64,000 bases of DNA from a virus: the IMG/VR virus record IMGVR_UViG_3300031251_000001, positions 1 to 64,000 of that record. One strand, written 5' to 3'. The position numbers were made by a program, and so were the translations under genes. Position 1 is the first letter of the stretch. Each line of letters opens with the position of its first letter. Below the pieces are notes generated by a model, which was not told where the DNA came from, ran no database searches, and saw only the letters and a list, made by a program, of their open reading frames with translations. This document shows, one piece after another, positions 1 through 64,000 of the stretch.

Positions 1-470
1 TAGCCACCCATGGTGCAGGCCTGCCAGATGCGATCATCGTGGTCAAAGACTTGCTCCACGGAGGAGTATTCATCGAGATCCTTCTGTCGTGCGTCGCAGA
101 AGTAGTAAGCAACGACATCCCAGTAGGCCTCACCAATCTTCAATCGCAGCTGATACGACGCGAGATAGGCCTGCTGGGTGACCAGGTAGAGCCCAGTGGC
201 ATCAAACACCAGCTCGGAGCTGCCTCCCCGTCCCATCACGTAGACGCCACTCTCAGCGAAGCGAGCATTGACGCAGACGAGCTTGCTACCGTCGGGTGTC
301 TCTCGGGCAAAGTAAACGGTCGTAAAGGCTACCAGCACTTCCATCTGTTTCTTCGCGCGATCCCGCTTATTAGGGTTCGAGTCGATGAACCTGAGCGACA
401 TGGGGAGCACCGCGTTTTCGTAACGCCGTGCGTTCAATTCTTCCTGGCTGATGGACCGTGCAGTGATCAT
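1..470 (-). CDS. hypothetical protein, 3' end outside window
   Basis: Reads MITARSISQEELNARRYE from the start and has no stop before the window edge, so the C-terminus is missing. I do not recognise the family; about 156 residues are visible, with a mixed alpha/beta look and several Tyr/Trp. The ATG is preceded by AGGAGGAG about 5 nt upstream. The palindrome CAAAATACGTATTTTG sits 14 nt before the start codon, so this gene belongs to the set marked by that element. It is the last gene of the minus-strand run visible here. Confidence 0.75.
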   Translation of the reverse strand, partial: MITARSISQEELNARRYENAVLPMSLRFIDSNPNKRDRAKKQMEVLVAFTTVYFARETPDGSKLVCVNARFAESGVYVMGRGGSSELVFDATGLYLVTQQAYLASYQLRLKIGEAYWDVVAYYFCDARQKDLDEYSSVEQVFDHDDRIWQACTMGG

Positions 471-484
471 GGCTCCTCCTGGGG

Positions 485-500
485 CAAAATACGTATTTTG
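485..500. promoter_or_regulatory. 16-bp palindrome, copy 1
   Basis: Perfect CAAAATACGTATTTTG. It lies 14 nt upstream of the start codon of the minus-strand gene ending at 470, directly before its ribosome binding site. The same 16-mer recurs at 15539, 20898, 32138, 34418, 39032 and 49491. Confidence 0.85.
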
Positions 501-502
501 GG

Positions 503-667
503 TTAAGGGTTCAGAAGATCGATGATTGGTTTGGCCTTCGGCTTGGGTGGCGACGGCTTCGGTGGCGGCAACTGGGATGTCGGCTCGTCCTCGGTGGTGT
601 CGGCCGCGATCTTGACTGCCAGTTCCAGGTCCTCATCAGTCCTGGCTACACCATGATCGCTGCCCAT
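503..667 (-). CDS. small Pro/Lys-rich protein, 54 aa
   Basis: A short frame starting MGSDHGVARTDEDLELAVK and ending in a stretch rich in Pro and Lys (PPPKPSPPKPKAKP) before IIDLLNP. Its ATG overlaps the 3' end of the glycosyltransferase gene by 22 nt, and GGAGA lies about 8 nt before the ATG, as in other coupled genes here. The function is unknown. An acidic/helical N-terminus followed by a Pro-Lys tail resembles small scaffolding or linker proteins, but this is only a description. Confidence 0.55.
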   Translation of the reverse strand: MGSDHGVARTDEDLELAVKIAADTTEDEPTSQLPPPKPSPPKPKAKPIIDLLNP

Positions 668-1722
668 GCCAGTCTCCAGAACTCATTGAAGGTATGCTCC
701 TGCTTCACCCGCAGCTTATCAGCTGTCTCGACTCGATCCCAGAGCGTCTGAGGCTTCTCGGCACAGCGATACCAGCCATCGAGGAAACTGGAAGCATTGA
801 AGGAGGCACGTTCCACGCCGCAAGGCTCAGGAAGCATGGGCATATCGACCAGGTGGCCACTGATGCCGTGCTGTATGATCTCCTTGATGGGATCGATGTT
901 GATGGCCAGGAGCGGCATTCGCATGGACCGGCACATGGCAGGATAGAAACCGAAGCTGGTGCGGCAAGAAGGATAGACCGCGATGTCCCGATCGCGTAGC
1001 CAGACCACGAGATCCTGAATGAACATGGGTGCATGCGTCTGGAAACGACCAGCATGCTGGATCTGCATATCGCGCACGAGCGTACGACAGCGCTTGGGCA
1101 GTGAACAGGTGAGGTAGCAGTCGACGATGTGGTTGTCGGTGTTGTTGAGGAACTGATTGACCGTGTGGAACCACTGTTCGGGGAACTCACGCAGGCAACC
1201 TGAGTCACAGATGGCTGCGAATCGGAGTGGGGAGCTGATCGGGGCCGGGAAGGAGCTGTCTCCGGAGGCCCACGAGAGCTTGGTCGTGGTCACTTCACCG
1301 TTGACGGTGGATAAGAAGCTGGCACCCGAGGCCAGGCGGTGCACCGCAGCTGAGGGGCAGATGACACGGTGAACACAGCTCCACACTTCGGCCTCGGATC
1401 GCTGAATCTCGTAAGGCGAGATAACCATGTCAAGGAACGTGGTCTTGTTGGTGAGGTCGGTGCGAGGCAGGTAGAACCAATTGTGGTAGGGGACGTAGCC
1501 AAAGGCCACGATGTGCTTAAACTTGGCCGGTGCCAGCTTCTGCAGCTTGTGGGCACACTTACGCGAGATAGATTTGGTGTCCCAGTAGCGATGGATGCCC
1601 TGACCTTTGGTGCCGGAGACCAGGTAGTAGACATCAACGCCGCAAGCGAGAGCCAGATCGGCTACTCGCAAAGCTGCCAGGGTTGTTTCGGAGCGGTCGT
1701 AGGGGGCAAGAATAGCTAGCAT
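646..1722 (-). CDS. GT-B glycosyltransferase (group 1/GT4-like)
   Basis: 358 residues. The N-terminus (LAILAPYDRSETTLAALRVADLALACG) is a Rossmann strand-helix typical of the acceptor domain of GT-B enzymes. The C-terminal third carries the group 1 donor-binding pattern: DIAVYPSCRTSFGFYPAMCR, then MPLLAINIDPIKEIIQHGISGHLVD, equivalent to the E-x7-E region and the G-x-LV loop of GT4 enzymes. It would move a sugar from a nucleotide donor to an acceptor; the acceptor is not visible. It lies beside structural genes rather than DNA-modification genes, so glycosylation of virion protein is as likely as modification of DNA bases. A second, unrelated glycosyltransferase gene lies at 48.4-50.5 kb. Confidence 0.7.
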   Translation of the reverse strand: MLAILAPYDRSETTLAALRVADLALACGVDVYYLVSGTKGQGIHRYWDTKSISRKCAHKLQKLAPAKFKHIVAFGYVPYHNWFYLPRTDLTNKTTFLDMVISPYEIQRSEAEVWSCVHRVICPSAAVHRLASGASFLSTVNGEVTTTKLSWASGDSSFPAPISSPLRFAAICDSGCLREFPEQWFHTVNQFLNNTDNHIVDCYLTCSLPKRCRTLVRDMQIQHAGRFQTHAPMFIQDLVVWLRDRDIAVYPSCRTSFGFYPAMCRSMRMPLLAINIDPIKEIIQHGISGHLVDMPMLPEPCGVERASFNASSFLDGWYRCAEKPQTLWDRVETADKLRVKQEHTFNEFWRLAWAAIMV

Positions 1723-1755
1723 GCCTGCCCATCTTACCGTGCAACTCTTCGCTGT

Positions 1756-1977
1756 CTAGTCCGGCACGGCCATCCAGTCTTTGGCGAGGATATCCTCGTT
1801 GGTCAGCGTGTAGGGCATGGGGCCGATAAAGCCGGTCTGCAGGTAGAGGTAGGGAGCCTGCATCTTGGAGTGGGCGTCAGGGATCTGGAGAGCCAACCAC
1901 ATCTGGTGAGGCAGCCAGGCACGACGCCTGACATGAAGACCAGCCTTGACTGCCTCAATTGCGCCGCCGATACCCAT
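1756..1977 (-). CDS. tad2: DUF2829 / Tad2-like anti-Thoeris protein
   Basis: 73 residues with the layout of the DUF2829 family: an N-terminal helix GIGGAIEAVKAGLHVRRRAW (family pattern: F-x-EAL-x2-LK-x-G-x2-V-x-R-x-GW), a central hydrophobic strand, PYLYLQTGFIGPMPY, then NEDILAKDWMAV (family pattern: D-LLA-x-DW). Known members such as SPO1 Tad2 form tetramers that sequester the cyclic ADP-ribose signal of Thoeris defence. AGGAG lies 8 nt before the ATG. The family match is by eye on short motifs; the anti-Thoeris role is inferred from the family. It sits between the glycosyltransferase and portal genes and is slightly shorter than typical members. Confidence 0.7.
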   Translation of the reverse strand: MGIGGAIEAVKAGLHVRRRAWLPHQMWLALQIPDAHSKMQAPYLYLQTGFIGPMPYTLTNEDILAKDWMAVPD

Positions 1978-1988
1978 AGAGAGGTCTC

Positions 1989-3962
1989 CTACTGCTGTGG
2001 CTGCTGGCCGCCCCCTTGCTGGAGCTGCTGCATGGCCTGGTTGCCGGCATCTGATTTGATTTGTCGCTTGGCCTTGTCCATCTTCGACATGACGATCTCA
2101 TGCAGGAAGGAATTAAACCGCCTCAGCTTCGCCAGTTCCGACCCCTTGGTCGGTTCAGGCGTTGTTACCAGTTGGGTCGCCAGGCTGTCAGCCAGGGCCT
2201 GCAGCTGCTGAGGATCGTCAGGCACTTTACCGCTGGTCTGCATCATGTACGAGGTTACTGGGGTCGGGGAGGCTCCGCCCGTCATGCCGCCGCCCATCGC
2301 ACCAGAGGGGTCGCCACCGCCCGCAGGAGCTCCACCGCCGCCTTGGGCTCCTCCGCCACCCTGCCCGCCGCCCTGGGCTCCCTGCATGCCCTGCATGGCC
2401 GATGCGGTAGAACCAGGCTGTAATTGAGCAGAAAGGCCCCTTTGTTCCATCTTCTTTTGAGAGTCGGCCTGAATGTCTGCCATTTCGACAGCTTCTTCGG
2501 CCATGTTCTCCTGTTCCTGCCGCCAATCCATATCGACTTCGCGGAAGGCCTTGCGACCGCTGACCTGCTGACCTGAGTACATCTGCAGGATGAGCTGACG
2601 CTTGGTTTCGTCGTCGACGATCGTGACTGGCTTGTAGTAGATCGAGTCGGGTGTCTCGGCGTTCGTTTCTTTGCAGACTCGCTTAGTGGCCCAACGCAGA
2701 AAGCTGTTGTGGTTGAGCACGATCGGCTTATTGGTCGATTCAAACAGACGGATGGCAATAGGCATCGCCTGCAGCTGCAGGGAGCCACGCCAGAGATCGG
2801 CCGGCACATCGATCTCATCGAGAAGGGCTGACTCGCCATACTCCAGGAGATCCTTGGGGGCGAGCTGCTGCGCACCGCCACCCATGAGCTGCATCTGCAG
2901 CGGGGTAGGAGCGATCTGGATGGAGGCCGGGTCACGCTTCCACTTCACCAGCATGCGGGTCATGTCGGCCACGATGTTCTGACCAGGCACGACAGAGAAG
3001 ATGCTGTCACCGCCTGTCGCACCGGGGATGCCGCTCTGCTGCGTCGGCGAGAGCACACGCATGGGGACCACGAAGTCCATACCGATGGCTTCGTTCTGCT
3101 TGCGGAGCACCTGCACATTCAGGATCGACTGGAGATTACCGAGGACACGGGGAATACCCCAACCCAGGTTCTCGATGCCACCCAGGGTGGGCGAGTGCAT
3201 GTGGAAGATGGCATTGTCGTGGAACTTGAATTGCGTGTTGAGCTGGATGGTCTTGAGCACTTCCTTGGGAACATTCTCCAGGAGGTGCAGGCCGTACTTG
3301 GGCTTCCAGCCACGGATCTGATTCTTGTAGCTTTCGGGGATACGCCAGATGTAGTGGCGTTTGCAACTGTAAGGATCGAAGAGAATATCGATCTCGTGCG
3401 GAGACCAGCGCTTGAGCTGGAGTGATTCTTTACGATCATCCTTCTTATCGTCGATGTCGTTCTTGGTCTTCTGCTTGCAGTGCGGGCAGATGGAGTAGAA
3501 CTCAGGGAAGCGGAACTCGAAGCCAGCCTCATAGAAGGCATTGGAGAGGATACGACGAAAGCCGCAGATCCTCTTACGTTCGCCGTCAGGGCTCCTACCG
3601 GTGCACACCAGGAAACGATTGAACGGCACCATGAGCGTACAGAAGGCATTGCCGTAGCAATGCTCATCCATCGACAGAGCACCCGTCATCTCGCTGATGC
3701 GCAGGTGCTCACGCATATAGGTGCCGAGCTGCTGACCTTCTTTATCCGAGTAACCTTTGCCTTCGTAGACCGGGTCGGTGAGAAAGTATTTGATCTTCCG
3801 GCCCAAGCCGTTGGTGTAACGGCCGTAAAACATGAAGATCCGCTCCGCGTAGAGCATCAGTTCCCTGATGCTCATCGGGGCAAGCGTATTGCCCAGCGTG
3901 CGGAACGGGTCGGCGAATCGAACGTGCGTGGAACTCATTTCCGACGACTGTATCGGGATCAT
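1989..3962 (-). CDS. portal protein
   Basis: 657 residues. It starts with a region rich in aromatic and basic residues (YAERIFMFYGRYTNGLGRKIKYF) and has the helix-rich core and long stem-like helix (NLGWGIPRVLGNLQSILNVQ) of phage portal proteins. A Cys-containing insert (CPHC at about residue 161, later YSCKRHY) may bind zinc. The C-terminus from about residue 500 is a Met/Gln/Gly-rich low-complexity tail. The dodecameric portal forms the DNA channel at the capsid vertex and binds terminase. Downstream genes encode a small protein and a candidate capsid component, the usual head-gene neighbourhood. The start used follows CAGGA; a second Met lies a few residues further in. Confidence 0.7.
   Translation of the reverse strand: MIPIQSSEMSSTHVRFADPFRTLGNTLAPMSIRELMLYAERIFMFYGRYTNGLGRKIKYFLTDPVYEGKGYSDKEGQQLGTYMREHLRISEMTGALSMDEHCYGNAFCTLMVPFNRFLVCTGRSPDGERKRICGFRRILSNAFYEAGFEFRFPEFYSICPHCKQKTKNDIDDKKDDRKESLQLKRWSPHEIDILFDPYSCKRHYIWRIPESYKNQIRGWKPKYGLHLLENVPKEVLKTIQLNTQFKFHDNAIFHMHSPTLGGIENLGWGIPRVLGNLQSILNVQVLRKQNEAIGMDFVVPMRVLSPTQQSGIPGATGGDSIFSVVPGQNIVADMTRMLVKWKRDPASIQIAPTPLQMQLMGGGAQQLAPKDLLEYGESALLDEIDVPADLWRGSLQLQAMPIAIRLFESTNKPIVLNHNSFLRWATKRVCKETNAETPDSIYYKPVTIVDDETKRQLILQMYSGQQVSGRKAFREVDMDWRQEQENMAEEAVEMADIQADSQKKMEQRGLSAQLQPGSTASAMQGMQGAQGGGQGGGGAQGGGGAPAGGGDPSGAMGGGMTGGASPTPVTSYMMQTSGKVPDDPQQLQALADSLATQLVTTPEPTKGSELAKLRRFNSFLHEIVMSKMDKAKRQIKSDAGNQAMQQLQQGGGQQPQQ
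2255..2440 (-). repeat. Gly/Gln/Ala low-complexity segment of the portal gene
   Basis: GC-rich imperfect triplet repeats that encode Gly-rich runs (GGGQGGGG and AQGGGGAPAGGG). They give the portal protein a disordered tail. Confidence 0.7.
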
Positions 3963-3986
3963 GTCGCATCCTGCGGCAAGAGTAAC

Positions 3987-4166
3987 TTACTTACGCGGTG
4001 CGGTCACCCGAGTCATCGTTTTGCCGAACAGATCATCCTGATCGTGTTCGTCGGAGCCGGTCTTGCGACCAGGCTCCGGATCAAACTTGATGCGATCATT
4101 GTCCATGACCGCGATCTTTTTGCGTGGTGGGAGCTGATCAACCGGCTGCTGGTTGTCCTTGCTCAT
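3987..4166 (-). CDS. small charged hypothetical protein
   Basis: 59 residues starting MSKDNQQPVDQLPPRKK, rich in Asp, Lys and Arg, with no hydrophobic segment. The start is placed at the second of two adjacent ATGs because AGGAG lies 6 nt before it. It overlaps the 3' end of the next upstream gene by 29 nt and ends 24 nt before the portal start. The position between portal and candidate capsid genes suggests a head-related accessory role; no family is recognised. Confidence 0.55.
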   Translation of the reverse strand: MSKDNQQPVDQLPPRKKIAVMDNDRIKFDPEPGRKTGSDEHDQDDLFGKTMTRVTAPRK

Positions 4167-5070
4167 CATCTTCTCCTTCGCCAGCGGGAGGCACATACGG
4201 GAACAGCACCACGTCAAGTGGGCCGATACTGAATTGTAACCCTATGTGCTTGACAAGCAAAGGCTCACTCTTACTCTTGCCGTTCGAGACGACCATCTGA
4301 ATCGCGTTATCGGACTGATCAGGAAACACTCGTGGTGTGGCTGAATCGCGAACGTCTAATGCCAGCACTACGAAGCCGTCCAGCACCTCAGCATGGTGAT
4401 AACGACCCTGCGTCGTGAAGCCACCCATCTTGTACTGGCAGAGGAAAGCAGGGGGCAATACCTCACCGTGGTTATTGCACCAGGGTACAGCTGCTGAAGG
4501 CTCATCACGATCGGTAGGTTCAGGGTCTACGCTCCCTTCTGCCTGCTTCAGCTGAGCATGCACCAACTGCTCGAACATCTCCTCCATCCGGGTCATGCGG
4601 GCATCCAGCTCGGGATGCAAGTCGTAGGCCGAGTCGGGTGGATTGTCGTCGAACTCTTCGTCAGGCGGCGGTGGTGGTGCCGGCCTGGCCGCGGGGCGGG
4701 CCTGGGGCTGCCGGGTCACGGGCCGAGCAGCTGCCGTCTTGGTCAGGGGGCGGGGAGCACGAGCCGAGTTCTGTGGTGTAGCGTTCAAGTCTTCCTCCTT
4801 GAGATTTTCGATGCCGCCCAACCAACGGTTATCTCCCGTGGTCTTCTGCAACCTGGCCGCATCGTCGTAAGTGATGGCAACGGGATCTTTGACACGTTCA
4901 CCGTCGACCGACTTGATCGCCAGGGTTCGTTTGCCGATGTCCTGGAACCTGACCCGATCAGGGCGGACATTGGTCTTCGAGGTGTTGACCTTAATCACGC
5001 GACCTCTGGATGCCTTGCGGGCACCGTCAAGAGTGTCCAGGCCTGTCTGATTGTACTCAACGTCATCCAT
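4138..5070 (-). CDS. hypothetical head-region protein with Pro-rich linker
   Basis: 310 residues. The N-terminal part (to about residue 95) is mixed alpha/beta. A Pro/Ala/Arg-rich disordered linker follows (ARPAARPAPPPPPDEE), then a probable coiled-coil helix (LDARMTRMEEMFEQLVHAQ) and a C-terminal beta-rich part with CNNH and a single CQY. A TTG two codons earlier could also serve as start, but the ATG is preferred. It lies downstream of a strong terminator, between the candidate capsid and portal genes. A role as virion or scaffold component is inferred from position only. Confidence 0.6.
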   Translation of the reverse strand: MDDVEYNQTGLDTLDGARKASRGRVIKVNTSKTNVRPDRVRFQDIGKRTLAIKSVDGERVKDPVAITYDDAARLQKTTGDNRWLGGIENLKEEDLNATPQNSARAPRPLTKTAAARPVTRQPQARPAARPAPPPPPDEEFDDNPPDSAYDLHPELDARMTRMEEMFEQLVHAQLKQAEGSVDPEPTDRDEPSAAVPWCNNHGEVLPPAFLCQYKMGGFTTQGRYHHAEVLDGFVVLALDVRDSATPRVFPDQSDNAIQMVVSNGKSKSEPLLVKHIGLQFSIGPLDVVLFPYVPPAGEGEDDEQGQPAAG

Positions 5071-5174
5071 GATCAACCCGTAGATACCGACCTAATTAGT
5101 TGTGCCACCGCGCAACCACCAGGGTTGCACTTACTGGCTGTAGGCCTGTCGGAGACCTCCGAAGCTAAAGAAAA

Positions 5175-5192
5175 CCCCGGTCGTTACCGGGG
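5175..5192 (-). terminator. intrinsic terminator after candidate capsid gene
   Basis: Stem CCCCGGT/ACCGGGG with a 4-nt loop. On the minus strand it is followed by TTTTCTTT. It ends the transcript of the 5245-6411 gene and lies about 50 nt after that gene's stop codon. Confidence 0.8.
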
Positions 5193-5209
5193 CATCTTAA
5201 CACAATAGT

Positions 5210-5234
5210 GGGCGATGACAATATGTCATCGCCC
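5210..5234. terminator. 11-bp hairpin just after candidate capsid stop codon
   Basis: GGGCGATGACA, loop ATA, TGTCATCGCCC: a perfect 11-bp stem with a 3-nt loop, beginning 11 nt after the stop codon. There is no U-tract, so it may act as a 3' stabiliser or the first half of a tandem terminator with the hairpin at 5175. Confidence 0.75.
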
Positions 5235-5244
5235 GGACTTGGGG

Positions 5245-6411
5245 TTAGACTTCGACTTCCACATCGATCATCATACGCCCCAGCCAACGCTGACCCAGCA
5301 GGGCCGTCGTCTTCAGGGGAGTAAAGAGATAGCTGAAGGTATCGTCGTCTGCGGTGTTAGCGACACCGCTCAGATCGTAGACCAGACTGTCCAGCAGCTG
5401 CTCCTTCGTGACAGCATAGGCTGCCAGCTTACTGCTGCTCAGAAGCCGAGCCGAATCATAGGGCACCGCCATGTGCCCGTCGTTGGAGTAGTTGAAGATC
5501 TCGTTGGCGAAGTAGAGCGAATTGATCGCGTCTACCATCCCAGGGAAGTGGGAGTCGAGCTCTGCCGTGCGGGCAGCCTGACAGTTGGCGTACTTGCCGC
5601 CGACCGACCACTCATCCCGTGGGAACATGGTGAACAGCTCTTGACCCGCTGTTACCGTGGCCCCGTGCTCGACGTGGATGCTGCTGATCGCCAGCAACAC
5701 CTGGTATCGCAACGGCGCCGAGATCTGCTCAACCGGCGTCACCTCAATGATGGTGCAGCCATCCACCTCGGACAGGGAGATTACCCCATCGAACGGGGTG
5801 TAATACTTCCTGCCGAACCGGAAGGCCCGATAGAGATCGGTGACGTCGGCTGCAGCCAAGTCCGCCACCAGCTGCCTCTTATCGTTGTCCGTAGGGGCCA
5901 CCAGGGCGGTGGTCATCAGGACAGGCAGCTGGAGATACTGGATGTCCATCGGGGCTACGCTCTCCGGAAGCGACCCGATCGCGTCCTGCCACTTCTTCTG
6001 GAAGACCACGGCAGCTGCCGTCATGTTCCAGTTGAGCTTGGAAGCGATGGTGGCAACCCGTTGCCCGACGTCGCAATGCCGCATCTGCTCCATCAGATCG
6101 CGATCAAACTTGATCCCGATGCGATGGCCGTTGTTGCTGATCTTATCAACACCACGGCCCAGCAGCGTACGGCTCTGGAAGTCCTGCAGGAAATACCAGC
6201 GCGTGTGCTTCTGCTGGCAGAGGAAGTGCCCACTGGCGAACTCCAACCCTGCGGGTTCCACCGTCATTGCTGATCCCAGCAGATGACGAGCCCCGAGCTT
6301 CTTCGGGGAGAATTGTTTGTTGTGTCGTGACAACTCACGAGTGGCCACCGTTTCGGGCCGTGCAGCGAAGGTCTTCAGAGCCTCGCCGGCTTTCTGATCG
6401 ATCGTAACCAT
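5245..6411 (-). CDS. candidate major capsid protein (monocistronic structural gene)
   Basis: 388 residues, no recognised motif, mixed alpha/beta with a hydrophobic C-terminus (TALLGQRWLGRMMIDVEVEV). Expression signals make it stand out: a dedicated sigma-28-like promoter at 6502-6528, AAGGAG 7 nt before the ATG, a 5' hairpin, and two strong hairpins after the stop. A gene isolated this way is expected to be highly expressed. Together with its place two genes from the portal, that makes it the best candidate for the major capsid protein. Fold-level evidence for HK97 is not visible by eye, so another abundant virion protein is possible. Confidence 0.5.
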   Translation of the reverse strand: MVTIDQKAGEALKTFAARPETVATRELSRHNKQFSPKKLGARHLLGSAMTVEPAGLEFASGHFLCQQKHTRWYFLQDFQSRTLLGRGVDKISNNGHRIGIKFDRDLMEQMRHCDVGQRVATIASKLNWNMTAAAVVFQKKWQDAIGSLPESVAPMDIQYLQLPVLMTTALVAPTDNDKRQLVADLAAADVTDLYRAFRFGRKYYTPFDGVISLSEVDGCTIIEVTPVEQISAPLRYQVLLAISSIHVEHGATVTAGQELFTMFPRDEWSVGGKYANCQAARTAELDSHFPGMVDAINSLYFANEIFNYSNDGHMAVPYDSARLLSSSKLAAYAVTKEQLLDSLVYDLSGVANTADDDTFSYLFTPLKTTALLGQRWLGRMMIDVEVEV

Positions 6412-6460
6412 ATTCAAACTCCTTGATAGAACAGAACTGCATGGATAGGCGCAGCTTCGT

Positions 6461-6489
6461 TCACGCCCTCACGATAGTAAGGGGCGTGA
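6461..6489. other. 5' leader hairpin
   Basis: TCACGCCC and GGGCGTGA, an 8-bp inverted repeat with a 13-nt loop. It lies just after the expected transcription start of the promoter at 6502-6528, so it could protect the 5' end of the candidate capsid mRNA. Confidence 0.5.
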
Positions 6490-6501
6490 TCCGTTCATGT
6501 G

Positions 6502-6528
6502 TTATGACGCAGATGTGACGCTAGTTTA
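6502..6528 (-). promoter_or_regulatory. sigma-28-like phage promoter, copy 1
   Basis: On the minus strand: TAAA, 15 nt, CGTCATAA. FliA-type promoters have TAAA-N15-GCCGATAA. Outside the boxes the same bases recur in the promoter at 47335-47361: GC before TAAA, TG before CGTCATAA, and ATGAACGG after it. The expected start of transcription is near 6494, upstream of the candidate capsid gene. The likely reader is the sigma factor encoded at 26732-27358. Confidence 0.75.
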
Positions 6529-6533
6529 GCGAC

Positions 6534-7091
6534 CTACGGAGTGTGTTTGCGTGGCTTACTCTTACGTGGTTCACGCATCACCGGGATAGCGGCAGGAGCG
6601 TTGGCGGGGACAAGCAAGTAGTCCGAGTCGATGAAGCTGTCGTCGTTGGGGTGTGCCTGGCGTGCTACCAGGCCGCTGGCGCTAGCCTTGACGATCGACT
6701 TGGCATCGAGATCCTCAATGGTGACCTGGCCGTCCCCGGAAAGCATGTTGAGGGGACGTCCCACGAAAGGCATGACGAAGAAGAGATCGTTTCCTTTGAG
6801 CATGGCGGTGACGCTCTCGGCCAGGGCCTCCAGCGTCTGGAAGCCGCGGCAGCCACAGCTGATGGTGCTGAGGTCCAGGTAGAAGTACCAGTAGGGTGTC
6901 GATGGCTTGCTGACGCTGAGATCACTGGGCTCTTTGAGAAAGCCCTTCCACAGGGCGTCCACCACCGGAGGATCTTTAAGCAGCAAGGGAGCGACAACAG
7001 GGTCGAGGCTCTGCAGCATGGCAGCCCAGCGCTGCGACTGGCTGAGAGGCTTACCAACGGACGGCGGGGAACTCTCCACGTTCTCGGGCAC
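6534..7091 (-). CDS. hypothetical protein, GTG start
   Basis: 185 residues. The start is taken as GTG because GAGGAG lies 7 nt before it; the frame also has an upstream TTG. The protein contains CGCRGF, hydrophobic strands (NDLFFVMPFVGRPLNML) and a basic C-terminal tail (EPRKSKPRKHTP). No family is recognised. The start overlaps the 3' end of the upstream gene, at a junction nearly identical in sequence to the next junction at 7839-7856. Confidence 0.6.
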   Translation of the reverse strand: MPENVESSPPSVGKPLSQSQRWAAMLQSLDPVVAPLLLKDPPVVDALWKGFLKEPSDLSVSKPSTPYWYFYLDLSTISCGCRGFQTLEALAESVTAMLKGNDLFFVMPFVGRPLNMLSGDGQVTIEDLDAKSIVKASASGLVARQAHPNDDSFIDSDYLLVPANAPAAIPVMREPRKSKPRKHTP

Positions 7092-7842
7092 TTTTGATCT
7101 CCTCAATCGATTTGATCACACGGCGCTGGTCGGGAGCGGTCAGCTCATCCATGCGTTTGGTGACAGGTTGTTGGAACGGCACGTCAGGCACGTTGTAAGT
7201 GGTGTTGTCTTCAATGAGCGACATGGGGTCAGGGTGGCCTGCTACCACGGCGACCCCGAACTTAACGAACTTGGGGTCGGGATGGGCACGGATGGCGTGC
7301 AGCATCCCGTCGATGTTGCGACGAGCGATGAACTGTCCTTTGGTGGAGTTGACGGCAATCACCGATAGCTTGATAGCCCCTGGTCCCCCTGTCTGCGGGT
7401 CGGGAATGGTGAACTCCTGCTGCATGAACTTGTGGTAGTGACCGGTCACCTTATCCAGGAGGCCCACTGAGCACAGGAAGTCCAGCGTCTCCTTCCAGAA
7501 GTATTGCCGCACCGCGTAGAAGGTGTAGTTCCACTTGGGATCATTGCCGATGTCCAGGTACTTGAAGAAAGCCCTGGGCGTGGAATACTGGTACAGGCGA
7601 AACTTGGAATCAGACACCGAGGCCAAGTCGTGAAGGTAGGCGTCGTTAAACGTCTGGATCTTCATCGGAATGGCCAGGGTGAAGAAGGCAAAATCCTTGG
7701 CGATCGACGCCAACGACGTAAAGACACCGCTGGCGGCGACGAGGGGATAACGTGGAAAGGGTGAACGAGGATCAGCCAGTTGCTCTCCCTCGTGCACGCC
7801 CGGTGGCAACCACAGTTTTCCCCGCTCCGGATTAACTGGCAC
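7051..7842 (-). CDS. hypothetical protein, GTG start
   Basis: 263 residues, starts VPVNPERGKLWLPPG. It is aromatic-rich in the middle (FYAVRQYFWKETLDFLCSVG) and ends with a charged helix (SIEEIKSARERGEF). AGGAG lies 7 nt before the GTG, inside the last codons of the upstream gene, so translation is probably coupled. Family and function are unknown. It lies in the operon that begins with the resolvase and exonuclease genes. Confidence 0.6.
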   Translation of the reverse strand: MPVNPERGKLWLPPGVHEGEQLADPRSPFPRYPLVAASGVFTSLASIAKDFAFFTLAIPMKIQTFNDAYLHDLASVSDSKFRLYQYSTPRAFFKYLDIGNDPKWNYTFYAVRQYFWKETLDFLCSVGLLDKVTGHYHKFMQQEFTIPDPQTGGPGAIKLSVIAVNSTKGQFIARRNIDGMLHAIRAHPDPKFVKFGVAVVAGHPDPMSLIEDNTTYNVPDVPFQQPVTKRMDELTAPDQRRVIKSIEEIKSARERGEFPAVRW

Positions 7843-8362
7843 TCTTGATCTCCTGGCCGACGAGACGCAGCTGCAAGCAGAGACTCAGGATAGTGCTCGT
7901 CTCGAAATCGATGTCGGTGCCGATGTTTTCCCAGCCCTCCGGGAAGTTGGTGAACCCGTTCTCCTTGAGGAGCTGCAGCATGCTGTGTTCACCTCGGTTG
8001 AGGATCTTGGGCAGGCTGATGGAGTGCTCCGGAGCGGCAACATAGAACGGTAAGGTGTAGGGGAACTTACCGTCCGCGTCAGGGCGAAGCGACCGTAGCC
8101 ACAGGTGGTGGATGATCCGCTGGGGCTCGAAGCCAACGAACTTCACTGGTTCATCCGGTGCCCACAGCCCTGAGCAGTTGAAGATCGGCTTCTGAACATT
8201 AAGCCAGCGCAGGGCCTTGAACGTGGCAGTTGCCTTTTCGTCAGTGGCGAACTTCACCGGGTTGTTGCCGTTGACGTCGATGATGCCGATCTCAGCAAGC
8301 TCACGAGGCTCCGTCTCCGTCCACTTCGCTGCTAGTAAATAGAGGTGTGTCTTGATTGGCAC
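7832..8362 (-). CDS. hypothetical protein, GTG start
   Basis: 176 residues from a GTG (VPIKTHLYLLAAKWTETEP) with AGGAG 10 nt upstream. A longer frame reaches back to 8419 but overlaps the resolvase gene more. There are basic and aromatic patches (FVGFEPQRIIHHLWLRSL) and no known motif. It overlaps the 3' end of the RuvC-like gene by 62 nt, which suggests coupled translation and perhaps a linked role in DNA metabolism. Confidence 0.55.
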   Translation of the reverse strand: MPIKTHLYLLAAKWTETEPRELAEIGIIDVNGNNPVKFATDEKATATFKALRWLNVQKPIFNCSGLWAPDEPVKFVGFEPQRIIHHLWLRSLRPDADGKFPYTLPFYVAAPEHSISLPKILNRGEHSMLQLLKENGFTNFPEGWENIGTDIDFETSTILSLCLQLRLVGQEIKSAS

Positions 8363-9068
8363 GGAAGAGTAACTCCTGGTTCTTATAGCCATAGACGGCA
8401 ATGAGGGCCGACTCGGCACGATTGTGATCTTTCACCCGTTCAAAATCAACTGCATTATCTTTGAACATGGCGATCGCGGCACGGCGTGCGGCGTTCTTGT
8501 CCCTGCTGATCAGGCCCATGTACTTCTTCCACATCTTGGCGGTCACGTAGGCAAACTTGAACCAACCATGCGTGTAGAGAACCATCGGCCACATGGCATT
8601 GGCGATGCCTACCGCAACACCAGAGTAAGGGCTGAGGCCGAACTGCCGTTTGCAGGCCCGACAGGCACCGCCACCGGGTCGGAACAACGTCACGACCACT
8701 TTCTCAATCGTGATGTGGATGTTGTTAGGATCATCGGTGGTTAAGCTAAGCAATTGAAAGAAGCGAGCCAACTCGTCGTACTTGTACTCGCTGCGAGTGG
8801 TCGTACGTTTGACCTTCTTCTTCTGCTTGGCCTTGAGGGCTCCAGCACGACGCAGTTTGAGGTGCTGTGTGTTGACCATCTTCTCGGCTTTGTTCGTCGG
8901 GATATCGAACACCTTGAAGTGGAACTTGCCGCTGGGATTGACCAGCATGACGCTAATCGCCCCCTCGATACCAGGATCGATACCAATGTAAATACGCTGC
9001 CCGGGGTGATAGTGGGCTAGAAACGACTCCAGCTCTTTGTCGATCGGAGGGATGATCTTCTTGGCCAT
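8301..9068 (-). CDS. RuvC-like Holliday junction resolvase
   Basis: 255 residues with an RNase H-fold resolvase pattern: YIGIDPGIEGAISVM (first catalytic Asp) near residue 28, IEKVVV (catalytic Glu) in the middle, and KDHNRAESALIAVYG near residue 215, equivalent to the final acidic cluster of RuvC (D-G-x-A-D-A-x-x-A). In phages such enzymes cut branched DNA during recombination and before packaging. A Lys/Arg-rich insert follows motif I (KAKQKKKVKRTTTR), and a CRACKRQ pair may bind metal. The start codon overlaps the stop of the exonuclease gene (TAATG). Confidence 0.7.
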   Translation of the reverse strand: MAKKIIPPIDKELESFLAHYHPGQRIYIGIDPGIEGAISVMLVNPSGKFHFKVFDIPTNKAEKMVNTQHLKLRRAGALKAKQKKKVKRTTTRSEYKYDELARFFQLLSLTTDDPNNIHITIEKVVVTLFRPGGGACRACKRQFGLSPYSGVAVGIANAMWPMVLYTHGWFKFAYVTAKMWKKYMGLISRDKNAARRAAIAMFKDNAVDFERVKDHNRAESALIAVYGYKNQELLFRANQDTPLFTSSEVDGDGAS

Positions 9069-9934
9069 TAGTTGCTTCGCTGCCCCCGCATCCGCCTCAA
9101 GGGCTGCTGGAGTACAACGCCTTTCGAGATGGGTTTAATGGGGATACCGGGAGGAGGAACAGGGTTACCCTGCATGCTGGCAGCAACGTCTGTCCGCCAC
9201 TGTGACGCATGCAGCGGATTGGCACGGTTGTTACAAACGGCGCGAAAATGCTCCATAAGCAGATGGACGGCTCGGGCACCGACATCCGCTTCGTGAGCCT
9301 TATCCTCGTTAATCACCAGATCGTACTTGGGTACCAGGTGCTCCATCAGCTTGTGGGCCTTGAACTTGTTGCCGTGGTTCACCAGGCGCGTGCACCAGGT
9401 ACGCATGGTGTCACTCGGCAGGAACTGCACTGCCGACTCGTTGGACTCCCGAGACGCGATCTCCAGGGCCTGCGAGTCGATGAGCTTGTCGGTGAAGCTG
9501 AAGTTGGGAGCGATCTGCAGATGGGCCATAGCCTTGGCGAGGCGGGGCTCATCGAAGCGGTAGGAGTTGTGCCCGGCAATGTAGTAACCACGCTTCATCA
9601 GCGAGGTGAAGATGTCGTGGTAGGCCTGGAACACCTTCTGGGCCGGCATACCGACTTCACACAACTTCTCCCAGGTGATGTCATAGCCGGAGAGATCACG
9701 GCGGACGCGCTCGAGTCCGGTGCGGAGCCGATTGAGGTTGGCTCCTGGTACCTGACGCCAGTCAATGAAGACTGACATCATGTGCTCAATCTTGCCATCG
9801 TTGACCTGGATGTGAGCAATGTTAACGACATAGTCGTCCAGGCTGAAGCCGGACGTTTCGAGATCGATGGCGACGTAGCGGGAGGGGAGCACCCCTCCCT
9901 GCTTACGCAGCCACAGCTCCGGCCAGTTAGCCAT
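9068..9934 (-). CDS. DnaQ-like DEDDh 3'-5' exonuclease
   Basis: 288 residues. Exo I motif YVAIDLETSGFSL (D, E) near residue 22; exo II region GHNSYRFDEPRLAKA near residue 125; exo III with the catalytic His in EDKAHEADVGARAVHLL near residue 215. All four acidic residues and the His of DEDDh exonucleases are present. About 60 extra C-terminal residues are Pro/Arg-rich. Likely roles are DNA end processing or host DNA degradation; the polymerase at 17.6-20.9 kb has its own proofreading domain, so a proofreading role is not required. It lies directly upstream of the resolvase gene. Confidence 0.75.
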   Translation of the reverse strand: MANWPELWLRKQGGVLPSRYVAIDLETSGFSLDDYVVNIAHIQVNDGKIEHMMSVFIDWRQVPGANLNRLRTGLERVRRDLSGYDITWEKLCEVGMPAQKVFQAYHDIFTSLMKRGYYIAGHNSYRFDEPRLAKAMAHLQIAPNFSFTDKLIDSQALEIASRESNESAVQFLPSDTMRTWCTRLVNHGNKFKAHKLMEHLVPKYDLVINEDKAHEADVGARAVHLLMEHFRAVCNNRANPLHASQWRTDVAASMQGNPVPPPGIPIKPISKGVVLQQPLRRMRGQRSN

Positions 9935-9935
9935 G

Positions 9936-10433
9936 TTAGCCTTTTCGACGGAACATAGAAGTGAAGTCCTGCCAAGCCCAACTCAGGCACTTACGCCAGG
10001 TTGGTCTCTTAACCAAGTTAGCTGCCGTCTTGGCCCCCTGACGGATGTTGGGATATCGCTTGATAGGGTCATCCTGCATGAGCGTCGCCTCCTGAATGCC
10101 CTCATAGAAGGCACCAATCAGTGCCGAGCCGAGATAGGCACACATGGCGACATGCACGTGAGGATCGGCATCGAGCCAGCCAAACTCCTTCATGGCCTCG
10201 TGCATCGGTTTATCGTTGCCACGAGCGGACATGACGAAGTTCGACAGTGACTCCATACCATAGGCGACCTGCTCATCGGTGATCCCTTCCTTGCGAAGGT
10301 AATCCTCAACCGTCTCCCAGGGACGCTTCTCCATGCGGTGCAGCATGGTCTGCACAAACCAGCCGAAGTTGTGGGCAATGTCCCGCTCCTGGGAATAGAG
10401 ACGGTCGTCTTTACCGATGGCCTGCAGAGACAT
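9936..10433 (-). CDS. hypothetical protein
   Basis: 165 residues, mostly helical, starting MSLQAIGKDDRLYSQERD. AAGGAG lies 6 nt before the ATG, overlapping the end of the upstream gene, which stops 2 nt before it. The tail is basic (KRPTWRKCLSWAWQDF). No family is recognised. It is the gene immediately upstream of the exonuclease in the operon. Confidence 0.65.
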   Translation of the reverse strand: MSLQAIGKDDRLYSQERDIAHNFGWFVQTMLHRMEKRPWETVEDYLRKEGITDEQVAYGMESLSNFVMSARGNDKPMHEAMKEFGWLDADPHVHVAMCAYLGSALIGAFYEGIQEATLMQDDPIKRYPNIRQGAKTAANLVKRPTWRKCLSWAWQDFTSMFRRKG

Positions 10434-10435
10434 GA

Positions 10436-11062
10436 TCACTCCTTGATCGCGGGTAAATCGTTGAACGGCACAGCGCTGCAACGAATCTTATCAATAGTGG
10501 CCAGGATCTGGGAGAGGAACTCGTTCTTGTGCACGTAGGTATTGGTCCGGAACCCTTCCGCCGTGTAGAGCTCCGTGTTGGGCTCGTTGCCGGCGTCATA
10601 GCTACCGTCCGCACCGCGATGGATCATGAACGGACCATAGAGGAACTTCCCGTGCTCTACCAGCTGCTTCCTGATGTACTCCTCGGAGGCACAGAAGTAT
10701 TGAGCATAGTAGAACCGCGACGGCACATCACCGATGTGGGTTTGACTGTTCAGCTTCTCCACCTGAAACGTGCACTCAGGTCCGATCTTGAGAAACTGCT
10801 GGTGACCGGCTTGCGAGGAGTCCATGGCCAGGATCACCATGATCGCCACCATGTCGCACTTAGGTGAGTTGAGGAAGGTATTGATCGTTTCCTGAATACC
10901 CTTGGCTCTCCAGACTTCTTCCTTCTGCAGTCGATCCCACTGTGCGACGGTGAAACTTTTGCCTGCGATTTTACGTTTACCGGGATAGGGTCTCGGTGAG
11001 GTATCCACGCACGCCAGCAGCTGGTTACGGGTGATCGACTTGAGGCCGCTTAATGGTGTCAC
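10436..11062 (-). CDS. hypothetical protein, GTG start
   Basis: 208 residues from GTG with GGAG 9 nt upstream; an upstream TTG at 11077 is the alternative. It has a basic segment (PGKRKIAGKSF) and a mixed alpha/beta middle (VAIMVILAMDSSQAGHQQFL). No motif gives a function. It overlaps the 3' end of the upstream gene by 38 nt. Confidence 0.6.
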   Translation of the reverse strand: MTPLSGLKSITRNQLLACVDTSPRPYPGKRKIAGKSFTVAQWDRLQKEEVWRAKGIQETINTFLNSPKCDMVAIMVILAMDSSQAGHQQFLKIGPECTFQVEKLNSQTHIGDVPSRFYYAQYFCASEEYIRKQLVEHGKFLYGPFMIHRGADGSYDAGNEPNTELYTAEGFRTNTYVHKNEFLSQILATIDKIRCSAVPFNDLPAIKE

Positions 11063-11474
11063 GGGTGGGTACTCCAAATGCTACATGTTTGAACTTGGTG
11101 CCGGGGTCACCATCGAAAGAGACACAGCCGCCCGGCCTGAGCTTGAACCGTACCATCTTGCTCAGGAATAGATTGGCGAGTTCACGGGGGTGGATGGCGA
11201 GCGTCTCACGGATGAACTGCTCGAAGACCAGCCGATCGACTTCCGTGCTGTTGAGGCTGCGGATAAACCACTTGAGTTTGGGATAGTCTTCCACGCGGAT
11301 GAAGATCGTCTTACCCCGCAGCGGCACGACACGGGTCAGGAGGATACGATGAGCACCCGTCTTGCTGGGATGGATATGGCCGTCAACGCGGGTGATGCCG
11401 AGATCCTGAAACAGCTTATCGAGCTCGAACCGCACTTCGTCATACAGTTGCTTTCTTTTGGTTGTTTTCGGCAT
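11025..11474 (-). CDS. hypothetical basic protein
   Basis: 149 residues starting MPKTTKRKQLYDEVRFELDK, with GGAGG 6 nt before the ATG. Rich in Arg and Lys throughout (SKMVRFKLRPGG), which would suit nucleic-acid binding, though no domain is recognised. It overlaps the upstream Cys-rich gene by 35 nt. Confidence 0.6.
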   Translation of the reverse strand: MPKTTKRKQLYDEVRFELDKLFQDLGITRVDGHIHPSKTGAHRILLTRVVPLRGKTIFIRVEDYPKLKWFIRSLNSTEVDRLVFEQFIRETLAIHPRELANLFLSKMVRFKLRPGGCVSFDGDPGTKFKHVAFGVPTRDTIKRPQVDHP

Positions 11475-12303
11475 GAATGCCCTCCAGGCACTCCAGGCAC
11501 ACCTTGTCGCTGAACTCAGGATCAAAGGTGGCAGGTTTGTTGCATTGCTTACAGGTGCGATTCAAGAAGCCAAGTCGATGGGTTGCTGACGGACACTCAG
11601 CGAATCCATGAGGACAGAAGCGGCAAGGGAACTGATCAGCGTAGCCCTTGGGACACTTGGCGGAGACACGGAATCGTTGCTGTAGCAGTTTTCGGTTGTG
11701 GGACAGGAGCGAGCCTGTCACCTTGGTTTCACGGAAGGTGGGAGCCTCAGCAGCTCCGGCTACCAGCTTGAGGCAAAGCCGCAAGCGGACAAAATCCCGA
11801 GGGTGGCGATACACGATAGGGTTGGGGCGATCACCACGACGGCGGGGGAATCCCAGCCGTCGTTGGATGACGCCGCACAGACGCTGCGACCACCAGGTAG
11901 TGACCGTGCTGCCGGCCGCGGTGCCGGTGACGATGATGAACTTAAACAGTCCACCCCGCTCACCGGTACCACGAAACGACTGCCTGGCTGCGGAGATCAC
12001 GGCATAGCACCACTCGTCACGGGCTTGACCTCGCCACGGCGGCACCGACTGTGACCGGAGCAACTCCCGGTTGGCGCAGAGCCTGATACACAAAGGCATG
12101 AGCAATTCAGCGGTGAGTGTCTTCCCCATCAAATACCGCAGAGATGACTCAACGTGGTCATCCTTGACCCCCAGGTAGGAGGCGATGTGCGAATAGAAAT
12201 GGATGAAGACTTCACCGCGAAGCGACACGTTAAGATACCGAGAGACCGACGAGTAGAACTCATCGGCCTCATTGAGTATCTTGTTGACGCTCACTACGGC
12301 CAT
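11440..12303 (-). CDS. Cys-rich zinc-ribbon protein of unknown function
   Basis: 287 residues. The C-terminal third has paired Cys/His knuckles: CPKG then CRFCPHGFAEC, and CKQCNKP followed by CLEC about 17 residues later, the last being a classic CxxC-x17-CxxC zinc ribbon. The middle is strongly basic (RRLGFPRRRGDRP). Zinc ribbons with basic surroundings are common in phage transcription or replication accessory proteins, so a nucleic-acid-binding role is inferred. AGGAG lies 7 nt before the ATG. Confidence 0.65.
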   Translation of the reverse strand: MAVVSVNKILNEADEFYSSVSRYLNVSLRGEVFIHFYSHIASYLGVKDDHVESSLRYLMGKTLTAELLMPLCIRLCANRELLRSQSVPPWRGQARDEWCYAVISAARQSFRGTGERGGLFKFIIVTGTAAGSTVTTWWSQRLCGVIQRRLGFPRRRGDRPNPIVYRHPRDFVRLRLCLKLVAGAAEAPTFRETKVTGSLLSHNRKLLQQRFRVSAKCPKGYADQFPCRFCPHGFAECPSATHRLGFLNRTCKQCNKPATFDPEFSDKVCLECLEGIHAENNQKKATV

Positions 12304-12306
12304 GGA

Positions 12307-13203
12307 TTATCTCCTGACGGCGGTCTTTCCCTTCGCAGCTGCTTTAGGGGCAACCTTGGCAGCCACCTGTTTGGGGGCCACCTTGGCGGGTTCACGAGGC
12401 GTGGACTTGGCGGGTTCCTTGTCGTCTGACTTGTAACCCTTCACGGCCTTGCCCAGCTTGACGCGGATATCGGTGAGCGACGCATAGTAGGCGTTAGCCG
12501 TACTCTGCAGCTCCTCGGCGGCGGTGATGGACTTGTCGAGCTCCTCAATCATGAACGGGTTGAGCTCATCCGGAGGGATATCGAGCAACCCGTTGTTGAT
12601 GGTGTCGTCCGCTGCTTCACCATACTTGTTGAGAGTATTGCAGAGCTTGTGGAACTTGCTCAGGGCCTGCATCGGCTTCTGAGGCACCCCTGGCTTCTTG
12701 CCGCCGCTGCGGTGGTGCTGAACACGCGAGTCGGAGTGTGAGGCTTCGCTGGCCAGCATGCTGTGCGACCAGCGCTGCTTGATGCAGGATGCCAGCATCT
12801 CCATCCGCTGGGTCTCACTGCCGATCTTGGAGAGCGACAGCCAATGGTTGTAGGTCAGCGCCATTGACCGCTTGGCCGCTTCCTCGGTCTTCTTGAGCAC
12901 GAACTCGCGAGTGAACGTATTGGCCAGCGTGCGGGCGTTGTAGAGCGTGGTGGTGGTCTGATCAAAGTAGATAGCCATCTGTTCGATAGGCTTGGCACCA
13001 TAGGACAGATCACCGCTCTCGATGCTCTGAAGCACCTCATTGACGTTGGTACCCAAATCGTAGTAGGTCAGCACACCGTTGTTGTTGAGCTTGACCATCC
13101 GCTCTTTGAGCTTGTCGCAGATGACCTGCAAGGGTTTGGTCATCTCTTTGTGCACACTGGCGGCGGTGCGCGGCACGGGCAGCCGTTCGACTTCCTGGGT
13201 CAT
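12307..13203 (-). CDS. helical protein with DUF1016-like segment and Lys/Ala/Pro tail
   Basis: 298 residues, nearly all helical. A segment near residues 115-150 (LTYNHWLSLSKIGSETQRME, then WSHSMLASEA) follows the h-x-HW-x2-L-x2-I-x4-R...WS-x3-L-x-xE rhythm of the DUF1016 N-terminal domain. That resemblance is by eye and weak. The last 45 residues are a repeat-like Lys/Ala/Pro tail (KVAPKQVAAKVAPKAAAKGK), similar in style to the tail of the SSB-like protein at 15.6-17.6 kb. It lies among recombination genes; DNA binding is plausible but not shown. Confidence 0.6.
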   Translation of the reverse strand: MTQEVERLPVPRTAASVHKEMTKPLQVICDKLKERMVKLNNNGVLTYYDLGTNVNEVLQSIESGDLSYGAKPIEQMAIYFDQTTTTLYNARTLANTFTREFVLKKTEEAAKRSMALTYNHWLSLSKIGSETQRMEMLASCIKQRWSHSMLASEASHSDSRVQHHRSGGKKPGVPQKPMQALSKFHKLCNTLNKYGEAADDTINNGLLDIPPDELNPFMIEELDKSITAAEELQSTANAYYASLTDIRVKLGKAVKGYKSDDKEPAKSTPREPAKVAPKQVAAKVAPKAAAKGKTAVRR

Positions 13204-13205
13204 GG

Positions 13206-13811
13206 TTATACTTCCTCCTCATGTTGAGTGAACTGTGGTGTCCAGAACCGCTTGACACGTTCGATCAGTGTCACCAGCGGCTCGATAATGATCGATTCAC
13301 GAAGTGGGGAATCGGGACCAGGCACATACCGCAGTTGTAGCCCAGGAACATCTTCCTCCGTCGCGTAACCTGGATGGAGTGCGAGACCTCCCCGCACATT
13401 GATTCGTTTTACGATTAAGCAGGGCGAGCGGGCGTCATTCTCGTACATCCGTCTCGTCATGTCCATCGCTTTGACGTAAGCCTTCCCTAAAGGCGTGGTC
13501 TCGAATGCACTGAACATCCGAGGCAGGGTAGAGTTTTTATCGTCGTGCAGCTTGATGCCGCCGAGCGTGCTGCAGATCAGCAGAAACGGGAAACCATCAA
13601 CGCAGGCGTTAAAGGAATCCACCGACAGACCTGGCGTACCGTTGGTAGCCAGGTGATGAGCTCGCAGCTGCTTGATGTGGCGATCCACTCGAAACAGCTT
13701 CATCACGAGCGAGACAGTCTCCACCTCCAGGTTGATCTGGCTTTGACTGTCGCGCGACGTTCGATGGTTGACCTGCGAGATGAAGGCATCCCGCACGGGA
13801 TCATTCTTCAT
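13206..13811 (-). CDS. hypothetical protein
   Basis: 201 residues, mixed alpha/beta, no motif recognised. Its ATG overlaps the stop region of the RecA-like gene by 11 nt, so it is translationally linked to the recombinase and may be a recombination accessory factor. That role is inferred from position alone. Confidence 0.6.
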   Translation of the reverse strand: MKNDPVRDAFISQVNHRTSRDSQSQINLEVETVSLVMKLFRVDRHIKQLRAHHLATNGTPGLSVDSFNACVDGFPFLLICSTLGGIKLHDDKNSTLPRMFSAFETTPLGKAYVKAMDMTRRMYENDARSPCLIVKRINVRGGLALHPGYATEEDVPGLQLRYVPGPDSPLRESIIIEPLVTLIERVKRFWTPQFTQHEEEV

Positions 13812-15522
13812 CGTCTTCGGCCTCCTCCTTGGTCACCGGCTTACGTTCAGCCTCTTCCTTCTCATCCTTCTCCTTGGACTTCTTCTTGATCTTCTTAGCT
13901 TCCTCCTCCATGGCTTTCTTGGAGTGCTCGGCCACCAAGCGAGAAAGGATGTTGGGGTGCTTCTTCTCGTACTCCCGACGAATGGCGTCACGCTGTTCCA
14001 GGATGTCACCATCGAGGTAGGCGATCTCCTGAATACGCAGTGCCTTACGGATCATGGTCAGCACTTCAGGGTTGCGGTGGATCATGTCACCGAGCACACG
14101 GAACGGTACCGCGTCCTCTTTGGTCATCCCCAGCGTCTTAGAGTAAGCCGCGTTGGCGACATCACCCGTTTTCGTGATGGTCATGTGCCAGCCGGCATCG
14201 GTCAGGTTCTTCTTGTAGATGCCCTCCTGCACCGCCTTGGAAGCGAGCAGGGTCACCGTGGCGGCATTCCAGTCATAAGCCGTACGGAACTGCCAGCCCT
14301 GGGGGCTATCGTCAGGCTCGGTCCAGCGCAGGGAGTCTACCTGGATGACACGATGATCAGTACCGAACGAGTTCTTGTCGTTCTTGATCTTGATCGTGCT
14401 ACCCTCGTAGTTCGCAGCTCTGAACTTCTTCACCCGACGCAAGTCGAGATCGAATGATTCGACGAACTGCACCTGCTGACCGCCGGCCTTGCTCCTGGTC
14501 TCGAAGCCCTGCGAATCCTTGCCGAGCTTGGTCTGCGAGACCAGCACAACGAGGACGGGCCACTGTTCCAGGATGTTAGGCAGCGTCTTGAAGAAGTTGG
14601 TGTTCATCAAGGCTTCGTGGGGGTGGGCGCGATCGCCGTGGCCCCGCTCCCAGGTCTTCTCCTGATTCTCCTGAGACATCTTGCCGGAGATGGTATCCAC
14701 GGCCAGACCGAGCACCCGCGACCTGCCGATCTTCTCGATTTTCGTGACCTCACGAAAATTACCATTCTTCAGCTTGTGCTTGGTGGTGATCGGCACGCCG
14801 TTGAGCATGGTATGGATGGCAGCGTCGGTCTGCTTCTTGCAGATCTGTTGCCAGTGATCGACCGACCTGGCCCGATGGATCATGACCCGCTTGATGGAGT
14901 CACCCAGGAGACCCGGCGGCAGATTAGGCGACAACTTCGACTCGTGATCGATGTAGTTACCAAATCCACCATAGAGATCGATCCAGCGCATCAACTCCAA
15001 GGCCAAAGTCGATTTGGTGGAGCCCCAGACGCCAGCCAGGGTAATGACGGTGCCGATCGGCATGCCGGTGGCGCCGGCGATCCACTCCATCGGCAGACAG
15101 CCAGGGATGGGATCGCTGTCCCAGGCCGAGGATGCCCACATGGGGACGCCGATCCACAGGCCCCGTAGGGAGCCGGTGCCGATGAACTGCTGGGTATCGC
15201 CACTCTTCTTGAAGGAATGGGCGAGCTGTGCCTGGATGACGGCACTCTGTACGGTACGAGCGGCACGAGCCGAGGCGGGCAGGATCAGACCGCCGCCTCT
15301 TCTCTGCACGATGGGAGACCGACTAACCAACTCCTCCAGAGCGGGTGCGTCGGTAACGATGGGACTCTTATTGGCTGCTTTCTTTTTCGTGGTGGTGGGT
15401 TTAGCCTGGGCAGGCCTGGAGGGAGGGTTCTTCGTCGGGGGTGTGTAGTCAACGGCCACATCTGTTTCACGTGAAACACGTCCTGACTCGACCTGGATAG
15501 GTCCATTGCCGAAACGACCCAT
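13801..15522 (-). CDS. RecA/UvsX-like recombinase
   Basis: 573 residues. The core begins near residue 150: Walker A GVWGSTKST (about 164-172), IDHESKLSP as the equivalent of the RecA/UvsX Glu region (about 191-199), Walker B RVLGLAVDTISG, then LVVLVSQTKLGKD followed by the Gly-rich DNA-binding loop region SKAGGQQVQF. It polymerises on ssDNA and performs strand exchange. The N-terminal 120 residues are mostly low complexity; the C-terminus is a long charged, acidic tail ending EEAEDDEE, as in RecA regulation. AAGGAG lies 5 nt before the ATG. The palindrome at 15539 lies 16 nt upstream, and a perfect parS site covers codons 15-20. The first residues MGRFG match those of the neighbouring SSB-like protein. 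Confidence 0.8.
   Translation of the reverse strand: MGRFGNGPIQVESGRVSRETDVAVDYTPPTKNPPSRPAQAKPTTTKKKAANKSPIVTDAPALEELVSRSPIVQRRGGGLILPASARAARTVQSAVIQAQLAHSFKKSGDTQQFIGTGSLRGLWIGVPMWASSAWDSDPIPGCLPMEWIAGATGMPIGTVITLAGVWGSTKSTLALELMRWIDLYGGFGNYIDHESKLSPNLPPGLLGDSIKRVMIHRARSVDHWQQICKKQTDAAIHTMLNGVPITTKHKLKNGNFREVTKIEKIGRSRVLGLAVDTISGKMSQENQEKTWERGHGDRAHPHEALMNTNFFKTLPNILEQWPVLVVLVSQTKLGKDSQGFETRSKAGGQQVQFVESFDLDLRRVKKFRAANYEGSTIKIKNDKNSFGTDHRVIQVDSLRWTEPDDSPQGWQFRTAYDWNAATVTLLASKAVQEGIYKKNLTDAGWHMTITKTGDVANAAYSKTLGMTKEDAVPFRVLGDMIHRNPEVLTMIRKALRIQEIAYLDGDILEQRDAIRREYEKKHPNILSRLVAEHSKKAMEEEAKKIKKKSKEKDEKEEAERKPVTKEEAEDDEE
15463..15478. promoter_or_regulatory. parS: canonical bacterial parS site (ParB-binding)
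   Basis: TGTTTCACGTGAAACA, identical at all 16 positions to the chromosomal parS consensus bound by ParB/Spo0J in most bacterial phyla. It lies inside the recombinase coding region (codons for RVSRET), 44 nt after the start codon and 60 nt from the CAAAATACGTATTTTG palindrome on the other side of the start codon. No parA or parB gene is visible in this window, so binding by host ParB is the natural inference. Confidence 0.8.
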
Positions 15523-15538
15523 TGCGACTCCTTCGGTT

Positions 15539-15554
15539 CAAAATACGTATTTTG
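15539..15554. promoter_or_regulatory. 16-bp palindrome, copy 2
   Basis: Perfect CAAAATACGTATTTTG, 16 nt before the recombinase start and directly after the terminator at 15562-15581. It therefore lies at the beginning of a new transcription unit, or in its leader. Confidence 0.85.
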
Positions 15555-15561
15555 GAAACAA

Positions 15562-15581
15562 CCCCGGCCCGAAGGCCGGGG
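15562..15581 (-). terminator. intrinsic terminator with UUCG loop
   Basis: On the minus strand CCCCGGCC-TTCG-GGCCGGGG followed by TTGTTT: an 8-bp GC stem capped by the very stable UUCG tetraloop. It ends the SSB-like gene, whose stop codon lies about 14 nt upstream. Confidence 0.85.
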
Positions 15582-15595
15582 CGTCCGTGGGTTGA

Positions 15596-17557
15596 TTATC
15601 GCCGAGTGGCAGTGCCGCCGCTAGGTGGTTTCTTGACCGGAGCGGCAGCAGGTTTCACAGGGGCCTTGCCGGGAGCAGGCTTACCAGCTACTGGTTTGCC
15701 GGGAGCCGGTTTGACCGGGGCCTTGGCGGGTGCCGCAGCTGGTTTCACCGGAGCTTTGGCAGGAGCAGCTGCTGGCTTGACGGGAGCCTTACCGGGAGCC
15801 GGTTTGACCGGAGCCTTACCCGCGACGGGCTTGGCTGCTGGTCGTGCCGGTGGCGTGGGAGCCTTCCCTGCGGGAGTCTTACGGGCAGCAGCACGGGTAT
15901 CGGCCCCTGCTGCAGCACGCTTGGCCCGTTCGATGTCAGCAGTCGAGACAGCCGGCGTGGAGAAATCATCATCCTCTTCTTCGGGGGTGGTTTCTTCCTC
16001 CTCTTCGGCGTCAGCGTCCGCTTCGACCTCGGCATCAGGATCGTAGTCTTCAGTGACTTCCTCTTCGGTTGTCTCATCCTCTACGGGTGCCTCTTCCTCG
16101 GCTTCAGGATCGGCTTCCTGTTCTTCCTCGGCTTCAGGATCAGCTTCGGGATCTTCTTCGACCTCCCCTGCTTCCTGATCCTCCTCGGGTTGATCCTCGG
16201 TGATTTCCTCTTCCTCGACCTCACCCTGATCAGCAGCGTCGACTTCCTCGAAGGTCTCGTCGTCCTCTTCGGGTTCTTCGTACTTGGCTGCTGCCGGCGT
16301 CTTCGTGCCAGCCTTGGGCTTGGCAGCGGCCGTCTTGGGCTTAACGGGTGCAGGAGTCTCATCCTCGCCGCTGGTCTCATCGTCCCCAGGGACAACCGCG
16401 GAAACGCGAGACTGGAGAATGCCCTGAACCTCGTCAGTCAACAGGTGATCGTGCTCTTCCCAGCACTTGATCACCAAGCCGCCCACGTCCTTGAAGGCAC
16501 GAGCGATGACGGCTGCCTGCTCTTCGTCGTCCATAATGCGCAGCAGGCCAGGGTGGCTCTTGCCGTCAGCCTTATAGCCGTACCAGAAGTAGGCGGTCTG
16601 GAAGATCCGCTGGACGTGCTCAGCACTGAGGGTCGCTGAGAAAGGAGCCGTCTTGGCGGTGGCGGCGTATTCGCGGTACAGGTTGGTGTGCCAGCTGTAC
16701 TCGCCCAGTCCGTTGGTCGGAGCCCCACCATCCCAGGTGCATTCAGCGCCGGGAGTGACCTTGGGACCTGCCTTGAAGAACTCCAGGATGCGACCATTGA
16801 CCAGATTGCCTTCCTTACCGAGGAAGCCGATCGGATCAGTCTGGTACATCTTGTTGATATTCGTCTCGTTCTCTGAACCTTCCTTGCGGATGTCCAGATA
16901 GGCGAGCAGGCTCAGCGCTGTCGTTTTACCGATGCGGCAGATCGGCAGCGCATCTTCCTCACCCAAGCCATAAGGAACAGGATCCTTACGCTTGCCCTTG
17001 GCGGAGGGCAGCAAGTAGTTGTTCTTGCCGTGAGCCAGCACCGCACCCTGCATGAAGGCCATGTAGTCAGGGCCGGAGAGAGGCTTGGAGGCGTTGCCCT
17101 CGCGAGAGAACAACTTGTTCCATGACCCCTTCCAGTCTCGACCATCAGCCCACTTGCCGCTCTTGTTGGCTCGGAAGGCAGCCCAGTAGAGCAAGGTGTA
17201 AGGATTGGTGCGTTTACGCTCTTCCTCCTGCTGCGGTGAGTAGAGGATGAAGCTCACGCGGTCCTTGCCGGCGCCGACAAAACTCGCGGTGGCTACCACA
17301 GCGATCCAGTCCGTCTGCTCACGTTCTCCGGTACCGGCACGAGCACGCAAGAACTTGCTATCCGAGTGCACCGGATCCAGCGCAGGGTAGGGACGCATGA
17401 CCAGCTCATGATCCCTGGAAGGATAGTAGAGCTTAGTCCGCACCATCTGGTTGAGCAGCAGTGCGTCGGAACCGCCTCCCTCGTAATCGGCCGCAGCCCC
17501 GGCGGTACGACCGACATTCCCTGTCACAGCTTCCACATTCTTTCCAAAACGACCCAT
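15596..17557 (-). CDS. SSB-like (gp32-type) protein with long acidic and KAPVKP tails
   Basis: 653 residues. The first 340 form a folded domain. Context between DNA polymerase and recombinase, large Tyr/Trp/Lys content and beta-rich segments (TDWIAVVATASFVGAGKDRV, SFILYSPQQEEE) fit a phage single-stranded DNA-binding protein, though no diagnostic motif is visible. Residues about 380-540 are highly acidic (EEDQEAGEVEEDPEADPEAE), as in SSB C-terminal tails that recruit partners. The last 100 residues are repeats of APAKAPVKPA/APGK. The start MGRFGKN is chosen for AGGAG 5 nt upstream; the same MGRFG start and a following G-x-V-x-R...DY pattern occur in the recombinase. It ends at a strong terminator. 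Confidence 0.6.
   Translation of the reverse strand: MGRFGKNVEAVTGNVGRTAGAAADYEGGGSDALLLNQMVRTKLYYPSRDHELVMRPYPALDPVHSDSKFLRARAGTGEREQTDWIAVVATASFVGAGKDRVSFILYSPQQEEERKRTNPYTLLYWAAFRANKSGKWADGRDWKGSWNKLFSREGNASKPLSGPDYMAFMQGAVLAHGKNNYLLPSAKGKRKDPVPYGLGEEDALPICRIGKTTALSLLAYLDIRKEGSENETNINKMYQTDPIGFLGKEGNLVNGRILEFFKAGPKVTPGAECTWDGGAPTNGLGEYSWHTNLYREYAATAKTAPFSATLSAEHVQRIFQTAYFWYGYKADGKSHPGLLRIMDDEEQAAVIARAFKDVGGLVIKCWEEHDHLLTDEVQGILQSRVSAVVPGDDETSGEDETPAPVKPKTAAAKPKAGTKTPAAAKYEEPEEDDETFEEVDAADQGEVEEEEITEDQPEEDQEAGEVEEDPEADPEAEEEQEADPEAEEEAPVEDETTEEEVTEDYDPDAEVEADADAEEEEETTPEEEDDDFSTPAVSTADIERAKRAAAGADTRAAARKTPAGKAPTPPARPAAKPVAGKAPVKPAPGKAPVKPAAAPAKAPVKPAAAPAKAPVKPAPGKPVAGKPAPGKAPVKPAAAPVKKPPSGGTATRR
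15620..15830 (-). repeat. tandem imperfect repeats encoding KAPVKPA units
   Basis: GC-rich units of roughly 21-42 bp encode AKAPVKPA, PGKAPVKPA and related peptides at the C-terminus of the SSB-like protein. These are coding repeats, not a CRISPR array. Confidence 0.75.
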
Positions 17558-17571
17558 AACGTCTCCTTCTG

Positions 17572-20500
17572 CTAGGCAGCGGCATACCACAGTGGTATAC
17601 GGTGCTGTTCGCAATCCTTTTCAGTAAACGGTTCTGACCAGCGTGTCGACACTTCGTGTGACATGGATAGATAATAGGGTCCCGTTCCAAGCGACTCACC
17701 GTGAAGGTCAGTCGGGTAGATGGGCACTTGCTTGGCCATGGCCCAGCGGACCAGGCCTGTCTCCGGATGAGCCAGGTAATCGACCAGGTCGTACGGTGCT
17801 TCGATCAAGAGAGCATCGTGGATGGCCAGCAGCATTTTGACTTCCTTCTCGATCCCGGCCTCACGCAGAGCGTAATAGAGGTTGGCCACGCCCCGGTTGA
17901 GGGCACCAGCCACCAGAGCCTGGATCGGGAAGTTCATCGCCTGGCGTTCGATGTCGCCTGCCTGCCGCTTGTCCATCGCTCGTGGGAAGCGACGGCCGCG
18001 ACCAAAGCAGGAGAACATGACGCCCTCTTCGACAGCGATGCGGCGGCACTCGCTGAAGAACGGATCGAGTTCCGGGTACAGCTCGTACACGGTATCGATC
18101 ACCTGCTGTGCTTCCTCCTGGGTGATGTTGACGCCCTGCTCTTTGACAGCGAAGGCGATAGCCTTGGCACCGCGACCATAGAACAAACCGAACACCACGC
18201 TCTTGGCGATATGACGCAGGTTCTCCGCGTCGACCGACTTGAGCCCCGCCTTGCTGTAATCGCACTCCAGTTTGAAAGCGATGACCGCGATCATGGAGTG
18301 GATGTCCAAGTAGTCAGGATGCTTGGGGATACCCGGTGTGTCGCCATCGGGCAGGGTGTTACGACGCGCATGGTCGATGAGCACCTTACACCCCGACATG
18401 ATGCCGGCACCGAACAGCTCCGCACCCTTATAGTCGTGCTCGATGAAGCACATGCCGGGACGGGCCACGAACATCGATCGCAGCTTCTTGTTGTAGATCC
18501 AATTGCCCAGAGCATCCTGGCCGAAGATCTTCTTGAAGTCCTTGTCGCGATTCTTTGACTGATTCTGCAAGTTGGGTCGGAAGGACTTCCAACGGCTGGT
18601 TTCAGCAAAAGGAATGAAGTGGGACTTCACGACATCATCGGCGTCGATGCAGGCAGGCAGACCCTTGTCGTAGACGTGGCCACCCGTTTCGAGATCAATC
18701 TTGTAAGTGCCATCCTTGTTGAGCTCAGGGGGCCTCAGCGTCTGCTTGAGGGCCTGATCAAGAAATCGATGGTTGCGGATGAGATTGATCTTGGGGGCAA
18801 CGTCAGGGTTCTCTTCTGCCAGGATCGCCAACACCTGCTTGTTGGTCGAGGGACTGCGGAACAACGTCTCCCCTCGCTCGACGACATCCTCCCAGCGCAT
18901 CGGTGGCTTGGAAGTATCGATGAGCGGCTCCAGCTCCAGGGAGATAGCTCCCTCGGGCCGCAGCGACAAGGACTCACCCGTCTCCGGGTCGAACTTGCCG
19001 TTGTAACGTGTCCCAAAGAGGATCTCTTTGATCTGGTCGGTTGACCGCACATTGAGACCTTCTCGTTTCACTTTCTTCTTGGTGACCTTGAGTCCCTTCT
19101 TGAGCATCTTGCGTTTAGTCACCAGGTACCAGCGGTCGGGCCAGTTGAATGCCGCTTTGGCCTCCGCCTCCTTCTTGTCTCGTCCTCCCATGAACAAGGT
19201 AGTTAACTCTGCCAGTCTTTGTCGGTCGACTTTGATGCCGGTGGACTGCATCTCCAGGATCGGGGGCAGGGTCGACATGCCCTCCCAGAATGGCTCCCAG
19301 ACGCAATAGCCGTCATAGTCACAGCTGAGTCTCTTCTCCAGCTCCTCAGCGGCACGCAGGGTGACGTCGGCGTCATAACAGCCGTAGCTGTCACGCACGT
19401 GGATGCCGTCCTCCTCCAGCTCACCGATGAGGATCTCGTCAGGACACTCACCGTAACCATCCAGAGCGGCTGCGGTGATCTTCATCTTCGTGCAGTAGTC
19501 ATCCTTCCACTCTTCGAGCTTGCCCTCCCAGCGTGGTGCGGTGGTGTACCGCATCCCCAGGGACTCCAAGCCCAGGAAGGCTGTCTCTTCGATGGCGTGG
19601 GCGGCGACAGCGATATCGAATCCACCCTTGCCGGCCCGACACTGCTGCCACGGCTCACGGCCTTTCTCGTCGACCTTGTAGGGCACGGCGAACTCAGGAC
19701 GCAAGTCGAGACCGAAGTGGACGAACCACTCCAAATCATTCACGAAGAACGCACCGACCGCCCGCAAGCCACGCATGAAGTCTTTGAGTAGGCGGAACAA
19801 CCGTTTGACGGCCGGCCTACCGTACTTGTCGACGAAGGCGACGCCGCCACCCTGGTGGGTGAGCTTGAAACAGACAGCGGTCTTAAAGGCCCAGGACATC
19901 TGCACGGTCCGCAGGTAGGCACCTTTGTCGGTGGGGTGTTGTCCCTGCCACTCAGCATCCCATGCCACCATCCGTTTCTTCCGCCGCTTCATGGTGGCTT
20001 TAGCTTCTTTGACGATCTCGATCGCGTGCTCCAGGGTGGTGCACATACGGTGATCGATATCGTCTTCACGCTGGGTGCCGTCGCCGCTGGTGAGGAGGTA
20101 ACGGAACCGGCCCATGCCGCGCTCGAGTTGTCGCTTGCAGGCCACATCGGAGATAGCCTGCACGGGATGCAGAACCGTCATCACCGAAGCGGTGCGATCC
20201 TCGGCCTCATCGGGACAGCGATAGCTGATCTTCTCGATGCGACCCTCCATGTAGCCGACGCCGAACTTGCTGTCATTGAGTACCAGCTTGCTGGCGTCCG
20301 CCCCCAGGCACAGGATGTACTTGGGTTTGACAAGGAGGATCTCCATCCACAGGAGCGGCAGACAATCGGCTATCCACTTGGCCTTGGCCTTCTTGCTGCC
20401 GTCGGGTGGCACGAACTTGAGGATGTTGGTGACGTACCACTTGTTGGCCCCTTTGATGCGCAGGTCCCGAATGGTGTTGAGGAAGACCTCCCCCGTCTTA

Positions 20501-20883
20501 CCCATGAGGTTACGACGATAGGCTTGTTCCTCTTCCGCCGGCATCTTGCCGATGACCATGACCTCGGCTTCGTGAGGACCATCCACCGGCGGTACGACGT
20601 AGTCGCTGTCCAGCATCGACTTAGCCAGGTGCTCACTGTGCTGACCCCAGATGTGCCCAGGAATGAAAGAGGCCGGCAGATAGACGCCAGGCTTGGCTTC
20701 CACCATGAGCTCGGTACCGGGTACACGCAAGGCCTGGTCGTAGAGCCTGCTCATCTCCTCGGTGTAGAGCACCGGTTCTTTCTTTTTGGTTTTGGCGGTC
20801 TCCACTCCCATTGCCAGGTTGGCAGCGCGAATGAAGTCAGGCCCCGAGACGGGGATGCCAGGTGAGTTCCAGGGATAGATCAT
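17572..20883 (-). CDS. family A DNA polymerase with N-terminal UDG-like domain
   Basis: 1103 residues in three parts. Residues about 100-260 resemble the uracil-DNA glycosylase fold (VMVIGKMPAEEEQ at 109-120; LHPVQ at 238-242), as in SPO1-type phage polymerases; the usual GEAPG motif is altered to GKMPA. Residues about 300-520 are a 3'-5' exonuclease with AWDAEW (D309, E311), VNDLEWF (382-387) and CYDAD (502-506). Residues about 540-1103 are the polymerase: motif A HDYKGAEL (816-823), motif B RHIAKSVVFGLFYG (890-903), motif C AIHDALLIE (1020-1028). All catalytic acids and the O-helix R, K and Y are present. The ATG overlaps the primase stop (ATGA) and follows the palindrome at 20898 by 14 nt. 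Confidence 0.9.
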   Translation of the reverse strand: MIYPWNSPGIPVSGPDFIRAANLAMGVETAKTKKKEPVLYTEEMSRLYDQALRVPGTELMVEAKPGVYLPASFIPGHIWGQHSEHLAKSMLDSDYVVPPVDGPHEAEVMVIGKMPAEEEQAYRRNLMGKTGEVFLNTIRDLRIKGANKWYVTNILKFVPPDGSKKAKAKWIADCLPLLWMEILLVKPKYILCLGADASKLVLNDSKFGVGYMEGRIEKISYRCPDEAEDRTASVMTVLHPVQAISDVACKRQLERGMGRFRYLLTSGDGTQREDDIDHRMCTTLEHAIEIVKEAKATMKRRKKRMVAWDAEWQGQHPTDKGAYLRTVQMSWAFKTAVCFKLTHQGGGVAFVDKYGRPAVKRLFRLLKDFMRGLRAVGAFFVNDLEWFVHFGLDLRPEFAVPYKVDEKGREPWQQCRAGKGGFDIAVAAHAIEETAFLGLESLGMRYTTAPRWEGKLEEWKDDYCTKMKITAAALDGYGECPDEILIGELEEDGIHVRDSYGCYDADVTLRAAEELEKRLSCDYDGYCVWEPFWEGMSTLPPILEMQSTGIKVDRQRLAELTTLFMGGRDKKEAEAKAAFNWPDRWYLVTKRKMLKKGLKVTKKKVKREGLNVRSTDQIKEILFGTRYNGKFDPETGESLSLRPEGAISLELEPLIDTSKPPMRWEDVVERGETLFRSPSTNKQVLAILAEENPDVAPKINLIRNHRFLDQALKQTLRPPELNKDGTYKIDLETGGHVYDKGLPACIDADDVVKSHFIPFAETSRWKSFRPNLQNQSKNRDKDFKKIFGQDALGNWIYNKKLRSMFVARPGMCFIEHDYKGAELFGAGIMSGCKVLIDHARRNTLPDGDTPGIPKHPDYLDIHSMIAVIAFKLECDYSKAGLKSVDAENLRHIAKSVVFGLFYGRGAKAIAFAVKEQGVNITQEEAQQVIDTVYELYPELDPFFSECRRIAVEEGVMFSCFGRGRRFPRAMDKRQAGDIERQAMNFPIQALVAGALNRGVANLYYALREAGIEKEVKMLLAIHDALLIEAPYDLVDYLAHPETGLVRWAMAKQVPIYPTDLHGESLGTGPYYLSMSHEVSTRWSEPFTEKDCEQHRIPLWYAAA

Positions 20884-21968
20884 GCTTCCATGCCTTCCAA
20901 AATACGTATTTTGGGTTTGAGCCCGAACTTCACCACCACGTCCTGTTTAGCGGCCTCTTGGATGATGTAAGGCCGCATGACCGACTTATCCAACTCGTCG
21001 GGATCGACTCCTTCAGGCAGACGAACAAAGGCTACCTGACCTGGTAGCTTCGTCCGTAGCTGCAGCGACAGCTTCTTGTGCTTGTCGGTGTCGAACTCAT
21101 CCGGATCCAGCAGATAGACCACACTGCCGTGCCGGAAGGCAACAGCAATCTGGCCGATCTGTGAATCGTTAAACTGGTGGCCCATCAGCGGGAAGGCCAT
21201 CGGACCGATGGCGAAGCGATCGTACCAACCCTCCACCATGATGCCCGTGTGGTACCTCCTGGCGATATGCAGGTTGAGTACCCCGGTCGAGTACGTCATG
21301 TCGGGACAGGTGAAATACTTGATCACGCCTTCACGCTTGAAGTCGATGTCGCCGACGAATCGTCCTTGCCAGCCGATGAGCCCAGTGGCATCACGGATGG
21401 GTACGATAATCCGGTGGAGAGCCGTGCGGAAGCGTGGGTTGGTGACAGCCACGCAGTAACTGACGCCGTGCCACTTGGAGAGCAGGTGCCCATCGACGTG
21501 TCGGCTGAGCAGGTAGGCATTGGCAGGGTGATGATAGGGTAGCTTGTGCAGCGGGGTACACACGCCGGGCATGGTAATGACCTTGGGCTCCGCTTTCCTG
21601 CCCTTGGCGACAGGCAAAGCAGCCAGCGACTTCGTCCCCATTTCGAGTCCCTGCGTGAACTCGTAAAGGTTCTGAGGATCGTCCAGGCAATCAGCGTTGA
21701 AGCAGTGGATGAGGAAGTTACCCTTCCGTCCATCACTCAGCATCTTGCCGAACATGTAGCTGACGTAGAGCCGTCGCTTGCGGTCAGGGCAGAAGGGGCA
21801 ATTGATGCGATAGAACTCGCCGCCTCGAACCTTGGCCAGCATGCGTTTGCCGGTGATAGGGTCGATGTAAGCAGGTCGATCGAACGCCTCACCCTCATGG
21901 TTGATCAGCACATCGTCGTACAGCTCCTTGAGCCGGTCGTAGAGTGCTGGATTCAGCGGATTGCTCAT
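20880..21968 (-). CDS. DnaG-type DNA primase
   Basis: 362 residues. N-terminal zinc-binding site from INCPFCPD (C57, C60) and HCFNADC (about 88-94). TOPRIM-type catalytic core: GIMVEGWYDRFAIG (Glu motif, about 245) and VVYLLDPDEFDTDKH (DxD-like motif, about 285). It makes RNA primers for the replisome together with the neighbouring helicase. It is shorter than bacterial DnaG and lacks an obvious C-terminal helicase-binding domain. The last codons (KIRILEGMEA) contain a perfect copy of the regulatory palindrome, which forces the rare Ile codon ATA. The start overlaps the helicase stop (ATGA). Confidence 0.85.
   Translation of the reverse strand: MSNPLNPALYDRLKELYDDVLINHEGEAFDRPAYIDPITGKRMLAKVRGGEFYRINCPFCPDRKRRLYVSYMFGKMLSDGRKGNFLIHCFNADCLDDPQNLYEFTQGLEMGTKSLAALPVAKGRKAEPKVITMPGVCTPLHKLPYHHPANAYLLSRHVDGHLLSKWHGVSYCVAVTNPRFRTALHRIIVPIRDATGLIGWQGRFVGDIDFKREGVIKYFTCPDMTYSTGVLNLHIARRYHTGIMVEGWYDRFAIGPMAFPLMGHQFNDSQIGQIAVAFRHGSVVYLLDPDEFDTDKHKKLSLQLRTKLPGQVAFVRLPEGVDPDELDKSVMRPYIIQEAAKQDVVVKFGLKPKIRILEGMEA
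20898..20913. promoter_or_regulatory. 16-bp palindrome, copy 3
   Basis: Perfect copy within CCAAAATACGTATTTTGG (18-bp symmetry). It lies inside the last codons of the primase gene and 14 nt before the DNA polymerase start. Confidence 0.85.
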
Positions 21969-23545
21969 ATACCGAGGTTGCTTCGTTGCTGAGGGTTCTG
22001 GGTTGGAATGTACTTGTCAGGGTTGTTGCTGCCTGCCTTACCGGCATCTTTGAGGGAGATGAAAGTACGGGTGCTCTCTTCAATGGTCATGTGGTCGGTG
22101 GCATCACTGAACTGGTAGAAGCTGCCGTCAAAGCGCACGATCAACCGAGGGCAGATCGGGCCGTGCCGGTTCTTGTCCGAGTACCAGGCACAGTAGCCAT
22201 CCTGGTTGACCTTGCCGCTGACCACGTTGATGTCGAGGTACATGCCGAACGACTTGCAGCCTTCCACGTCGGTACCGGCCATCGGGGCTCCCGGTGATCG
22301 CGAGTTGGCAGCACCGCTGAGCTGAGCCAGGAGTACCACGGGGACGTTGTACTTCTTGGCTACCTGAATACGCAGCTTACGCGGCAGATCACGCACTAAG
22401 TCGACACGATCGTCCTTGGTGTAGCGACCGTTGGAAGTCTCGATCACGTGATCCACCAGGGCACTGGTATGGTCGATCCATACCGAGTGGACGTAGGTGG
22501 TGTCGGTGTTGAGCAACCGGACGCAATTGGCGATCGTGGAAATCGACTGCACGGTGGCATGGTCGTTTTCCATGTTCGAGACGTCATAGAGCACGACGTT
22601 GTTGCTGATCGCTTTGGCTGCCGCCATGGCACGTCCCTTTTCGGAGATGTGCTTGGAGCCGGCGAACATCTTCTTCTCGTACTCCTGGGGCGGGTCGTTC
22701 TTCGTTCGCAGCCCCTCGAAGCCGACCTCCTGCAGGTACTTGGAGGGAATGCCGGCATAACAGCTGAGGAAGCGAAGGAGGAACTCCGACTTGGGGGTCT
22801 CGAAGGTGAAGATGGCAACGATCGGTTTGCGACCTTCAGCGTCCAGCTCCGCCGTCCTGGTGATCTGGCACGCGGCCCGTACCACTAGCGACGTCTTGCC
22901 ACCGCCGAAGGGGGCAGCAAAGCCAGCAACCCAACCACCGGCCATACCGCCGCCGAGGATGCGGTCGTAGACCTTGACCTCGGAAGAGCGACGGATAACC
23001 TTGGTGTTCTTCCACCACTCCCCGTCAAACATTTGTCCTGCTGCGGACAAAAGGGCCGGGGCCGAACGGGCTACCCGTTCGTTGATCTTGGCGAAGAAGT
23101 CAGGGATGTCTTCAGGTACCTGACCGATCTCACACTCCGCCTGGTAGGCCAGATAGATCGATTCCTCGACCATCCGCTTGCACAGGCTGATGCCCTTTTC
23201 GACGAGGTCGTCGGTGACTTTCATGCGATAGGCAACACGCACCAGTTCAACGGTCTCGTTGACCACATCCTCGGTGAAGACGCTAGGCATATCTTCCGCA
23301 GTCTCGCGCAGCGTCTGGATCAAAACATTGCGAGAGGGACGACTACCCAGAGCCAGAGCGTCACGGTAGAGACGCCACACCATGGCAAAGCCTGGGTTCC
23401 AACTAGCGATATCCTCGGGCTGGAGGGTATCAAGGAACTGCCTGGCGGCGGTCTCGGAAGCGAGCAACAGCTTGATGGCGTTGACCTTAGCGGTGCCGTT
23501 GAGGACCTTCCTTTTCTCCAGGTACTTTTCTTTGTCTGTGCCCAT
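21965..23545 (-). CDS. DnaB-like replicative helicase
   Basis: 526 residues. RecA-type helicase core from about residue 190: GGGMAGGWVAGFAAPFGGGK (Walker A near 211-219), VAIFTFETPKSEFLLRFLS (DnaB-type E-x2-K/P after strand 2), HSVWIDHTSALVDH (Walker B), then VPVVLLAQLSGA with the sensor Gln. The first 150 residues are helical, like the DnaB N-terminal domain. It forms a hexamer that unwinds DNA ahead of the polymerase. GGAGG lies about 10 nt before the ATG. The primase gene follows with an overlapping start. Confidence 0.85.
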   Translation of the reverse strand: MGTDKEKYLEKRKVLNGTAKVNAIKLLLASETAARQFLDTLQPEDIASWNPGFAMVWRLYRDALALGSRPSRNVLIQTLRETAEDMPSVFTEDVVNETVELVRVAYRMKVTDDLVEKGISLCKRMVEESIYLAYQAECEIGQVPEDIPDFFAKINERVARSAPALLSAAGQMFDGEWWKNTKVIRRSSEVKVYDRILGGGMAGGWVAGFAAPFGGGKTSLVVRAACQITRTAELDAEGRKPIVAIFTFETPKSEFLLRFLSCYAGIPSKYLQEVGFEGLRTKNDPPQEYEKKMFAGSKHISEKGRAMAAAKAISNNVVLYDVSNMENDHATVQSISTIANCVRLLNTDTTYVHSVWIDHTSALVDHVIETSNGRYTKDDRVDLVRDLPRKLRIQVAKKYNVPVVLLAQLSGAANSRSPGAPMAGTDVEGCKSFGMYLDINVVSGKVNQDGYCAWYSDKNRHGPICPRLIVRFDGSFYQFSDATDHMTIEESTRTFISLKDAGKAGSNNPDKYIPTQNPQQRSNLGI

Positions 23546-23547
23546 AA

Positions 23548-24234
23548 TTACTGTCCTCCGTGCTTGAGAATCGTGGCTCGTAACAGCTCTGCATTCCTGA
23601 CGACGGCACTGGGAAGATACCCGGTGAGCAGAGCGTCATAGGTTGATTGGTTTGCCAGGTACTGGCAGGTCGCCAGTCGCAGTTTGAGGTCATACTCGTT
23701 CTCGTCAGCGATCTCATGCCGCAGACGCTCCAGCACCACGAGCTCGAACAGCGCCGGCAAATCTTCGGACTGCAGGTGCTGGATCGATAGCTGCTGCGTA
23801 GTGACGCGATGACAGAACAACACGACCTCGTGGGCGAGGAGGGCTGCGCGATGCTTGAACATAGCGGCGTAGTCGGTGTCCCGGTAGAGCTTCTCGATAC
23901 TCTTCTTCGTCAGCTCCTGGGGTGAAGCCAGGGAGCCGCAGAAGCCGTGCAGACTGGCGACGAAGAGGTAGTTCTCCGCCGGCCAATCCCTGAGCATGAG
24001 CCACCTCTCCAGTGAGGCAAAGTGGTTGGGCCGTTTACGATCCTCCACGTGCCGGGCCGGTCGGCCGTAGTAGACGCGGGGAGGAAGGTAGGCTTCAAAG
24101 CGTCCCGTGGAACGATGAATCGCCAAGCGCTGTCGAGCAACGTAAGGCACGAGCACGGACGCCCCCTTCGCTTCGTGTTCAACACGAGGCGGACGGGCGA
24201 CCAGTGGCGGGCCGAGACGGAAGAGCGACGTCAT
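23548..24234 (-). CDS. hypothetical protein between two helicase genes
   Basis: 228 residues, Arg-rich N-terminus (PPLVARPPRVEHE) and a helical C-terminal half. No P-loop is visible. The position directly upstream of the DnaB-like helicase, with an ATGA junction to the UvsW-like gene, would suit a helicase loader or replisome adaptor, but nothing in the sequence proves it. Confidence 0.6.
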   Translation of the reverse strand: MTSLFRLGPPLVARPPRVEHEAKGASVLVPYVARQRLAIHRSTGRFEAYLPPRVYYGRPARHVEDRKRPNHFASLERWLMLRDWPAENYLFVASLHGFCGSLASPQELTKKSIEKLYRDTDYAAMFKHRAALLAHEVVLFCHRVTTQQLSIQHLQSEDLPALFELVVLERLRHEIADENEYDLKLRLATCQYLANQSTYDALLTGYLPSAVVRNAELLRATILKHGGQ

Positions 24235-25748
24235 TGGCCGTAGAACCTTTCGTATTGCTTGAGAGCGGGGTTATAGATGACCTGGTCGTAGCCCAGATCC
24301 TCGTACACCTTGAACCTCTTCCGTGCGTCCCGCTTGGCCTTGGAAGAGAAGGTGTCCCAGATGTCGTTATGAATCCCGTGCGTCTTGCCGGGCGACTTGC
24401 GCGTCAGACGACCGCTGACCTGATTGCAGCTCTCGTAAGAGACCACGCCGCTGGCGTAGACCGTCTCTTTGAGGAAGTCGAAAGAGACGCCGTAGTTCCA
24501 CACCAGATTAGCGATAGCGGCACGGCACTTGCCGGAGGTGAAATCATCGGTGACCTGCTTGATGCGGTCAAAGGTCATTTCTCCTTCTTCCGGCCCCAGC
24601 AAGCCGTGCTTCTCGTAGTAGCGGCGATCCGCTTCCTTGAGCTTCGTTTCCCCGTAGACCAGGGCGGTGCCGGGGCAATACTGGCGGACGTTCAGAGCGT
24701 GTTCGATGGTGGCAGTGGCAACGAAGACCTGATTGCCGTTACGGATGGCTTGCTTCAGGATGCGGGCTACCAGCTGGTTACGCAGATCATTAACCCAGTA
24801 GGTCTCACGCTTGTACTTCACGTCGTCCTTGATGCCGGCGGCGGGATCAACATCCATGCGGAAGCGGTGCCACACCACGACCACCGGGAGCACACGCCCT
24901 TTGGCTTCCGACTCCTTGAACGACTGCTTGAATCGCATGTCACCGAACATCTGCTGGCGACGATAGTTCTTGCCGTCGATTCGTTTGTCGAAGGTGGCAT
25001 CCAGTCCCCACATGATGCAGCGGTGGTACTGGGCCAGCCTCTCCATGTGCGAATCGGCCACGATGCGACGAGCCTCATCGACCAGCACCAGATCCACCTT
25101 CTCCTTGTCGATAGCGTCGAGGGAGTTGGCCGAGATCAGCATGACGCGGGCCTTGGGGTTGGTCTTCATGCCGCCGCCACGGACGCCAAAGTCGATCATC
25201 TTGGAGGAGAGCTCCGGGATGAGTCTCTGGCGGATGGTCGGTAGACCCACGACGATCACGTGGATACGCAGCTTCTTGAAGCCGGCACAGAGGGCACCGA
25301 TGATGTCACCCTTGCCCCACCCGGTCGGCAGGTTAGCCGTGCCGCCACGGTGGCGGTCAGCGATGATCATTTTGAGCAGGATGATCTGATCGGGATCGAG
25401 CGTGGGGTAGTAGCGGTTAACCCGTTCCCAATCAAAGATCCAACGGGTTGCATCAGCCGACCAGATGTAGCGCACATCAGGTTCATAGCCGTGCTTGATC
25501 AGGAAGTTCTTAACCGGGGTGAGGAACCCGGTGTCGGTGAGTATTCGCTGGTGACGGTCGACATGGAAGCACTGGACGAAAGTGTCTTCGCGGGTGTCCC
25601 ACCCCTGGGCCTGGGCAACACGTTTCTCGTAGCCCTGGAGGAACCGATGCTCGGTGAAGGTGAGCTTGGATCGGAGGAGGTCAGTGAGCTGCGGTGGAGA
25701 GTCGACCCGCATGCGGGTACCGTCCACGTAAATGGGAATTATCGCCAT
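24231..25748 (-). CDS. UvsW-like SF2 helicase
   Basis: 505 residues. Motif I LPTGWGKGD (about 140-148) has Gly where Thr/Ser usually follows the Lys; motif II LVLVDEARR (DEAR-type DExD box); motif III GLDATF; motif VI NQVSGRLTRKSPGK (Q-x2-GR-x2-R). The N-terminal 120 residues resemble the small domain found in T4 UvsW. It would remodel branched DNA, e.g. by fork reversal or R-loop unwinding. The neighbours are the DnaB-type helicase and sigma factor genes. The unusual motif I may lower ATP use or be tolerated. Confidence 0.8.
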   Translation of the reverse strand: MAIIPIYVDGTRMRVDSPPQLTDLLRSKLTFTEHRFLQGYEKRVAQAQGWDTREDTFVQCFHVDRHQRILTDTGFLTPVKNFLIKHGYEPDVRYIWSADATRWIFDWERVNRYYPTLDPDQIILLKMIIADRHRGGTANLPTGWGKGDIIGALCAGFKKLRIHVIVVGLPTIRQRLIPELSSKMIDFGVRGGGMKTNPKARVMLISANSLDAIDKEKVDLVLVDEARRIVADSHMERLAQYHRCIMWGLDATFDKRIDGKNYRRQQMFGDMRFKQSFKESEAKGRVLPVVVVWHRFRMDVDPAAGIKDDVKYKRETYWVNDLRNQLVARILKQAIRNGNQVFVATATIEHALNVRQYCPGTALVYGETKLKEADRRYYEKHGLLGPEEGEMTFDRIKQVTDDFTSGKCRAAIANLVWNYGVSFDFLKETVYASGVVSYESCNQVSGRLTRKSPGKTHGIHNDIWDTFSSKAKRDARKRFKVYEDLGYDQVIYNPALKQYERFYGQ

Positions 25749-25770
25749 TCTCTTGCCTTTCCGGCATCAT

Positions 25771-25809
25771 GGCGATAGACTTCCACTAGATGGATGGGCG
25801 TCTATCGCC
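25771..25809. other. 10-bp inverted repeat upstream of UvsW-like gene
   Basis: GGCGATAGAC at 25771-25780 and GTCTATCGCC at 25800-25809 with a 19-nt spacer. It lies in a 113-nt gap 22 nt before the UvsW-like start codon. It may be an operator or a leader hairpin; no U-tract follows on the minus strand. Confidence 0.6.
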
Positions 25810-25820
25810 GATATTGAGGG

Positions 25821-25843
25821 GCCGACAGTTAGCTGCTGTCGGC
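25821..25843. terminator. hairpin after gene 25862-26728
   Basis: GCCGACAG, 7-nt loop, CTGTCGGC. It lies about 19 nt past the stop codon of the minus-strand gene. No U-tract on the minus strand, so this is a possible terminator or processing hairpin. Confidence 0.5.
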
Positions 25844-25861
25844 TCCTTGTGTTTTCAGATT

Positions 25862-26728
25862 CTACAAGGTTTCACACTGACGTGCAATGATCGAGTTGAA
25901 ATGCCTCTGTAAGGCCTGTTTTTCAGCCTCTCGCTGTACAAAGAACCCCGCTTTGTTGTTCAAAGTTGTATCAATCGTAACGTGATGCCAGTACGATACC
26001 AGCATCCGAATCCAAGTCTTAGTAGCGTTGACCACACCGTTCTTGCTGTACAGTGCGATTCGGTGCAAAAACGCATCCGGTCTTTTTAATTCTTCTTTAC
26101 TGAGTTGAGCACCAATCCCCCAGGAACGGTACGACAGCTTCGTGACGTCATCAATCAGCTTGCCCTCGCCGTAGCGGTGGGCCGAAACGCTGTTGATATC
26201 CAGCCACTGCGTCAGCCGGGTCCACTGACCCTTCGTGTCATCCGGATCAAGGAACCGCACCGGCGAGAGAATGTGACCCAGCAGTTTGCCCGTAGCGACC
26301 AGGTTGACTTTGTACGGGAAAGAGGCAAGCGGGTAGGTGATGTGCCGCTCCATGCGGAGCTCAATGGTCTCGTCGATCTCATCGGTGAGTGCCAGCCACC
26401 AGGTCGTAGGGTCGTCCCGTGGTGTCGAGCACTGTTTGTTATGCAGTGCCGCCGAGGAGTGTACAGCGAACAGGGACTTGAGTTTGATGAATCGGTCGCC
26501 CGAGGTGAGCACCGGGGCAAAGGCACGGTACGGGATGTTGGGCTTACACTGATTGATCTTCAGGTAAGGCAGGGCGTTGGCTGGCTCACAGTAAAAACGT
26601 ATGGAGCTGATCGAGTCGATCGGGATGGAGTTGAGCATCACGTCCACTGTCCCGCTGTGCGTCTCCTTCTCTTCGTCGGTACACCACGATCCGTTCCCAT
26701 CCCTGGTGAAGTGAAAGGCCAGCTGCAT
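25862..26728 (-). CDS. hypothetical protein downstream of sigma factor
   Basis: 288 residues, no recognised motif. It uses more AT-rich codons than its neighbours in the C-terminal third, and has several Trp and His (SYWHHVTIDTTLNNKAG). AAGGA lies 6 nt before the ATG, 3 nt after the sigma factor stop, so the two are co-transcribed. A regulatory partner of the sigma factor is possible; there is no direct evidence. Confidence 0.6.
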   Translation of the reverse strand: MQLAFHFTRDGNGSWCTDEEKETHSGTVDVMLNSIPIDSISSIRFYCEPANALPYLKINQCKPNIPYRAFAPVLTSGDRFIKLKSLFAVHSSAALHNKQCSTPRDDPTTWWLALTDEIDETIELRMERHITYPLASFPYKVNLVATGKLLGHILSPVRFLDPDDTKGQWTRLTQWLDINSVSAHRYGEGKLIDDVTKLSYRSWGIGAQLSKEELKRPDAFLHRIALYSKNGVVNATKTWIRMLVSYWHHVTIDTTLNNKAGFFVQREAEKQALQRHFNSIIARQCETL

Positions 26729-26731
26729 GAT

Positions 26732-27358
26732 TCATCCTTGTTGCTGTCGTTCTCGAATCCTGTATCTCTCACGAAGCCTGACCAACAGTGAAGACATGAT
26801 CTGGGAAACACGCGATTCGGAGAGGTCCATCATTCTGCCGATCTCTTTCATAGTGACATCGTGCAGGTGATACAACCTCATGATCTCCCGTTCTCGTGGA
26901 TTGAGTCCAGCCAGGATCTCCTCCACCTGGTCACGTAAATCAACGTAGTAGAAACCAGCCACAGAGCGGTCAGCAAGCTCAGAGGCAAGATCAGTCTTCT
27001 TATAGTTAGCGGGAGCCTTGACGGCGTCGATCGATTGCAGACTCTCGGTGAAGTTCGGATCGGCGGCAATCCTTTTCTTTAGCTCCGTGCGACTGAACCG
27101 ACTACGTCGTCGCATGTAGTCCTGAATGCCGAAATGAGCGTGCATCGCCATGTAGCTCTTGAAGCTGCAATTGCGGTCAGGGTTATACCGTGGAGCATAG
27201 TCCAGCATGCGCATGTAGGCTTCGTTAGCGAGCTCATTGGCATCGTAGAGGTTGCCGAGCTTGTTCGCTGTAGCAGGACCAATCTCCTGAGCGATCTTCG
27301 TGATGATAGCAATCTGCTCAGCGGTCACTTCCACTTTCTGTTCTGGCTCGACATCCAT
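26732..27358 (-). CDS. sigma-70 family factor, sigma-28/FliA-like
   Basis: 208 residues. Region 2 (about 40-88): NELANEAYMRMLDYAPRYNP, then FKSYMAMHAHFGIQDYMRRR, the core-binding and -10-reading helices of FliA-type sigmas. Region 4 (about 150-203): LNPREREIMRLYHLHDVTMK, EIGRMMDLSESRVSQIMSSL, a clear -35 helix-turn-helix. Region 1.1 is absent and the region 3 linker is short, as in group 3 sigmas. It should redirect host RNA polymerase to phage promoters. Two promoters with FliA-type geometry (TAAA-N15-CGTCATAA) exist at 6502 and 47335. It lies at the boundary of the replication module, which suits control of late genes. Confidence 0.85.
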   Translation of the reverse strand: MDVEPEQKVEVTAEQIAIITKIAQEIGPATANKLGNLYDANELANEAYMRMLDYAPRYNPDRNCSFKSYMAMHAHFGIQDYMRRRSRFSRTELKKRIAADPNFTESLQSIDAVKAPANYKKTDLASELADRSVAGFYYVDLRDQVEEILAGLNPREREIMRLYHLHDVTMKEIGRMMDLSESRVSQIMSSLLVRLRERYRIRERQQQG

Positions 27359-27399
27359 GTCGATCTCCGGTCACTCCATGAGCGAACAGCTTACTCACT

Positions 27400-27957
27400 T
27401 CATCCTACCAGCGATAGACCTACCTCGGTCTCTTCGATGATGTTGCTGACACCGTTGCCTTCCTTATTGTCCTTGGGGACAGGGAACCTCTTCTTGCCGA
27501 TCTTCGAGAGCGTAATGCCATGATCGGTGTAGATGAAGTAGTTGTTGAACCCCGGCAGATGGATGGCACGGTAGACGTTAGCAATCGCATCCCGAAGCGT
27601 CTCAGCGATGGCACCAACGGTCATGTCTTCACGGCGGGCCACCAGCTCACCGATAGCAATCATGCGCTGGCCATCGTTCTTGAAGCCACCGTCCCAGTGA
27701 AGAAAAGCCCCAGGTGGGTCAGGAGGGTATGTGATCAACTTCTTCTCGCGTCGCAACTTGGCACCGTTACTGCGTCTGGCACGACCCTCCCTGATTTGCT
27801 CTTCCAGTGCCACGCCCTCGACTAAACCTCGAAGACGAGCCATGGCTGACATATCGTGACGCAGTTCTTCGACGTAATCTTTGCAGGCCTTCAGCTGCTC
27901 TTTCTTAGAGGGCAGCTGAAGGATGCGATCAATTTCCTTCCTGGTGTCATCAAGCAT
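27400..27957 (-). CDS. hypothetical coiled-coil/basic protein
   Basis: 185 residues. Starts MLDDTRKEIDRILQLPSKKE with a heptad-like helix; a basic stretch (RRSNGAKLRREKK) follows near residue 65, and a helix ETLRDAIANVYRAIHLPG with the look of a DNA-binding helix near 120. The start with AGGA 9 nt upstream is preferred over the ATG 9 nt earlier. It lies just upstream of the sigma gene. A DNA-binding regulator is possible. Confidence 0.6.
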   Translation of the reverse strand: MLDDTRKEIDRILQLPSKKEQLKACKDYVEELRHDMSAMARLRGLVEGVALEEQIREGRARRSNGAKLRREKKLITYPPDPPGAFLHWDGGFKNDGQRMIAIGELVARREDMTVGAIAETLRDAIANVYRAIHLPGFNNYFIYTDHGITLSKIGKKRFPVPKDNKEGNGVSNIIEETEVGLSLVG

Positions 27958-27971
27958 GGAATCCATTCCTA

Positions 27972-28601
27972 CTAGGCAGGCACGAGCTTAGCCGATTCCT
28001 TGTGCTTCGCCAACACGGATCTGACGGCACTACGCATCGTGCTCTCAAACCCGTCACGATCTGCATACGTGATGTCAGCGCTGGCTAAGAGGTCGGCATG
28101 ATCAGACAGAAAACTTTCAAGCTCCAGGATACCACCGCACGAGTCGATAACCTCGCCGGTGTCGTCATCGTCAATACGGGCGTACAGAAAACTGCCGTTG
28201 CAGTAATGGGTATAGAGCTCCAGGAGATCCCTGGCTTCCTGCTGGATGTCACGACCCTTGCGTTCCCTGGCGTTCATGGTACAGACAAGCAAGCCGGCGT
28301 TGCGAACGCCGTCCCAATCGTACTCCACGCCCGCTGTTCCCTCACCCTTGAGGAACCAAGAGCACTGGCCGTGCTCAAAGTAAGAACACATGAAGACCAA
28401 GCCGGCGTCGACTTTGCGTTTCATGGCTGGTGTGTAAGTGGGCGGTGCATTCCGGCTGATCCACTTGATGCCGATCTCGGCGTTGGGAAAGTGAAAGTTG
28501 CGGTGTTTGCTATTGAAGCTATGCAGGACAAACCCGCTCTCGTCCAAGGGATTCTCGGAGTCCTCGTCGGAGGTAACCGTGATGGAGATGTTGCGTTGCA
28601 T
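27972..28601 (-). CDS. hypothetical protein
   Basis: 209 residues from MQRNISITVTSDEDSENPL with GGAG 7 nt upstream. It has scattered Cys (FMCSYFEHGQCSWF, LLVCTMNA) and Asp-rich loops (RIDDDDTGEV), mixed alpha/beta. No family is recognised. It overlaps the 3' end of the upstream small membrane protein gene by 83 nt in another frame. Confidence 0.6.
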   Translation of the reverse strand: MQRNISITVTSDEDSENPLDESGFVLHSFNSKHRNFHFPNAEIGIKWISRNAPPTYTPAMKRKVDAGLVFMCSYFEHGQCSWFLKGEGTAGVEYDWDGVRNAGLLVCTMNARERKGRDIQQEARDLLELYTHYCNGSFLYARIDDDDTGEVIDSCGGILELESFLSDHADLLASADITYADRDGFESTMRSAVRSVLAKHKESAKLVPA

Positions 28602-28839
28602 GATCGAACTCCAGACAGGCGCCGGCCATCGCGTCGACCACGAAGTCCAGCACCATAGACAAGATGAAATAGTAACCACAACAGGCGAAGGCGAGCAGGT
28701 TGATCAACTCCCCGGTGAAGCGACTGAGGAGACTAGGTGGGTGCTCTTCGAGTAGCTCCTGCACCACCTTCTCCCACGCGACTCCGTGGATCATACGGAC
28801 AGCATCCACGGCGGCATCCATTCTCTCTTGCTCTGTCAT
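28519..28839 (-). CDS. small membrane protein
   Basis: 106 residues from MTEQERMDAAVDAVRMIHG. One strongly hydrophobic segment (LINLLAFACCGYYFILSMVL) spans about residues 57-78 and is followed by a His/Arg-rich end. A single-span topology could fit a holin-like or membrane anchor protein, but no lysin gene is seen beside it. Its 3' end is shared with the start of the next gene. Confidence 0.5.
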   Translation of the reverse strand: MTEQERMDAAVDAVRMIHGVAWEKVVQELLEEHPPSLLSRFTGELINLLAFACCGYYFILSMVLDFVVDAMAGACLEFDHATQHLHHGYLRRGLRESLGRERVCPA

Positions 28840-28856
28840 AGCGACCCCCAAGTAAA

Positions 28857-28879
28857 GCAGCCACCGCGAGGGTGGCTGC
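28857..28879 (-). terminator. intrinsic terminator after SbcC gene
   Basis: GCAGCCACC/GGTGGCTGC, 9-bp stem with 5-nt loop, followed on the minus strand by TTTACTT. It lies about 10 nt after the SbcC stop codon. Confidence 0.8.
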
Positions 28880-28888
28880 TGGTGCGTG

Positions 28889-31003
28889 TTACCCGATCTC
28901 AATGATCCGATCGAACGAAGGTTTGAGCAACGGATCATGGGTGATGACGATCATCTGCAGCCGATTGCGCAGCGACCGGGAGACAGCCTTCAGTACCTCA
29001 CCCAGGTAACGGCGATTCCGCTCATCCAGGTTGGCGGTCGGCTCATCCAGGACCAGCATGCCGATGTCACCGGCAAACAGTTCCAGCTGGGCCAGCCAGA
29101 AACAGATGGAGAGCACCACACGCTGACCGATCGACAGACGACTGATGGATCTCTCGCTCCGATCAGGCATGGAGATCATCAAATCGAGATCGTCGGTGGG
29201 TCGGCACGAGAAGCCGCCGCCGAAGCGTTTGATATTCCGGTTGATCGCCGGCTCGAGCTCCTTGAGGCAAGCACGCGAGACTCGTAGCGGCATGCGGGTG
29301 GGGTGCAGCAGCTCCGAGGCCTTCTCAATGACATCGATACGCTGCAGCATGACCAGGCTGTCTTCGATCTTCTTAGCGTTGGAAGCTAGCTCGGCCTGCT
29401 GCCGCTCCACCGACTCCTTGACCTGCTTGATCTTGCCCTTGAGCTCCGACGCCTTGGCACGCAGCCTGTCCTGGGCTTCCAGGTCAGCACTGCGGTCCTC
29501 GCCCGGTTTATCGATCTCGGTCAGAGTAGCTCGGCGAGCCCGATAGGTGGTGATCTGTTCCTTGAGCGAGGGAACAGCGGCCCGGTAGTCAGCCCTGGCG
29601 GCACGCAGCAGCTTCACCGTGGCATTACGCTTACGGATCTTGATGCGGGCCTGCTCAATGCGTTTGATGCGTTCTGCCTTCTCGGTGAGCTCCGGCTGCT
29701 CCACTGCCTTGCCCAGCGTTGCCTTGGCGCCGGCGATCTTGCTGGTCAGGTTGGCCTTCTCGGTGGTGGCAGCGTCGAATGCTTCCTTCTTGGCCTTGAG
29801 GTCCTTGGCCTTGGCCCGCAAGTCGAGCAGCTGGGCGTCGTAGGTATCCCGCTGCTTGCTCTTGTCGGTGATCATCTTCTGGATGTCATCAATAGCCTGG
29901 TTGCAGGTAGGGCACTTGGATTTACCCTTGAACTTGGCCATCGACTCAATCCAGGCGTGCAGCTCATCACGCTTGCCGGCGAGCACCTTACCATCGGTAG
30001 TGATCTTGAGCCACTCCTCCTGATCAAAGGGTTTGATCACGATGGTCTTGAGCTTGGACTCGTCAGCATCGATCTTGTTCTTCTTGGCCTTGTACTCGGC
30101 GTACTTGGCGATGTCGATCGCATATTGACGGATGGCCTGCAGATCAGCAGCGGCAACGGCCACGTACTTCTTGGTTGCTGCCAGATCCACCCGCCACTGC
30201 GCCTCACCCGTGAGTACCTTCTTGGCTGTCTCGATCTTCTCCCGTGACTCTTTCCCGCGTTTGGCGATCTTCTTGATGTCAGCGATAATTGAGTTACGCT
30301 GAGCCACCAGAGCCACCGAGTCACGCAGAACCTCATACTCTTCGTTAGTCAGGCACTGCACGAGGATGGCGTCGCGTTGTGTCTCGATCTCGACACGTTC
30401 CGCCCTGAGACGTTCGATCTCGGCGTTGATCTCGCCGCTCTTGTCTTGCACCGTGAGCTGAGTCTTCTTGAAGCCGGCGAAGATCCCCAGCGTCTTCTTG
30501 GCCAGAGCCAGGTCACCGAGCATCAACATTTTCTGGTAAACGGTTGCTCGGTCAGTGGACGTCGCGGAGAACAGAGCGTCGATTGCATTCTGTCGGAGAA
30601 AGACGGCATTAAGAACATCGGATGAGATCCCGAGGGATTCCATCCGTGCTTTAACTCCATCCCAACCCTCGACGTACTTCCCATCCGCTCCAGTGATGGT
30701 GATCTTGTCAGGGCGGATCGAATTGAGAAGGTGAACCTGTTGCTCGGCATGCTGAAAGGTGATGTCGACATAAGCCTTGTCCTTCTCCTTGGCCTTGTCC
30801 CGGATCACCTTCTTCTTGGTGTCGGCGATGCCGGTCCAGCGGTTAGTCATAGCGGAAACGATCGCTTCAGTCAGCGTCGTCTTGCCGCAGCCGTTCGGGC
30901 CGAAGATCCCGATGGTACCACGAGGAAGAGGATTCTTCTCGGTACCAAAGTGGATCTCCTTGTGCGGCCCGATATTGAAAAGTGTAGCGTACTTTAGGTA
31001 CAT
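28889..31003 (-). CDS. SbcC/Rad50-like (T4 gp46) ATPase subunit
   Basis: 704 residues. Walker A GIFGPNGCGKTTL (about 32-44), long heptad coiled coils on both sides of a zinc hook KCPTCNQ (about residues 362-368), ABC signature SISRLSIGQRVVLSI near 620 and Walker B MLVLDEPTANLDERN near 650, then a D-loop/His switch region ending VITHDP. With the SbcD-like partner it forms the recombination nuclease that processes DNA ends for recombination-dependent replication. Shorter than bacterial SbcC (about 1050) but close to phage gp46 in length. The start lies within the last codons of the SbcD gene. Confidence 0.9.
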   Translation of the reverse strand: MYLKYATLFNIGPHKEIHFGTEKNPLPRGTIGIFGPNGCGKTTLTEAIVSAMTNRWTGIADTKKKVIRDKAKEKDKAYVDITFQHAEQQVHLLNSIRPDKITITGADGKYVEGWDGVKARMESLGISSDVLNAVFLRQNAIDALFSATSTDRATVYQKMLMLGDLALAKKTLGIFAGFKKTQLTVQDKSGEINAEIERLRAERVEIETQRDAILVQCLTNEEYEVLRDSVALVAQRNSIIADIKKIAKRGKESREKIETAKKVLTGEAQWRVDLAATKKYVAVAAADLQAIRQYAIDIAKYAEYKAKKNKIDADESKLKTIVIKPFDQEEWLKITTDGKVLAGKRDELHAWIESMAKFKGKSKCPTCNQAIDDIQKMITDKSKQRDTYDAQLLDLRAKAKDLKAKKEAFDAATTEKANLTSKIAGAKATLGKAVEQPELTEKAERIKRIEQARIKIRKRNATVKLLRAARADYRAAVPSLKEQITTYRARRATLTEIDKPGEDRSADLEAQDRLRAKASELKGKIKQVKESVERQQAELASNAKKIEDSLVMLQRIDVIEKASELLHPTRMPLRVSRACLKELEPAINRNIKRFGGGFSCRPTDDLDLMISMPDRSERSISRLSIGQRVVLSICFWLAQLELFAGDIGMLVLDEPTANLDERNRRYLGEVLKAVSRSLRNRLQMIVITHDPLLKPSFDRIIEIG

Positions 31004-32124
31004 GATCCCGTCTCAAGATAGCGGTTGAGGAATGGTTTAAGTTTCTCTTCGGTTCGCTCCTTGCGGGCGATCAGCTCCATGACGAGCATGCGGACCTCGG
31101 GGTCTTCCGTCTCCTCGTTCAGAGCCTGACGGATTGCCTCGGCGGCCTTACTCTTCCACTCGACTGAGGTGACAAACTCCCCTTCAGGGACGTCAGCATA
31201 GAAGTAGCGGAAGAAGAGGTGTGCCCGGTCTTGAGCGATCGCGCGAACACGATCCTCGAAGTCTTCGAGCGCTTTGTCATACTCCACGTCCACAATCGGC
31301 TTCTCGATATCCTTGTCATAGGTAAACCTCCGTTTGGGTGCGGTGTAGTTGCCTAAGTCGAGGTGTAGCTTCTTGAGGGCGTCGATAGCGTGCTGCTCGG
31401 TGACGCAGCGACGCAGGCGGATAACGTGGCGGGTACGCAGCTTGATCTTCGTGAACAGGTTCTTCTCGAAGAGCCAGACGTGTTTGACCTCCTCCTCAGC
31501 GATGTCCTGCATGCAGGTCGTGCCGGGGGAGAGGAACTTGAGGATGTCCTTACCCTTGCCGCCGCGATCGATCTTCTTGAGGAGGTGGCGGTGGATGTCA
31601 CCGGAGACCACCGTCTTGATGTTGGTGGGGACGTTAACCAGACTGTCATCCGGCTCAGGACCGAAGGGCTTGTGCTCGGCCCACATCTGGTGGCAGACCA
31701 GCAGGTTGGCTGCCGACGGAATAGACTCGAGCGCGCCACGCAGGAGCTCGGTATCGGTGTAATCGAGCCCATAGAGGGTAACCCCGCCGTCGCACTTGAT
31801 CAGCTGACGATGGAGGTGGGTGCCGCCGCAAAGCGTGGCCCAGGGCGGATCACTGACCTCATGCTGACCCTGGACGAAGTAAACGCACTCCTGGTCTCCA
31901 GTGATGCTGCGGCAACTGGCGATGAACCTGCGCAGCTCCTTGAAGGCTCGGCTGTTGATACGCTTGCGGTCGATGACGTCGCCGCACAGAACGATCTTCT
32001 TGACCTTCTTACGTTTGACGATGGCCAGGATCTGGGGCAACACCTGGTAGGCATCAAAGAACAAGGGACGAGAGGGCCAACACGCATCATCAAGGTGCAT
32101 GTCGCCGACGAATAAGATGGACAT
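30994..32124 (-). CDS. SbcD/Mre11-like (T4 gp47) nuclease subunit
   Basis: 376 residues from MSILFVGDMHLDDACW. Metallophosphoesterase motifs: GDMHLDD (D-x-H), VLCGDVIDRK (GDxxD), VQGQHEVSD (usually GNHD/E; the Asn is replaced by Gln), LLVCHQMW (His) and VSGDIHRHL (usually GHxH). Cuts DNA as the nuclease half of the SbcCD complex encoded with the next gene. The start is chosen for GGAG upstream; a longer frame exists but would read through the regulatory palindrome at 32138, which lies 13 nt before this ATG. Confidence 0.85.
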   Translation of the reverse strand: MSILFVGDMHLDDACWPSRPLFFDAYQVLPQILAIVKRKKVKKIVLCGDVIDRKRINSRAFKELRRFIASCRSITGDQECVYFVQGQHEVSDPPWATLCGGTHLHRQLIKCDGGVTLYGLDYTDTELLRGALESIPSAANLLVCHQMWAEHKPFGPEPDDSLVNVPTNIKTVVSGDIHRHLLKKIDRGGKGKDILKFLSPGTTCMQDIAEEEVKHVWLFEKNLFTKIKLRTRHVIRLRRCVTEQHAIDALKKLHLDLGNYTAPKRRFTYDKDIEKPIVDVEYDKALEDFEDRVRAIAQDRAHLFFRYFYADVPEGEFVTSVEWKSKAAEAIRQALNEETEDPEVRMLVMELIARKERTEEKLKPFLNRYLETGSCT

Positions 32125-32137
32125 GGGGACTCCTATC

Positions 32138-32153
32138 CAAAATACGTATTTTG
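32138..32153. promoter_or_regulatory. 16-bp palindrome, copy 4
   Basis: Perfect copy within CCAAAATACGTATTTTGG, 13 nt before the SbcD start, in the short gap between it and the gene 32160-32477. Confidence 0.85.
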
Positions 32154-32159
32154 GATTGT

Positions 32160-32477
32160 TCAGACGTTGTAACCGAGCAGGAAGACGGTACGCCGCCACA
32201 GCTCCACCTGGTCAGCAGAGGAGTAGCGGGTCGAGAGCTCTTGCAGATTGCGGACGATGGGATGGATGCAGTAGAGATCCATCACCATGAGCAGCAGAGC
32301 GTTAAACACCCTACGTGCCTCACCCTCGAAGTTCTCCCCCACGTGCCAATAGATCGGGTGGGCACGCAGGTCATCCATTCCGAGGACTTTGATATTCTTA
32401 GGCCAGTCAAACGACGGCATCGCCGCGAGGGACAGGTCGTCATCCTCACGGGGTTCTTCTGGTTTGGGTTTACGCAT
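32160..32477 (-). CDS. hypothetical protein
   Basis: 105 residues. Acidic N-terminus (MRKPKPEEPREDDDLS), then a helical part (RRVFNALLLMVMDLYCIHPI). No family is recognised. It precedes the SbcD gene in the minus-strand run. Confidence 0.6.
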   Translation of the reverse strand: MRKPKPEEPREDDDLSLAAMPSFDWPKNIKVLGMDDLRAHPIYWHVGENFEGEARRVFNALLLMVMDLYCIHPIVRNLQELSTRYSSADQVELWRRTVFLLGYNV

Positions 32478-32482
32478 GGTGC

Positions 32483-32797
32483 CTATTGGACGACATAGAC
32501 ATTGCCGTGGCGGTAGTTGCCGGCGGCAATGCCTTCAGGGTCAAGAGGGGGATTGAAGCGTTCCGAGTCGATAGTGACGTGAGCGGGGGTGAGCCCGTGC
32601 GGCGCCTGGAACTGGAACCTATGTTTATTCTTCTTCTTGGCTTCGCTCAAGTTGAGTTCGTCGGTAATCAGCTTGTCGAGCTGCGTTCGACTGAGCAGAG
32701 AAACGATGGTCCGGTCCTGAAACTGATACACGTAGAGGCGCCTTCTTGTCAGCCACAACAGGAGTGACAGGACGGCGAGGAGCGTCTTGCTGATCAT
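32483..32797 (-). CDS. small protein with N-terminal membrane segment
   Basis: 104 residues starting MISKTLLAVLSLLLWLTRRR: a hydrophobic helix followed by Arg residues, which fits an N-terminal membrane anchor with a cytoplasmic remainder. A Lys-rich stretch (SEAKKKNKHRFQFQ) follows. AAGGA lies 6 nt before the ATG. It overlaps the upstream gene by 173 nt in another frame. Third-position GC is higher in this frame over the overlap, so this frame looks like the one under coding selection there. Confidence 0.6.
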   Translation of the reverse strand: MISKTLLAVLSLLLWLTRRRLYVYQFQDRTIVSLLSRTQLDKLITDELNLSEAKKKNKHRFQFQAPHGLTPAHVTIDSERFNPPLDPEGIAAGNYRHGNVYVVQ

Positions 32798-33677
32798 GCG
32801 TGTCCTTCCTTAGACAGCCGTAGGTAGCGTAGAGGCGGCGACCAGCCAGTGCTTTATTGGCGTCCGGTAGGACATCCCAACTGTATCGCCTGTACCACGA
32901 TTTAGGGATTCTCGTGGCAATGGCTACTTGCTGAGCCAGCGATGCAGGATCAACCACCATCGCAGCTGAAGTCCTGGTCACGTGCATACTATCCCGCACA
33001 GAGACCAACTTTATCAGATCATCCACTTCGCTGCGAGGCAGAATCACGAGAGAGCTGGTAACAGGAGTGATCCGGTAGACTTGCTCGTCACGAAGTCGGG
33101 TGCTGAGACCTTTGGCTATTTGCACTTTGAAGCTGTCGCATTTGATGCTGCCTAACCAATTAAAGTGTTTGTACTGATCCATGGATTGGTTGAAAAACCA
33201 CGACCAGTAATTGAACTCGTTGTTCAATCGATGTGTCACGATCAAAGGGAGGTCTACAGCGAAAGGATCATGTGCTCTTTTGATAACACAAATGGATAGG
33301 TCCTCCCGTCCAGGCAGTGGGTTACCGTTCTCGTTGAGAAGGTACTCAAATACTTTCTTGAACGTCGGGATGGTCCTGGTTCTCACCCAGCAATAGGGAC
33401 ACCAATAGTGCAGACGGCAGCTTCGCTTCACGGTGCCAGTTGCCAAACGAACGCCGATAGGAAAGCAATCACTGAGGAGATCCACGGCTCGGTCCGCTGT
33501 GATGGATTTTTTGCCGTTACAGATCTCCTCTTTGCCGTAGCTACCCATGCGACGGATGGCAATCTGCTTGGGAAGGTAGCTAGGGCTGTGTGCCATTTCT
33601 TTGCGGGGATTGAGAAAGGGATAAATGGCAGAATGGATGCACCGAAGAAGGTGCGAAAAGACGGCCGGAGTGTGCAT
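32625..33677 (-). CDS. hypothetical protein with Cys pair
   Basis: 350 residues. It has CRLHYWCPYCWVRTRT near residue 105 (possible zinc knuckle), followed by mixed alpha/beta with many basic and aromatic residues. No family is recognised. The last 57 residues overlap the next gene in another frame and look low in coding bias, so the true end may be different (frameshift) or overprinted. AGGA lies 9 nt before the first ATG; Mets at residues 28 and 44 are alternatives. It follows the largest non-coding gap of the window. Confidence 0.55.
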   Translation of the reverse strand: MHTPAVFSHLLRCIHSAIYPFLNPRKEMAHSPSYLPKQIAIRRMGSYGKEEICNGKKSITADRAVDLLSDCFPIGVRLATGTVKRSCRLHYWCPYCWVRTRTIPTFKKVFEYLLNENGNPLPGREDLSICVIKRAHDPFAVDLPLIVTHRLNNEFNYWSWFFNQSMDQYKHFNWLGSIKCDSFKVQIAKGLSTRLRDEQVYRITPVTSSLVILPRSEVDDLIKLVSVRDSMHVTRTSAAMVVDPASLAQQVAIATRIPKSWYRRYSWDVLPDANKALAGRRLYATYGCLRKDTHDQQDAPRRPVTPVVADKKAPLRVSVSGPDHRFSAQSNAARQADYRRTQLERSQEEE

Positions 33678-33744
33678 GGCGTGTTGTCCTGAGAGTTGTC
33701 GATTAAAGATGAGAATGACCGCTTGTAGTGACCCACAAAAAATC

Positions 33745-33760
33745 CAAAATACGGATTTTG
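33745..33760. promoter_or_regulatory. 16-bp palindrome, variant copy
   Basis: CAAAATACGGATTTTG, one mismatch from the consensus. The change makes a new nested inverted repeat with upstream AAAATCC (AAAATCC...GGATTTT). It lies 67 nt before the gene starting at 33677, further than the other upstream copies. Confidence 0.65.
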
Positions 33761-33919
33761 AAATGGCTCTTTTTGGGCCTCTCTCTCATGAGTCTTTTCC
33801 GTGTTTTCACGGGGAATAATTCGATTATCCTACTATCTCACTATTGGTTCCTTACCCCACCGCCTATGACAATTTTGAACCATCAGCCCACACCCCGCCG
33901 TTTAGAAAGATAGACCCTG

Positions 33920-33940
33920 TATTATTACTACATAATAATA
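33920..33940. repeat. AT inverted repeat
   Basis: TATTATTA, CTACA, TAATAATA: a perfect 8-bp AT stem in the AT-rich gap; easily unwound DNA. Confidence 0.6.
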
Positions 33941-33951
33941 CGAACACCTTC

Positions 33952-33979
33952 GTGCGTCCCCTTGGAAAGGGGGACGCAC
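33952..33979 (-). terminator. hairpin after alpha-CTD-like gene
   Basis: GTGCGTCCCC and GGGGACGCAC, 10-bp stem with an 8-nt loop, about 45 nt past the stop of gene 34024-34398. No U-tract follows, so this is a terminator candidate of moderate strength. Confidence 0.6.
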
Positions 33980-34023
33980 TCCGGTGTGTAACGTAATACC
34001 AAGACTAGGAAAGAAGAGACGAC

Positions 34024-34398
34024 CTAGATGGCAGGGTCGGGCTTGTTCGACTTGAGCTTGGCAGCGCGAAGCTCGGCAGCTGCCTTGGCCTGGATGCGTA
34101 ACTTCTTCACTTGCCCGACTCGCACCGTGACGGGGATGTTGCGCTTAGCACAATACTTCTTAAACGACTGGATCACCTTCAGGCTGATCTGCTTCACCTT
34201 GGCCAGCACCTCGGAGGAGGTACTAGCCAGGTCCTCGACTGTCACGATGCCCAGGACCTCCAGAGGCTTGACGATCTTGGAGTTGATACGCAGCTCAGCC
34301 AGGGGCTTCTTCTCCACCGGGTCAGGGATGGCGACCAGGTGAGTCACCCGCTTGCCGATGCGTGGCTCCGGGACGGTAGGTATCCAACTGCGCTTCAT
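34024..34398 (-). CDS. RNA polymerase alpha C-terminal domain-like protein
   Basis: 124 residues. Residues about 30-92 (PLAELRINSKIVKPLEVLGI, VTVEDLASTSSEVLAKVKQI, SLKVIQSFKKYCAKRNIPV) follow the alpha-CTD order: L-x2-L, hydrophobic helix, GI-x-TV-x-DL, then L-x-K...K-x-L/V-x2-I helix-hairpin-helix. In bacteria this domain binds UP-element DNA and activators. Here it stands alone with a basic C-terminal extension (KKLRIQAKAAAELRAAKLK), so it could recruit or compete with host polymerase. A plain helix-hairpin-helix DNA-binding protein is the alternative. The palindrome at 34418 lies 19 nt upstream. Confidence 0.55.
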   Translation of the reverse strand: MKRSWIPTVPEPRIGKRVTHLVAIPDPVEKKPLAELRINSKIVKPLEVLGIVTVEDLASTSSEVLAKVKQISLKVIQSFKKYCAKRNIPVTVRVGQVKKLRIQAKAAAELRAAKLKSNKPDPAI

Positions 34399-34417
34399 GA
34401 TCGCCTCGACTGGAAAG

Positions 34418-34433
34418 CAAAATACGTATTTTG
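34418..34433. promoter_or_regulatory. 16-bp palindrome, copy 5
   Basis: Perfect CAAAATACGTATTTTG, 19 nt before the alpha-CTD-like gene and just after the stop of the GNAT gene (34436). Confidence 0.85.
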
Positions 34434-34435
34434 AT

Positions 34436-34897
34436 TTAACCGAACGTGTAGGTTACGCCTAGCCCAACCCCACGCGACCTCTGCCTCCCTTTCAAGCCCC
34501 TCGACTTGAGCAGGTGCTGCGCAGCCAGTGCTTCCTCGGGGACGCAAGCACGGACGGCATAGCGACGACCAGAGAGGCCACGACTGACCGAGTCGAGAAG
34601 GATGGTAGCGATGCCCTGGCGGCGGTACTCGGGGTGGACGCCTACCCACTTGACCAGCATGCGACCACTGGCACGACTGCGACGACAGAGGATGGCACCA
34701 CGGTACTGACCGTCGACCGTGGCGGCGAGGATCATGTGGTTACGCAGCAACCGGGAGACGTCGCTGCTGGAGAGGTTGGCCCTGCGGGTGGTAGCACGGT
34801 CAAGGTTAAAGAGATCAGCGACGGCGAAACAATCAGACTCTTCGGGAATGGCCAGGGTGACGACCTGGCCGGTTTTAGTGTGGCGGGTGAATAGCAT
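34436..34897 (-). CDS. GNAT-family acetyltransferase
   Basis: 153 residues. The GNAT core is clear: VKWVGVHPEYRRQGIATILL (motif A, acetyl-CoA loop R-R-x-G-I-A) near residue 85, preceded by strands GAILCRRSRASGRM and followed by AVRACVPEEALAAQHLLKSR (motif B). The start is taken at the ATG with AGGA 8 nt upstream; another ATG lies 9 nt earlier. The substrate is unknown; phage GNATs acetylate proteins or small molecules, or modify DNA bases (Mom). It lies between the RNase H and alpha-CTD-like genes. Confidence 0.75.
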   Translation of the reverse strand: MLFTRHTKTGQVVTLAIPEESDCFAVADLFNLDRATTRRANLSSSDVSRLLRNHMILAATVDGQYRGAILCRRSRASGRMLVKWVGVHPEYRRQGIATILLDSVSRGLSGRRYAVRACVPEEALAAQHLLKSRGLKGRQRSRGVGLGVTYTFG

Positions 34898-34898
34898 G

Positions 34899-35528
34899 CT
34901 AACCATCCTGGTTGTAGTTCCTTGGTTGATAGAGTTCTTCCTCGAAGACCTTGCCGAGTCGAATGTTGGAGGCTCGGGCCATCTTGCTGCAGACGTCGGC
35001 GAGGGAGTTGAGTTCGCTGGTCTCGCGTTTGAGCCAGTGCCAGTGGACGAGGAGGCCCTGACGTTTCATCATTTCGATCGCGTCCCAGATCATCATGTTG
35101 GCGGTACGGGCGCTCTTCCGCTCGGAAGCACGCTGAACGTATTCACTGTCAGTGACGATGTGGACATGGCGAAACTCAATTTTTCCGCCATTATTTTTCC
35201 GTTCCTCCAGGACACGGCTGAGAATCTCCGCCAGCGGGGCGAAGTAGGCCATGAGCTCGGCGAAATTGATGCTGCAACGGTTGATGGAGCCGAAGAACTG
35301 GAGGCGTTCCCGGTTGGCGATGTCGATCAGCGTGCAGTACCAGCCGGAGGGCAGGTGACGTTGGCTGCCGCTACCGTCCCCCACGAGCACGTAATCTGCT
35401 TTCTCAATTGCGAGCTTCTCCAGCAGGGCTGACAGCTTCTGCTTTCCCAGGGTGGGGTTCCAGGTAGGCTTTTTGGCCTTGTTCTTTTCCATGCGTAGCC
35501 GTCTCCTCTGTTTGTCGTCGGGGTGCAT
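34899..35528 (-). CDS. rnhA: ribonuclease HI
   Basis: 209 residues. Type I RNase H motifs: ADYVLVGDGSGSQ (first Asp), SINFAELMAYFAPLAEIL (Glu), HVHIVTDSEYVQRA (Asp) and SLADVCSKMAR (last Asp). It removes RNA primers or RNA-DNA hybrids during replication. The start is placed at MHPDDKQRRR because AGGAGG lies 6 nt before it; MEKNKAKK 12 residues on is an alternative. The 5' part overlaps the upstream gene by 125 nt. Confidence 0.8.
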   Translation of the reverse strand: MHPDDKQRRRLRMEKNKAKKPTWNPTLGKQKLSALLEKLAIEKADYVLVGDGSGSQRHLPSGWYCTLIDIANRERLQFFGSINRCSINFAELMAYFAPLAEILSRVLEERKNNGGKIEFRHVHIVTDSEYVQRASERKSARTANMMIWDAIEMMKRQGLLVHWHWLKRETSELNSLADVCSKMARASNIRLGKVFEEELYQPRNYNQDG

Positions 35529-35859
35529 GGCTTGCCTCCTGCAATCCATCTCGCGTCGACAGCAACACGCTGCGACCCAGCTGCACGAACTCATTCACCT
35601 TTTGATGGGTGATATTCACGGCACTGTTGAGCAGTCCGTTGGTGATGTCGATGTTCACGTGTGCATCGTGCACGGTGACTTCACCCTGGGTGCCGGTACA
35701 GAAGATGTGCCGGGCCAGGTCGGGGGTGTTGACGTTTTTCTGGTAGGCCAGTCCGATGACCACGCCGCGGAGCTCGGGGTACTGCAGCCTGAGCTTGTTG
35801 GCAAACTCGAAGCACGACTCGGCGATCTTCTGGTCAAACGTATTCGGTGTCGGGTCCAT
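35404..35859 (-). CDS. hypothetical protein overlapping RNase H gene
   Basis: 151 residues from MDPTPNTFDQKIAESCFEF. The first 110 look folded (GVVIGLAYQKN, HIFCTGTQGEVTVHDAHVNI). The last 40 residues are Gln/Glu/Arg-rich (RRQTEETATHGKEQGQK) and share DNA with the RNase H start, so they are probably a disordered overprinted tail. Function unknown. Confidence 0.55.
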   Translation of the reverse strand: MDPTPNTFDQKIAESCFEFANKLRLQYPELRGVVIGLAYQKNVNTPDLARHIFCTGTQGEVTVHDAHVNIDITNGLLNSAVNITHQKVNEFVQLGRSVLLSTRDGLQEASHAPRRQTEETATHGKEQGQKAYLEPHPGKAEAVSPAGEARN

Positions 35860-36187
35860 GTTTGCTTGCCTCGTATTCGATCTGCTCAGCATTCGACCAT
35901 TTCGAGGTCCGGCTGAAGGGATGGGTGATGTCGTTGAACAGGTTGGCTAACCGGGAGATGGCGAGAACTGCAACAAAATAGAAACTCCAAGCGTGGCACG
36001 TCAGAGCCACGACTAGCAGCAGGGCAATCCAGATCGAAAAACACCAAGCGCAGTTGAAGAAGTATCCGATAAGGCCTGGTAGCTTGACGGCGCGGCAACG
36101 AAGCCAGCCGGACAAGCGGCTATGCTTCCAGACCTCAACGACCTGCCAACAGGCAAGCGCTGCGATGAAGATCTCAGATAACGTCAT
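35834..36187 (-). CDS. DUF1360-like membrane protein
   Basis: 117 residues with at least two hydrophobic spans: MTLSEIFIAALACWQVVEVW and CAWCFSIWIALLLVVALTCH, plus FYFVAVLAISRLANLF. The C-x2-WC-x2-FWI/SIWI signature and the final A-x-SRL-x-NL-x-ND resemble DUF1360 proteins found in many phages. Role unknown; inner-membrane location is expected. GGGAGG precedes the ATG. It overlaps the next gene by 26 nt. Confidence 0.6.
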   Translation of the reverse strand: MTLSEIFIAALACWQVVEVWKHSRLSGWLRCRAVKLPGLIGYFFNCAWCFSIWIALLLVVALTCHAWSFYFVAVLAISRLANLFNDITHPFSRTSKWSNAEQIEYEASKHGPDTEYV

Positions 36188-36188
36188 G

Positions 36189-36416
36189 TCATCCTCCCAG
36201 TGGGATTGTTTCCAGTATGACCCACTGGCGGGTTCGGCCGCGATCAGAGGAACGGCCTTCCAGATCCAGCTCGTGTCCTTGAGCGGATCGTGTCGCGTCG
36301 ATGGGCAAGTGTAGCGCAATCAGCTGAGTCGTGTCCAGTCGCATGCCCTGCGTCTGGATGCGACGCCTTCCTGTTCGTTGCAGGAAGAGCACAGAGCTGG
36401 TGGAATCGGTTACCAT
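36189..36416 (-). CDS. small beta-rich protein divergent from terminase
   Basis: 75 residues from MVTDSTSSVLFLQRTGRRRI, alternating hydrophobic pattern (RQWVILETIPLGG) that suggests a small beta barrel. Its start lies only 24 nt from the terminase GTG on the other strand, so promoters for both must lie inside coding sequence. No family is recognised. Confidence 0.45.
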   Translation of the reverse strand: MVTDSTSSVLFLQRTGRRRIQTQGMRLDTTQLIALHLPIDATRSAQGHELDLEGRSSDRGRTRQWVILETIPLGG

Positions 36417-36440
36417 CGTCACACCCTCGGGAGTCAGATT

Positions 36441-38351
36441 GTGTCAGCAGCGGTTCTTAATTCGATCATGGCTACTGTGCCCACCACCGCTAACGGTGAA
36501 GTCCCCGCACCCTACGCGGCGGCGGAGCGGGAGGCACGAACCTCTAAACACATTCTAAACCTTCTGAACAACTACCGGGACGATCCCAAGAAGATGGTGT
36601 CGGTCGAACCGCTCCTTCCGTTGATGATCAAGCTGGAAGGCAAGCCGATGACGCTGCGGGATCACTTCCCCTTCGAGCCCTTCTTTCGCACCCGCCTGGC
36701 CGACGTCATCCAGTTCAAGACGGGACGACAGGCTGGCAAGTCGGCATCGTTGTCAGCTCGCACGATCGCGATGACCAACACGATTGACAACTTCTCCACG
36801 CTGGTGGTCACGCCGCTCTTCGAGCAGGCCCGACGACTCTCGACCATGTACTTCCGTCCGATGCTGGAGAACTCGCCGGTGCGGTCGCTGTTTGCTGACA
36901 GCGTCAACGCCTTGAAGAACGTCATGCACCGTATCTTCCGCAACGGAAGCCAGGTGATCTTCTCGTACGCCTACCTGAGTGCGGATCGTAACCGTGGTAT
37001 CTTCGCGGATCAGTTGGTGATCGATGAGCTCCAGGACATGCGACACGAGAACATCTCGGTGCTCATGGAGTGCTTGTCAGCTCGTAAGTGGAAGCTGCGT
37101 ATTGAAACCGGCACACCCAAGAGCATGGCCAATACGGTTCAAAAAGAATGGAACCATTCCAGCCAAGCCGAGTGGGTGATCAAGTGCCGCACCGCCGGCT
37201 GCAACTATTGGAACGTCGCGTCGCTGCATGAGGACTTGCTCGACATGGTCGGCGGCAGGCCACGCGATGACATCGGGCCGGGGAAGCCGGCCACGAGCTG
37301 TGCCAAGTGCGGCAAGATGATTGACCCCCGCTGGGGACACTGGCACCACTTCAACAAGAAGCTGCGCTGGGAACACGCCGGCTACCACGTCCCGCAGATC
37401 CTCCTGCCTATCCACTCCGAGAACAAGAAGGCCTGGGGCATGCTCCTGGCCAAGATGGGCGGAGCATACGGTTACGACTTCAACAAGTTCCTCAACGAAG
37501 TCATGGGCGAGTCGACCGATGACGGCATGCAGGTCATCTCCGAATCGGATCTCAAGCGAGCAGCGTGCCTGCCCTGGAAGAATGTGTTCGAGGAAGCGGT
37601 TAAGCACACAGGCGATTATGCGGTCCGGTACATGTCGGTGGATTGGGGCGGCTATGGCGTGAAGATGACGTCGTTCACTGTCATCACGATCATGGCCCCC
37701 AACGAGCGGGGTGGCATGGACATCCTCTTCTCGCACCGCGTCAATCGCATCAACGATTTCCCGTACGAGGCCAAACTGATCGCTCAGTTCTTCAAGGCGT
37801 TCCGCTGTGCCCTGCTCATCAACGATATGAACACCATCGGTATGGTCCGTGAGTCCATGCTGCGTCAGGTCGGCATGCCGGCGTCTCGCATCCTGGGTTC
37901 GATGAACACCGGCGTCCAGACTCGTGAGATCTGTCACTTCCACCAGCCGACGACCACCTACCCGTACACGTACATGTCACTGCACAAGACACGAAGCCTG
38001 GCCGTCACTTGCGACGCACTGCGGTCGTGCGCCATCCGGACGTTCCAATTCGATTACGAGAGTGAAGAGCGACCAGGCGTGCTCAAGGATTTTGAGGCGT
38101 TGATCGAAGAGCGAATTGAGCGACCTTCGGTGGGTCAGGTCTACACCATCATCCGTGATCCCGACAAGCCGGACGATTTCGCCCACACGGTGAACATGGG
38201 AGCGTGGTACCACTGGCGATCAACCAACCGCATGCCCGATTTGGCGGCGGCTGCTCGACTGACTCTCCCGGCTGATATTCTGAAACACATCGAACCGGAG
38301 TTCACGGACATCGAGTGGGATGAGATCAACGACAGCAGGCACTTCGGTTAA
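36441..38351 (+). CDS. terL: large terminase subunit (TerL)
   Basis: 636 residues from GTG, chosen because GGGAG lies 7 nt upstream; the ATG at 36468 has no such signal. ATPase: Walker A KTGRQAGKSASLSAR (near residue 95), Walker B DQLVIDELQDM (near 193). A zinc-binding insert follows (CRTAGCNYWN, then CAKCGKM and HWHH near 280-300). Nuclease: YMSVDWGGYGV (first Asp, near 398) and LLINDMNTIG (near 460), as in RNase H-fold terminase nucleases. It cuts and pumps DNA into the prohead through the portal. It is one of only two plus-strand genes, 32 kb from the portal gene. Its stop overlaps the stop of the facing gene. Confidence 0.85.
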   Translation: MSAAVLNSIMATVPTTANGEVPAPYAAAEREARTSKHILNLLNNYRDDPKKMVSVEPLLPLMIKLEGKPMTLRDHFPFEPFFRTRLADVIQFKTGRQAGKSASLSARTIAMTNTIDNFSTLVVTPLFEQARRLSTMYFRPMLENSPVRSLFADSVNALKNVMHRIFRNGSQVIFSYAYLSADRNRGIFADQLVIDELQDMRHENISVLMECLSARKWKLRIETGTPKSMANTVQKEWNHSSQAEWVIKCRTAGCNYWNVASLHEDLLDMVGGRPRDDIGPGKPATSCAKCGKMIDPRWGHWHHFNKKLRWEHAGYHVPQILLPIHSENKKAWGMLLAKMGGAYGYDFNKFLNEVMGESTDDGMQVISESDLKRAACLPWKNVFEEAVKHTGDYAVRYMSVDWGGYGVKMTSFTVITIMAPNERGGMDILFSHRVNRINDFPYEAKLIAQFFKAFRCALLINDMNTIGMVRESMLRQVGMPASRILGSMNTGVQTREICHFHQPTTTYPYTYMSLHKTRSLAVTCDALRSCAIRTFQFDYESEERPGVLKDFEALIEERIERPSVGQVYTIIRDPDKPDDFAHTVNMGAWYHWRSTNRMPDLAAAARLTLPADILKHIEPEFTDIEWDEINDSRHFG

Positions 38352-38533
38352 TCTTTGTTCTTGTGGTCGGGGCAGAAATAGATGAACTTTTGACCCGTCC
38401 ACTTCAGGCTCCAGCCCCTGGGGACGTCACCGTCCACTCGACCTTCGACGCATGTTTTGTCGCAATGCTCACACTTCAATTTCACTCGTTCGATGGAGCT
38501 TGGCGGTTGGTAGGTCGATCGCGGCTTGGACAT
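38348..38533 (-). CDS. small zinc-finger protein
   Basis: 61 residues. CEHCDKTC and CPDH about 28 residues apart form a likely zinc site (CxxC...CxxH). Basic ends (MSKPRSTYQPP; HKNKD). GGGAG lies 6 nt before the ATG. Its stop codon overlaps the terminase stop on the other strand (TTAA). Probably nucleic-acid or protein binding; no family is assigned. Confidence 0.6.
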   Translation of the reverse strand: MSKPRSTYQPPSSIERVKLKCEHCDKTCVEGRVDGDVPRGWSLKWTGQKFIYFCPDHKNKD

Positions 38534-38569
38534 GTTGTTCTCCCTCTGGTTAAGCTGATAGCTTAATTA

Positions 38570-40231
38570 TTATTCCTCTACCTCAGATCGCACAGGATCG
38601 CGAGCCTCAGAGTCACCACCCAGACCCTCGCAGATGGTGGAGATCGTGGCAGGCGGGGGCAGGGGTGCGATCCACTGGCCTAAATTGTCCCTCTTCTTGA
38701 TCGGCGTAGGGTCGAATACAGGCATGTCGGATTCTGCCATTGTGGCAGGCCGATGGAAGAGGGTAGCGATCTCGAACAGCTCAGCCTTCAGCTTGCTGGA
38801 ATACTCGATGTTGATCTGGTACAGAGCGGCCAGGTTTCGGAGCCACAACCAACACTCTCCCTCGACCTCCTTGGCCGGCCCCTCGAAGGGGTAGGTCACG
38901 TCGCCGTGCACCAGGTGACCACGGTACCAAGCCTGGCCGCCACGGGTGAATAAAGCCGTGAAGCGAAGGTCAGCGTTGAGCACCGACCAGACGTCATTGG
39001 TCTGCTGCACGAACCATCCGGTGCGAGTCCGCAAAATACGTATTTTGCGATTGGCCAGGTAGACCGCCTGGGTGTTGTTTTGTTTCTCCTGCCGATCAAG
39101 GCAGCGACTCCACTTACCCTGCGACGGACTCTTGAGCTGCGAGGTGATGAGTTGCGGGTCGAAGTGGTTCAGACGCATGTGTCGGATCATCGCCGTGATC
39201 TCATCCGGAGCAGCGTTGGTGATCCACTTGTTCATCGCCGTCTGCCAGGTGCGCGTGCGGTGCGACAACCACTCAATGAGTTCCAGCGGCTCACGCTGCC
39301 GGACATAGGTCGAGAGGGTTTCGTAGTCTGTGCCGGAGTAACCCTTGGCACAGATGTGACCATCGGTCATCGCCGCCATGCAGACCATGTACCAGGTGAG
39401 CTTCGGTCCCCAGAACACGATCTTCTTGCCGCTGAGACTCTGCCAGGCTAAGGTAGTGCGTGCCTGATCATCCCAGTGCCAGCCCACCATAGGCACGAGT
39501 GCTTCGGAGTAGCGATGTTGAATCTTGCTGATGCGCGGAGCGATGAGGGGCTCATAGACAGCATAAACCGTACCCTCGCCGGACTTGATGCACTCCTCCA
39601 ACCCTGTCAAACCCCCTTCGGGGCGATCTTTGTCGCAGGGAACGTAATCCCGTACAACCCGGTCCTTATGCTTCGTGACCAGGTGAATGCCCGCCAGTTT
39701 GGTGAGCGACGACCAACTGGGGACCACTACGTAATACTTCGACTTGGGAATACGTAGCGGACGGTGGAGCAGCGGATAGAGCACAGCGGCAGAGACATAG
39801 CCATAGCGTTCACAGTGCTCATCCGCCGGCTTGTTGTAGTTCAAGTGGTGAATGATGCTGATCACTTCCTTGGGCATCTGCTCGGAGCGAAGGATCTTCT
39901 CGGCGCCGTGCCAGATCTCTTCCACGGTGTTGGGCTTGCTCTTGCCGATCGGTGAACCAGAGGGGAAGTGGGAGGCGAGTCGTTGCCTGGCTTCGTCACG
40001 GGAGCACTTCCAGCTGGCGGACGCCAGATCCACGACACTGCCGCTGAAATCACAGGATCGACATTCGACGGTGACGACGGACGTGGTACACTCACAGATA
40101 AGCAGGTCGAGCGTCTTGCAACGCGGGCACCAGATGGTTGCCGGCAAACAGGCGTCAGGCAATTCAAGCCCAATGGCTTTGGCGATGACAGACCAAGCCG
40201 ATCCCGACTTATAACTTTGGAGCGATCCCAT
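38570..40231 (-). CDS. primase-like protein with CHC2-type zinc site and degenerate TOPRIM
   Basis: 553 residues. The N-terminus carries a DnaG-style zinc ribbon: IWCPRCKTLDLLIC and VECRSCDFSGSVVDLASASW, then SRDEARQRL, the usual order before the primase core. The core region keeps the fold rhythm, but the catalytic motifs are altered: GTVYAVYEPLIAPRI stands where EGxxD is expected, and KKIVFWGPKLTW where the DxD is expected. It is probably a non-catalytic or divergent primase relative; the catalytic primase is at 20.9-22.0 kb. A perfect regulatory palindrome lies inside (codons for KIRIL). The start at MGSLQSYKSG overlaps the start codon of the plus-strand gene. Confidence 0.55.
   Translation of the reverse strand: MGSLQSYKSGSAWSVIAKAIGLELPDACLPATIWCPRCKTLDLLICECTTSVVTVECRSCDFSGSVVDLASASWKCSRDEARQRLASHFPSGSPIGKSKPNTVEEIWHGAEKILRSEQMPKEVISIIHHLNYNKPADEHCERYGYVSAAVLYPLLHRPLRIPKSKYYVVVPSWSSLTKLAGIHLVTKHKDRVVRDYVPCDKDRPEGGLTGLEECIKSGEGTVYAVYEPLIAPRISKIQHRYSEALVPMVGWHWDDQARTTLAWQSLSGKKIVFWGPKLTWYMVCMAAMTDGHICAKGYSGTDYETLSTYVRQREPLELIEWLSHRTRTWQTAMNKWITNAAPDEITAMIRHMRLNHFDPQLITSQLKSPSQGKWSRCLDRQEKQNNTQAVYLANRKIRILRTRTGWFVQQTNDVWSVLNADLRFTALFTRGGQAWYRGHLVHGDVTYPFEGPAKEVEGECWLWLRNLAALYQINIEYSSKLKAELFEIATLFHRPATMAESDMPVFDPTPIKKRDNLGQWIAPLPPPATISTICEGLGGDSEARDPVRSEVEE
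39032..39047. promoter_or_regulatory. 16-bp palindrome, copy 6 (inside gene)
   Basis: Perfect copy within GCAAAATACGTATTTTGC (18-bp symmetry), deep inside the primase-like gene, where it encodes KIRIL with the uncommon ATA codon. No start codon with a usable frame follows. Confidence 0.8.
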
Positions 40232-41408
40232 GACGTTAGTTGACATTGCTAGTGACGTGTCCTTGTCCATGACGAAGCAGGTGCGAGATAAGTACGGCCT
40301 GCCTGGGTTCGTTAAAGGTGCAACTGATGATGATCTGCGGCACACCGACAGCAGTCTTGCTCACGACGTGTTCGCTTGCCCGAAGCTCAGGAAGTTCGCC
40401 AACATCAGTGGACCGGCTACCTGGCTCAATTATGCCATGTTCCGGGAACAAGAGAATAACTTCAAAGAGGCAGACAGGCTAGTCATCAAGTCCAACTTCC
40501 TCAAACATGCCGACTTCTGGGGCGTACGAAAGTACCTCCTGATGGTGGATGACAAGGTCAATATCGACCGCCGCGAGCCGATGACCAAAACGGCTTCCGC
40601 TGGTGATTATGCTTTCTCGGTGACAGACGCCGCCGGCATCACGCATCATCGCTGTTACGTAGGCGACGTGCCCAGCCTGCTCAAGTCGGCTGCCTGGTTG
40701 CACACCCACGGCCGGGATCTGGTGTTCGCTGAACGACAGAAGATTGCTCAGTGCATCCTCGACCGGGCCGATCAATACGAGATCTCGTTCGACCCTGACA
40801 TGGAAGAGCACCTGCACAAGACCGCAGGCCTCGGCGTCTCGACGCGAGCCAGCGTCGCCAAGGCCTTGACAGCTCGGGCCGTGCTGTCGGAGGGGATAGC
40901 CAAAGACGCACTCTACAAGTTCGCGGAAGATTGCAAAAACGGGGAGAATGATTTCACCGACAACGCCACCGCCCTCGACGTGGTGAGGAGACTGGACGCT
41001 TTTGATCAGATGCCCGGCTGGAGAAATAAGTACGCCAGCGGCCTTCCCCTTCCCGAGGAGATCCTTGATGTCACCCACCGCAAGGTGGCTGAACTCAAGA
41101 ACCACATCGTGGAGACGGCCACTGGTCGTATCTACTCCAAGGATCAGTTCGCCGGCCTCAACATGGAGCTCCTGGCTGACCATGTCGGACTGGAGTTCGC
41201 CAAGCGGGCCTCGATCGATGAGTCCATCGATCCTGACATGATTTGTGCCATGCTCAAGACGGCTAATCATGACACCGCTCAGGCCTTCGACCGTTTCATG
41301 CAACAACGCGGAGTGAAACCCGTTTCCTCGCCGACGATCCTGGTTCGGCTCGAACCAGAGGCGGGAGCGTGGGGTAAACTCGCCGAGTCTTACTCCCTTT
41401 CCAACTGA
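40230..41408 (+). CDS. hypothetical plus-strand protein
   Basis: 392 residues, mostly helical, starting MTLVDIASDVSLSMTKQVRD. GGAG lies 8 nt before the ATG. No family is recognised. Its ATG shares two bases with the start codon of the minus-strand primase-like gene (CATG), and its 3' end runs 113 nt antisense into the GP88-family gene. Together with terminase it is the only plus-strand gene, so a packaging or head role is possible but not shown. Confidence 0.7.
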   Translation: MTLVDIASDVSLSMTKQVRDKYGLPGFVKGATDDDLRHTDSSLAHDVFACPKLRKFANISGPATWLNYAMFREQENNFKEADRLVIKSNFLKHADFWGVRKYLLMVDDKVNIDRREPMTKTASAGDYAFSVTDAAGITHHRCYVGDVPSLLKSAAWLHTHGRDLVFAERQKIAQCILDRADQYEISFDPDMEEHLHKTAGLGVSTRASVAKALTARAVLSEGIAKDALYKFAEDCKNGENDFTDNATALDVVRRLDAFDQMPGWRNKYASGLPLPEEILDVTHRKVAELKNHIVETATGRIYSKDQFAGLNMELLADHVGLEFAKRASIDESIDPDMICAMLKTANHDTAQAFDRFMQQRGVKPVSSPTILVRLEPEAGAWGKLAESYSLSN

Positions 41409-42078
41409 CGTCCGTGCGACGAGAGAAACAGTAGCGGCAACGGGAGCAGGTCATCTTGTGTCCTGTCCCTTGCTCAGCCGGACAAACCAGTGAAGCACGA
41501 CCGGGAGTCTCCCAGAACTTGGCGAGGCTCCCTTGCTTTTCCCTGAACACCAACTCGGCCGCATACCCCGGAACATCACGGTCATCGACTGCCAGGTAGG
41601 CTACCCCGGCAAAAGGCAATCCACGCATGGGTGGTTCTCCGGTGTCACGATCGGCGGAGAGCCACAGGTAGACGTTGGGCAGTGCTGCCAGGTCAAAGAG
41701 AGCACCGAGGATGTTGGCTTCCCGCCAGGAGCGGGTGTAGATCAGGAACTTGGTCTGTGGCACGCGCAGGGCGATCTCGATGACCTTGCGGACATAGATC
41801 GCACTGTAGAAGTCACCGGAGACGTGCCACCTGACCATACGGTACCGCTGCAGGCGGATGGTCATCACCACATCATTAACGAACTCAGCCGTATGCGTGC
41901 TGGCTTCGTTTTCGGTCAGGGCCTGCTTGACGCTGGGCATGTGGAAGTAGCCCTGGGCAGCGTAGCAGATTTTATCGCACGTCGGCGAACGACCCGGACA
42001 GGTGGACCGGGCCGGGATCGAGAACGTGGCGATGTCGTTGCCGAGCTTGATATTGCCCGTGCGGAGAAGTGAAGTCAT
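41296..42078 (-). CDS. GP88-family protein (phage gene product 88)
   Basis: 260 residues. Family features: KLGNDIATFSIPARSTCPGR, CDKICYAAQGYF, then RWHVSGDFYSAIYVRKVIEI, KFLIYTRSW and LWLSADRDTG, followed by a Cys cluster (CPAEQ..., CSRCRYCF). This matches the mycobacteriophage gp88-type Pfam family, whose biochemical role is unknown; the clustered Cys and barrel-like order suggest a metal or Fe-S site. The last 38 codons are antisense to the facing plus-strand gene. GGAAAG lies before the ATG. Confidence 0.65.
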   Translation of the reverse strand: MTSLLRTGNIKLGNDIATFSIPARSTCPGRSPTCDKICYAAQGYFHMPSVKQALTENEASTHTAEFVNDVVMTIRLQRYRMVRWHVSGDFYSAIYVRKVIEIALRVPQTKFLIYTRSWREANILGALFDLAALPNVYLWLSADRDTGEPPMRGLPFAGVAYLAVDDRDVPGYAAELVFREKQGSLAKFWETPGRASLVCPAEQGTGHKMTCSRCRYCFSRRTDVSWKGSKTRRVYPTLPPLVRAEPGSSARKRVSLRVVA

Positions 42079-42314
42079 TTCGTCTTCTTTCCGGGAAACA
42101 GGGGGTGAACCTCTTCGAGCTGAACCGGCGGCACAGCGATCTCCAGCGGTTCGTTGGTGCGGGTGATCTTGCGGACCGCACCTTCGCCACGCAAGAGTTT
42201 CTTTCTGGCCTCGTCGGAAGAGCGTGCGGTGATGTCCACTACGCTCTGGACACGGTAGACCTGAACAGTGTCAGCTCGATACAGCTTCAGGCTGGGGCGT
42301 TTCTTCTTGGCCAC
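42075..42314 (-). CDS. small basic protein, GTG start
   Basis: 79 residues from VAKKKRPSLKLYRADTVQVY with AGGAG 7 nt before the GTG. It is Lys/Arg-rich with a beta-strand rhythm and ends in PGKKTK; a longer frame upstream lacks a signal. Nucleic-acid binding is possible. Overlaps the upstream gene by 44 nt and shares ATGA with the GP88-family gene. Confidence 0.55.
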   Translation of the reverse strand: MAKKKRPSLKLYRADTVQVYRVQSVVDITARSSDEARKKLLRGEGAVRKITRTNEPLEIAVPPVQLEEVHPLFPGKKTK

Positions 42315-43167
42315 GAGTAGGCTCCTGGTAGGGATAAAGGAGGCTGTCAAAAACGGTGACAGCGTGACTAACAAAAGAAGCAGTTTGCAACTCGTAGGGG
42401 CCTGGTGCGGCAGCACCATGCAGGCTTTTGATCCGGTCACAGTAGACCATCCAGCAGAAAGCGACGGACTGCAGCAAACGGGCAAGTCGAGGAGGGTGTA
42501 GGCCTGCCGTGTGGAACTTCATGCTGCTACTGTTCAGGATGAGCATGAGGGATCGGGTCTCTCGGCGTTGCTCGATCGCGGCATAGGTCCAGTGCTCCAA
42601 CCCGAGCGAGGTGGCAAACTCGTTGAGTGCTGCGGCACGGATCAACTCAGGAATGTCCAGATCCTCTGACCCGGTCACCATCTTGTTGACCGCCTCGTTA
42701 GCCATGTGACTCATGTGCTGCAGATCGTCGATGCCGTAGAGCATGGACGGAAACAGGCTCGTCCCGGTCTGGGCGATCCAAACCAGGTTGTAGCGTGGGT
42801 CGTTACGGAGGTTATGTGATCCTTGCAAGGTGAAGTGGACGTCACGCGCAGCACAGCGAGCAGCATCCACGACTTTGAACTCGTCAATGTCCTCGCCCCG
42901 TTTGCAGAGGATGCGGGCACTGCTGGTAATGTCGGTGCTGAGCGTGGAAGGACCTTGTTGGACGTTTTCGATAAACCGGCAGGCAAGATGGATCTGTTGC
43001 TCATGGTTGCCGCTCTCGTAGACCACGAAGAGCAGACGGCTGCCATGCACCACAGCCATGCCATCCTTGATCAGCAAACGGAAGCGAACACGCAAAACCT
43101 CCAGGGCCTTGTCGATCTTCTGCTTCACGTAATCGGCGGTGTCTGCAGATAGTTCTTCAGTAGCCAT
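42271..43167 (-). CDS. hypothetical protein
   Basis: 298 residues, mixed alpha/beta. It has a Cys-containing middle (ARILCKRGEDIDEFKVVDAA), a helical C-terminal half and a Glu/Pro tail (GQEETPQPEAVSS). No family is recognised. It overlaps its upstream neighbour by 43 nt. Confidence 0.6.
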   Translation of the reverse strand: MATEELSADTADYVKQKIDKALEVLRVRFRLLIKDGMAVVHGSRLLFVVYESGNHEQQIHLACRFIENVQQGPSTLSTDITSSARILCKRGEDIDEFKVVDAARCAARDVHFTLQGSHNLRNDPRYNLVWIAQTGTSLFPSMLYGIDDLQHMSHMANEAVNKMVTGSEDLDIPELIRAAALNEFATSLGLEHWTYAAIEQRRETRSLMLILNSSSMKFHTAGLHPPRLARLLQSVAFCWMVYCDRIKSLHGAAAPGPYELQTASFVSHAVTVFDSLLYPYQEPTRGQEETPQPEAVSS

Positions 43168-43433
43168 TGTTCTTCTTGCTCCCTAGCGAGTTGATAGGTG
43201 GGTTGCGGCGGGTAGAGACTGATCCGATAGCGATCGTTCCCTTCGGCATCGGCCAGCGGGGACAGGTCGGCATAGTACCAGCCGTGGTACCGTGAGCTGT
43301 GGTCGTTGATAGGTAAAAGATGGGATGCCCGAAAGACGTCAGCTTCGGGCAAGACGTCGCGGATCGGCAGCTGGGGGCTGTCGATCGCGCGAATCACCCC
43401 GTTCGGGCAGAAGCTGATGGTGACCCGGTCCAT
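43125..43433 (-). CDS. hypothetical protein
   Basis: 102 residues, MDRVTISFCPNGVIRAIDSP, beta-rich with several Tyr/Pro (SLYPPQPTYQLARE). AGGAG lies 5 nt before the ATG. It overlaps the genes on both sides by about 40 nt, so translation is coupled. Function unknown. Confidence 0.6.
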   Translation of the reverse strand: MDRVTISFCPNGVIRAIDSPQLPIRDVLPEADVFRASHLLPINDHSSRYHGWYYADLSPLADAEGNDRYRISLYPPQPTYQLAREQEEQWLLKNYLQTPPIT

Positions 43434-44107
43434 AGGTCTCCTAATTGTTGTGGTTGCTTCTCGAATCCGCGGCCAACAAGGTCAATGGATCCAGAGCGTC
43501 TCATGGTTAAGTCGATAGACTGCTTCTCGCTGAGCCGGACGGTGAAGCAAGGTTGCCCTGGATCGGTGGCAACCAGCTTAGCGACCTCAAAGCCACGCGC
43601 TTTTATCTCCAGCAGGGTGCGTCCGGTGACCTTGGCTTGAATCAGCCGCTCGAAGGTGGCGTCGGGTAGCTGGTCGTCGTCAATGTGGCCCCTGGTCTTA
43701 TCGAACAGGTCCTTGCTCATCAACATGCGTGCGAGACCGCGACCCGTGTTGTAGAGGTTGCATACCGGCAAGAGCTTGCCCTCCGGACCACGCACCAGTC
43801 CGACTTGAAACATGTTCTTATCGATGCGGTTCCGGATCACGTACTCGGCATTGAAGCCGGGAGCACAGGTGGGTTTACGAAACACAGCATTCATACGAGA
43901 CTGGATCTCGCTGGGTGACATGTTTTGATTGTCGTAGTCGCGATAGAAGGCATTGTTGCCGTTGCTTCGTGCTCCATACTCGGCCGCGATCTCTGCGCAA
44001 TCCAGTAGCTCTAAGCCGTAATGCGGGCAGCCGCTGCGCAGGCCCTGCACGTCCTGGATGACGTCGATCACTTTGGATTTTTGTTGAACCGTGGCACCGA
44101 GTGACAT
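43394..44107 (-). CDS. hypothetical protein
   Basis: 237 residues starting MSLGATVQQKSKVIDVIQDV, with CPHYGLELLDCAE and a conserved-looking ARGFEVAKLVATDPGQPCF. No family is recognised. AGGAG lies 6 nt before the ATG. It is the first gene after the terminator at 44131-44156, so it starts or continues a separate transcript. Confidence 0.6.
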   Translation of the reverse strand: MSLGATVQQKSKVIDVIQDVQGLRSGCPHYGLELLDCAEIAAEYGARSNGNNAFYRDYDNQNMSPSEIQSRMNAVFRKPTCAPGFNAEYVIRNRIDKNMFQVGLVRGPEGKLLPVCNLYNTGRGLARMLMSKDLFDKTRGHIDDDQLPDATFERLIQAKVTGRTLLEIKARGFEVAKLVATDPGQPCFTVRLSEKQSIDLTMRRSGSIDLVGRGFEKQPQQLGDLWTGSPSASARTG

Positions 44108-44130
44108 GGTTTGCTCCTGGGTAAAAAGAA

Positions 44131-44156
44131 AACACCAGGCTGGGGAGCCTGGTGTT
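44131..44156 (-). terminator. intrinsic terminator after acidic-protein gene
   Basis: AACACCAGGCT/AGCCTGGTGTT, 11-bp stem with a GGGG loop on the plus strand (CCCC on the minus). On the minus strand the stem is followed by TTCTTTTT. It ends the transcript carrying the acidic-protein gene. Confidence 0.9.
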
Positions 44157-44178
44157 GTTGTAGTCCGCGTGACGCTAG

Positions 44179-44550
44179 TTAATCATCGTCATCGTCGTCG
44201 AAGTCATCCTCGTCGTCGAGGTCTTCATCATCAATGTCCTCGTCATCGAAGTCATCGTCGAGGTCGTCCTCGTCGTCCTCGTCATCCTCATCGTCGAAGT
44301 CATCTTCTTCGTCGAGGCCCTCGTCCTCGAAGTCCTCGTCGTCGAAATCATCGTCGTCGAGTTCATCGAGATCTTCGTCCTCGTCCTCATCCTCCTCATC
44401 GTCGAGATCTTCGTCCTCGTCTTCATCGTCGGGCACGGTTTTACGACGGCCGGCCTGGATGGGCATCAGGATGGGTCCCCAGCCATCCACTTCGACGAGA
44501 ACGCTGGGTGTTGGTTTGAATAGTGATCTAACGGCTAGAGACAGGAGCAT
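44179..44550 (-). CDS. highly acidic low-complexity protein
   Basis: 123 residues. The first 38 look ordinary (LLSLAVRSLFKPTPSVLVEV then DGWGPILMPIQAGRRK). From about residue 40 to the end it is almost only Asp and Glu with a few Leu/Phe/Ile (DEDEDLDDEEDEDEDEDLDE). Such tails mimic DNA or bind basic proteins. Possible roles are inhibition of a host nuclease or restriction enzyme, histone-like protein binding, or a structural charge spacer; none is shown. It has its own strong terminator. Confidence 0.7.
   Translation of the reverse strand: MLLSLAVRSLFKPTPSVLVEVDGWGPILMPIQAGRRKTVPDDEDEDEDLDDEEDEDEDEDLDELDDDDFDDEDFEDEGLDEEDDFDDEDDEDDEDDLDDDFDDEDIDDEDLDDEDDFDDDDDD
44185..44430 (-). repeat. Asp/Glu triplet low-complexity DNA
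   Basis: Imperfect GAY/GAR triplet repeats (TCGTCATCC-type on the plus strand) encode the acidic tail. Prone to slippage. Confidence 0.75.
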
Positions 44551-45283
44551 GTCCTATTCCTCGTTTAAGTGACGCAGCCAGCTTTTGGGTGTTGCCTGTT
44601 TTCATAGGGAGTGACTCCAGCTGGGAAAGGAGTCGATCGATTTCCTGGCGTAAATGATCATCCACTTCGGAGGCCTTGGCGTCATTGCTCTTGGCCATGC
44701 CGAGCGTGATGTCGGGGTCGCCCATATCCTGCACTGACTCTATCAGATCACCGGGGAGAACGAACTCAGTCAGGATGGAGGGCGGGCGGGAGAAGCCCTC
44801 CATTTTGAGTTGGTTCACCACGTAGGCGCGAACGATCTCGGAGGGGAAGGCGGGATCTTCCTCGTGATCGGGCCACAGCAGCGTGGCCTCCGCGACTCCC
44901 CAAGCGCACTCCATGACGTCGGCAGGGTCGAAGTCAGTGAAGTTAGCTTCGCTTCCGGAGAAGGCGTTGCAGCCACGGATGAAGGCGGAGATGTCGTTCC
45001 AGAAGGCATCGCTGGTCACGATGTCGATGGCCGTCATCAGCCGGTCAATGTTGCCGGCGGATGGTTCCACCTTGAAGACGCGTTCCAGCTCGGCACGGAG
45101 CGTGGCGGGTGACCAGGTCAGGCAGTCGAGGGCTTCGTCGGTTTCGCGTTGCGGGCCGAAGCGATCGACCACGATGGCAAGCATGGTGGTACCGAAGGTC
45201 TCGTCATCAACCAGGAGTCGTTCAATGACATCGTTGGCTTGAGGGAGACTACGGACGCCGGAGCCGGTGACTGCTGGTTGCAT
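44528..45283 (-). CDS. hypothetical protein
   Basis: 251 residues from MQPAVTGSGVRSLPQANDVI with AAGGA 7 nt upstream. Mostly helical, acidic middle (DFDPADVMECAWGVAEATLL) and a C-terminal helix with Leu heptads (LRQEIDRLLSQLESLPMK). A longer frame extends upstream without a start signal. The shape resembles phage tail-assembly or structural accessory proteins, but no family is recognised. Confidence 0.6.
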   Translation of the reverse strand: MQPAVTGSGVRSLPQANDVIERLLVDDETFGTTMLAIVVDRFGPQRETDEALDCLTWSPATLRAELERVFKVEPSAGNIDRLMTAIDIVTSDAFWNDISAFIRGCNAFSGSEANFTDFDPADVMECAWGVAEATLLWPDHEEDPAFPSEIVRAYVVNQLKMEGFSRPPSILTEFVLPGDLIESVQDMGDPDITLGMAKSNDAKASEVDDHLRQEIDRLLSQLESLPMKTGNTQKLAASLKRGIGHAPVSSR

Positions 45284-45305
45284 GGTTCCATCCTTGGGAC
45301 TGACT

Positions 45306-46172
45306 CTATCGTAGCTTAGGGAGCTCGTAGTTTGCCCAGAACGTCTCCAGCTTCTCTTCCTTCTCCCGTTTCTTGGAGGAGGCGTTAGGCCGGCCGATGC
45401 TGATGGACTTCCATTTGTAGAGCTTCTTGGCTTGCTGGTACTCAGGGCAGTCATAGCCACTGAGCAGGAACTTGGCGTGTTTAAGATTACCCAAAGCCTT
45501 GAGCATTTCAACGTGCTCAGGACCATTCATTTCCACGCGATAGACGTCGGGACTGACGCGAGTGTCGGGGAAGTAGGGCGGATCGATGTAGAACCACACA
45601 CCAGGCTTGTCCATCGACTTGATCAGTTTGGTGACGTGGAGTTTTCGGATCATCACGTGTCGTAATCGCACCGAAGCCTGGGGCAAACCCTCCACGGCGC
45701 CAAAGAGTGCCGAGGCCTGCTCCAGCATGCCGTTACGGAGGCGACAGAAGGAAGCTGGGGCAAAGCTGTCACCGCGACCGCTCATGGAGAGACGCATCGC
45801 CAGGAAGTAGTGGTAGGCAGCTGCGGTCTTATCGAGGATTTCGAGTCGGTTCGATTCAACGGTATTGTGCGAAGCTCTCCATTGTTCCTCGCTGAAGGGG
45901 GTAGCACGGAGCATCCGGATTAACTTGTCGGAGAGCTTGGGGTTAGCCAGCACCTCATAGAAGTTGGTGATCCAGCCGTCGAGATCGTTGATGATCTCGC
46001 CAACCTTGCCGTTGTCCTCGATCCAGTCCCAACCCTCGGCCCAGCCACCGACACAAGCGAAGACGCGGATGCGGTGTGGGGCGGCAAGTTGCTTGATGAT
46101 GTTCTTCAGATAGAACTTACCACCATGCACTTTCAGAGGTTTAGCTTGTTTTGGAGTTCGCAAGGGTTTCAT
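45306..46172 (-). CDS. dam: Dam-type DNA N6-adenine methyltransferase (D12 class)
   Basis: 288 residues. Motif order alpha (D12): HGGKFYLKNIIKQLAAPHRI, AdoMet motif RVFACVGGWAEGWDW (family FVGGG), INDLDGWITNFYEVL, then the catalytic WFYIDPPYFPDTR near residue 195. It would methylate adenine in a short target, giving protection from restriction or marking phage DNA; the target cannot be read from sequence. No restriction endonuclease gene is next to it, so it is probably an orphan phage methylase. It overlaps its upstream gene by 32 nt. Confidence 0.8.
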   Translation of the reverse strand: MKPLRTPKQAKPLKVHGGKFYLKNIIKQLAAPHRIRVFACVGGWAEGWDWIEDNGKVGEIINDLDGWITNFYEVLANPKLSDKLIRMLRATPFSEEQWRASHNTVESNRLEILDKTAAAYHYFLAMRLSMSGRGDSFAPASFCRLRNGMLEQASALFGAVEGLPQASVRLRHVMIRKLHVTKLIKSMDKPGVWFYIDPPYFPDTRVSPDVYRVEMNGPEHVEMLKALGNLKHAKFLLSGYDCPEYQQAKKLYKWKSISIGRPNASSKKREKEEKLETFWANYELPKLR

Positions 46173-46599
46173 CCTTTTGCTTGTTGAGGCGTTTCATCAT
46201 GGGCGTGGTGTGGAGGGTGAAGCTAGTTTCCATGTTCACGCTGATGTCGTGGAGATCACCATCGAACGTATCACCTCTGGACAAGTCGAAGAAGAGGGGC
46301 TTAACCCAGGTTCGCTTGATGGCGGCAATGGAGAGCGAGCCGATCACCACGACTTTGTGGTCAATGAGAGCGATGGCCAGCTCATCGTCATGCGTGAAGC
46401 CTTGAACGATCAGATCGATGCAGCGAAAGATCATGGGCTCGGCAACAAAGCCCAAGTGGGTGAACCATTCGTGGATACCCAGACGCCAGATGACGGCGGG
46501 TGAAATGGAACCGTCTTTGGCCATCGCTTCCTTGTGGGTCGCAATAACGAAAGACGGTGAAAGAAGCGGGAACAGCGAGGCGAGTTGTGTCTCGGTCAT
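46141..46599 (-). CDS. hypothetical protein
   Basis: 152 residues, hydrophobic strands (LAIALIDHKVVVIGSLSIAA), mixed alpha/beta, Lys-rich end. Its ATG overlaps the stop of the upstream gene (ATGA). No family is recognised. Co-transcribed with the methylase. Confidence 0.6.
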   Translation of the reverse strand: MTETQLASLFPLLSPSFVIATHKEAMAKDGSISPAVIWRLGIHEWFTHLGFVAEPMIFRCIDLIVQGFTHDDELAIALIDHKVVVIGSLSIAAIKRTWVKPLFFDLSRGDTFDGDLHDISVNMETSFTLHTTPMMKRLNKQKDETLANSKTS

Positions 46600-46886
46600 G
46601 CAGCGAAGCGAACCTCCATCATGTAGCCAATGGCCACCTTGTCTTCAGTATCTTCGTCTTCGGTGTGCTCATAGGCGGCGTTTACGGGAAAGGGATGAGC
46701 GGACTTGATGATCGCGGCTCCACGGATGCCCTTGGCCTTGAGCCATTTGTCCGCGAAGCTACGAGCCTGACCCTGCAGGAGATCGCTGATGGCCAAGTTC
46801 TTTTGACCTTTGTCGAACCCCATGTCGGAGAAGACCATGACGCTGATGGGATCAATGGTCTGGCTCTTCTCGTCGATAACTTTCAT
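46596..46886 (-). CDS. hypothetical protein
   Basis: 96 residues from MKVIDEKSQTIDPISVMVFS with CAGGAG 6 nt upstream. A helix with Lys (ARSFADKWLKAKGIRG) and an acidic loop (EHTEDEDTEDK). It starts 38 nt after the terminator at 46924-46956. Function unknown. Confidence 0.6.
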   Translation of the reverse strand: MKVIDEKSQTIDPISVMVFSDMGFDKGQKNLAISDLLQGQARSFADKWLKAKGIRGAAIIKSAHPFPVNAAYEHTEDEDTEDKVAIGYMMEVRFAA

Positions 46887-46923
46887 GCTGCACTCCTGCG
46901 GTTTGGTCAACGGCTAAAGGAAA

Positions 46924-46956
46924 AACCCTCGGTAAGGATAACCATTACCGAGGGTT
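46924..46956 (-). terminator. strong intrinsic terminator
   Basis: AACCCTCGGTAA/TTACCGAGGGTT, 12-bp perfect stem with a 9-nt loop, then TTTTCCTTT on the minus strand. It ends the short transcript from the promoter at 47335-47361. Confidence 0.9.
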
Positions 46957-46958
46957 AT

Positions 46959-46985
46959 GCAAGTGGACCTTGCGGTCGCACTTGC
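46959..46985. other. second hairpin upstream of terminator
   Basis: GCAAGTG and CACTTGC with a 13-nt loop, directly before the terminator stem in the minus-strand transcript. It may stabilise the 3' end. Confidence 0.5.
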
Positions 46986-47056
46986 GAAGGAGCGATCACA
47001 GCACGATTTCTGCAGGTGGTCGCTGATGCTGCTGAATACAGCAGATCGCGTGCCCC

Positions 47057-47281
47057 TTATAGGAAATAGGTGACGTTGAACTCACTGCGGATGGCAGTGA
47101 CGGCATTGCCGTGGATTTCGAGGTTCTCTGCACCGCTGCAGAGGAAGTCAGCGGCCAGGATTGGATTGTCGAGGTCGACCCGACGAGCAATCCGTTTCCC
47201 TTGTCCGCGCACTTCACGTAACACTGTCTCGCCTTCATGTTGAAGGAAGAGATCTCGGACTTGTTCTTTGGTGGCAGGCAT
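47057..47281 (-). CDS. small protein with its own phage promoter and terminator
   Basis: 74 residues starting MPATKEQVRDLFLQHEGETV with GGAG 8 nt before the ATG (a GTG three codons earlier is possible). Basic middle (REVRGQGKRIARRVDLDN), then a beta-like end (NAVTAIRSEFNVTYFL). It is the only gene between a sigma-28-like promoter (47335-47361) and a strong terminator, the same arrangement as the candidate capsid gene, so it is expected to be abundant. A head decoration or DNA-associated protein is possible; the family is unknown. Confidence 0.65.
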   Translation of the reverse strand: MPATKEQVRDLFLQHEGETVLREVRGQGKRIARRVDLDNPILAADFLCSGAENLEIHGNAVTAIRSEFNVTYFL

Positions 47282-47334
47282 GTTGGGCACTCCAGAGGGT
47301 AAGAGATCAGTGCGAGCTATACACCGTTCATCTC

Positions 47335-47361
47335 TTATGACGCAAATCCGGCTCCAATTTA
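47335..47361 (-). promoter_or_regulatory. sigma-28-like phage promoter, copy 2
   Basis: On the minus strand TAAA, 15 nt, CGTCATAA, with GC before and ATGAACGG shortly after, as in the copy at 6502-6528. It drives the 74-residue gene at 47057-47281, with about 50 nt of leader. Confidence 0.75.
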
Positions 47362-47407
47362 GCCAGGATCTTTGTGACCCCTCAGAGGCATCATACGTTC
47401 ACTGCGG

Positions 47408-47719
47408 TTAGCCGGCTGGCTGGCGAGCAATGATTTTGTTGATTGACCCCAGCGGGATCGTCAGCTTGTCAACACCCAGGAGACCGATGATATCTCGCTT
47501 GTCTAAGGACGACATACTGTTCACCCTGCTCCTGACGCTGGCGAAGATGTCTGCCTGTTTGACTACGTTTCGGCACGACATGCAGTCACCTGCGGTAAGC
47601 GCACTATCGGCCGTACGCAGCTGATCCCTGTAGTTATTCAGGATCGGGAAGCGGGTCAGGAACCTGACATCGGTGATGAGCAGGCGGCACATAGGGTCGT
47701 CAAGGAAGCGTTCAATCAT
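47408..47719 (-). CDS. hypothetical protein
   Basis: 103 residues, basic and helical (ITDVRFLTRFPILNNYRDQL) with CMSCRN. GAGG lies 5 nt before the ATG. No family. It is followed by the promoter at 47335-47361. Confidence 0.6.
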   Translation of the reverse strand: MIERFLDDPMCRLLITDVRFLTRFPILNNYRDQLRTADSALTAGDCMSCRNVVKQADIFASVRSRVNSMSSLDKRDIIGLLGVDKLTIPLGSINKIIARQPAG

Positions 47720-47726
47720 GCCTGCC

Positions 47727-48128
47727 TCACGAGGTTAGGTTATAGGTTTCCATGCTGGTCAGACTGCTCAGCCGGGCCGTGGCGGCTAGTAATTGCTCTA
47801 CACGTGCGCGAATTTCATCCAGACCGTACTCGTAGTCGGCTGACGAGCGGAAGTCGAGAATGACTTCGTTGGAGCGAAAGAAGGGGAACTCATTGTCGAC
47901 GTTGGGGTCGTCGACAGGGTACTCCGCCATGTCAGCGACGGAGGCAACATTAGTGAACTTATTCACCTGATCTTCACTTCCCAGGGCCAGGGGCTGGCGG
48001 ATGAAGACGAAGATGTTGGGGTCGATACCTACCGGATTGGCTGTCACCAGGCGGAGCCGGAACACATCCAGATCCGCAGAGTCAACACGTGTCAGCCCGT
48101 ACCGCTGGAGATCGATCGTGACTGACAT
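47727..48128 (-). CDS. probable virion protein
   Basis: 133 residues, beta-rich (MSVTIDLQRYGLTRVDSADL, DPNIFVFIRQPLALG) with a helical end. It lies at the end of the appendage gene block, so a structural role is inferred from position and composition. Confidence 0.55.
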   Translation of the reverse strand: MSVTIDLQRYGLTRVDSADLDVFRLRLVTANPVGIDPNIFVFIRQPLALGSEDQVNKFTNVASVADMAEYPVDDPNVDNEFPFFRSNEVILDFRSSADYEYGLDEIRARVEQLLAATARLSSLTSMETYNLTS

Positions 48129-48137
48129 AGTAATCCC

Positions 48138-57237: not shown

Positions 57238-58199
57238 CACCCACCCCCTGTGACGCATCCACGGTCGGAGAGACGAGCACCCAACACGGTCGACTGGAAC
57301 ACAGCGTTGTTGGCTTGCAGCACGGAGCCGAAGCCTTCCACGATGGCTGCCTGGGCCAGGAGACGCTGAAGGTCAGCGGTGATCGCTTCCAAGTCGGAAC
57401 AGGTGGCACAGGGCTCGGTACAGGGGTTCCTGATGATCAGGCCGTTGGTGGCCGGCGTCAGGGTGACGCAAGCGGTGCCGAGAAGATTGTAGTTTCCTTC
57501 ATTGTCCCCAGGGATGTCGTTGATAAAGCGGATTGGCGTGGCCTGGGTGACGTCGCCGCTGCAGACGCAGTCTTCAGCAAAGTTGAGATCGGTGGAGGCG
57601 TTGAGCTGCAGGAGGGTTGGTTGGCCGGCGATTTGAGTAGCAACCCACTGGGTACCGATGCCGTCCGTGAACACCGCGTCACCGTAGATTCGAGCGCTCT
57701 CCTGTTGCCCGTTGACTACGGTGAACGAGATCATGCTCTGTAGCAGGGGGCGGACGGTATCCGGATCCAGTTGGCCTTCGTTGAAAGAGAACTCGAAGTA
57801 GCCGCTGGGCTGGAAATCAATGTCATCGGTCTTGCCGATGGTCAGCTTGCCGGAGGTGTCATCGAAGGGCTCGATGCCAGACAGGGCGTACGTACGGCCG
57901 GGAGTCAGCGTTTGCTTGTCGATGAGGGCAGAAGCAACTGGAACGGTGGGACCACCACTGGAGGGGCTGTAGCCAATGGTGACCGAGTAACCAGTGCCGT
58001 AGACGCCCAGCTTGTAAAGGAAGAAGCGTGCCGGGTCGACCGTCATGGCGGCATGCACCGGGAGATCGATGGCGACCAGGAAACTATTAGGTAGAAGGAA
58101 AAGGCCGGTCAGGTCACTCCCGCCGGCGCTGTCAGCCAGGGGATACCTGCGGCCCTCGTTGAGGTTCCGCCATTCAAGATTAGTCAGGCCGAGCGGCAT
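57237..58199 (-). CDS. virion appendage protein, YPL family
   Basis: 320 residues starting MPLGLTNLEWRNLNEGRRYP, then LADSAGG. The motif matches the protein at 52404-53324. A beta-rich body follows, with a C-terminal coiled-coil-like helix (LEAITADLQRLLAQAAIVEG) after a Cys cluster (CTEPCATC). The helix could trimerise the protein, as in fibres. Confidence 0.65.
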   Translation of the reverse strand: MPLGLTNLEWRNLNEGRRYPLADSAGGSDLTGLFLLPNSFLVAIDLPVHAAMTVDPARFFLYKLGVYGTGYSVTIGYSPSSGGPTVPVASALIDKQTLTPGRTYALSGIEPFDDTSGKLTIGKTDDIDFQPSGYFEFSFNEGQLDPDTVRPLLQSMISFTVVNGQQESARIYGDAVFTDGIGTQWVATQIAGQPTLLQLNASTDLNFAEDCVCSGDVTQATPIRFINDIPGDNEGNYNLLGTACVTLTPATNGLIIRNPCTEPCATCSDLEAITADLQRLLAQAAIVEGFGSVLQANNAVFQSTVLGARLSDRGCVTGGG

Positions 58200-58207
58200 A
58201 GTGGACC

Positions 58208-59992
58208 CTAGCTATTAACCAGTTGCGAGCTGATGGCGAGGAGGCCAATGTTGCTGTTGTAACTATCGGAAGCCCCACGCCCGATGCTAAAGAGCACGGT
58301 GTCGCCGGCAGCCACGTCGAACGGCGTGGCTTCAATGTCCACGTATTGGTTAGTACCGGTGAAGGTAACAGCGGTGTTGACAGTAACGCTGAACTCGGCT
58401 CCTGTGCCGGGCACCGAGGCTGGTGTGGTCGGGTTGACCGGGATACGCCGAGCGGTGGCGGTCATGGCTGGCAAGGTACCCGCTACGGGGCCAAAGAGGC
58501 GGAGCTTCATCTTCAGTGTTGCTGAGATGATGGCCGAGGCCGGTACACGGAAAGAGACACGAATTGAGGAGGCTTGTCCCTTGGGGAAGCTGACGTAAGG
58601 GATGTCCTGGTAGATGTTATCTTCGGCGCCATTGAGGCGGACGAACTCCGCCGTCAGCTCAATCAGGCTCTCAGGTACAGCCGAGATGCCCACCAGGCCC
58701 TGGTACACCAGTGGCGTCGAGCTGTCCCCATCGACTAGGTGGATGGGTGTCTGATCGCTGGTCAGGAGGATGGTGTCAGAGGTGGCGTAGATACCCTCGG
58801 TGACACGGCCCTGGGTGAACTTGCCGTCTTCGGTGAGTTCCTTGAGAGCCAGGGAGCCGCGAGTGTTCCCTGCCAGGGTGGACAGGGCAAAGTCGAGATT
58901 GAGGAGGAGATCGCCCACCGTAGCTGTTTTGGTCGTGTCGCTGGCACAGATCACTTTGAGCCTGGTGTCGAGGCTGCGCAGGCTGGTGACGACCGAGGTC
59001 TCAGTGCTGAACCGCAGACGAGTGAAATAGAGCTTGAGGCTCATGTAGACATTACGCGGGCACTCCGGCGTGTCGCCATCGGTCGGAGGAGTGGCAGGGT
59101 AGTCATACGGCCAGGGGACATCCTGGTAACAGTCGCTCATCCACCAGAGGCCGTTCTTGTCGATGATGCAGGCACCGTTGTGGCCCTGGGCAACCGACAT
59201 GCCACTGTAGATCGGGCTGAGGCCCTTATCCCAGACGAGATCAACCGACGCCAGATCCAGCGGAGGCCACACCGCTGCCAGTTGAGGATGCTTGGTGAGG
59301 TTGTACCCCCAGACGGCTCCTGCCGGCGCGTTACCGGCGAAGATGCTGTTGCCGGCGGGCAGCCAGCCCGTCTGTGTGTTATCGGGGCTGCCGATCGTGT
59401 GTCGTACTCCGGAGCCGGGGGGAGTCACGGTGCCGGCGGGTTTGCAGAAGAGATCGAACTTCAGGTGAGTGTGTGATTCGAGAAGGTCAGGCCGCCACGG
59501 GTCTACGACAATTTTGCCGTTGAAGATCGACAGGACACGAATGGAGACCGAAGGGGTGCCGGTAATCAGCTTGCCGGGGGTGACGGCGGACAGGAAGTAA
59601 TCACCATCCGCAGGAGTGACGGAACCGGTGCTGGCGGTCAAGTCGATGGTGTCGACGCCGAAGATGGTCAGGTCGCCACGCAGGGAGCCGGTCTTGGCAC
59701 GGACAACGCCGATCACCTTGGCCAGGGGGTCCAGGCGAAGGTAGCCGCTCGATTGGCTGGCGACAGCCAGGGCGGGCCGATAGTTGAGAGCACCCTCATC
59801 CCAGGAGACGGGCTGACCCACGACGCAATCACTGGACAGGGCCACATCCGAAATGATGAGTTGGCGTCCGGCTGACAGGGAGTTCAGGAGCGTACGCAGG
59901 TCATCGATTTGTCGCTGCAGATCACCCAGCGGGCGATTGGCGACTCCTGCGCGTACTGGCTCACCATCGACGATCAACCGTGCCGTGCTCAT
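58208..59992 (-). CDS. large virion protein, probable fibre
   Basis: 594 residues. N-terminal helix (LGDLQRQIDDLRTLLNSLSA) then mostly beta (GDLTIFGVDTIDLTASTGSV), with a central Trp/Pro-rich part (MSDCYQDVPWPYDYPATPPT). AAGGAGG lies 6 nt before the ATG. Length and composition fit a trimeric tail fibre or baseplate-attached protein. Confidence 0.6.
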   Translation of the reverse strand: MSTARLIVDGEPVRAGVANRPLGDLQRQIDDLRTLLNSLSAGRQLIISDVALSSDCVVGQPVSWDEGALNYRPALAVASQSSGYLRLDPLAKVIGVVRAKTGSLRGDLTIFGVDTIDLTASTGSVTPADGDYFLSAVTPGKLITGTPSVSIRVLSIFNGKIVVDPWRPDLLESHTHLKFDLFCKPAGTVTPPGSGVRHTIGSPDNTQTGWLPAGNSIFAGNAPAGAVWGYNLTKHPQLAAVWPPLDLASVDLVWDKGLSPIYSGMSVAQGHNGACIIDKNGLWWMSDCYQDVPWPYDYPATPPTDGDTPECPRNVYMSLKLYFTRLRFSTETSVVTSLRSLDTRLKVICASDTTKTATVGDLLLNLDFALSTLAGNTRGSLALKELTEDGKFTQGRVTEGIYATSDTILLTSDQTPIHLVDGDSSTPLVYQGLVGISAVPESLIELTAEFVRLNGAEDNIYQDIPYVSFPKGQASSIRVSFRVPASAIISATLKMKLRLFGPVAGTLPAMTATARRIPVNPTTPASVPGTGAEFSVTVNTAVTFTGTNQYVDIEATPFDVAAGDTVLFSIGRGASDSYNSNIGLLAISSQLVNS

Positions 59993-60028
59993 GTAGTGCC
60001 TCCTTGCACTTCTCCATCTTAACCGAAC

Positions 60029-60535
60029 TTAGGCGTCAGGAGACAGGAACGGCAAACGCACCACGATCAGCTTCTGGCTGCCTGGTGAGAAGAGGAACTG
60101 CTCAGCACCCTGCATGTAGAAGCGACAGAGCTGCAGATCCTGGGAACGGTCATTCGGGTTGAGGATGGCGACCACGGCTCCGCCGTAGATCTTGGAGTTG
60201 GAACCACTGCTGAAGCTGAGACCGTTCACGCCGACTGTTTGACCGCCGTCACCGGGGTTACCAATCATCGACAGAATGTTGTCGACGTAGTCATCGTCGC
60301 TGGCGGAAGGGGCCAGGAAACCCAGCGGCACCCGCAGGTAGTCCAACGGGTCAGACAGGCCGGCATAGTAGTCCACGCCGTCCGTGAACGCAAAGCTGGG
60401 CACGGTGACTGCGTCACTGGGGGAGACGACGTTTTTGAACTCAACGTACATCTCGCGGGGGATGAACTTCTCGTTGCCGGGAATCATCATGTTCGCCAGG
60501 ATGCGGGCACCTTCAGCCATGATAGCGGTGATCAT
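60029..60535 (-). CDS. virion protein
   Basis: 168 residues from MITAIMAEGARILANMMIPG (AGGAG 10 nt upstream), then beta-rich (AVTVPSFAFTDGVDYYAGLS). Begins inside the end of the 60532 gene. The place between baseplate and fibre genes suggests a connector; no family is recognised. Confidence 0.6.
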   Translation of the reverse strand: MITAIMAEGARILANMMIPGNEKFIPREMYVEFKNVVSPSDAVTVPSFAFTDGVDYYAGLSDPLDYLRVPLGFLAPSASDDDYVDNILSMIGNPGDGGQTVGVNGLSFSSGSNSKIYGGAVVAILNPNDRSQDLQLCRFYMQGAEQFLFSPGSQKLIVVRLPFLSPDA

Positions 60536-62004
60536 CTGCAATCCACTCCTGTGTTCTCGATCGTGACGTCAGGTTCTTCGGAGACCCAGGGCGTCAAGGA
60601 TACTTCAACGAAATCCATGGTGCTGACGTCAGGCTCGGGGATGGTGTAACCATCGAAGTTGACGTCGCAAATGATTTGAACAATGTACCAGATGTGCGGG
60701 GCACTGACATGCCGCAACCGGCTCAGATTGGTGAGCGGGAGAGAGTTCTTGCCCAGCTGACCGGTGAAGATGGTTACGGCGATGGCGTTCCGCAGAAAGT
60801 TATCCATCACCCAGCGCAGCGGCGAAATGGTAGCAGGGAGCATACCAGCAGCCGGCTCAGGATCATCGACTGTCAATCCGAGCATCATCTTGGCCAGGCT
60901 GATCCCCTGGGCTACTTCCCGCTTGCGTACTTCGGCCCAGAAGACGTCATCATTAGCGCTGAGATCGAACTCCACCTCCAGGAAGCCCGTGTCGGTGTTG
61001 ACCGTGGTACGCACCGGTACTGAGGTTTCACCGACCAGGAGAGGCGGACTACTGATATCAAGCCACTCTGGTTGAATCTCCAGATAGGGGAACACGCTGT
61101 CTATGAAACCATGGTTCAATCGATTAACGATTACCGCACTGGTCAGGGATTGACCGGACCGCAGCACGTCCCCGACTGCGACCGTTGCTGTCGCACTGTC
61201 GTTGCCTCGGTAAACCTGATCTGAGGTGACAATGGTCAGTTCGGTGGCGCTGTAGAAGACGTTTTCCACCACTTCGCCGTCACGGATCGCAAAGCCGCTG
61301 TCAGTGATGGCCGACAGCAAGGCGATCGTGTTACTGATCGTGTTGGTTTTTGTGATGGCGTCGTAGACACCATTGACGGCACGGCGAGCAGTGGGAGTCG
61401 AGACAGTGGGCAGCCCCACAGCGTAGCCGTAGAAGTTGTAAAGGTAGTGCAGCTCGGAGCGGCAGCCCCAGAACCAGACCCAGAGTTCGCGATCGACCAC
61501 CACGCCGGCGTCGATGATGTCATTGACAGGAGCACCGGGCTCGTTGAACGGGTTTTTAGCGAAAATCAGCTTACTATTGACGATGTTGTAGTCCACACCG
61601 CCAAACCAGCTGATCGTGGATCCATCCAATCTGTCTATGATCAAAGCGACATCAATCAGGCCGTCCGGCAGGGACCAACTGAAGACGTTTTTGTTGAATT
61701 GACCGTAGTTGAAACTGCCATCGAAGAAAAGGTTGGGGTCATCGAAACGATATAGGGAATCGGCTGTAGAGCGGTCTGACTCACGCAGTCGAACAAGCAG
61801 GGCTTCCTGCTTCATGAGGAGAGGGCACTTCTGTCGGCTGAAGCTGTTGCGGTAGTCGTCGAGGAGTCCCAGGGCGTGCCGGTCCTGCAGCAGACGGGCA
61901 CTGATCAGGTTCTTCGTCAGCGGATCACGGTCCGTGTTCGACCAGAACGACCCCAGGGCCGTCAGCACCTCATCCGGAAGATCCAGCTGCTCGGGGTAGA
62001 CCAT
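60532..62004 (-). CDS. probable baseplate wedge protein
   Basis: 490 residues, beta-rich with an N-terminal helical part (LISARLLQDRHALGLLDDYR). Directly follows the baseplate J-like gene, where myovirus phages place gp7/gpI-type wedge components. No diagnostic motif is seen, so the call rests on order and composition. Confidence 0.55.
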   Translation of the reverse strand: MVYPEQLDLPDEVLTALGSFWSNTDRDPLTKNLISARLLQDRHALGLLDDYRNSFSRQKCPLLMKQEALLVRLRESDRSTADSLYRFDDPNLFFDGSFNYGQFNKNVFSWSLPDGLIDVALIIDRLDGSTISWFGGVDYNIVNSKLIFAKNPFNEPGAPVNDIIDAGVVVDRELWVWFWGCRSELHYLYNFYGYAVGLPTVSTPTARRAVNGVYDAITKTNTISNTIALLSAITDSGFAIRDGEVVENVFYSATELTIVTSDQVYRGNDSATATVAVGDVLRSGQSLTSAVIVNRLNHGFIDSVFPYLEIQPEWLDISSPPLLVGETSVPVRTTVNTDTGFLEVEFDLSANDDVFWAEVRKREVAQGISLAKMMLGLTVDDPEPAAGMLPATISPLRWVMDNFLRNAIAVTIFTGQLGKNSLPLTNLSRLRHVSAPHIWYIVQIICDVNFDGYTIPEPDVSTMDFVEVSLTPWVSEEPDVTIENTGVDCR

Positions 62005-62006
62005 TG

Positions 62007-63659
62007 CTATCTCGATACGGGGATGCTGTTGGTGGCGGTGATGGAGATGTCGTCAATCGACGAGAAGAACTGCACGGTACGGTAGCTGATGCCCTGCAGC
62101 GGCAAGTAGGGAATGTCGATCAACGTCGCCGAGTCAAACAGGAGGGTGTTGTCCTGGTTATCGACTAACCGTCCTCGTGCTGAGGCTCGTGCCACTTTAC
62201 CGTTCGTGCCGATCACCGAATAGACCGCGTTGATGATGTCGCTGACGTAGAGCTTCCCGATGAAGTTAGTCCGGTTGATTACACGGGCCACAGCGTCCTG
62301 GATGGCTCCGTTGTCAAAGAGCGGATCGGTGTCCTGACGGGTGAGCGAGAGATCGACGCTGACCCAGCAGGGGAAGGGAGCCCGCACCAGGCAGTCCGCC
62401 CCAGGATGGTCCACCAGCTTGTTGGAAGCATAGCCATCCTGAATAGCGGCGATCCGGCTGATGGCGGAGAGCACGACGTTGTAGGACGCTGTGGCTCCAA
62501 TCGCCAAGGCTGTGACATCGGTCGCAGTATCAATGAAGTCGATTGTCGCGGTCTGGTAACGGCTATAGCGGCCATCCACCGGGTTACTGACGTCGGGATC
62601 ATCGACGCCAATGTTGACGCCCCGTGAGAGGCTCTGCACTGCGAAGGAGCCGCCCAGGGTCGAGCCGACCGGCAGAATGGAGGCGACCTCGTAGAAGCCG
62701 GGCATATCGTCTTTGGTGATGAGGATACGCCAGACACTTTTAGGGGTGCCGTCGCTGGTGGTCAGCTTCTCGGAGAGAACAGCGGTTTTGGTGATCTGTG
62801 TTTTGAGGGCTACCTCATCCGTTCGCACATACCAATCGACTCGCCCACCAACTCCCACAGGGATCAGGAAACGACGATCACGTCGCATCTCGGCGTCGCC
62901 GGCGCCAATGATGGAATCACAGACGAAATCGGATAGGGTGGTGTCGCCACGCAGCAGGGCACGCATGGCAGGGCGGGAAGCGAAGGAGGGACGGGCTACT
63001 CCAGCTTCCAGCTTGTCAATGAGATCTTCGTTGGTCTCGGAATCAATGCCATTGCGGAAATCGCTGGCGGCGTAAGACGAGGTGAAGCCGGTGGGGACCA
63101 CATTCGGCGTGACGATGGCTCCGGCACGAAGCATGCCGACGCTGCCCGTCTGCGAGCAAACAATGGTGATCGTGAACTCGTAGCTGTCGTTGTCAATTTT
63201 GGTGATCAGCCGATCAGTCGGGGTGGCGATATCACCGGGGTCATTGCGTGCCGAGAAGACGGTGGTCGTAGTGAACTGCAGCGGTCCTGAGAAGAAGATG
63301 CTGCCGACGGGTACGACCAAGGGAGTATCGTTATCGCGGATGATCTTGATCTCACCTTCGGCCGCGACAGCGGGGAGACGGTCGATGCCGAAATTGGCCA
63401 CGATGTCGGTGACCATATCGGGGTCGGCCGCAGCGGGGTCATTCTTGATCAGGGTCAAGCTGCGGTTAGCCAGGACTTCGTTGTAGAGCGTGGTGGTCTG
63501 GGCTGTCAGCAGGGCGTGGATACGCGAGAGCACGTCATACACCGCGCCACGGGAGCTGTCGATCTGCGGATCAAACTCCACGATCTGCCGTACCGTGGAG
63601 TCAGCGAGGTTGGTCACCAGATCAGGTGCCAGCGTCTCAAGAGTGGGAGCTGTGATCAT
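62007..63659 (-). CDS. baseplate J-like protein (gp6-type wedge)
   Basis: 550 residues. The N-terminus (PQIDSSRGAVYDVLSRIHAL) and VPVGSIFFSGPLQFTTTTVF, then FRNGIDSETNEDLIDKLEAG with the family's G-x-D-x-E-x-N/D-E-x-L pattern, are typical of the baseplate J-like fold (P2 gpJ/T4 gp6). It forms the ring that joins baseplate wedges and links to fibres. GAGG lies 5 nt before the ATG. Strongest evidence in this window for a contractile tail. Confidence 0.8.
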   Translation of the reverse strand: MITAPTLETLAPDLVTNLADSTVRQIVEFDPQIDSSRGAVYDVLSRIHALLTAQTTTLYNEVLANRSLTLIKNDPAAADPDMVTDIVANFGIDRLPAVAAEGEIKIIRDNDTPLVVPVGSIFFSGPLQFTTTTVFSARNDPGDIATPTDRLITKIDNDSYEFTITIVCSQTGSVGMLRAGAIVTPNVVPTGFTSSYAASDFRNGIDSETNEDLIDKLEAGVARPSFASRPAMRALLRGDTTLSDFVCDSIIGAGDAEMRRDRRFLIPVGVGGRVDWYVRTDEVALKTQITKTAVLSEKLTTSDGTPKSVWRILITKDDMPGFYEVASILPVGSTLGGSFAVQSLSRGVNIGVDDPDVSNPVDGRYSRYQTATIDFIDTATDVTALAIGATASYNVVLSAISRIAAIQDGYASNKLVDHPGADCLVRAPFPCWVSVDLSLTRQDTDPLFDNGAIQDAVARVINRTNFIGKLYVSDIINAVYSVIGTNGKVARASARGRLVDNQDNTLLFDSATLIDIPYLPLQGISYRTVQFFSSIDDISITATNSIPVSR

Positions 63660-64000
63660 GAGGTCCTCGGCAGGGTCGGCAACGTCACTTGGATATCCGG
63701 GCTGTCCCCGGCCAGAGTGGTCAATTTCAGGGAAAGCGTCACGCGACCATCGCCGATGTCGGCACTCAGCAACTCCACGTTGTCGATCTGATCCGTGAGG
63801 GTGTCAGTATCAAGCACCTGGAGAGCGAATTGGCGTCGCAGGTCTATCATAGCAGACGCGAAAGACTGGCTTACGTCAGCGGCGGTGCGGAGACGGCCCT
63901 GCTTGACGTCGGTCATGAAGCGACAGCCGGTGTTGGGCCAGAAGAGCACCGAACCCATCTCGGTGAAGAGCAGGATGATGAAGCGCTGAATCGTCTTCTG
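63656..64000 (-). CDS. gp25-like baseplate protein, 5' end outside window
   Basis: About 114 residues visible, no start codon needed within the window because the frame stays open to the edge. It reads KTIQRFIILLFTEMGSVLFW then PNTGCRF, close to the gp25/gpW family pattern (I-x-R-hhLLT-x-x-G-S...P-x-x-G). gp25 is the wedge protein that starts sheath assembly. The order gp25-like then J-like then wedge is the usual one in myoviruses. Confidence 0.65.
   Translation of the reverse strand, partial: QKTIQRFIILLFTEMGSVLFWPNTGCRFMTDVKQGRLRTAADVSQSFASAMIDLRRQFALQVLDTDTLTDQIDNVELLSADIGDGRVTLSLKLTTLAGDSPDIQVTLPTLPRTS

Follow-up and report, generated by a model that had tools for sequence, protein, structure and literature searches.

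The recombinase gene of a large phage, known from a record of 214,229 bases, contains a 16-bp palindrome that is an exact copy of the bacterial chromosomal parS site. Judged by its sequence and by the behavior of the same site in other viruses, the palindrome at 15463-15478 is very probably a selected ParB-loading site. At parS, CTP-bound ParB is loaded and closes into a sliding clamp that binds ParA and brings in SMC, and these are activities that a phage might borrow from its host. Below we describe the site and its surroundings, its occurrence in other bacterial viruses, the evidence that the DNA itself is under selection, and the purposes that it may serve.

The parS palindrome and its neighborhood

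The window (the whole stretch of 64,000 nucleotides analyzed) lies within the 214-kb record. The features around the palindrome, in window positions, are as follows.

15463..15478, no strand: parS TGTTTCACGTGAAACA, perfect 16-bp palindrome and putative host ParB loading site (consensus match; sole copy in the record)
13801..15522, minus strand: uvsX/recA-like recombinase gene, containing parS as codons 15-20 (RVSRET) in its translation; product matches UvsX-like recombinase (phrog_97, E 5.9e-11) and RecA (PF00154)
15528..15533, minus strand: Shine-Dalgarno AAGGAG of the recombinase gene (from sequence)
15539..15554, no strand: palindrome CAAAATACGTATTTTG, repeated through the phage, just upstream of the recombinase gene and a neighbor of parS (1 of 22 exact copies in the record)
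15562..15581, minus strand: GC-rich hairpin CCCCGGCC-TTCG-GGCCGGGG followed by TTGTTT, a possible terminator (weak call, from sequence) between the recombinase gene and the upstream gene
15596..17557, minus strand: upstream gene, whose translation has an acidic, P/A-rich tail and an N-terminal peptide like that of the recombinase
17572..20883, minus strand: DNA polymerase gene of the replication module (phrog_17, E 8e-77)
20880-21968, minus strand: primase (phrog_47/phrog_19 matches and PF03796 for the primase-helicase pair)
21965-23545, minus strand: DnaB-like helicase (same matches for the pair)

TGTTTCACGTGAAACA is identical to the published consensus parS (PMC7383237) and belongs by sequence to the chromosomal-type parS sites, a 16-bp palindrome in which few mismatches are allowed. 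In the recombinase gene it takes up the final base of codon 15 and all of codons 16-20, these six codons reading R V S R E T, and it lies 44 bases downstream of the uvsX start; that start, at 15522, is supported by the AAGGAG at 15533-15528. There is no second parS-like site at three or fewer mismatches in the 64-kb window, shuffles of which contain a mean of 0.16 such sites, and no further one at two or fewer mismatches in the whole record, where the next best match has four. With Markov models of orders 0-5 trained on the record, about 2e-5 exact copies are expected in it (1.5e-5 to 4e-5), and the joint probability of the parS codons, given the peptide RVSRET and the codon usage of the phage record, is 4e-5. 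On such sequence statistics, a chance origin of the palindrome is very unlikely.

The recombinase gene sits in a replication module together with genes for DNA polymerase, primase, two helicases (one DnaB-like, one UvsW-type) and an SbcC/D-like (Rad50/Mre11) pair. The product of the upstream gene (15596..17557) has no family above the cut-off in phrog and Pfam-type profile searches, and its N-terminal peptides resemble those of the recombinase (MGRFGKNVEAVTGNVGRTAGAAADY against MGRFGNGPIQVESGRVSRETDVAVDY, and GNVGRTAGAAADY against GRVSRETDVAVDY). The similar opening of this product suggests that parS may have been written into an older N-terminal motif. The genes starting at 15522 and 17557 have the common N-terminal pattern MGRFG...VE...G.V.R....A.DY, possibly a replisome-binding tag.

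Profile searches of the 214-kb record, which is possibly incomplete, found neither ParB_N (PF02195) nor ParA-type AAA_31 (PF13614), and each search recovered its control. A ParABS system of the phage's own was rejected, as no parA-parB operon adjoins parS and neither profile is present in the record. An earlier note on this DNA had claimed a match to the chromosomal parS consensus at all 16 positions, located at codons 15-20 of a RecA-like gene, and had seen no ParA/ParB; the exact 16-mer and the translation of 13801-15522 agree with it, and the profile searches, which include the search it had proposed for a parB homologue elsewhere in the genome, extend the absence to the entire record. Its description of the N-terminus as weakly constrained is accepted with reservation, since the similar opening of the upstream product means that the segment is not plainly unconstrained.

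No usable homologue came from tblastn/blastn searches of the phage's recombinase, polymerase, helicase and baseplate proteins against cultured phages, and pattern scans of viral and genome contigs yielded no relative with a readable recombinase. The only tRNA gene in the record is one tRNA-Met. Among the products of the phage are sigma-70-like factors (regions 2/4 and region 3; in window open reading frames and at L122:530-1240) and an RNA polymerase beta'-like domain. It also carries ThyX, a Tad2-like anti-Thoeris domain and a GpA-type terminase ATPase, yet has almost no detectable relatives.

A second perfect 16-bp palindrome, CAAAATACGTATTTTG, has 22 exact copies over the 214-kb record, spaced 2-23 kb apart. 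Its window positions are 485, 15539, 20898, 32138, 33745 (1 mismatch), 34418, 39032 and 49491, where 0.01 per window would be expected at two or fewer mismatches. In many cases a minus-strand gene has a copy 15-30 bp upstream of its SD/ATG, an arrangement reminiscent of a phage regulon or of repressor 'stoperators'. A search of 257 Gb of bacterial genomes found the palindrome in only 90 scattered stretches, with a single copy in each match listed, and because it is so rare and scattered there it looks private to the phage.

Orphan parS sites across bacterial viruses

The exact parS 16-mer is far commoner in viral DNA than its composition predicts. Among the 2.9 million viral contigs of IMG/VR, at least 120 contain it, and at least 119 contain an 18-mer in which CG precedes the parS 16-mer; only 7 contigs are common to the two sets of matches listed, so the total is estimated at about 2,000 contigs or more (120 x 119/7), a rough lower bound that rests on those 7 shared contigs. 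Two control palindromes of the same length and dinucleotides as parS were found in 11 contigs (8 of them one homologous family) and 5 contigs. Measured against these controls, and on the rough estimate of about 2,000, the enrichment is roughly 200-fold, and chance can explain at most about 0.5% of the exact viral matches (11 or 5 versus about 2,000). A composition artifact was rejected as the source of the enrichment, given that both identical-dinucleotide controls are rare. Nor is this one expanded family, because at the threshold used the 120 contigs among the matches listed form about 63 groups.

Of the 120 listed contigs, 44 form a single podovirus-like group, which has terminase, portal and GroES-like genes and is akin to phages of Pelagibacter, Roseobacter and Caulobacter. 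Many of its sites lie 20-150 bp upstream of terL, and the place of parS differs between related podoviruses, being in different genes; because the site moves in this way, its presence rather than its position seems to be selected. Elsewhere, parS lies inside terminase, portal, head-tail adaptor-like, primase/helicase and DarB-like genes, so that the genes hosting viral sites are diverse (terminase, portal, primase, tail, antirestriction). Other phages, too, repeatedly have sites encoded as VSRET in linkers or flexible N-termini. A single site was present in 194 of 232 sampled loci. Clusters of three to five exact sites within about 1 kb, without ParB, occur in the viral contigs L017, L044, L053 and L063, upstream of terL where the contig includes terL.

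These sites are mostly orphans. None of the 120 listed parS contigs has a ParB above the TIGR00180 cut-off (weak matches in 5), although short fragments are unable to prove the absence of ParB. PF02195, which is more sensitive than TIGR00180, scored above its cut-off in 3 of the 44 longer or cultured parS records. The orphan state agrees in complete records, because isolated phages with parS also have no ParB_N: none was found in the Bacillus phage Chedec 11, the Ruegeria phage DSS3P8, the Butyrivibrio phage Arian or the Lactobacillus phage Bacchae (three sites each), in the Arthrobacter phage Racecar (two sites), or in a 5.9-kb inovirus. The last of these, L385 (PQ006135.1), from rodent faeces, carries six exact parS sites, mostly intergenic, which is a very high density.

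Among other isolates, Pelagibacter phage HTVC027P has one site with one mismatch, and Alcaligenes phage QDWS535 has the Pseudomonas-type TGTTCCACGTGGAACA. In phi29, four copies of TGTTTCACGTGGAACA lie at 10445, 15903, 17243 and 18760, and no shuffle reaches four. The large phages phiCbK, SPO1 and AR9 were searched and have none, so parS is not generally needed. Contamination with host chromosome is an unlikely source of the viral parS contigs, given that many sites fall within or next to terminase, portal and other phage genes; this reading is further weakened by the isolated phages that carry parS.

Selection on the DNA palindrome

Whether it is the DNA or the encoded peptide that is conserved can be read from two unrelated phage gene families, which were retrieved by peptide patterns independent of the parS-site codons. 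In the first, a portal/connector-like family, 50 of 80 homologues have VSRET or VSREI. Across 32 representatives with a median nucleotide identity of 62%, the codons GTT, TCA, CGT and GAA are kept in 94, 94, 97 and 97%, versus a usage of 12, 6, 8 and 24% in these GC-rich genes. The last codon is laxer (ACA, ACC, ACG), which affects the outermost parS base alone. Within the 50-member VSRET clade, the question of whether the peptide is kept when the palindrome is lost is answered mostly in favor of the site. The exceptions are L367, which retains VSRET with all five codons changed and the palindrome gone, and L345 and L347, which have one extra synonymous change each and a partly broken palindrome.

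In the second, the GLLRGYTQGPLARVSRETQEPVGM (GLLRG) family, the VSRET codons are invariant in 16 of 18 haplotypes, while synonymous variation is seen in the flanking codons for G, P, L, A, P, V and G. The remaining two (L278-280 and L300) read GTT CCA CGT GGA ACA, turning VSRET into VPRGT by changing S to P and E to G together; these paired, symmetric, non-synonymous changes restore a perfect palindrome, TGTTCCACGTGGAACA, which is identical to P. aeruginosa parS2 and parS3 (PMC4368675). Protein constraint is hard-pressed as an explanation, because the paired amino-acid changes keep the DNA palindrome. Shared descent as the sole cause of the conservation was rejected in both families, where synonymous divergence surrounds the site. 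As judged from these codon patterns, selection on the DNA palindrome rather than the peptide is shown in two unrelated phage gene families. The proposal in the earlier note that this is a genuine parS able to recruit host ParB to a phage without ParAB gains strong support from the roughly 200-fold enrichment, the orphan state and the conservation of the DNA in both families.

What a phage may gain from host ParB

Taken as a whole, the sequence evidence is best explained by a working chromosomal-type parS for host ParB that gives the phage genome tethering and inheritance, which we regard as probable, though well short of certain. The intended reader of the palindrome would be host ParB rather than a phage protein. 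Once host ParB-CTP had loaded there, it would close into a clamp, and clamps would slide several kilobases over the replication/recombination module, the DNA polymerase gene (17572..20883) being within their likely range. A link through ParA and/or SMC would tether the phage genome to the nucleoid or the origin region, so that the infecting genome would stay with the host chromosome and reach daughter cells in a slow or deferred lytic cycle. Three points here are inferred: binding of this copy by ParB, a canonical ParB in the host, and the purpose that the binding would serve.

Tethering and segregation are favored because orphan parS can work in trans, as in par-stabilized plasmids, SGI1 and phi29; chromosomal parABS or par operons with one parS stabilize unstable plasmids (PMC7022226). 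As the main purpose of the site, they are put forward tentatively, at somewhat less than an even chance. The single site per 214 kb, versus three to six in several phages, counts against the explanation as a whole.

Phage P1 and extrachromosomal mycobacteriophages encode their own ParA and ParB with private parS sites. The likeness to the present case lies in active partition of an extrachromosomal phage genome; the difference is that here there is no ParA/ParB, and the site is the host's parS consensus. A closer parallel is phi29, which relies on host Spo0J (ParB) to bring its genome into the spore (Meijer et al. 2005, as cited in PMC9437464). Like phi29, the present phage has chromosomal-type parS and no ParA/ParB genes in its 214-kb, possibly incomplete record, and some of the sites of phi29 are likewise inside coding genes. 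The two differ in that the present phage, known from sequence alone, is of myovirus type, measures 214 kb and has its one exact site in a recombinase gene, whereas phi29, a podovirus of 19 kb with four TGTTTCACGTGGAACA sites, infects a spore former. SGI1, whose parS mimics hijack the ParABS of IncC plasmids (PMC10954446), is similarly a mobile element with parS-like sites that uses the ParAB of another replicon; it differs in having a plasmid-type parS and a plasmid helper, with no phage and no chromosomal ParB involved, and its case is proven by experiment. In lambda-parS imaging phages, parS on the phage DNA gathers ParB into visible foci after infection (PMC13190303), but there the parS is engineered and plasmid-type, and the ParB is supplied, as a label.

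Several other purposes were weighed. ParB clamps in the recombinase gene could cover the replication/recombination module and silence or time its transcription, which would thereby be coupled to CTP level or the cell cycle of the host. The position of parS, 44 bases into uvsX and within that module, accords with this, as do the many podovirus sites 20-150 bp upstream of terL, and phi29 and alphaproteobacterial phages are known to defer lysis through host regulators (PMC9437464). We nonetheless consider local regulation unlikely, as sites in very different genes, shifting among related phages, suggest that presence matters more than position.

Alternatively, a replicating phage would multiply parS and drain host ParB (and SMC), stalling host segregation or division. 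Orphan sites without ParAB would suit such interference, and the parS mimics of SGI1 both stabilize SGI1 and destabilize its helper plasmid (PMC10954446). It is nevertheless quite unlikely here: one site per 214 kb makes a weak sponge, most sampled contigs have a single site, and with catalytic clamp loading, decoys would be expected in arrays.

ParB-parS is the SMC loader in bacteria, and the site may instead load host SMC-ScpAB for compaction or extrusion of phage DNA during replication or packaging. The many podovirus sites near terL, and those adjoining terminase and portal genes, keep the packaging and SMC ideas alive. In this phage, parS lies in the replication module, not beside packaging genes, and a Rad50/Mre11 pair is encoded by the phage itself, so that we rate SMC loading as the main role improbable.

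That the 16-mer is accidental, or that the protein needs VSRET, is highly improbable: the similar upstream peptide GNVGRTAGAAADY means that the segment may have a protein role, and no homologue was found for showing selection at 15463-15478 itself, but the expected count, the codon probability given RVSRET and the small share of collection-wide matches that chance accounts for all speak against it. Scarcely credible is a non-ParB or phage-encoded regulator that happens to read parS, for although the phage has sigma-70-like factors and an RNA polymerase domain and is rich in another palindrome, there is only one parS copy, it matches the ParB optimum exactly, no ParB_N protein is present, and parS phages infect very different hosts with ParB the sole thing in common.

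The preferred reading, a parS for host ParB, belongs to a kind already known from phi29 but barely recognized, and its breadth appears undescribed. Within a literature search whose scope lay outside most subscription papers and all preprints, only phi29/Spo0J and SGI1 were found for orphan parS, and neither the breadth of phage parS nor DNA-level selection on it was found. Phi29 is the sole phage in that literature with exploitation of host ParB, explained there by sporulation. Yet the same tag, preserved as DNA, is present in inoviruses and in phages whose hosts do not sporulate (Pelagibacter, Ruegeria, Arthrobacter, lactobacilli). A parS motif in a contig is not proof of chromosomal or plasmid origin, and what a phage gains from the host ParB-ParA-SMC machinery is now a question that laboratory strains can address. 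We lean, if slightly, toward the view that bacterial viruses at large, filamentous phages of 6 kb and jumbo phages of >200 kb alike, carry orphan host centromeres as a general strategy, and that these evolved many times and are often embedded in coding sequence at an amino-acid cost; host ParB would then be a routine infection factor, its clamps in this phage being delivered straight onto the replication/recombination module.

Follow-up and report, generated by a model that had tools for sequence, protein, structure and literature searches.

A stand-alone protein resembling the C-terminal domain of the RNA polymerase alpha subunit in a bacterial giant virus

The DNA analysed here (the window, 64,000 nt) is part of a 214,229-bp record of a bacterial giant virus, and carries a gene whose small and strongly basic product resembles the C-terminal domain of the RNA polymerase alpha subunit (alpha-CTD) more closely than can be expected by chance. 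Sequence comparisons support alpha-CTD as its nearest relative. Such a detached domain in a phage that encodes its own RNA polymerase is a variant of the stand-alone phage alpha-CTDs, a kind of protein that is already known, since Bacillus phage Goe8, Microbacterium phage Mazun and other isolates carry such proteins. As to its function, we tentatively suggest a degenerate, basic, alpha-CTD-derived DNA-binding protein that would act in trans on transcription, although we would stop a little short of calling this probable. The features on which the analysis is based are listed in the table.

Features in and around the gene for the alpha-CTD-like protein (window numbering, unless marked as record positions)
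Feature	Position	Strand	Basis
Alpha-CTD-like protein, stand-alone, 124 aa, pI 10.4	34024..34398	-	ORF list, coding score, codon adaptation, profile and alignment matches
Alpha-CTD-like domain, residues 26-94	34117..34323	-	alignment without gaps to Salmonella RpoA, starting at its residue 250
Basic C-terminal tail, residues 91-124, net +7	34027..34128	-	charge count
Strong hairpin 3' of the gene, stem of 10 bp, no T-run	33952..33979	-	folding
16-bp palindrome CAAAATACGTATTTTG, 19 nt 5' of the ATG, right after the GNAT stop codon	34418..34433	.	exact repeat count
GNAT acetyltransferase-like gene	34436..34906	-	Pfam Acetyltransf_1, 32 bits
Sigma factor of the phage, 208 aa	26732..27358	-	sigma regions 2 and 4
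Beta, intein-like insertion and N-terminal part of beta'	record 102635-107659 (outside window)		1674-aa ORF, motifs RFGDKGVISKILP and NMDFDGD
Rest (C-part) of beta', then a long unrelated tail	record 96994-100695 (outside window)		second RNAP ORF

The gene and its expression signals

The open reading frame fills its interval on the minus strand exactly and is a real gene. Its coding score is +0.46 bits per codon, compared with -0.15 and -0.10 for two opposing ORFs, its codon adaptation (CAI) ranks third among 251 ORFs, and its ATG start codon has a GAGG Shine-Dalgarno sequence. The net charge of the whole protein is about +16. An earlier reading of the sequence (the original prediction) had described a 124-residue protein with a basic tail and without the N-terminal domain of alpha (alpha-NTD), and this description is borne out in full: there is no alpha-NTD in the ORF, and neither PF01000 nor PF01193 has a match anywhere in the record.

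About 40 bases hold, in this order, the stop codon of the GNAT gene, the palindrome and the start codon of the alpha-CTD-like protein. On the 3' side, a stretch of 101 nt around the hairpin has a folding z-score of -5.3, and the hairpin is probably the end of a single-gene unit. The protein would then be expressed from a unit of its own and is probably abundant. An A/T palindrome, TATTATTACTACATAATAATA, adjoins the hairpin at 33920-33940.

The palindrome in the leader, CAAAATACGTATTTTG, belongs to a class that is found across the genome. There are 22 exact copies in the 214-kb record, where none is expected at that stringency, with a single near-copy at one mismatch and none at two or three. 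Apart from the copy upstream of the alpha-CTD-like gene, those in the window are at 486, 15540, 20899, 32139, 39033 and 49492, and 15 more lie elsewhere in the record. Thirteen of the 22 sit 9-25 nt before an ATG that has a Shine-Dalgarno-like stretch, all of them on the minus strand, and a few fall inside ORFs. The palindrome-bearing leaders contain no UP-like A+T-rich tract, their A+T fraction at -10 to -60 being 0.37-0.47 as against 0.42 for the genome, and no IMG/VR contig with both the palindrome and a Shine-Dalgarno sequence was found. The palindrome that was originally noted, as regulatory, upstream of the gene is indeed present, and it may be part of a promoter or an operator; its sole tie to the alpha-CTD-like protein is its presence in this leader.

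Two other ORFs in the window deserve mention. The first (32625-33677, 350 aa), located just downstream of the alpha-CTD-like gene, differs from the other phage genes in codon use, is lower in G+C and has no Pfam match; the one-mismatch copy of the palindrome, at 33746, precedes it. The second (17572-20883, 1103 aa) encodes a family A DNA polymerase that carries a fused uracil-DNA glycosylase domain and for which no phage match was found at E 1e-20.

Resemblance to the alpha-subunit C-terminal domain

Individual searches give weak scores. The Pfam profile for alpha-CTD (RNA_pol_A_CTD, PF03118) matches the protein at 17.5 bits (E 0.0033), or 18.1 bits in a search of the whole record, both under the curated cut-off of 23.8 bits. 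RAD51D_N (18.2 bits, cut-off 27.3) and HHH_5 (15.5 bits, cut-off 27) likewise remain under their cut-offs, and HHH_2 is weak too. RpoA is the top match in NCBIfam (E 0.016), and RpoA chains take the first four places in a sequence search of the PDB (E 0.4-0.9); the NusA C-terminal repeat and the helix-hairpin-helix (HhH) of Pol iota/Pol Y are further weak matches.

Weak as each score is alone, the resemblance is not due to chance, as demonstrated by three controls. The pairwise scores against RpoA of B. subtilis and E. coli were reached by none of 1000 shuffled sequences (z 7.7 and 6.7, respectively). An independent profile, generated from four phage alpha-CTDs and that of B. subtilis with the present protein left out, places it first among all ORFs (15.7 bits, E 0.0016), whereas the best of 2000 shuffles scores 6.0 bits. 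Finally, when PF03118 was scanned against 49 phage records, many of them fragments, the protein was a clear outlier (18.1 bits, next-best 12.3) and no clear relative of it emerged.

The main rival explanation is that the protein is a generic HhH protein, nucleoid-like or repair-associated, that binds DNA and looks like alpha-CTD through the shared HhH only. This explanation, which we consider somewhat unlikely, is favoured by the RAD51D_N score, which is as high as that of alpha-CTD, by the HHH_5, HHH_2, NusA and Pol iota/Pol Y matches, by the strongly basic character and probable abundance of the protein, and by the presence of SbcC/SbcD-like genes at 28889-32199. The best argument for alpha-CTD over a generic HhH protein is how far the match extends. 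The alignment with Salmonella RpoA covers residues 26-94 without a gap (15 of 69 identities), residues 26-100 align in the same way with Francisella RpoA, and Acinetobacter RpoA lies on a gapless diagonal as well, so that in three proteobacterial RpoA proteins the match spans the whole alpha-CTD, 69-75 residues. An entry motif, DP..(L)xP, is shared (DPVEKKPLAEL in the phage protein, DPILLRPVDDL in RpoA), and the C-terminal stretch matches as well. The N flank, the core and the C flank, all on one diagonal, each beat their own shuffles (p 0.0002-0.006; about 0.001-0.006 for each of the flanks, values that are somewhat optimistic because the diagonal was picked from the same sequences). Only RpoA matches extend into both flanks, those to other HhH proteins being limited to the core: the best RpoA match in the PDB covers residues 24-100 without a gap, and the Pol iota HhH covers 38-90.

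The canonical contact residues are mostly lost. In E. coli numbering, those through which alpha-CTD touches UP elements and sigma are R265, N268, C269, G296, K298, S299, E302 and E261. As read off the alignments, the phage protein has K for R265, K for N268, P for C269, S for G296, V for S299, S for E302 and R for E261, and K298 is the sole one kept. HhH proteins use the glycine of the hairpin on DNA. This glycine is also absent, QIS standing where NLG is expected, a loss that counts against a generic HhH protein as well. The protein thus combines a colinear match to the full RpoA domain with the loss of the canonical contact residues; it has neither the hairpin glycine nor a score above the HHH_5 or RAD51D_N cut-off, and at only 124 aa, with no linked alpha-NTD, it is not a full RpoA subunit. 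The original statement that it follows the order of alpha-CTD holds insofar as the gapless full-domain match is above chance, and is weakened by the sub-threshold Pfam score and the equal one of RAD51D_N.

Structure prediction by AlphaFold2 without an alignment gave pLDDT values of 43.9 for the whole protein and 65 for residues 26-96, too uncertain for the fold to be called. Foldseek and VIA-align comparisons with these low-confidence models as queries returned no significant match; Foldseek matches of the PFKFB type and similar ones were set aside because the underlying models are unreliable. From the alignments, we infer a strongly diverged alpha-CTD homologue with an HhH, SAM-like fold and a basic tail.

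Clear stand-alone alpha-CTDs are found in several phage isolates, namely in Goe8 (c00050, 78 bits), Mazun (gp26, 50.5), Mycobacterium phage Marley1013 (gp51, 28.2) and Morganella phage Mecenats66 (ORF34, 24.6, with NinX). Like the present protein they are small and have an alpha-CTD and no alpha-NTD. In contrast to it, they pass the Pfam cut-off, retain the R..N and N-x-G landmarks for the most part and have other N-terminal parts, and in none of these phages was an RNA polymerase of its own demonstrated here. Among the papers searched, there was no study of a free phage alpha-CTD protein.

The phage polymerase, its sigma factor and the distribution of the protein

The phage has genes for a multisubunit RNA polymerase of its own, without alpha-NTD, of the lineage termed mReC (multi-subunit RNAP-encoding Caudovirales; PMC7481178). 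The intein-like insertion in the beta/beta' ORF comes after KGGYGG. Relatives of this polymerase are found in Salmonella phage Arash, in Vibrio phages D69, D181 and D148 and in 192 IMG/VR stretches. Arash and D69 share with the present phage a related beta/beta' polymerase (31% and 29-30%), sigma factors and TerL; they differ from it in that no relative of the alpha-CTD-like protein was found there. PF01193 has no match in 29 relatives.

A sigma factor of the phage itself was part of the original prediction and is present. It is short, and by eye its region 4 looks to be of the FliA/sigma-28 type. Sigma region 4 matches were obtained in 18 of the 30 records searched, 17 of these 18 being relatives. 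Purified Arash particles contain beta, beta' and sigma (PMC10585845). Because the present phage encodes its own beta and beta', and because the three proteins occur together in Arash virions, its sigma factor may serve the phage enzyme. The proposal that host polymerase is remodelled in two ways, by sigma and by the free alpha-CTD, had overlooked the phage polymerase, and it is undercut by this enzyme and by the possibility that sigma belongs to it.

Protein searches of phage isolates, plasmids, IMG/VR and GTDB contigs found no homologue of the alpha-CTD-like protein. Two matches in Saccharibacteria were rejected, for they are tyrosine recombinases in which the peptide KYCAKRNIP occurs by chance. 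Among 50 phage records with a related polymerase, protein searches likewise gave no homologue, which is only suggestive, since many of these records are incomplete and no positive control accompanied the search. The absence nevertheless speaks against the protein being a core part of the phage polymerase, as a core component would be expected to be conserved together with the mReC enzyme in the lineage.

Possible roles in transcription

If the protein is a degenerate alpha-CTD derivative, it would most likely bind DNA with little preference for sequence, by means of its tail and of the positive charge of the whole protein, and would act in trans as a competitor or an adaptor for some usual contact partner of alpha-CTD. 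Competition at UP elements, recruitment from a DNA-bound position and adaptation of activators to phage promoters, as these actions were originally worded, are not supported: the protein has lost most UP-element contact residues, and the palindrome-bearing leaders lack A+T-rich tracts. A more specific form of the reading, in which a phage with an alpha-less polymerase uses a detached and re-shaped alpha-CTD as a DNA clamp or adaptor in trans, either recruiting the phage enzyme or stripping activators and UP function from the host enzyme, seems to us unlikely.

A decoy directed against the host, in which free alpha-CTD competes with that of the host for UP elements, activators or sigma region 4 and thereby helps to shut off the host, perhaps together with the GNAT, is an improbable alternative. 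It is suggested by the stand-alone form of the domain and by the neighbouring gene, for Rac (LUZ19 Gp28) is a phage GNAT that triggers the loss of alpha-CTD from the host polymerase (PMC7552054). However, the DNA- and sigma-contact residues are not retained; the GNAT that adjoins the gene here has no detectable phage relative, and the LKA1 GNAT at the position corresponding to Rac causes no cleavage (PMC7552054). That the GNAT and the alpha-CTD-like protein form a Rac-like pair is speculation. Also rather improbable is an accessory of the phage polymerase, supplying the alpha-less enzyme with a free alpha-CTD in trans: such a role would suit a phage that has beta, beta' and sigma, lacks alpha-NTD and places palindromes of one class before this and other genes, but it is opposed by the failure to find the protein in the 50 records of the same polymerase lineage, by the position of the gene, which is not adjacent to the polymerase genes, and by the leaders without UP-like tracts.

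If the protein were only a basic HhH protein that coats DNA, the finding would be an ordinary one. The beta/beta' gene with its intein and the 22 identical copies of the palindrome may be of no less interest. If, on the other hand, the protein works in transcription, it would be an example of alpha-CTD acting apart from the rest of alpha, and this in a phage with an alpha-less polymerase and a sigma factor of its own. This would open the way to the question of how mReC polymerases, which are known almost only from sequence, choose their promoters, and of how the host enzyme is silenced or exploited by phages of this type.
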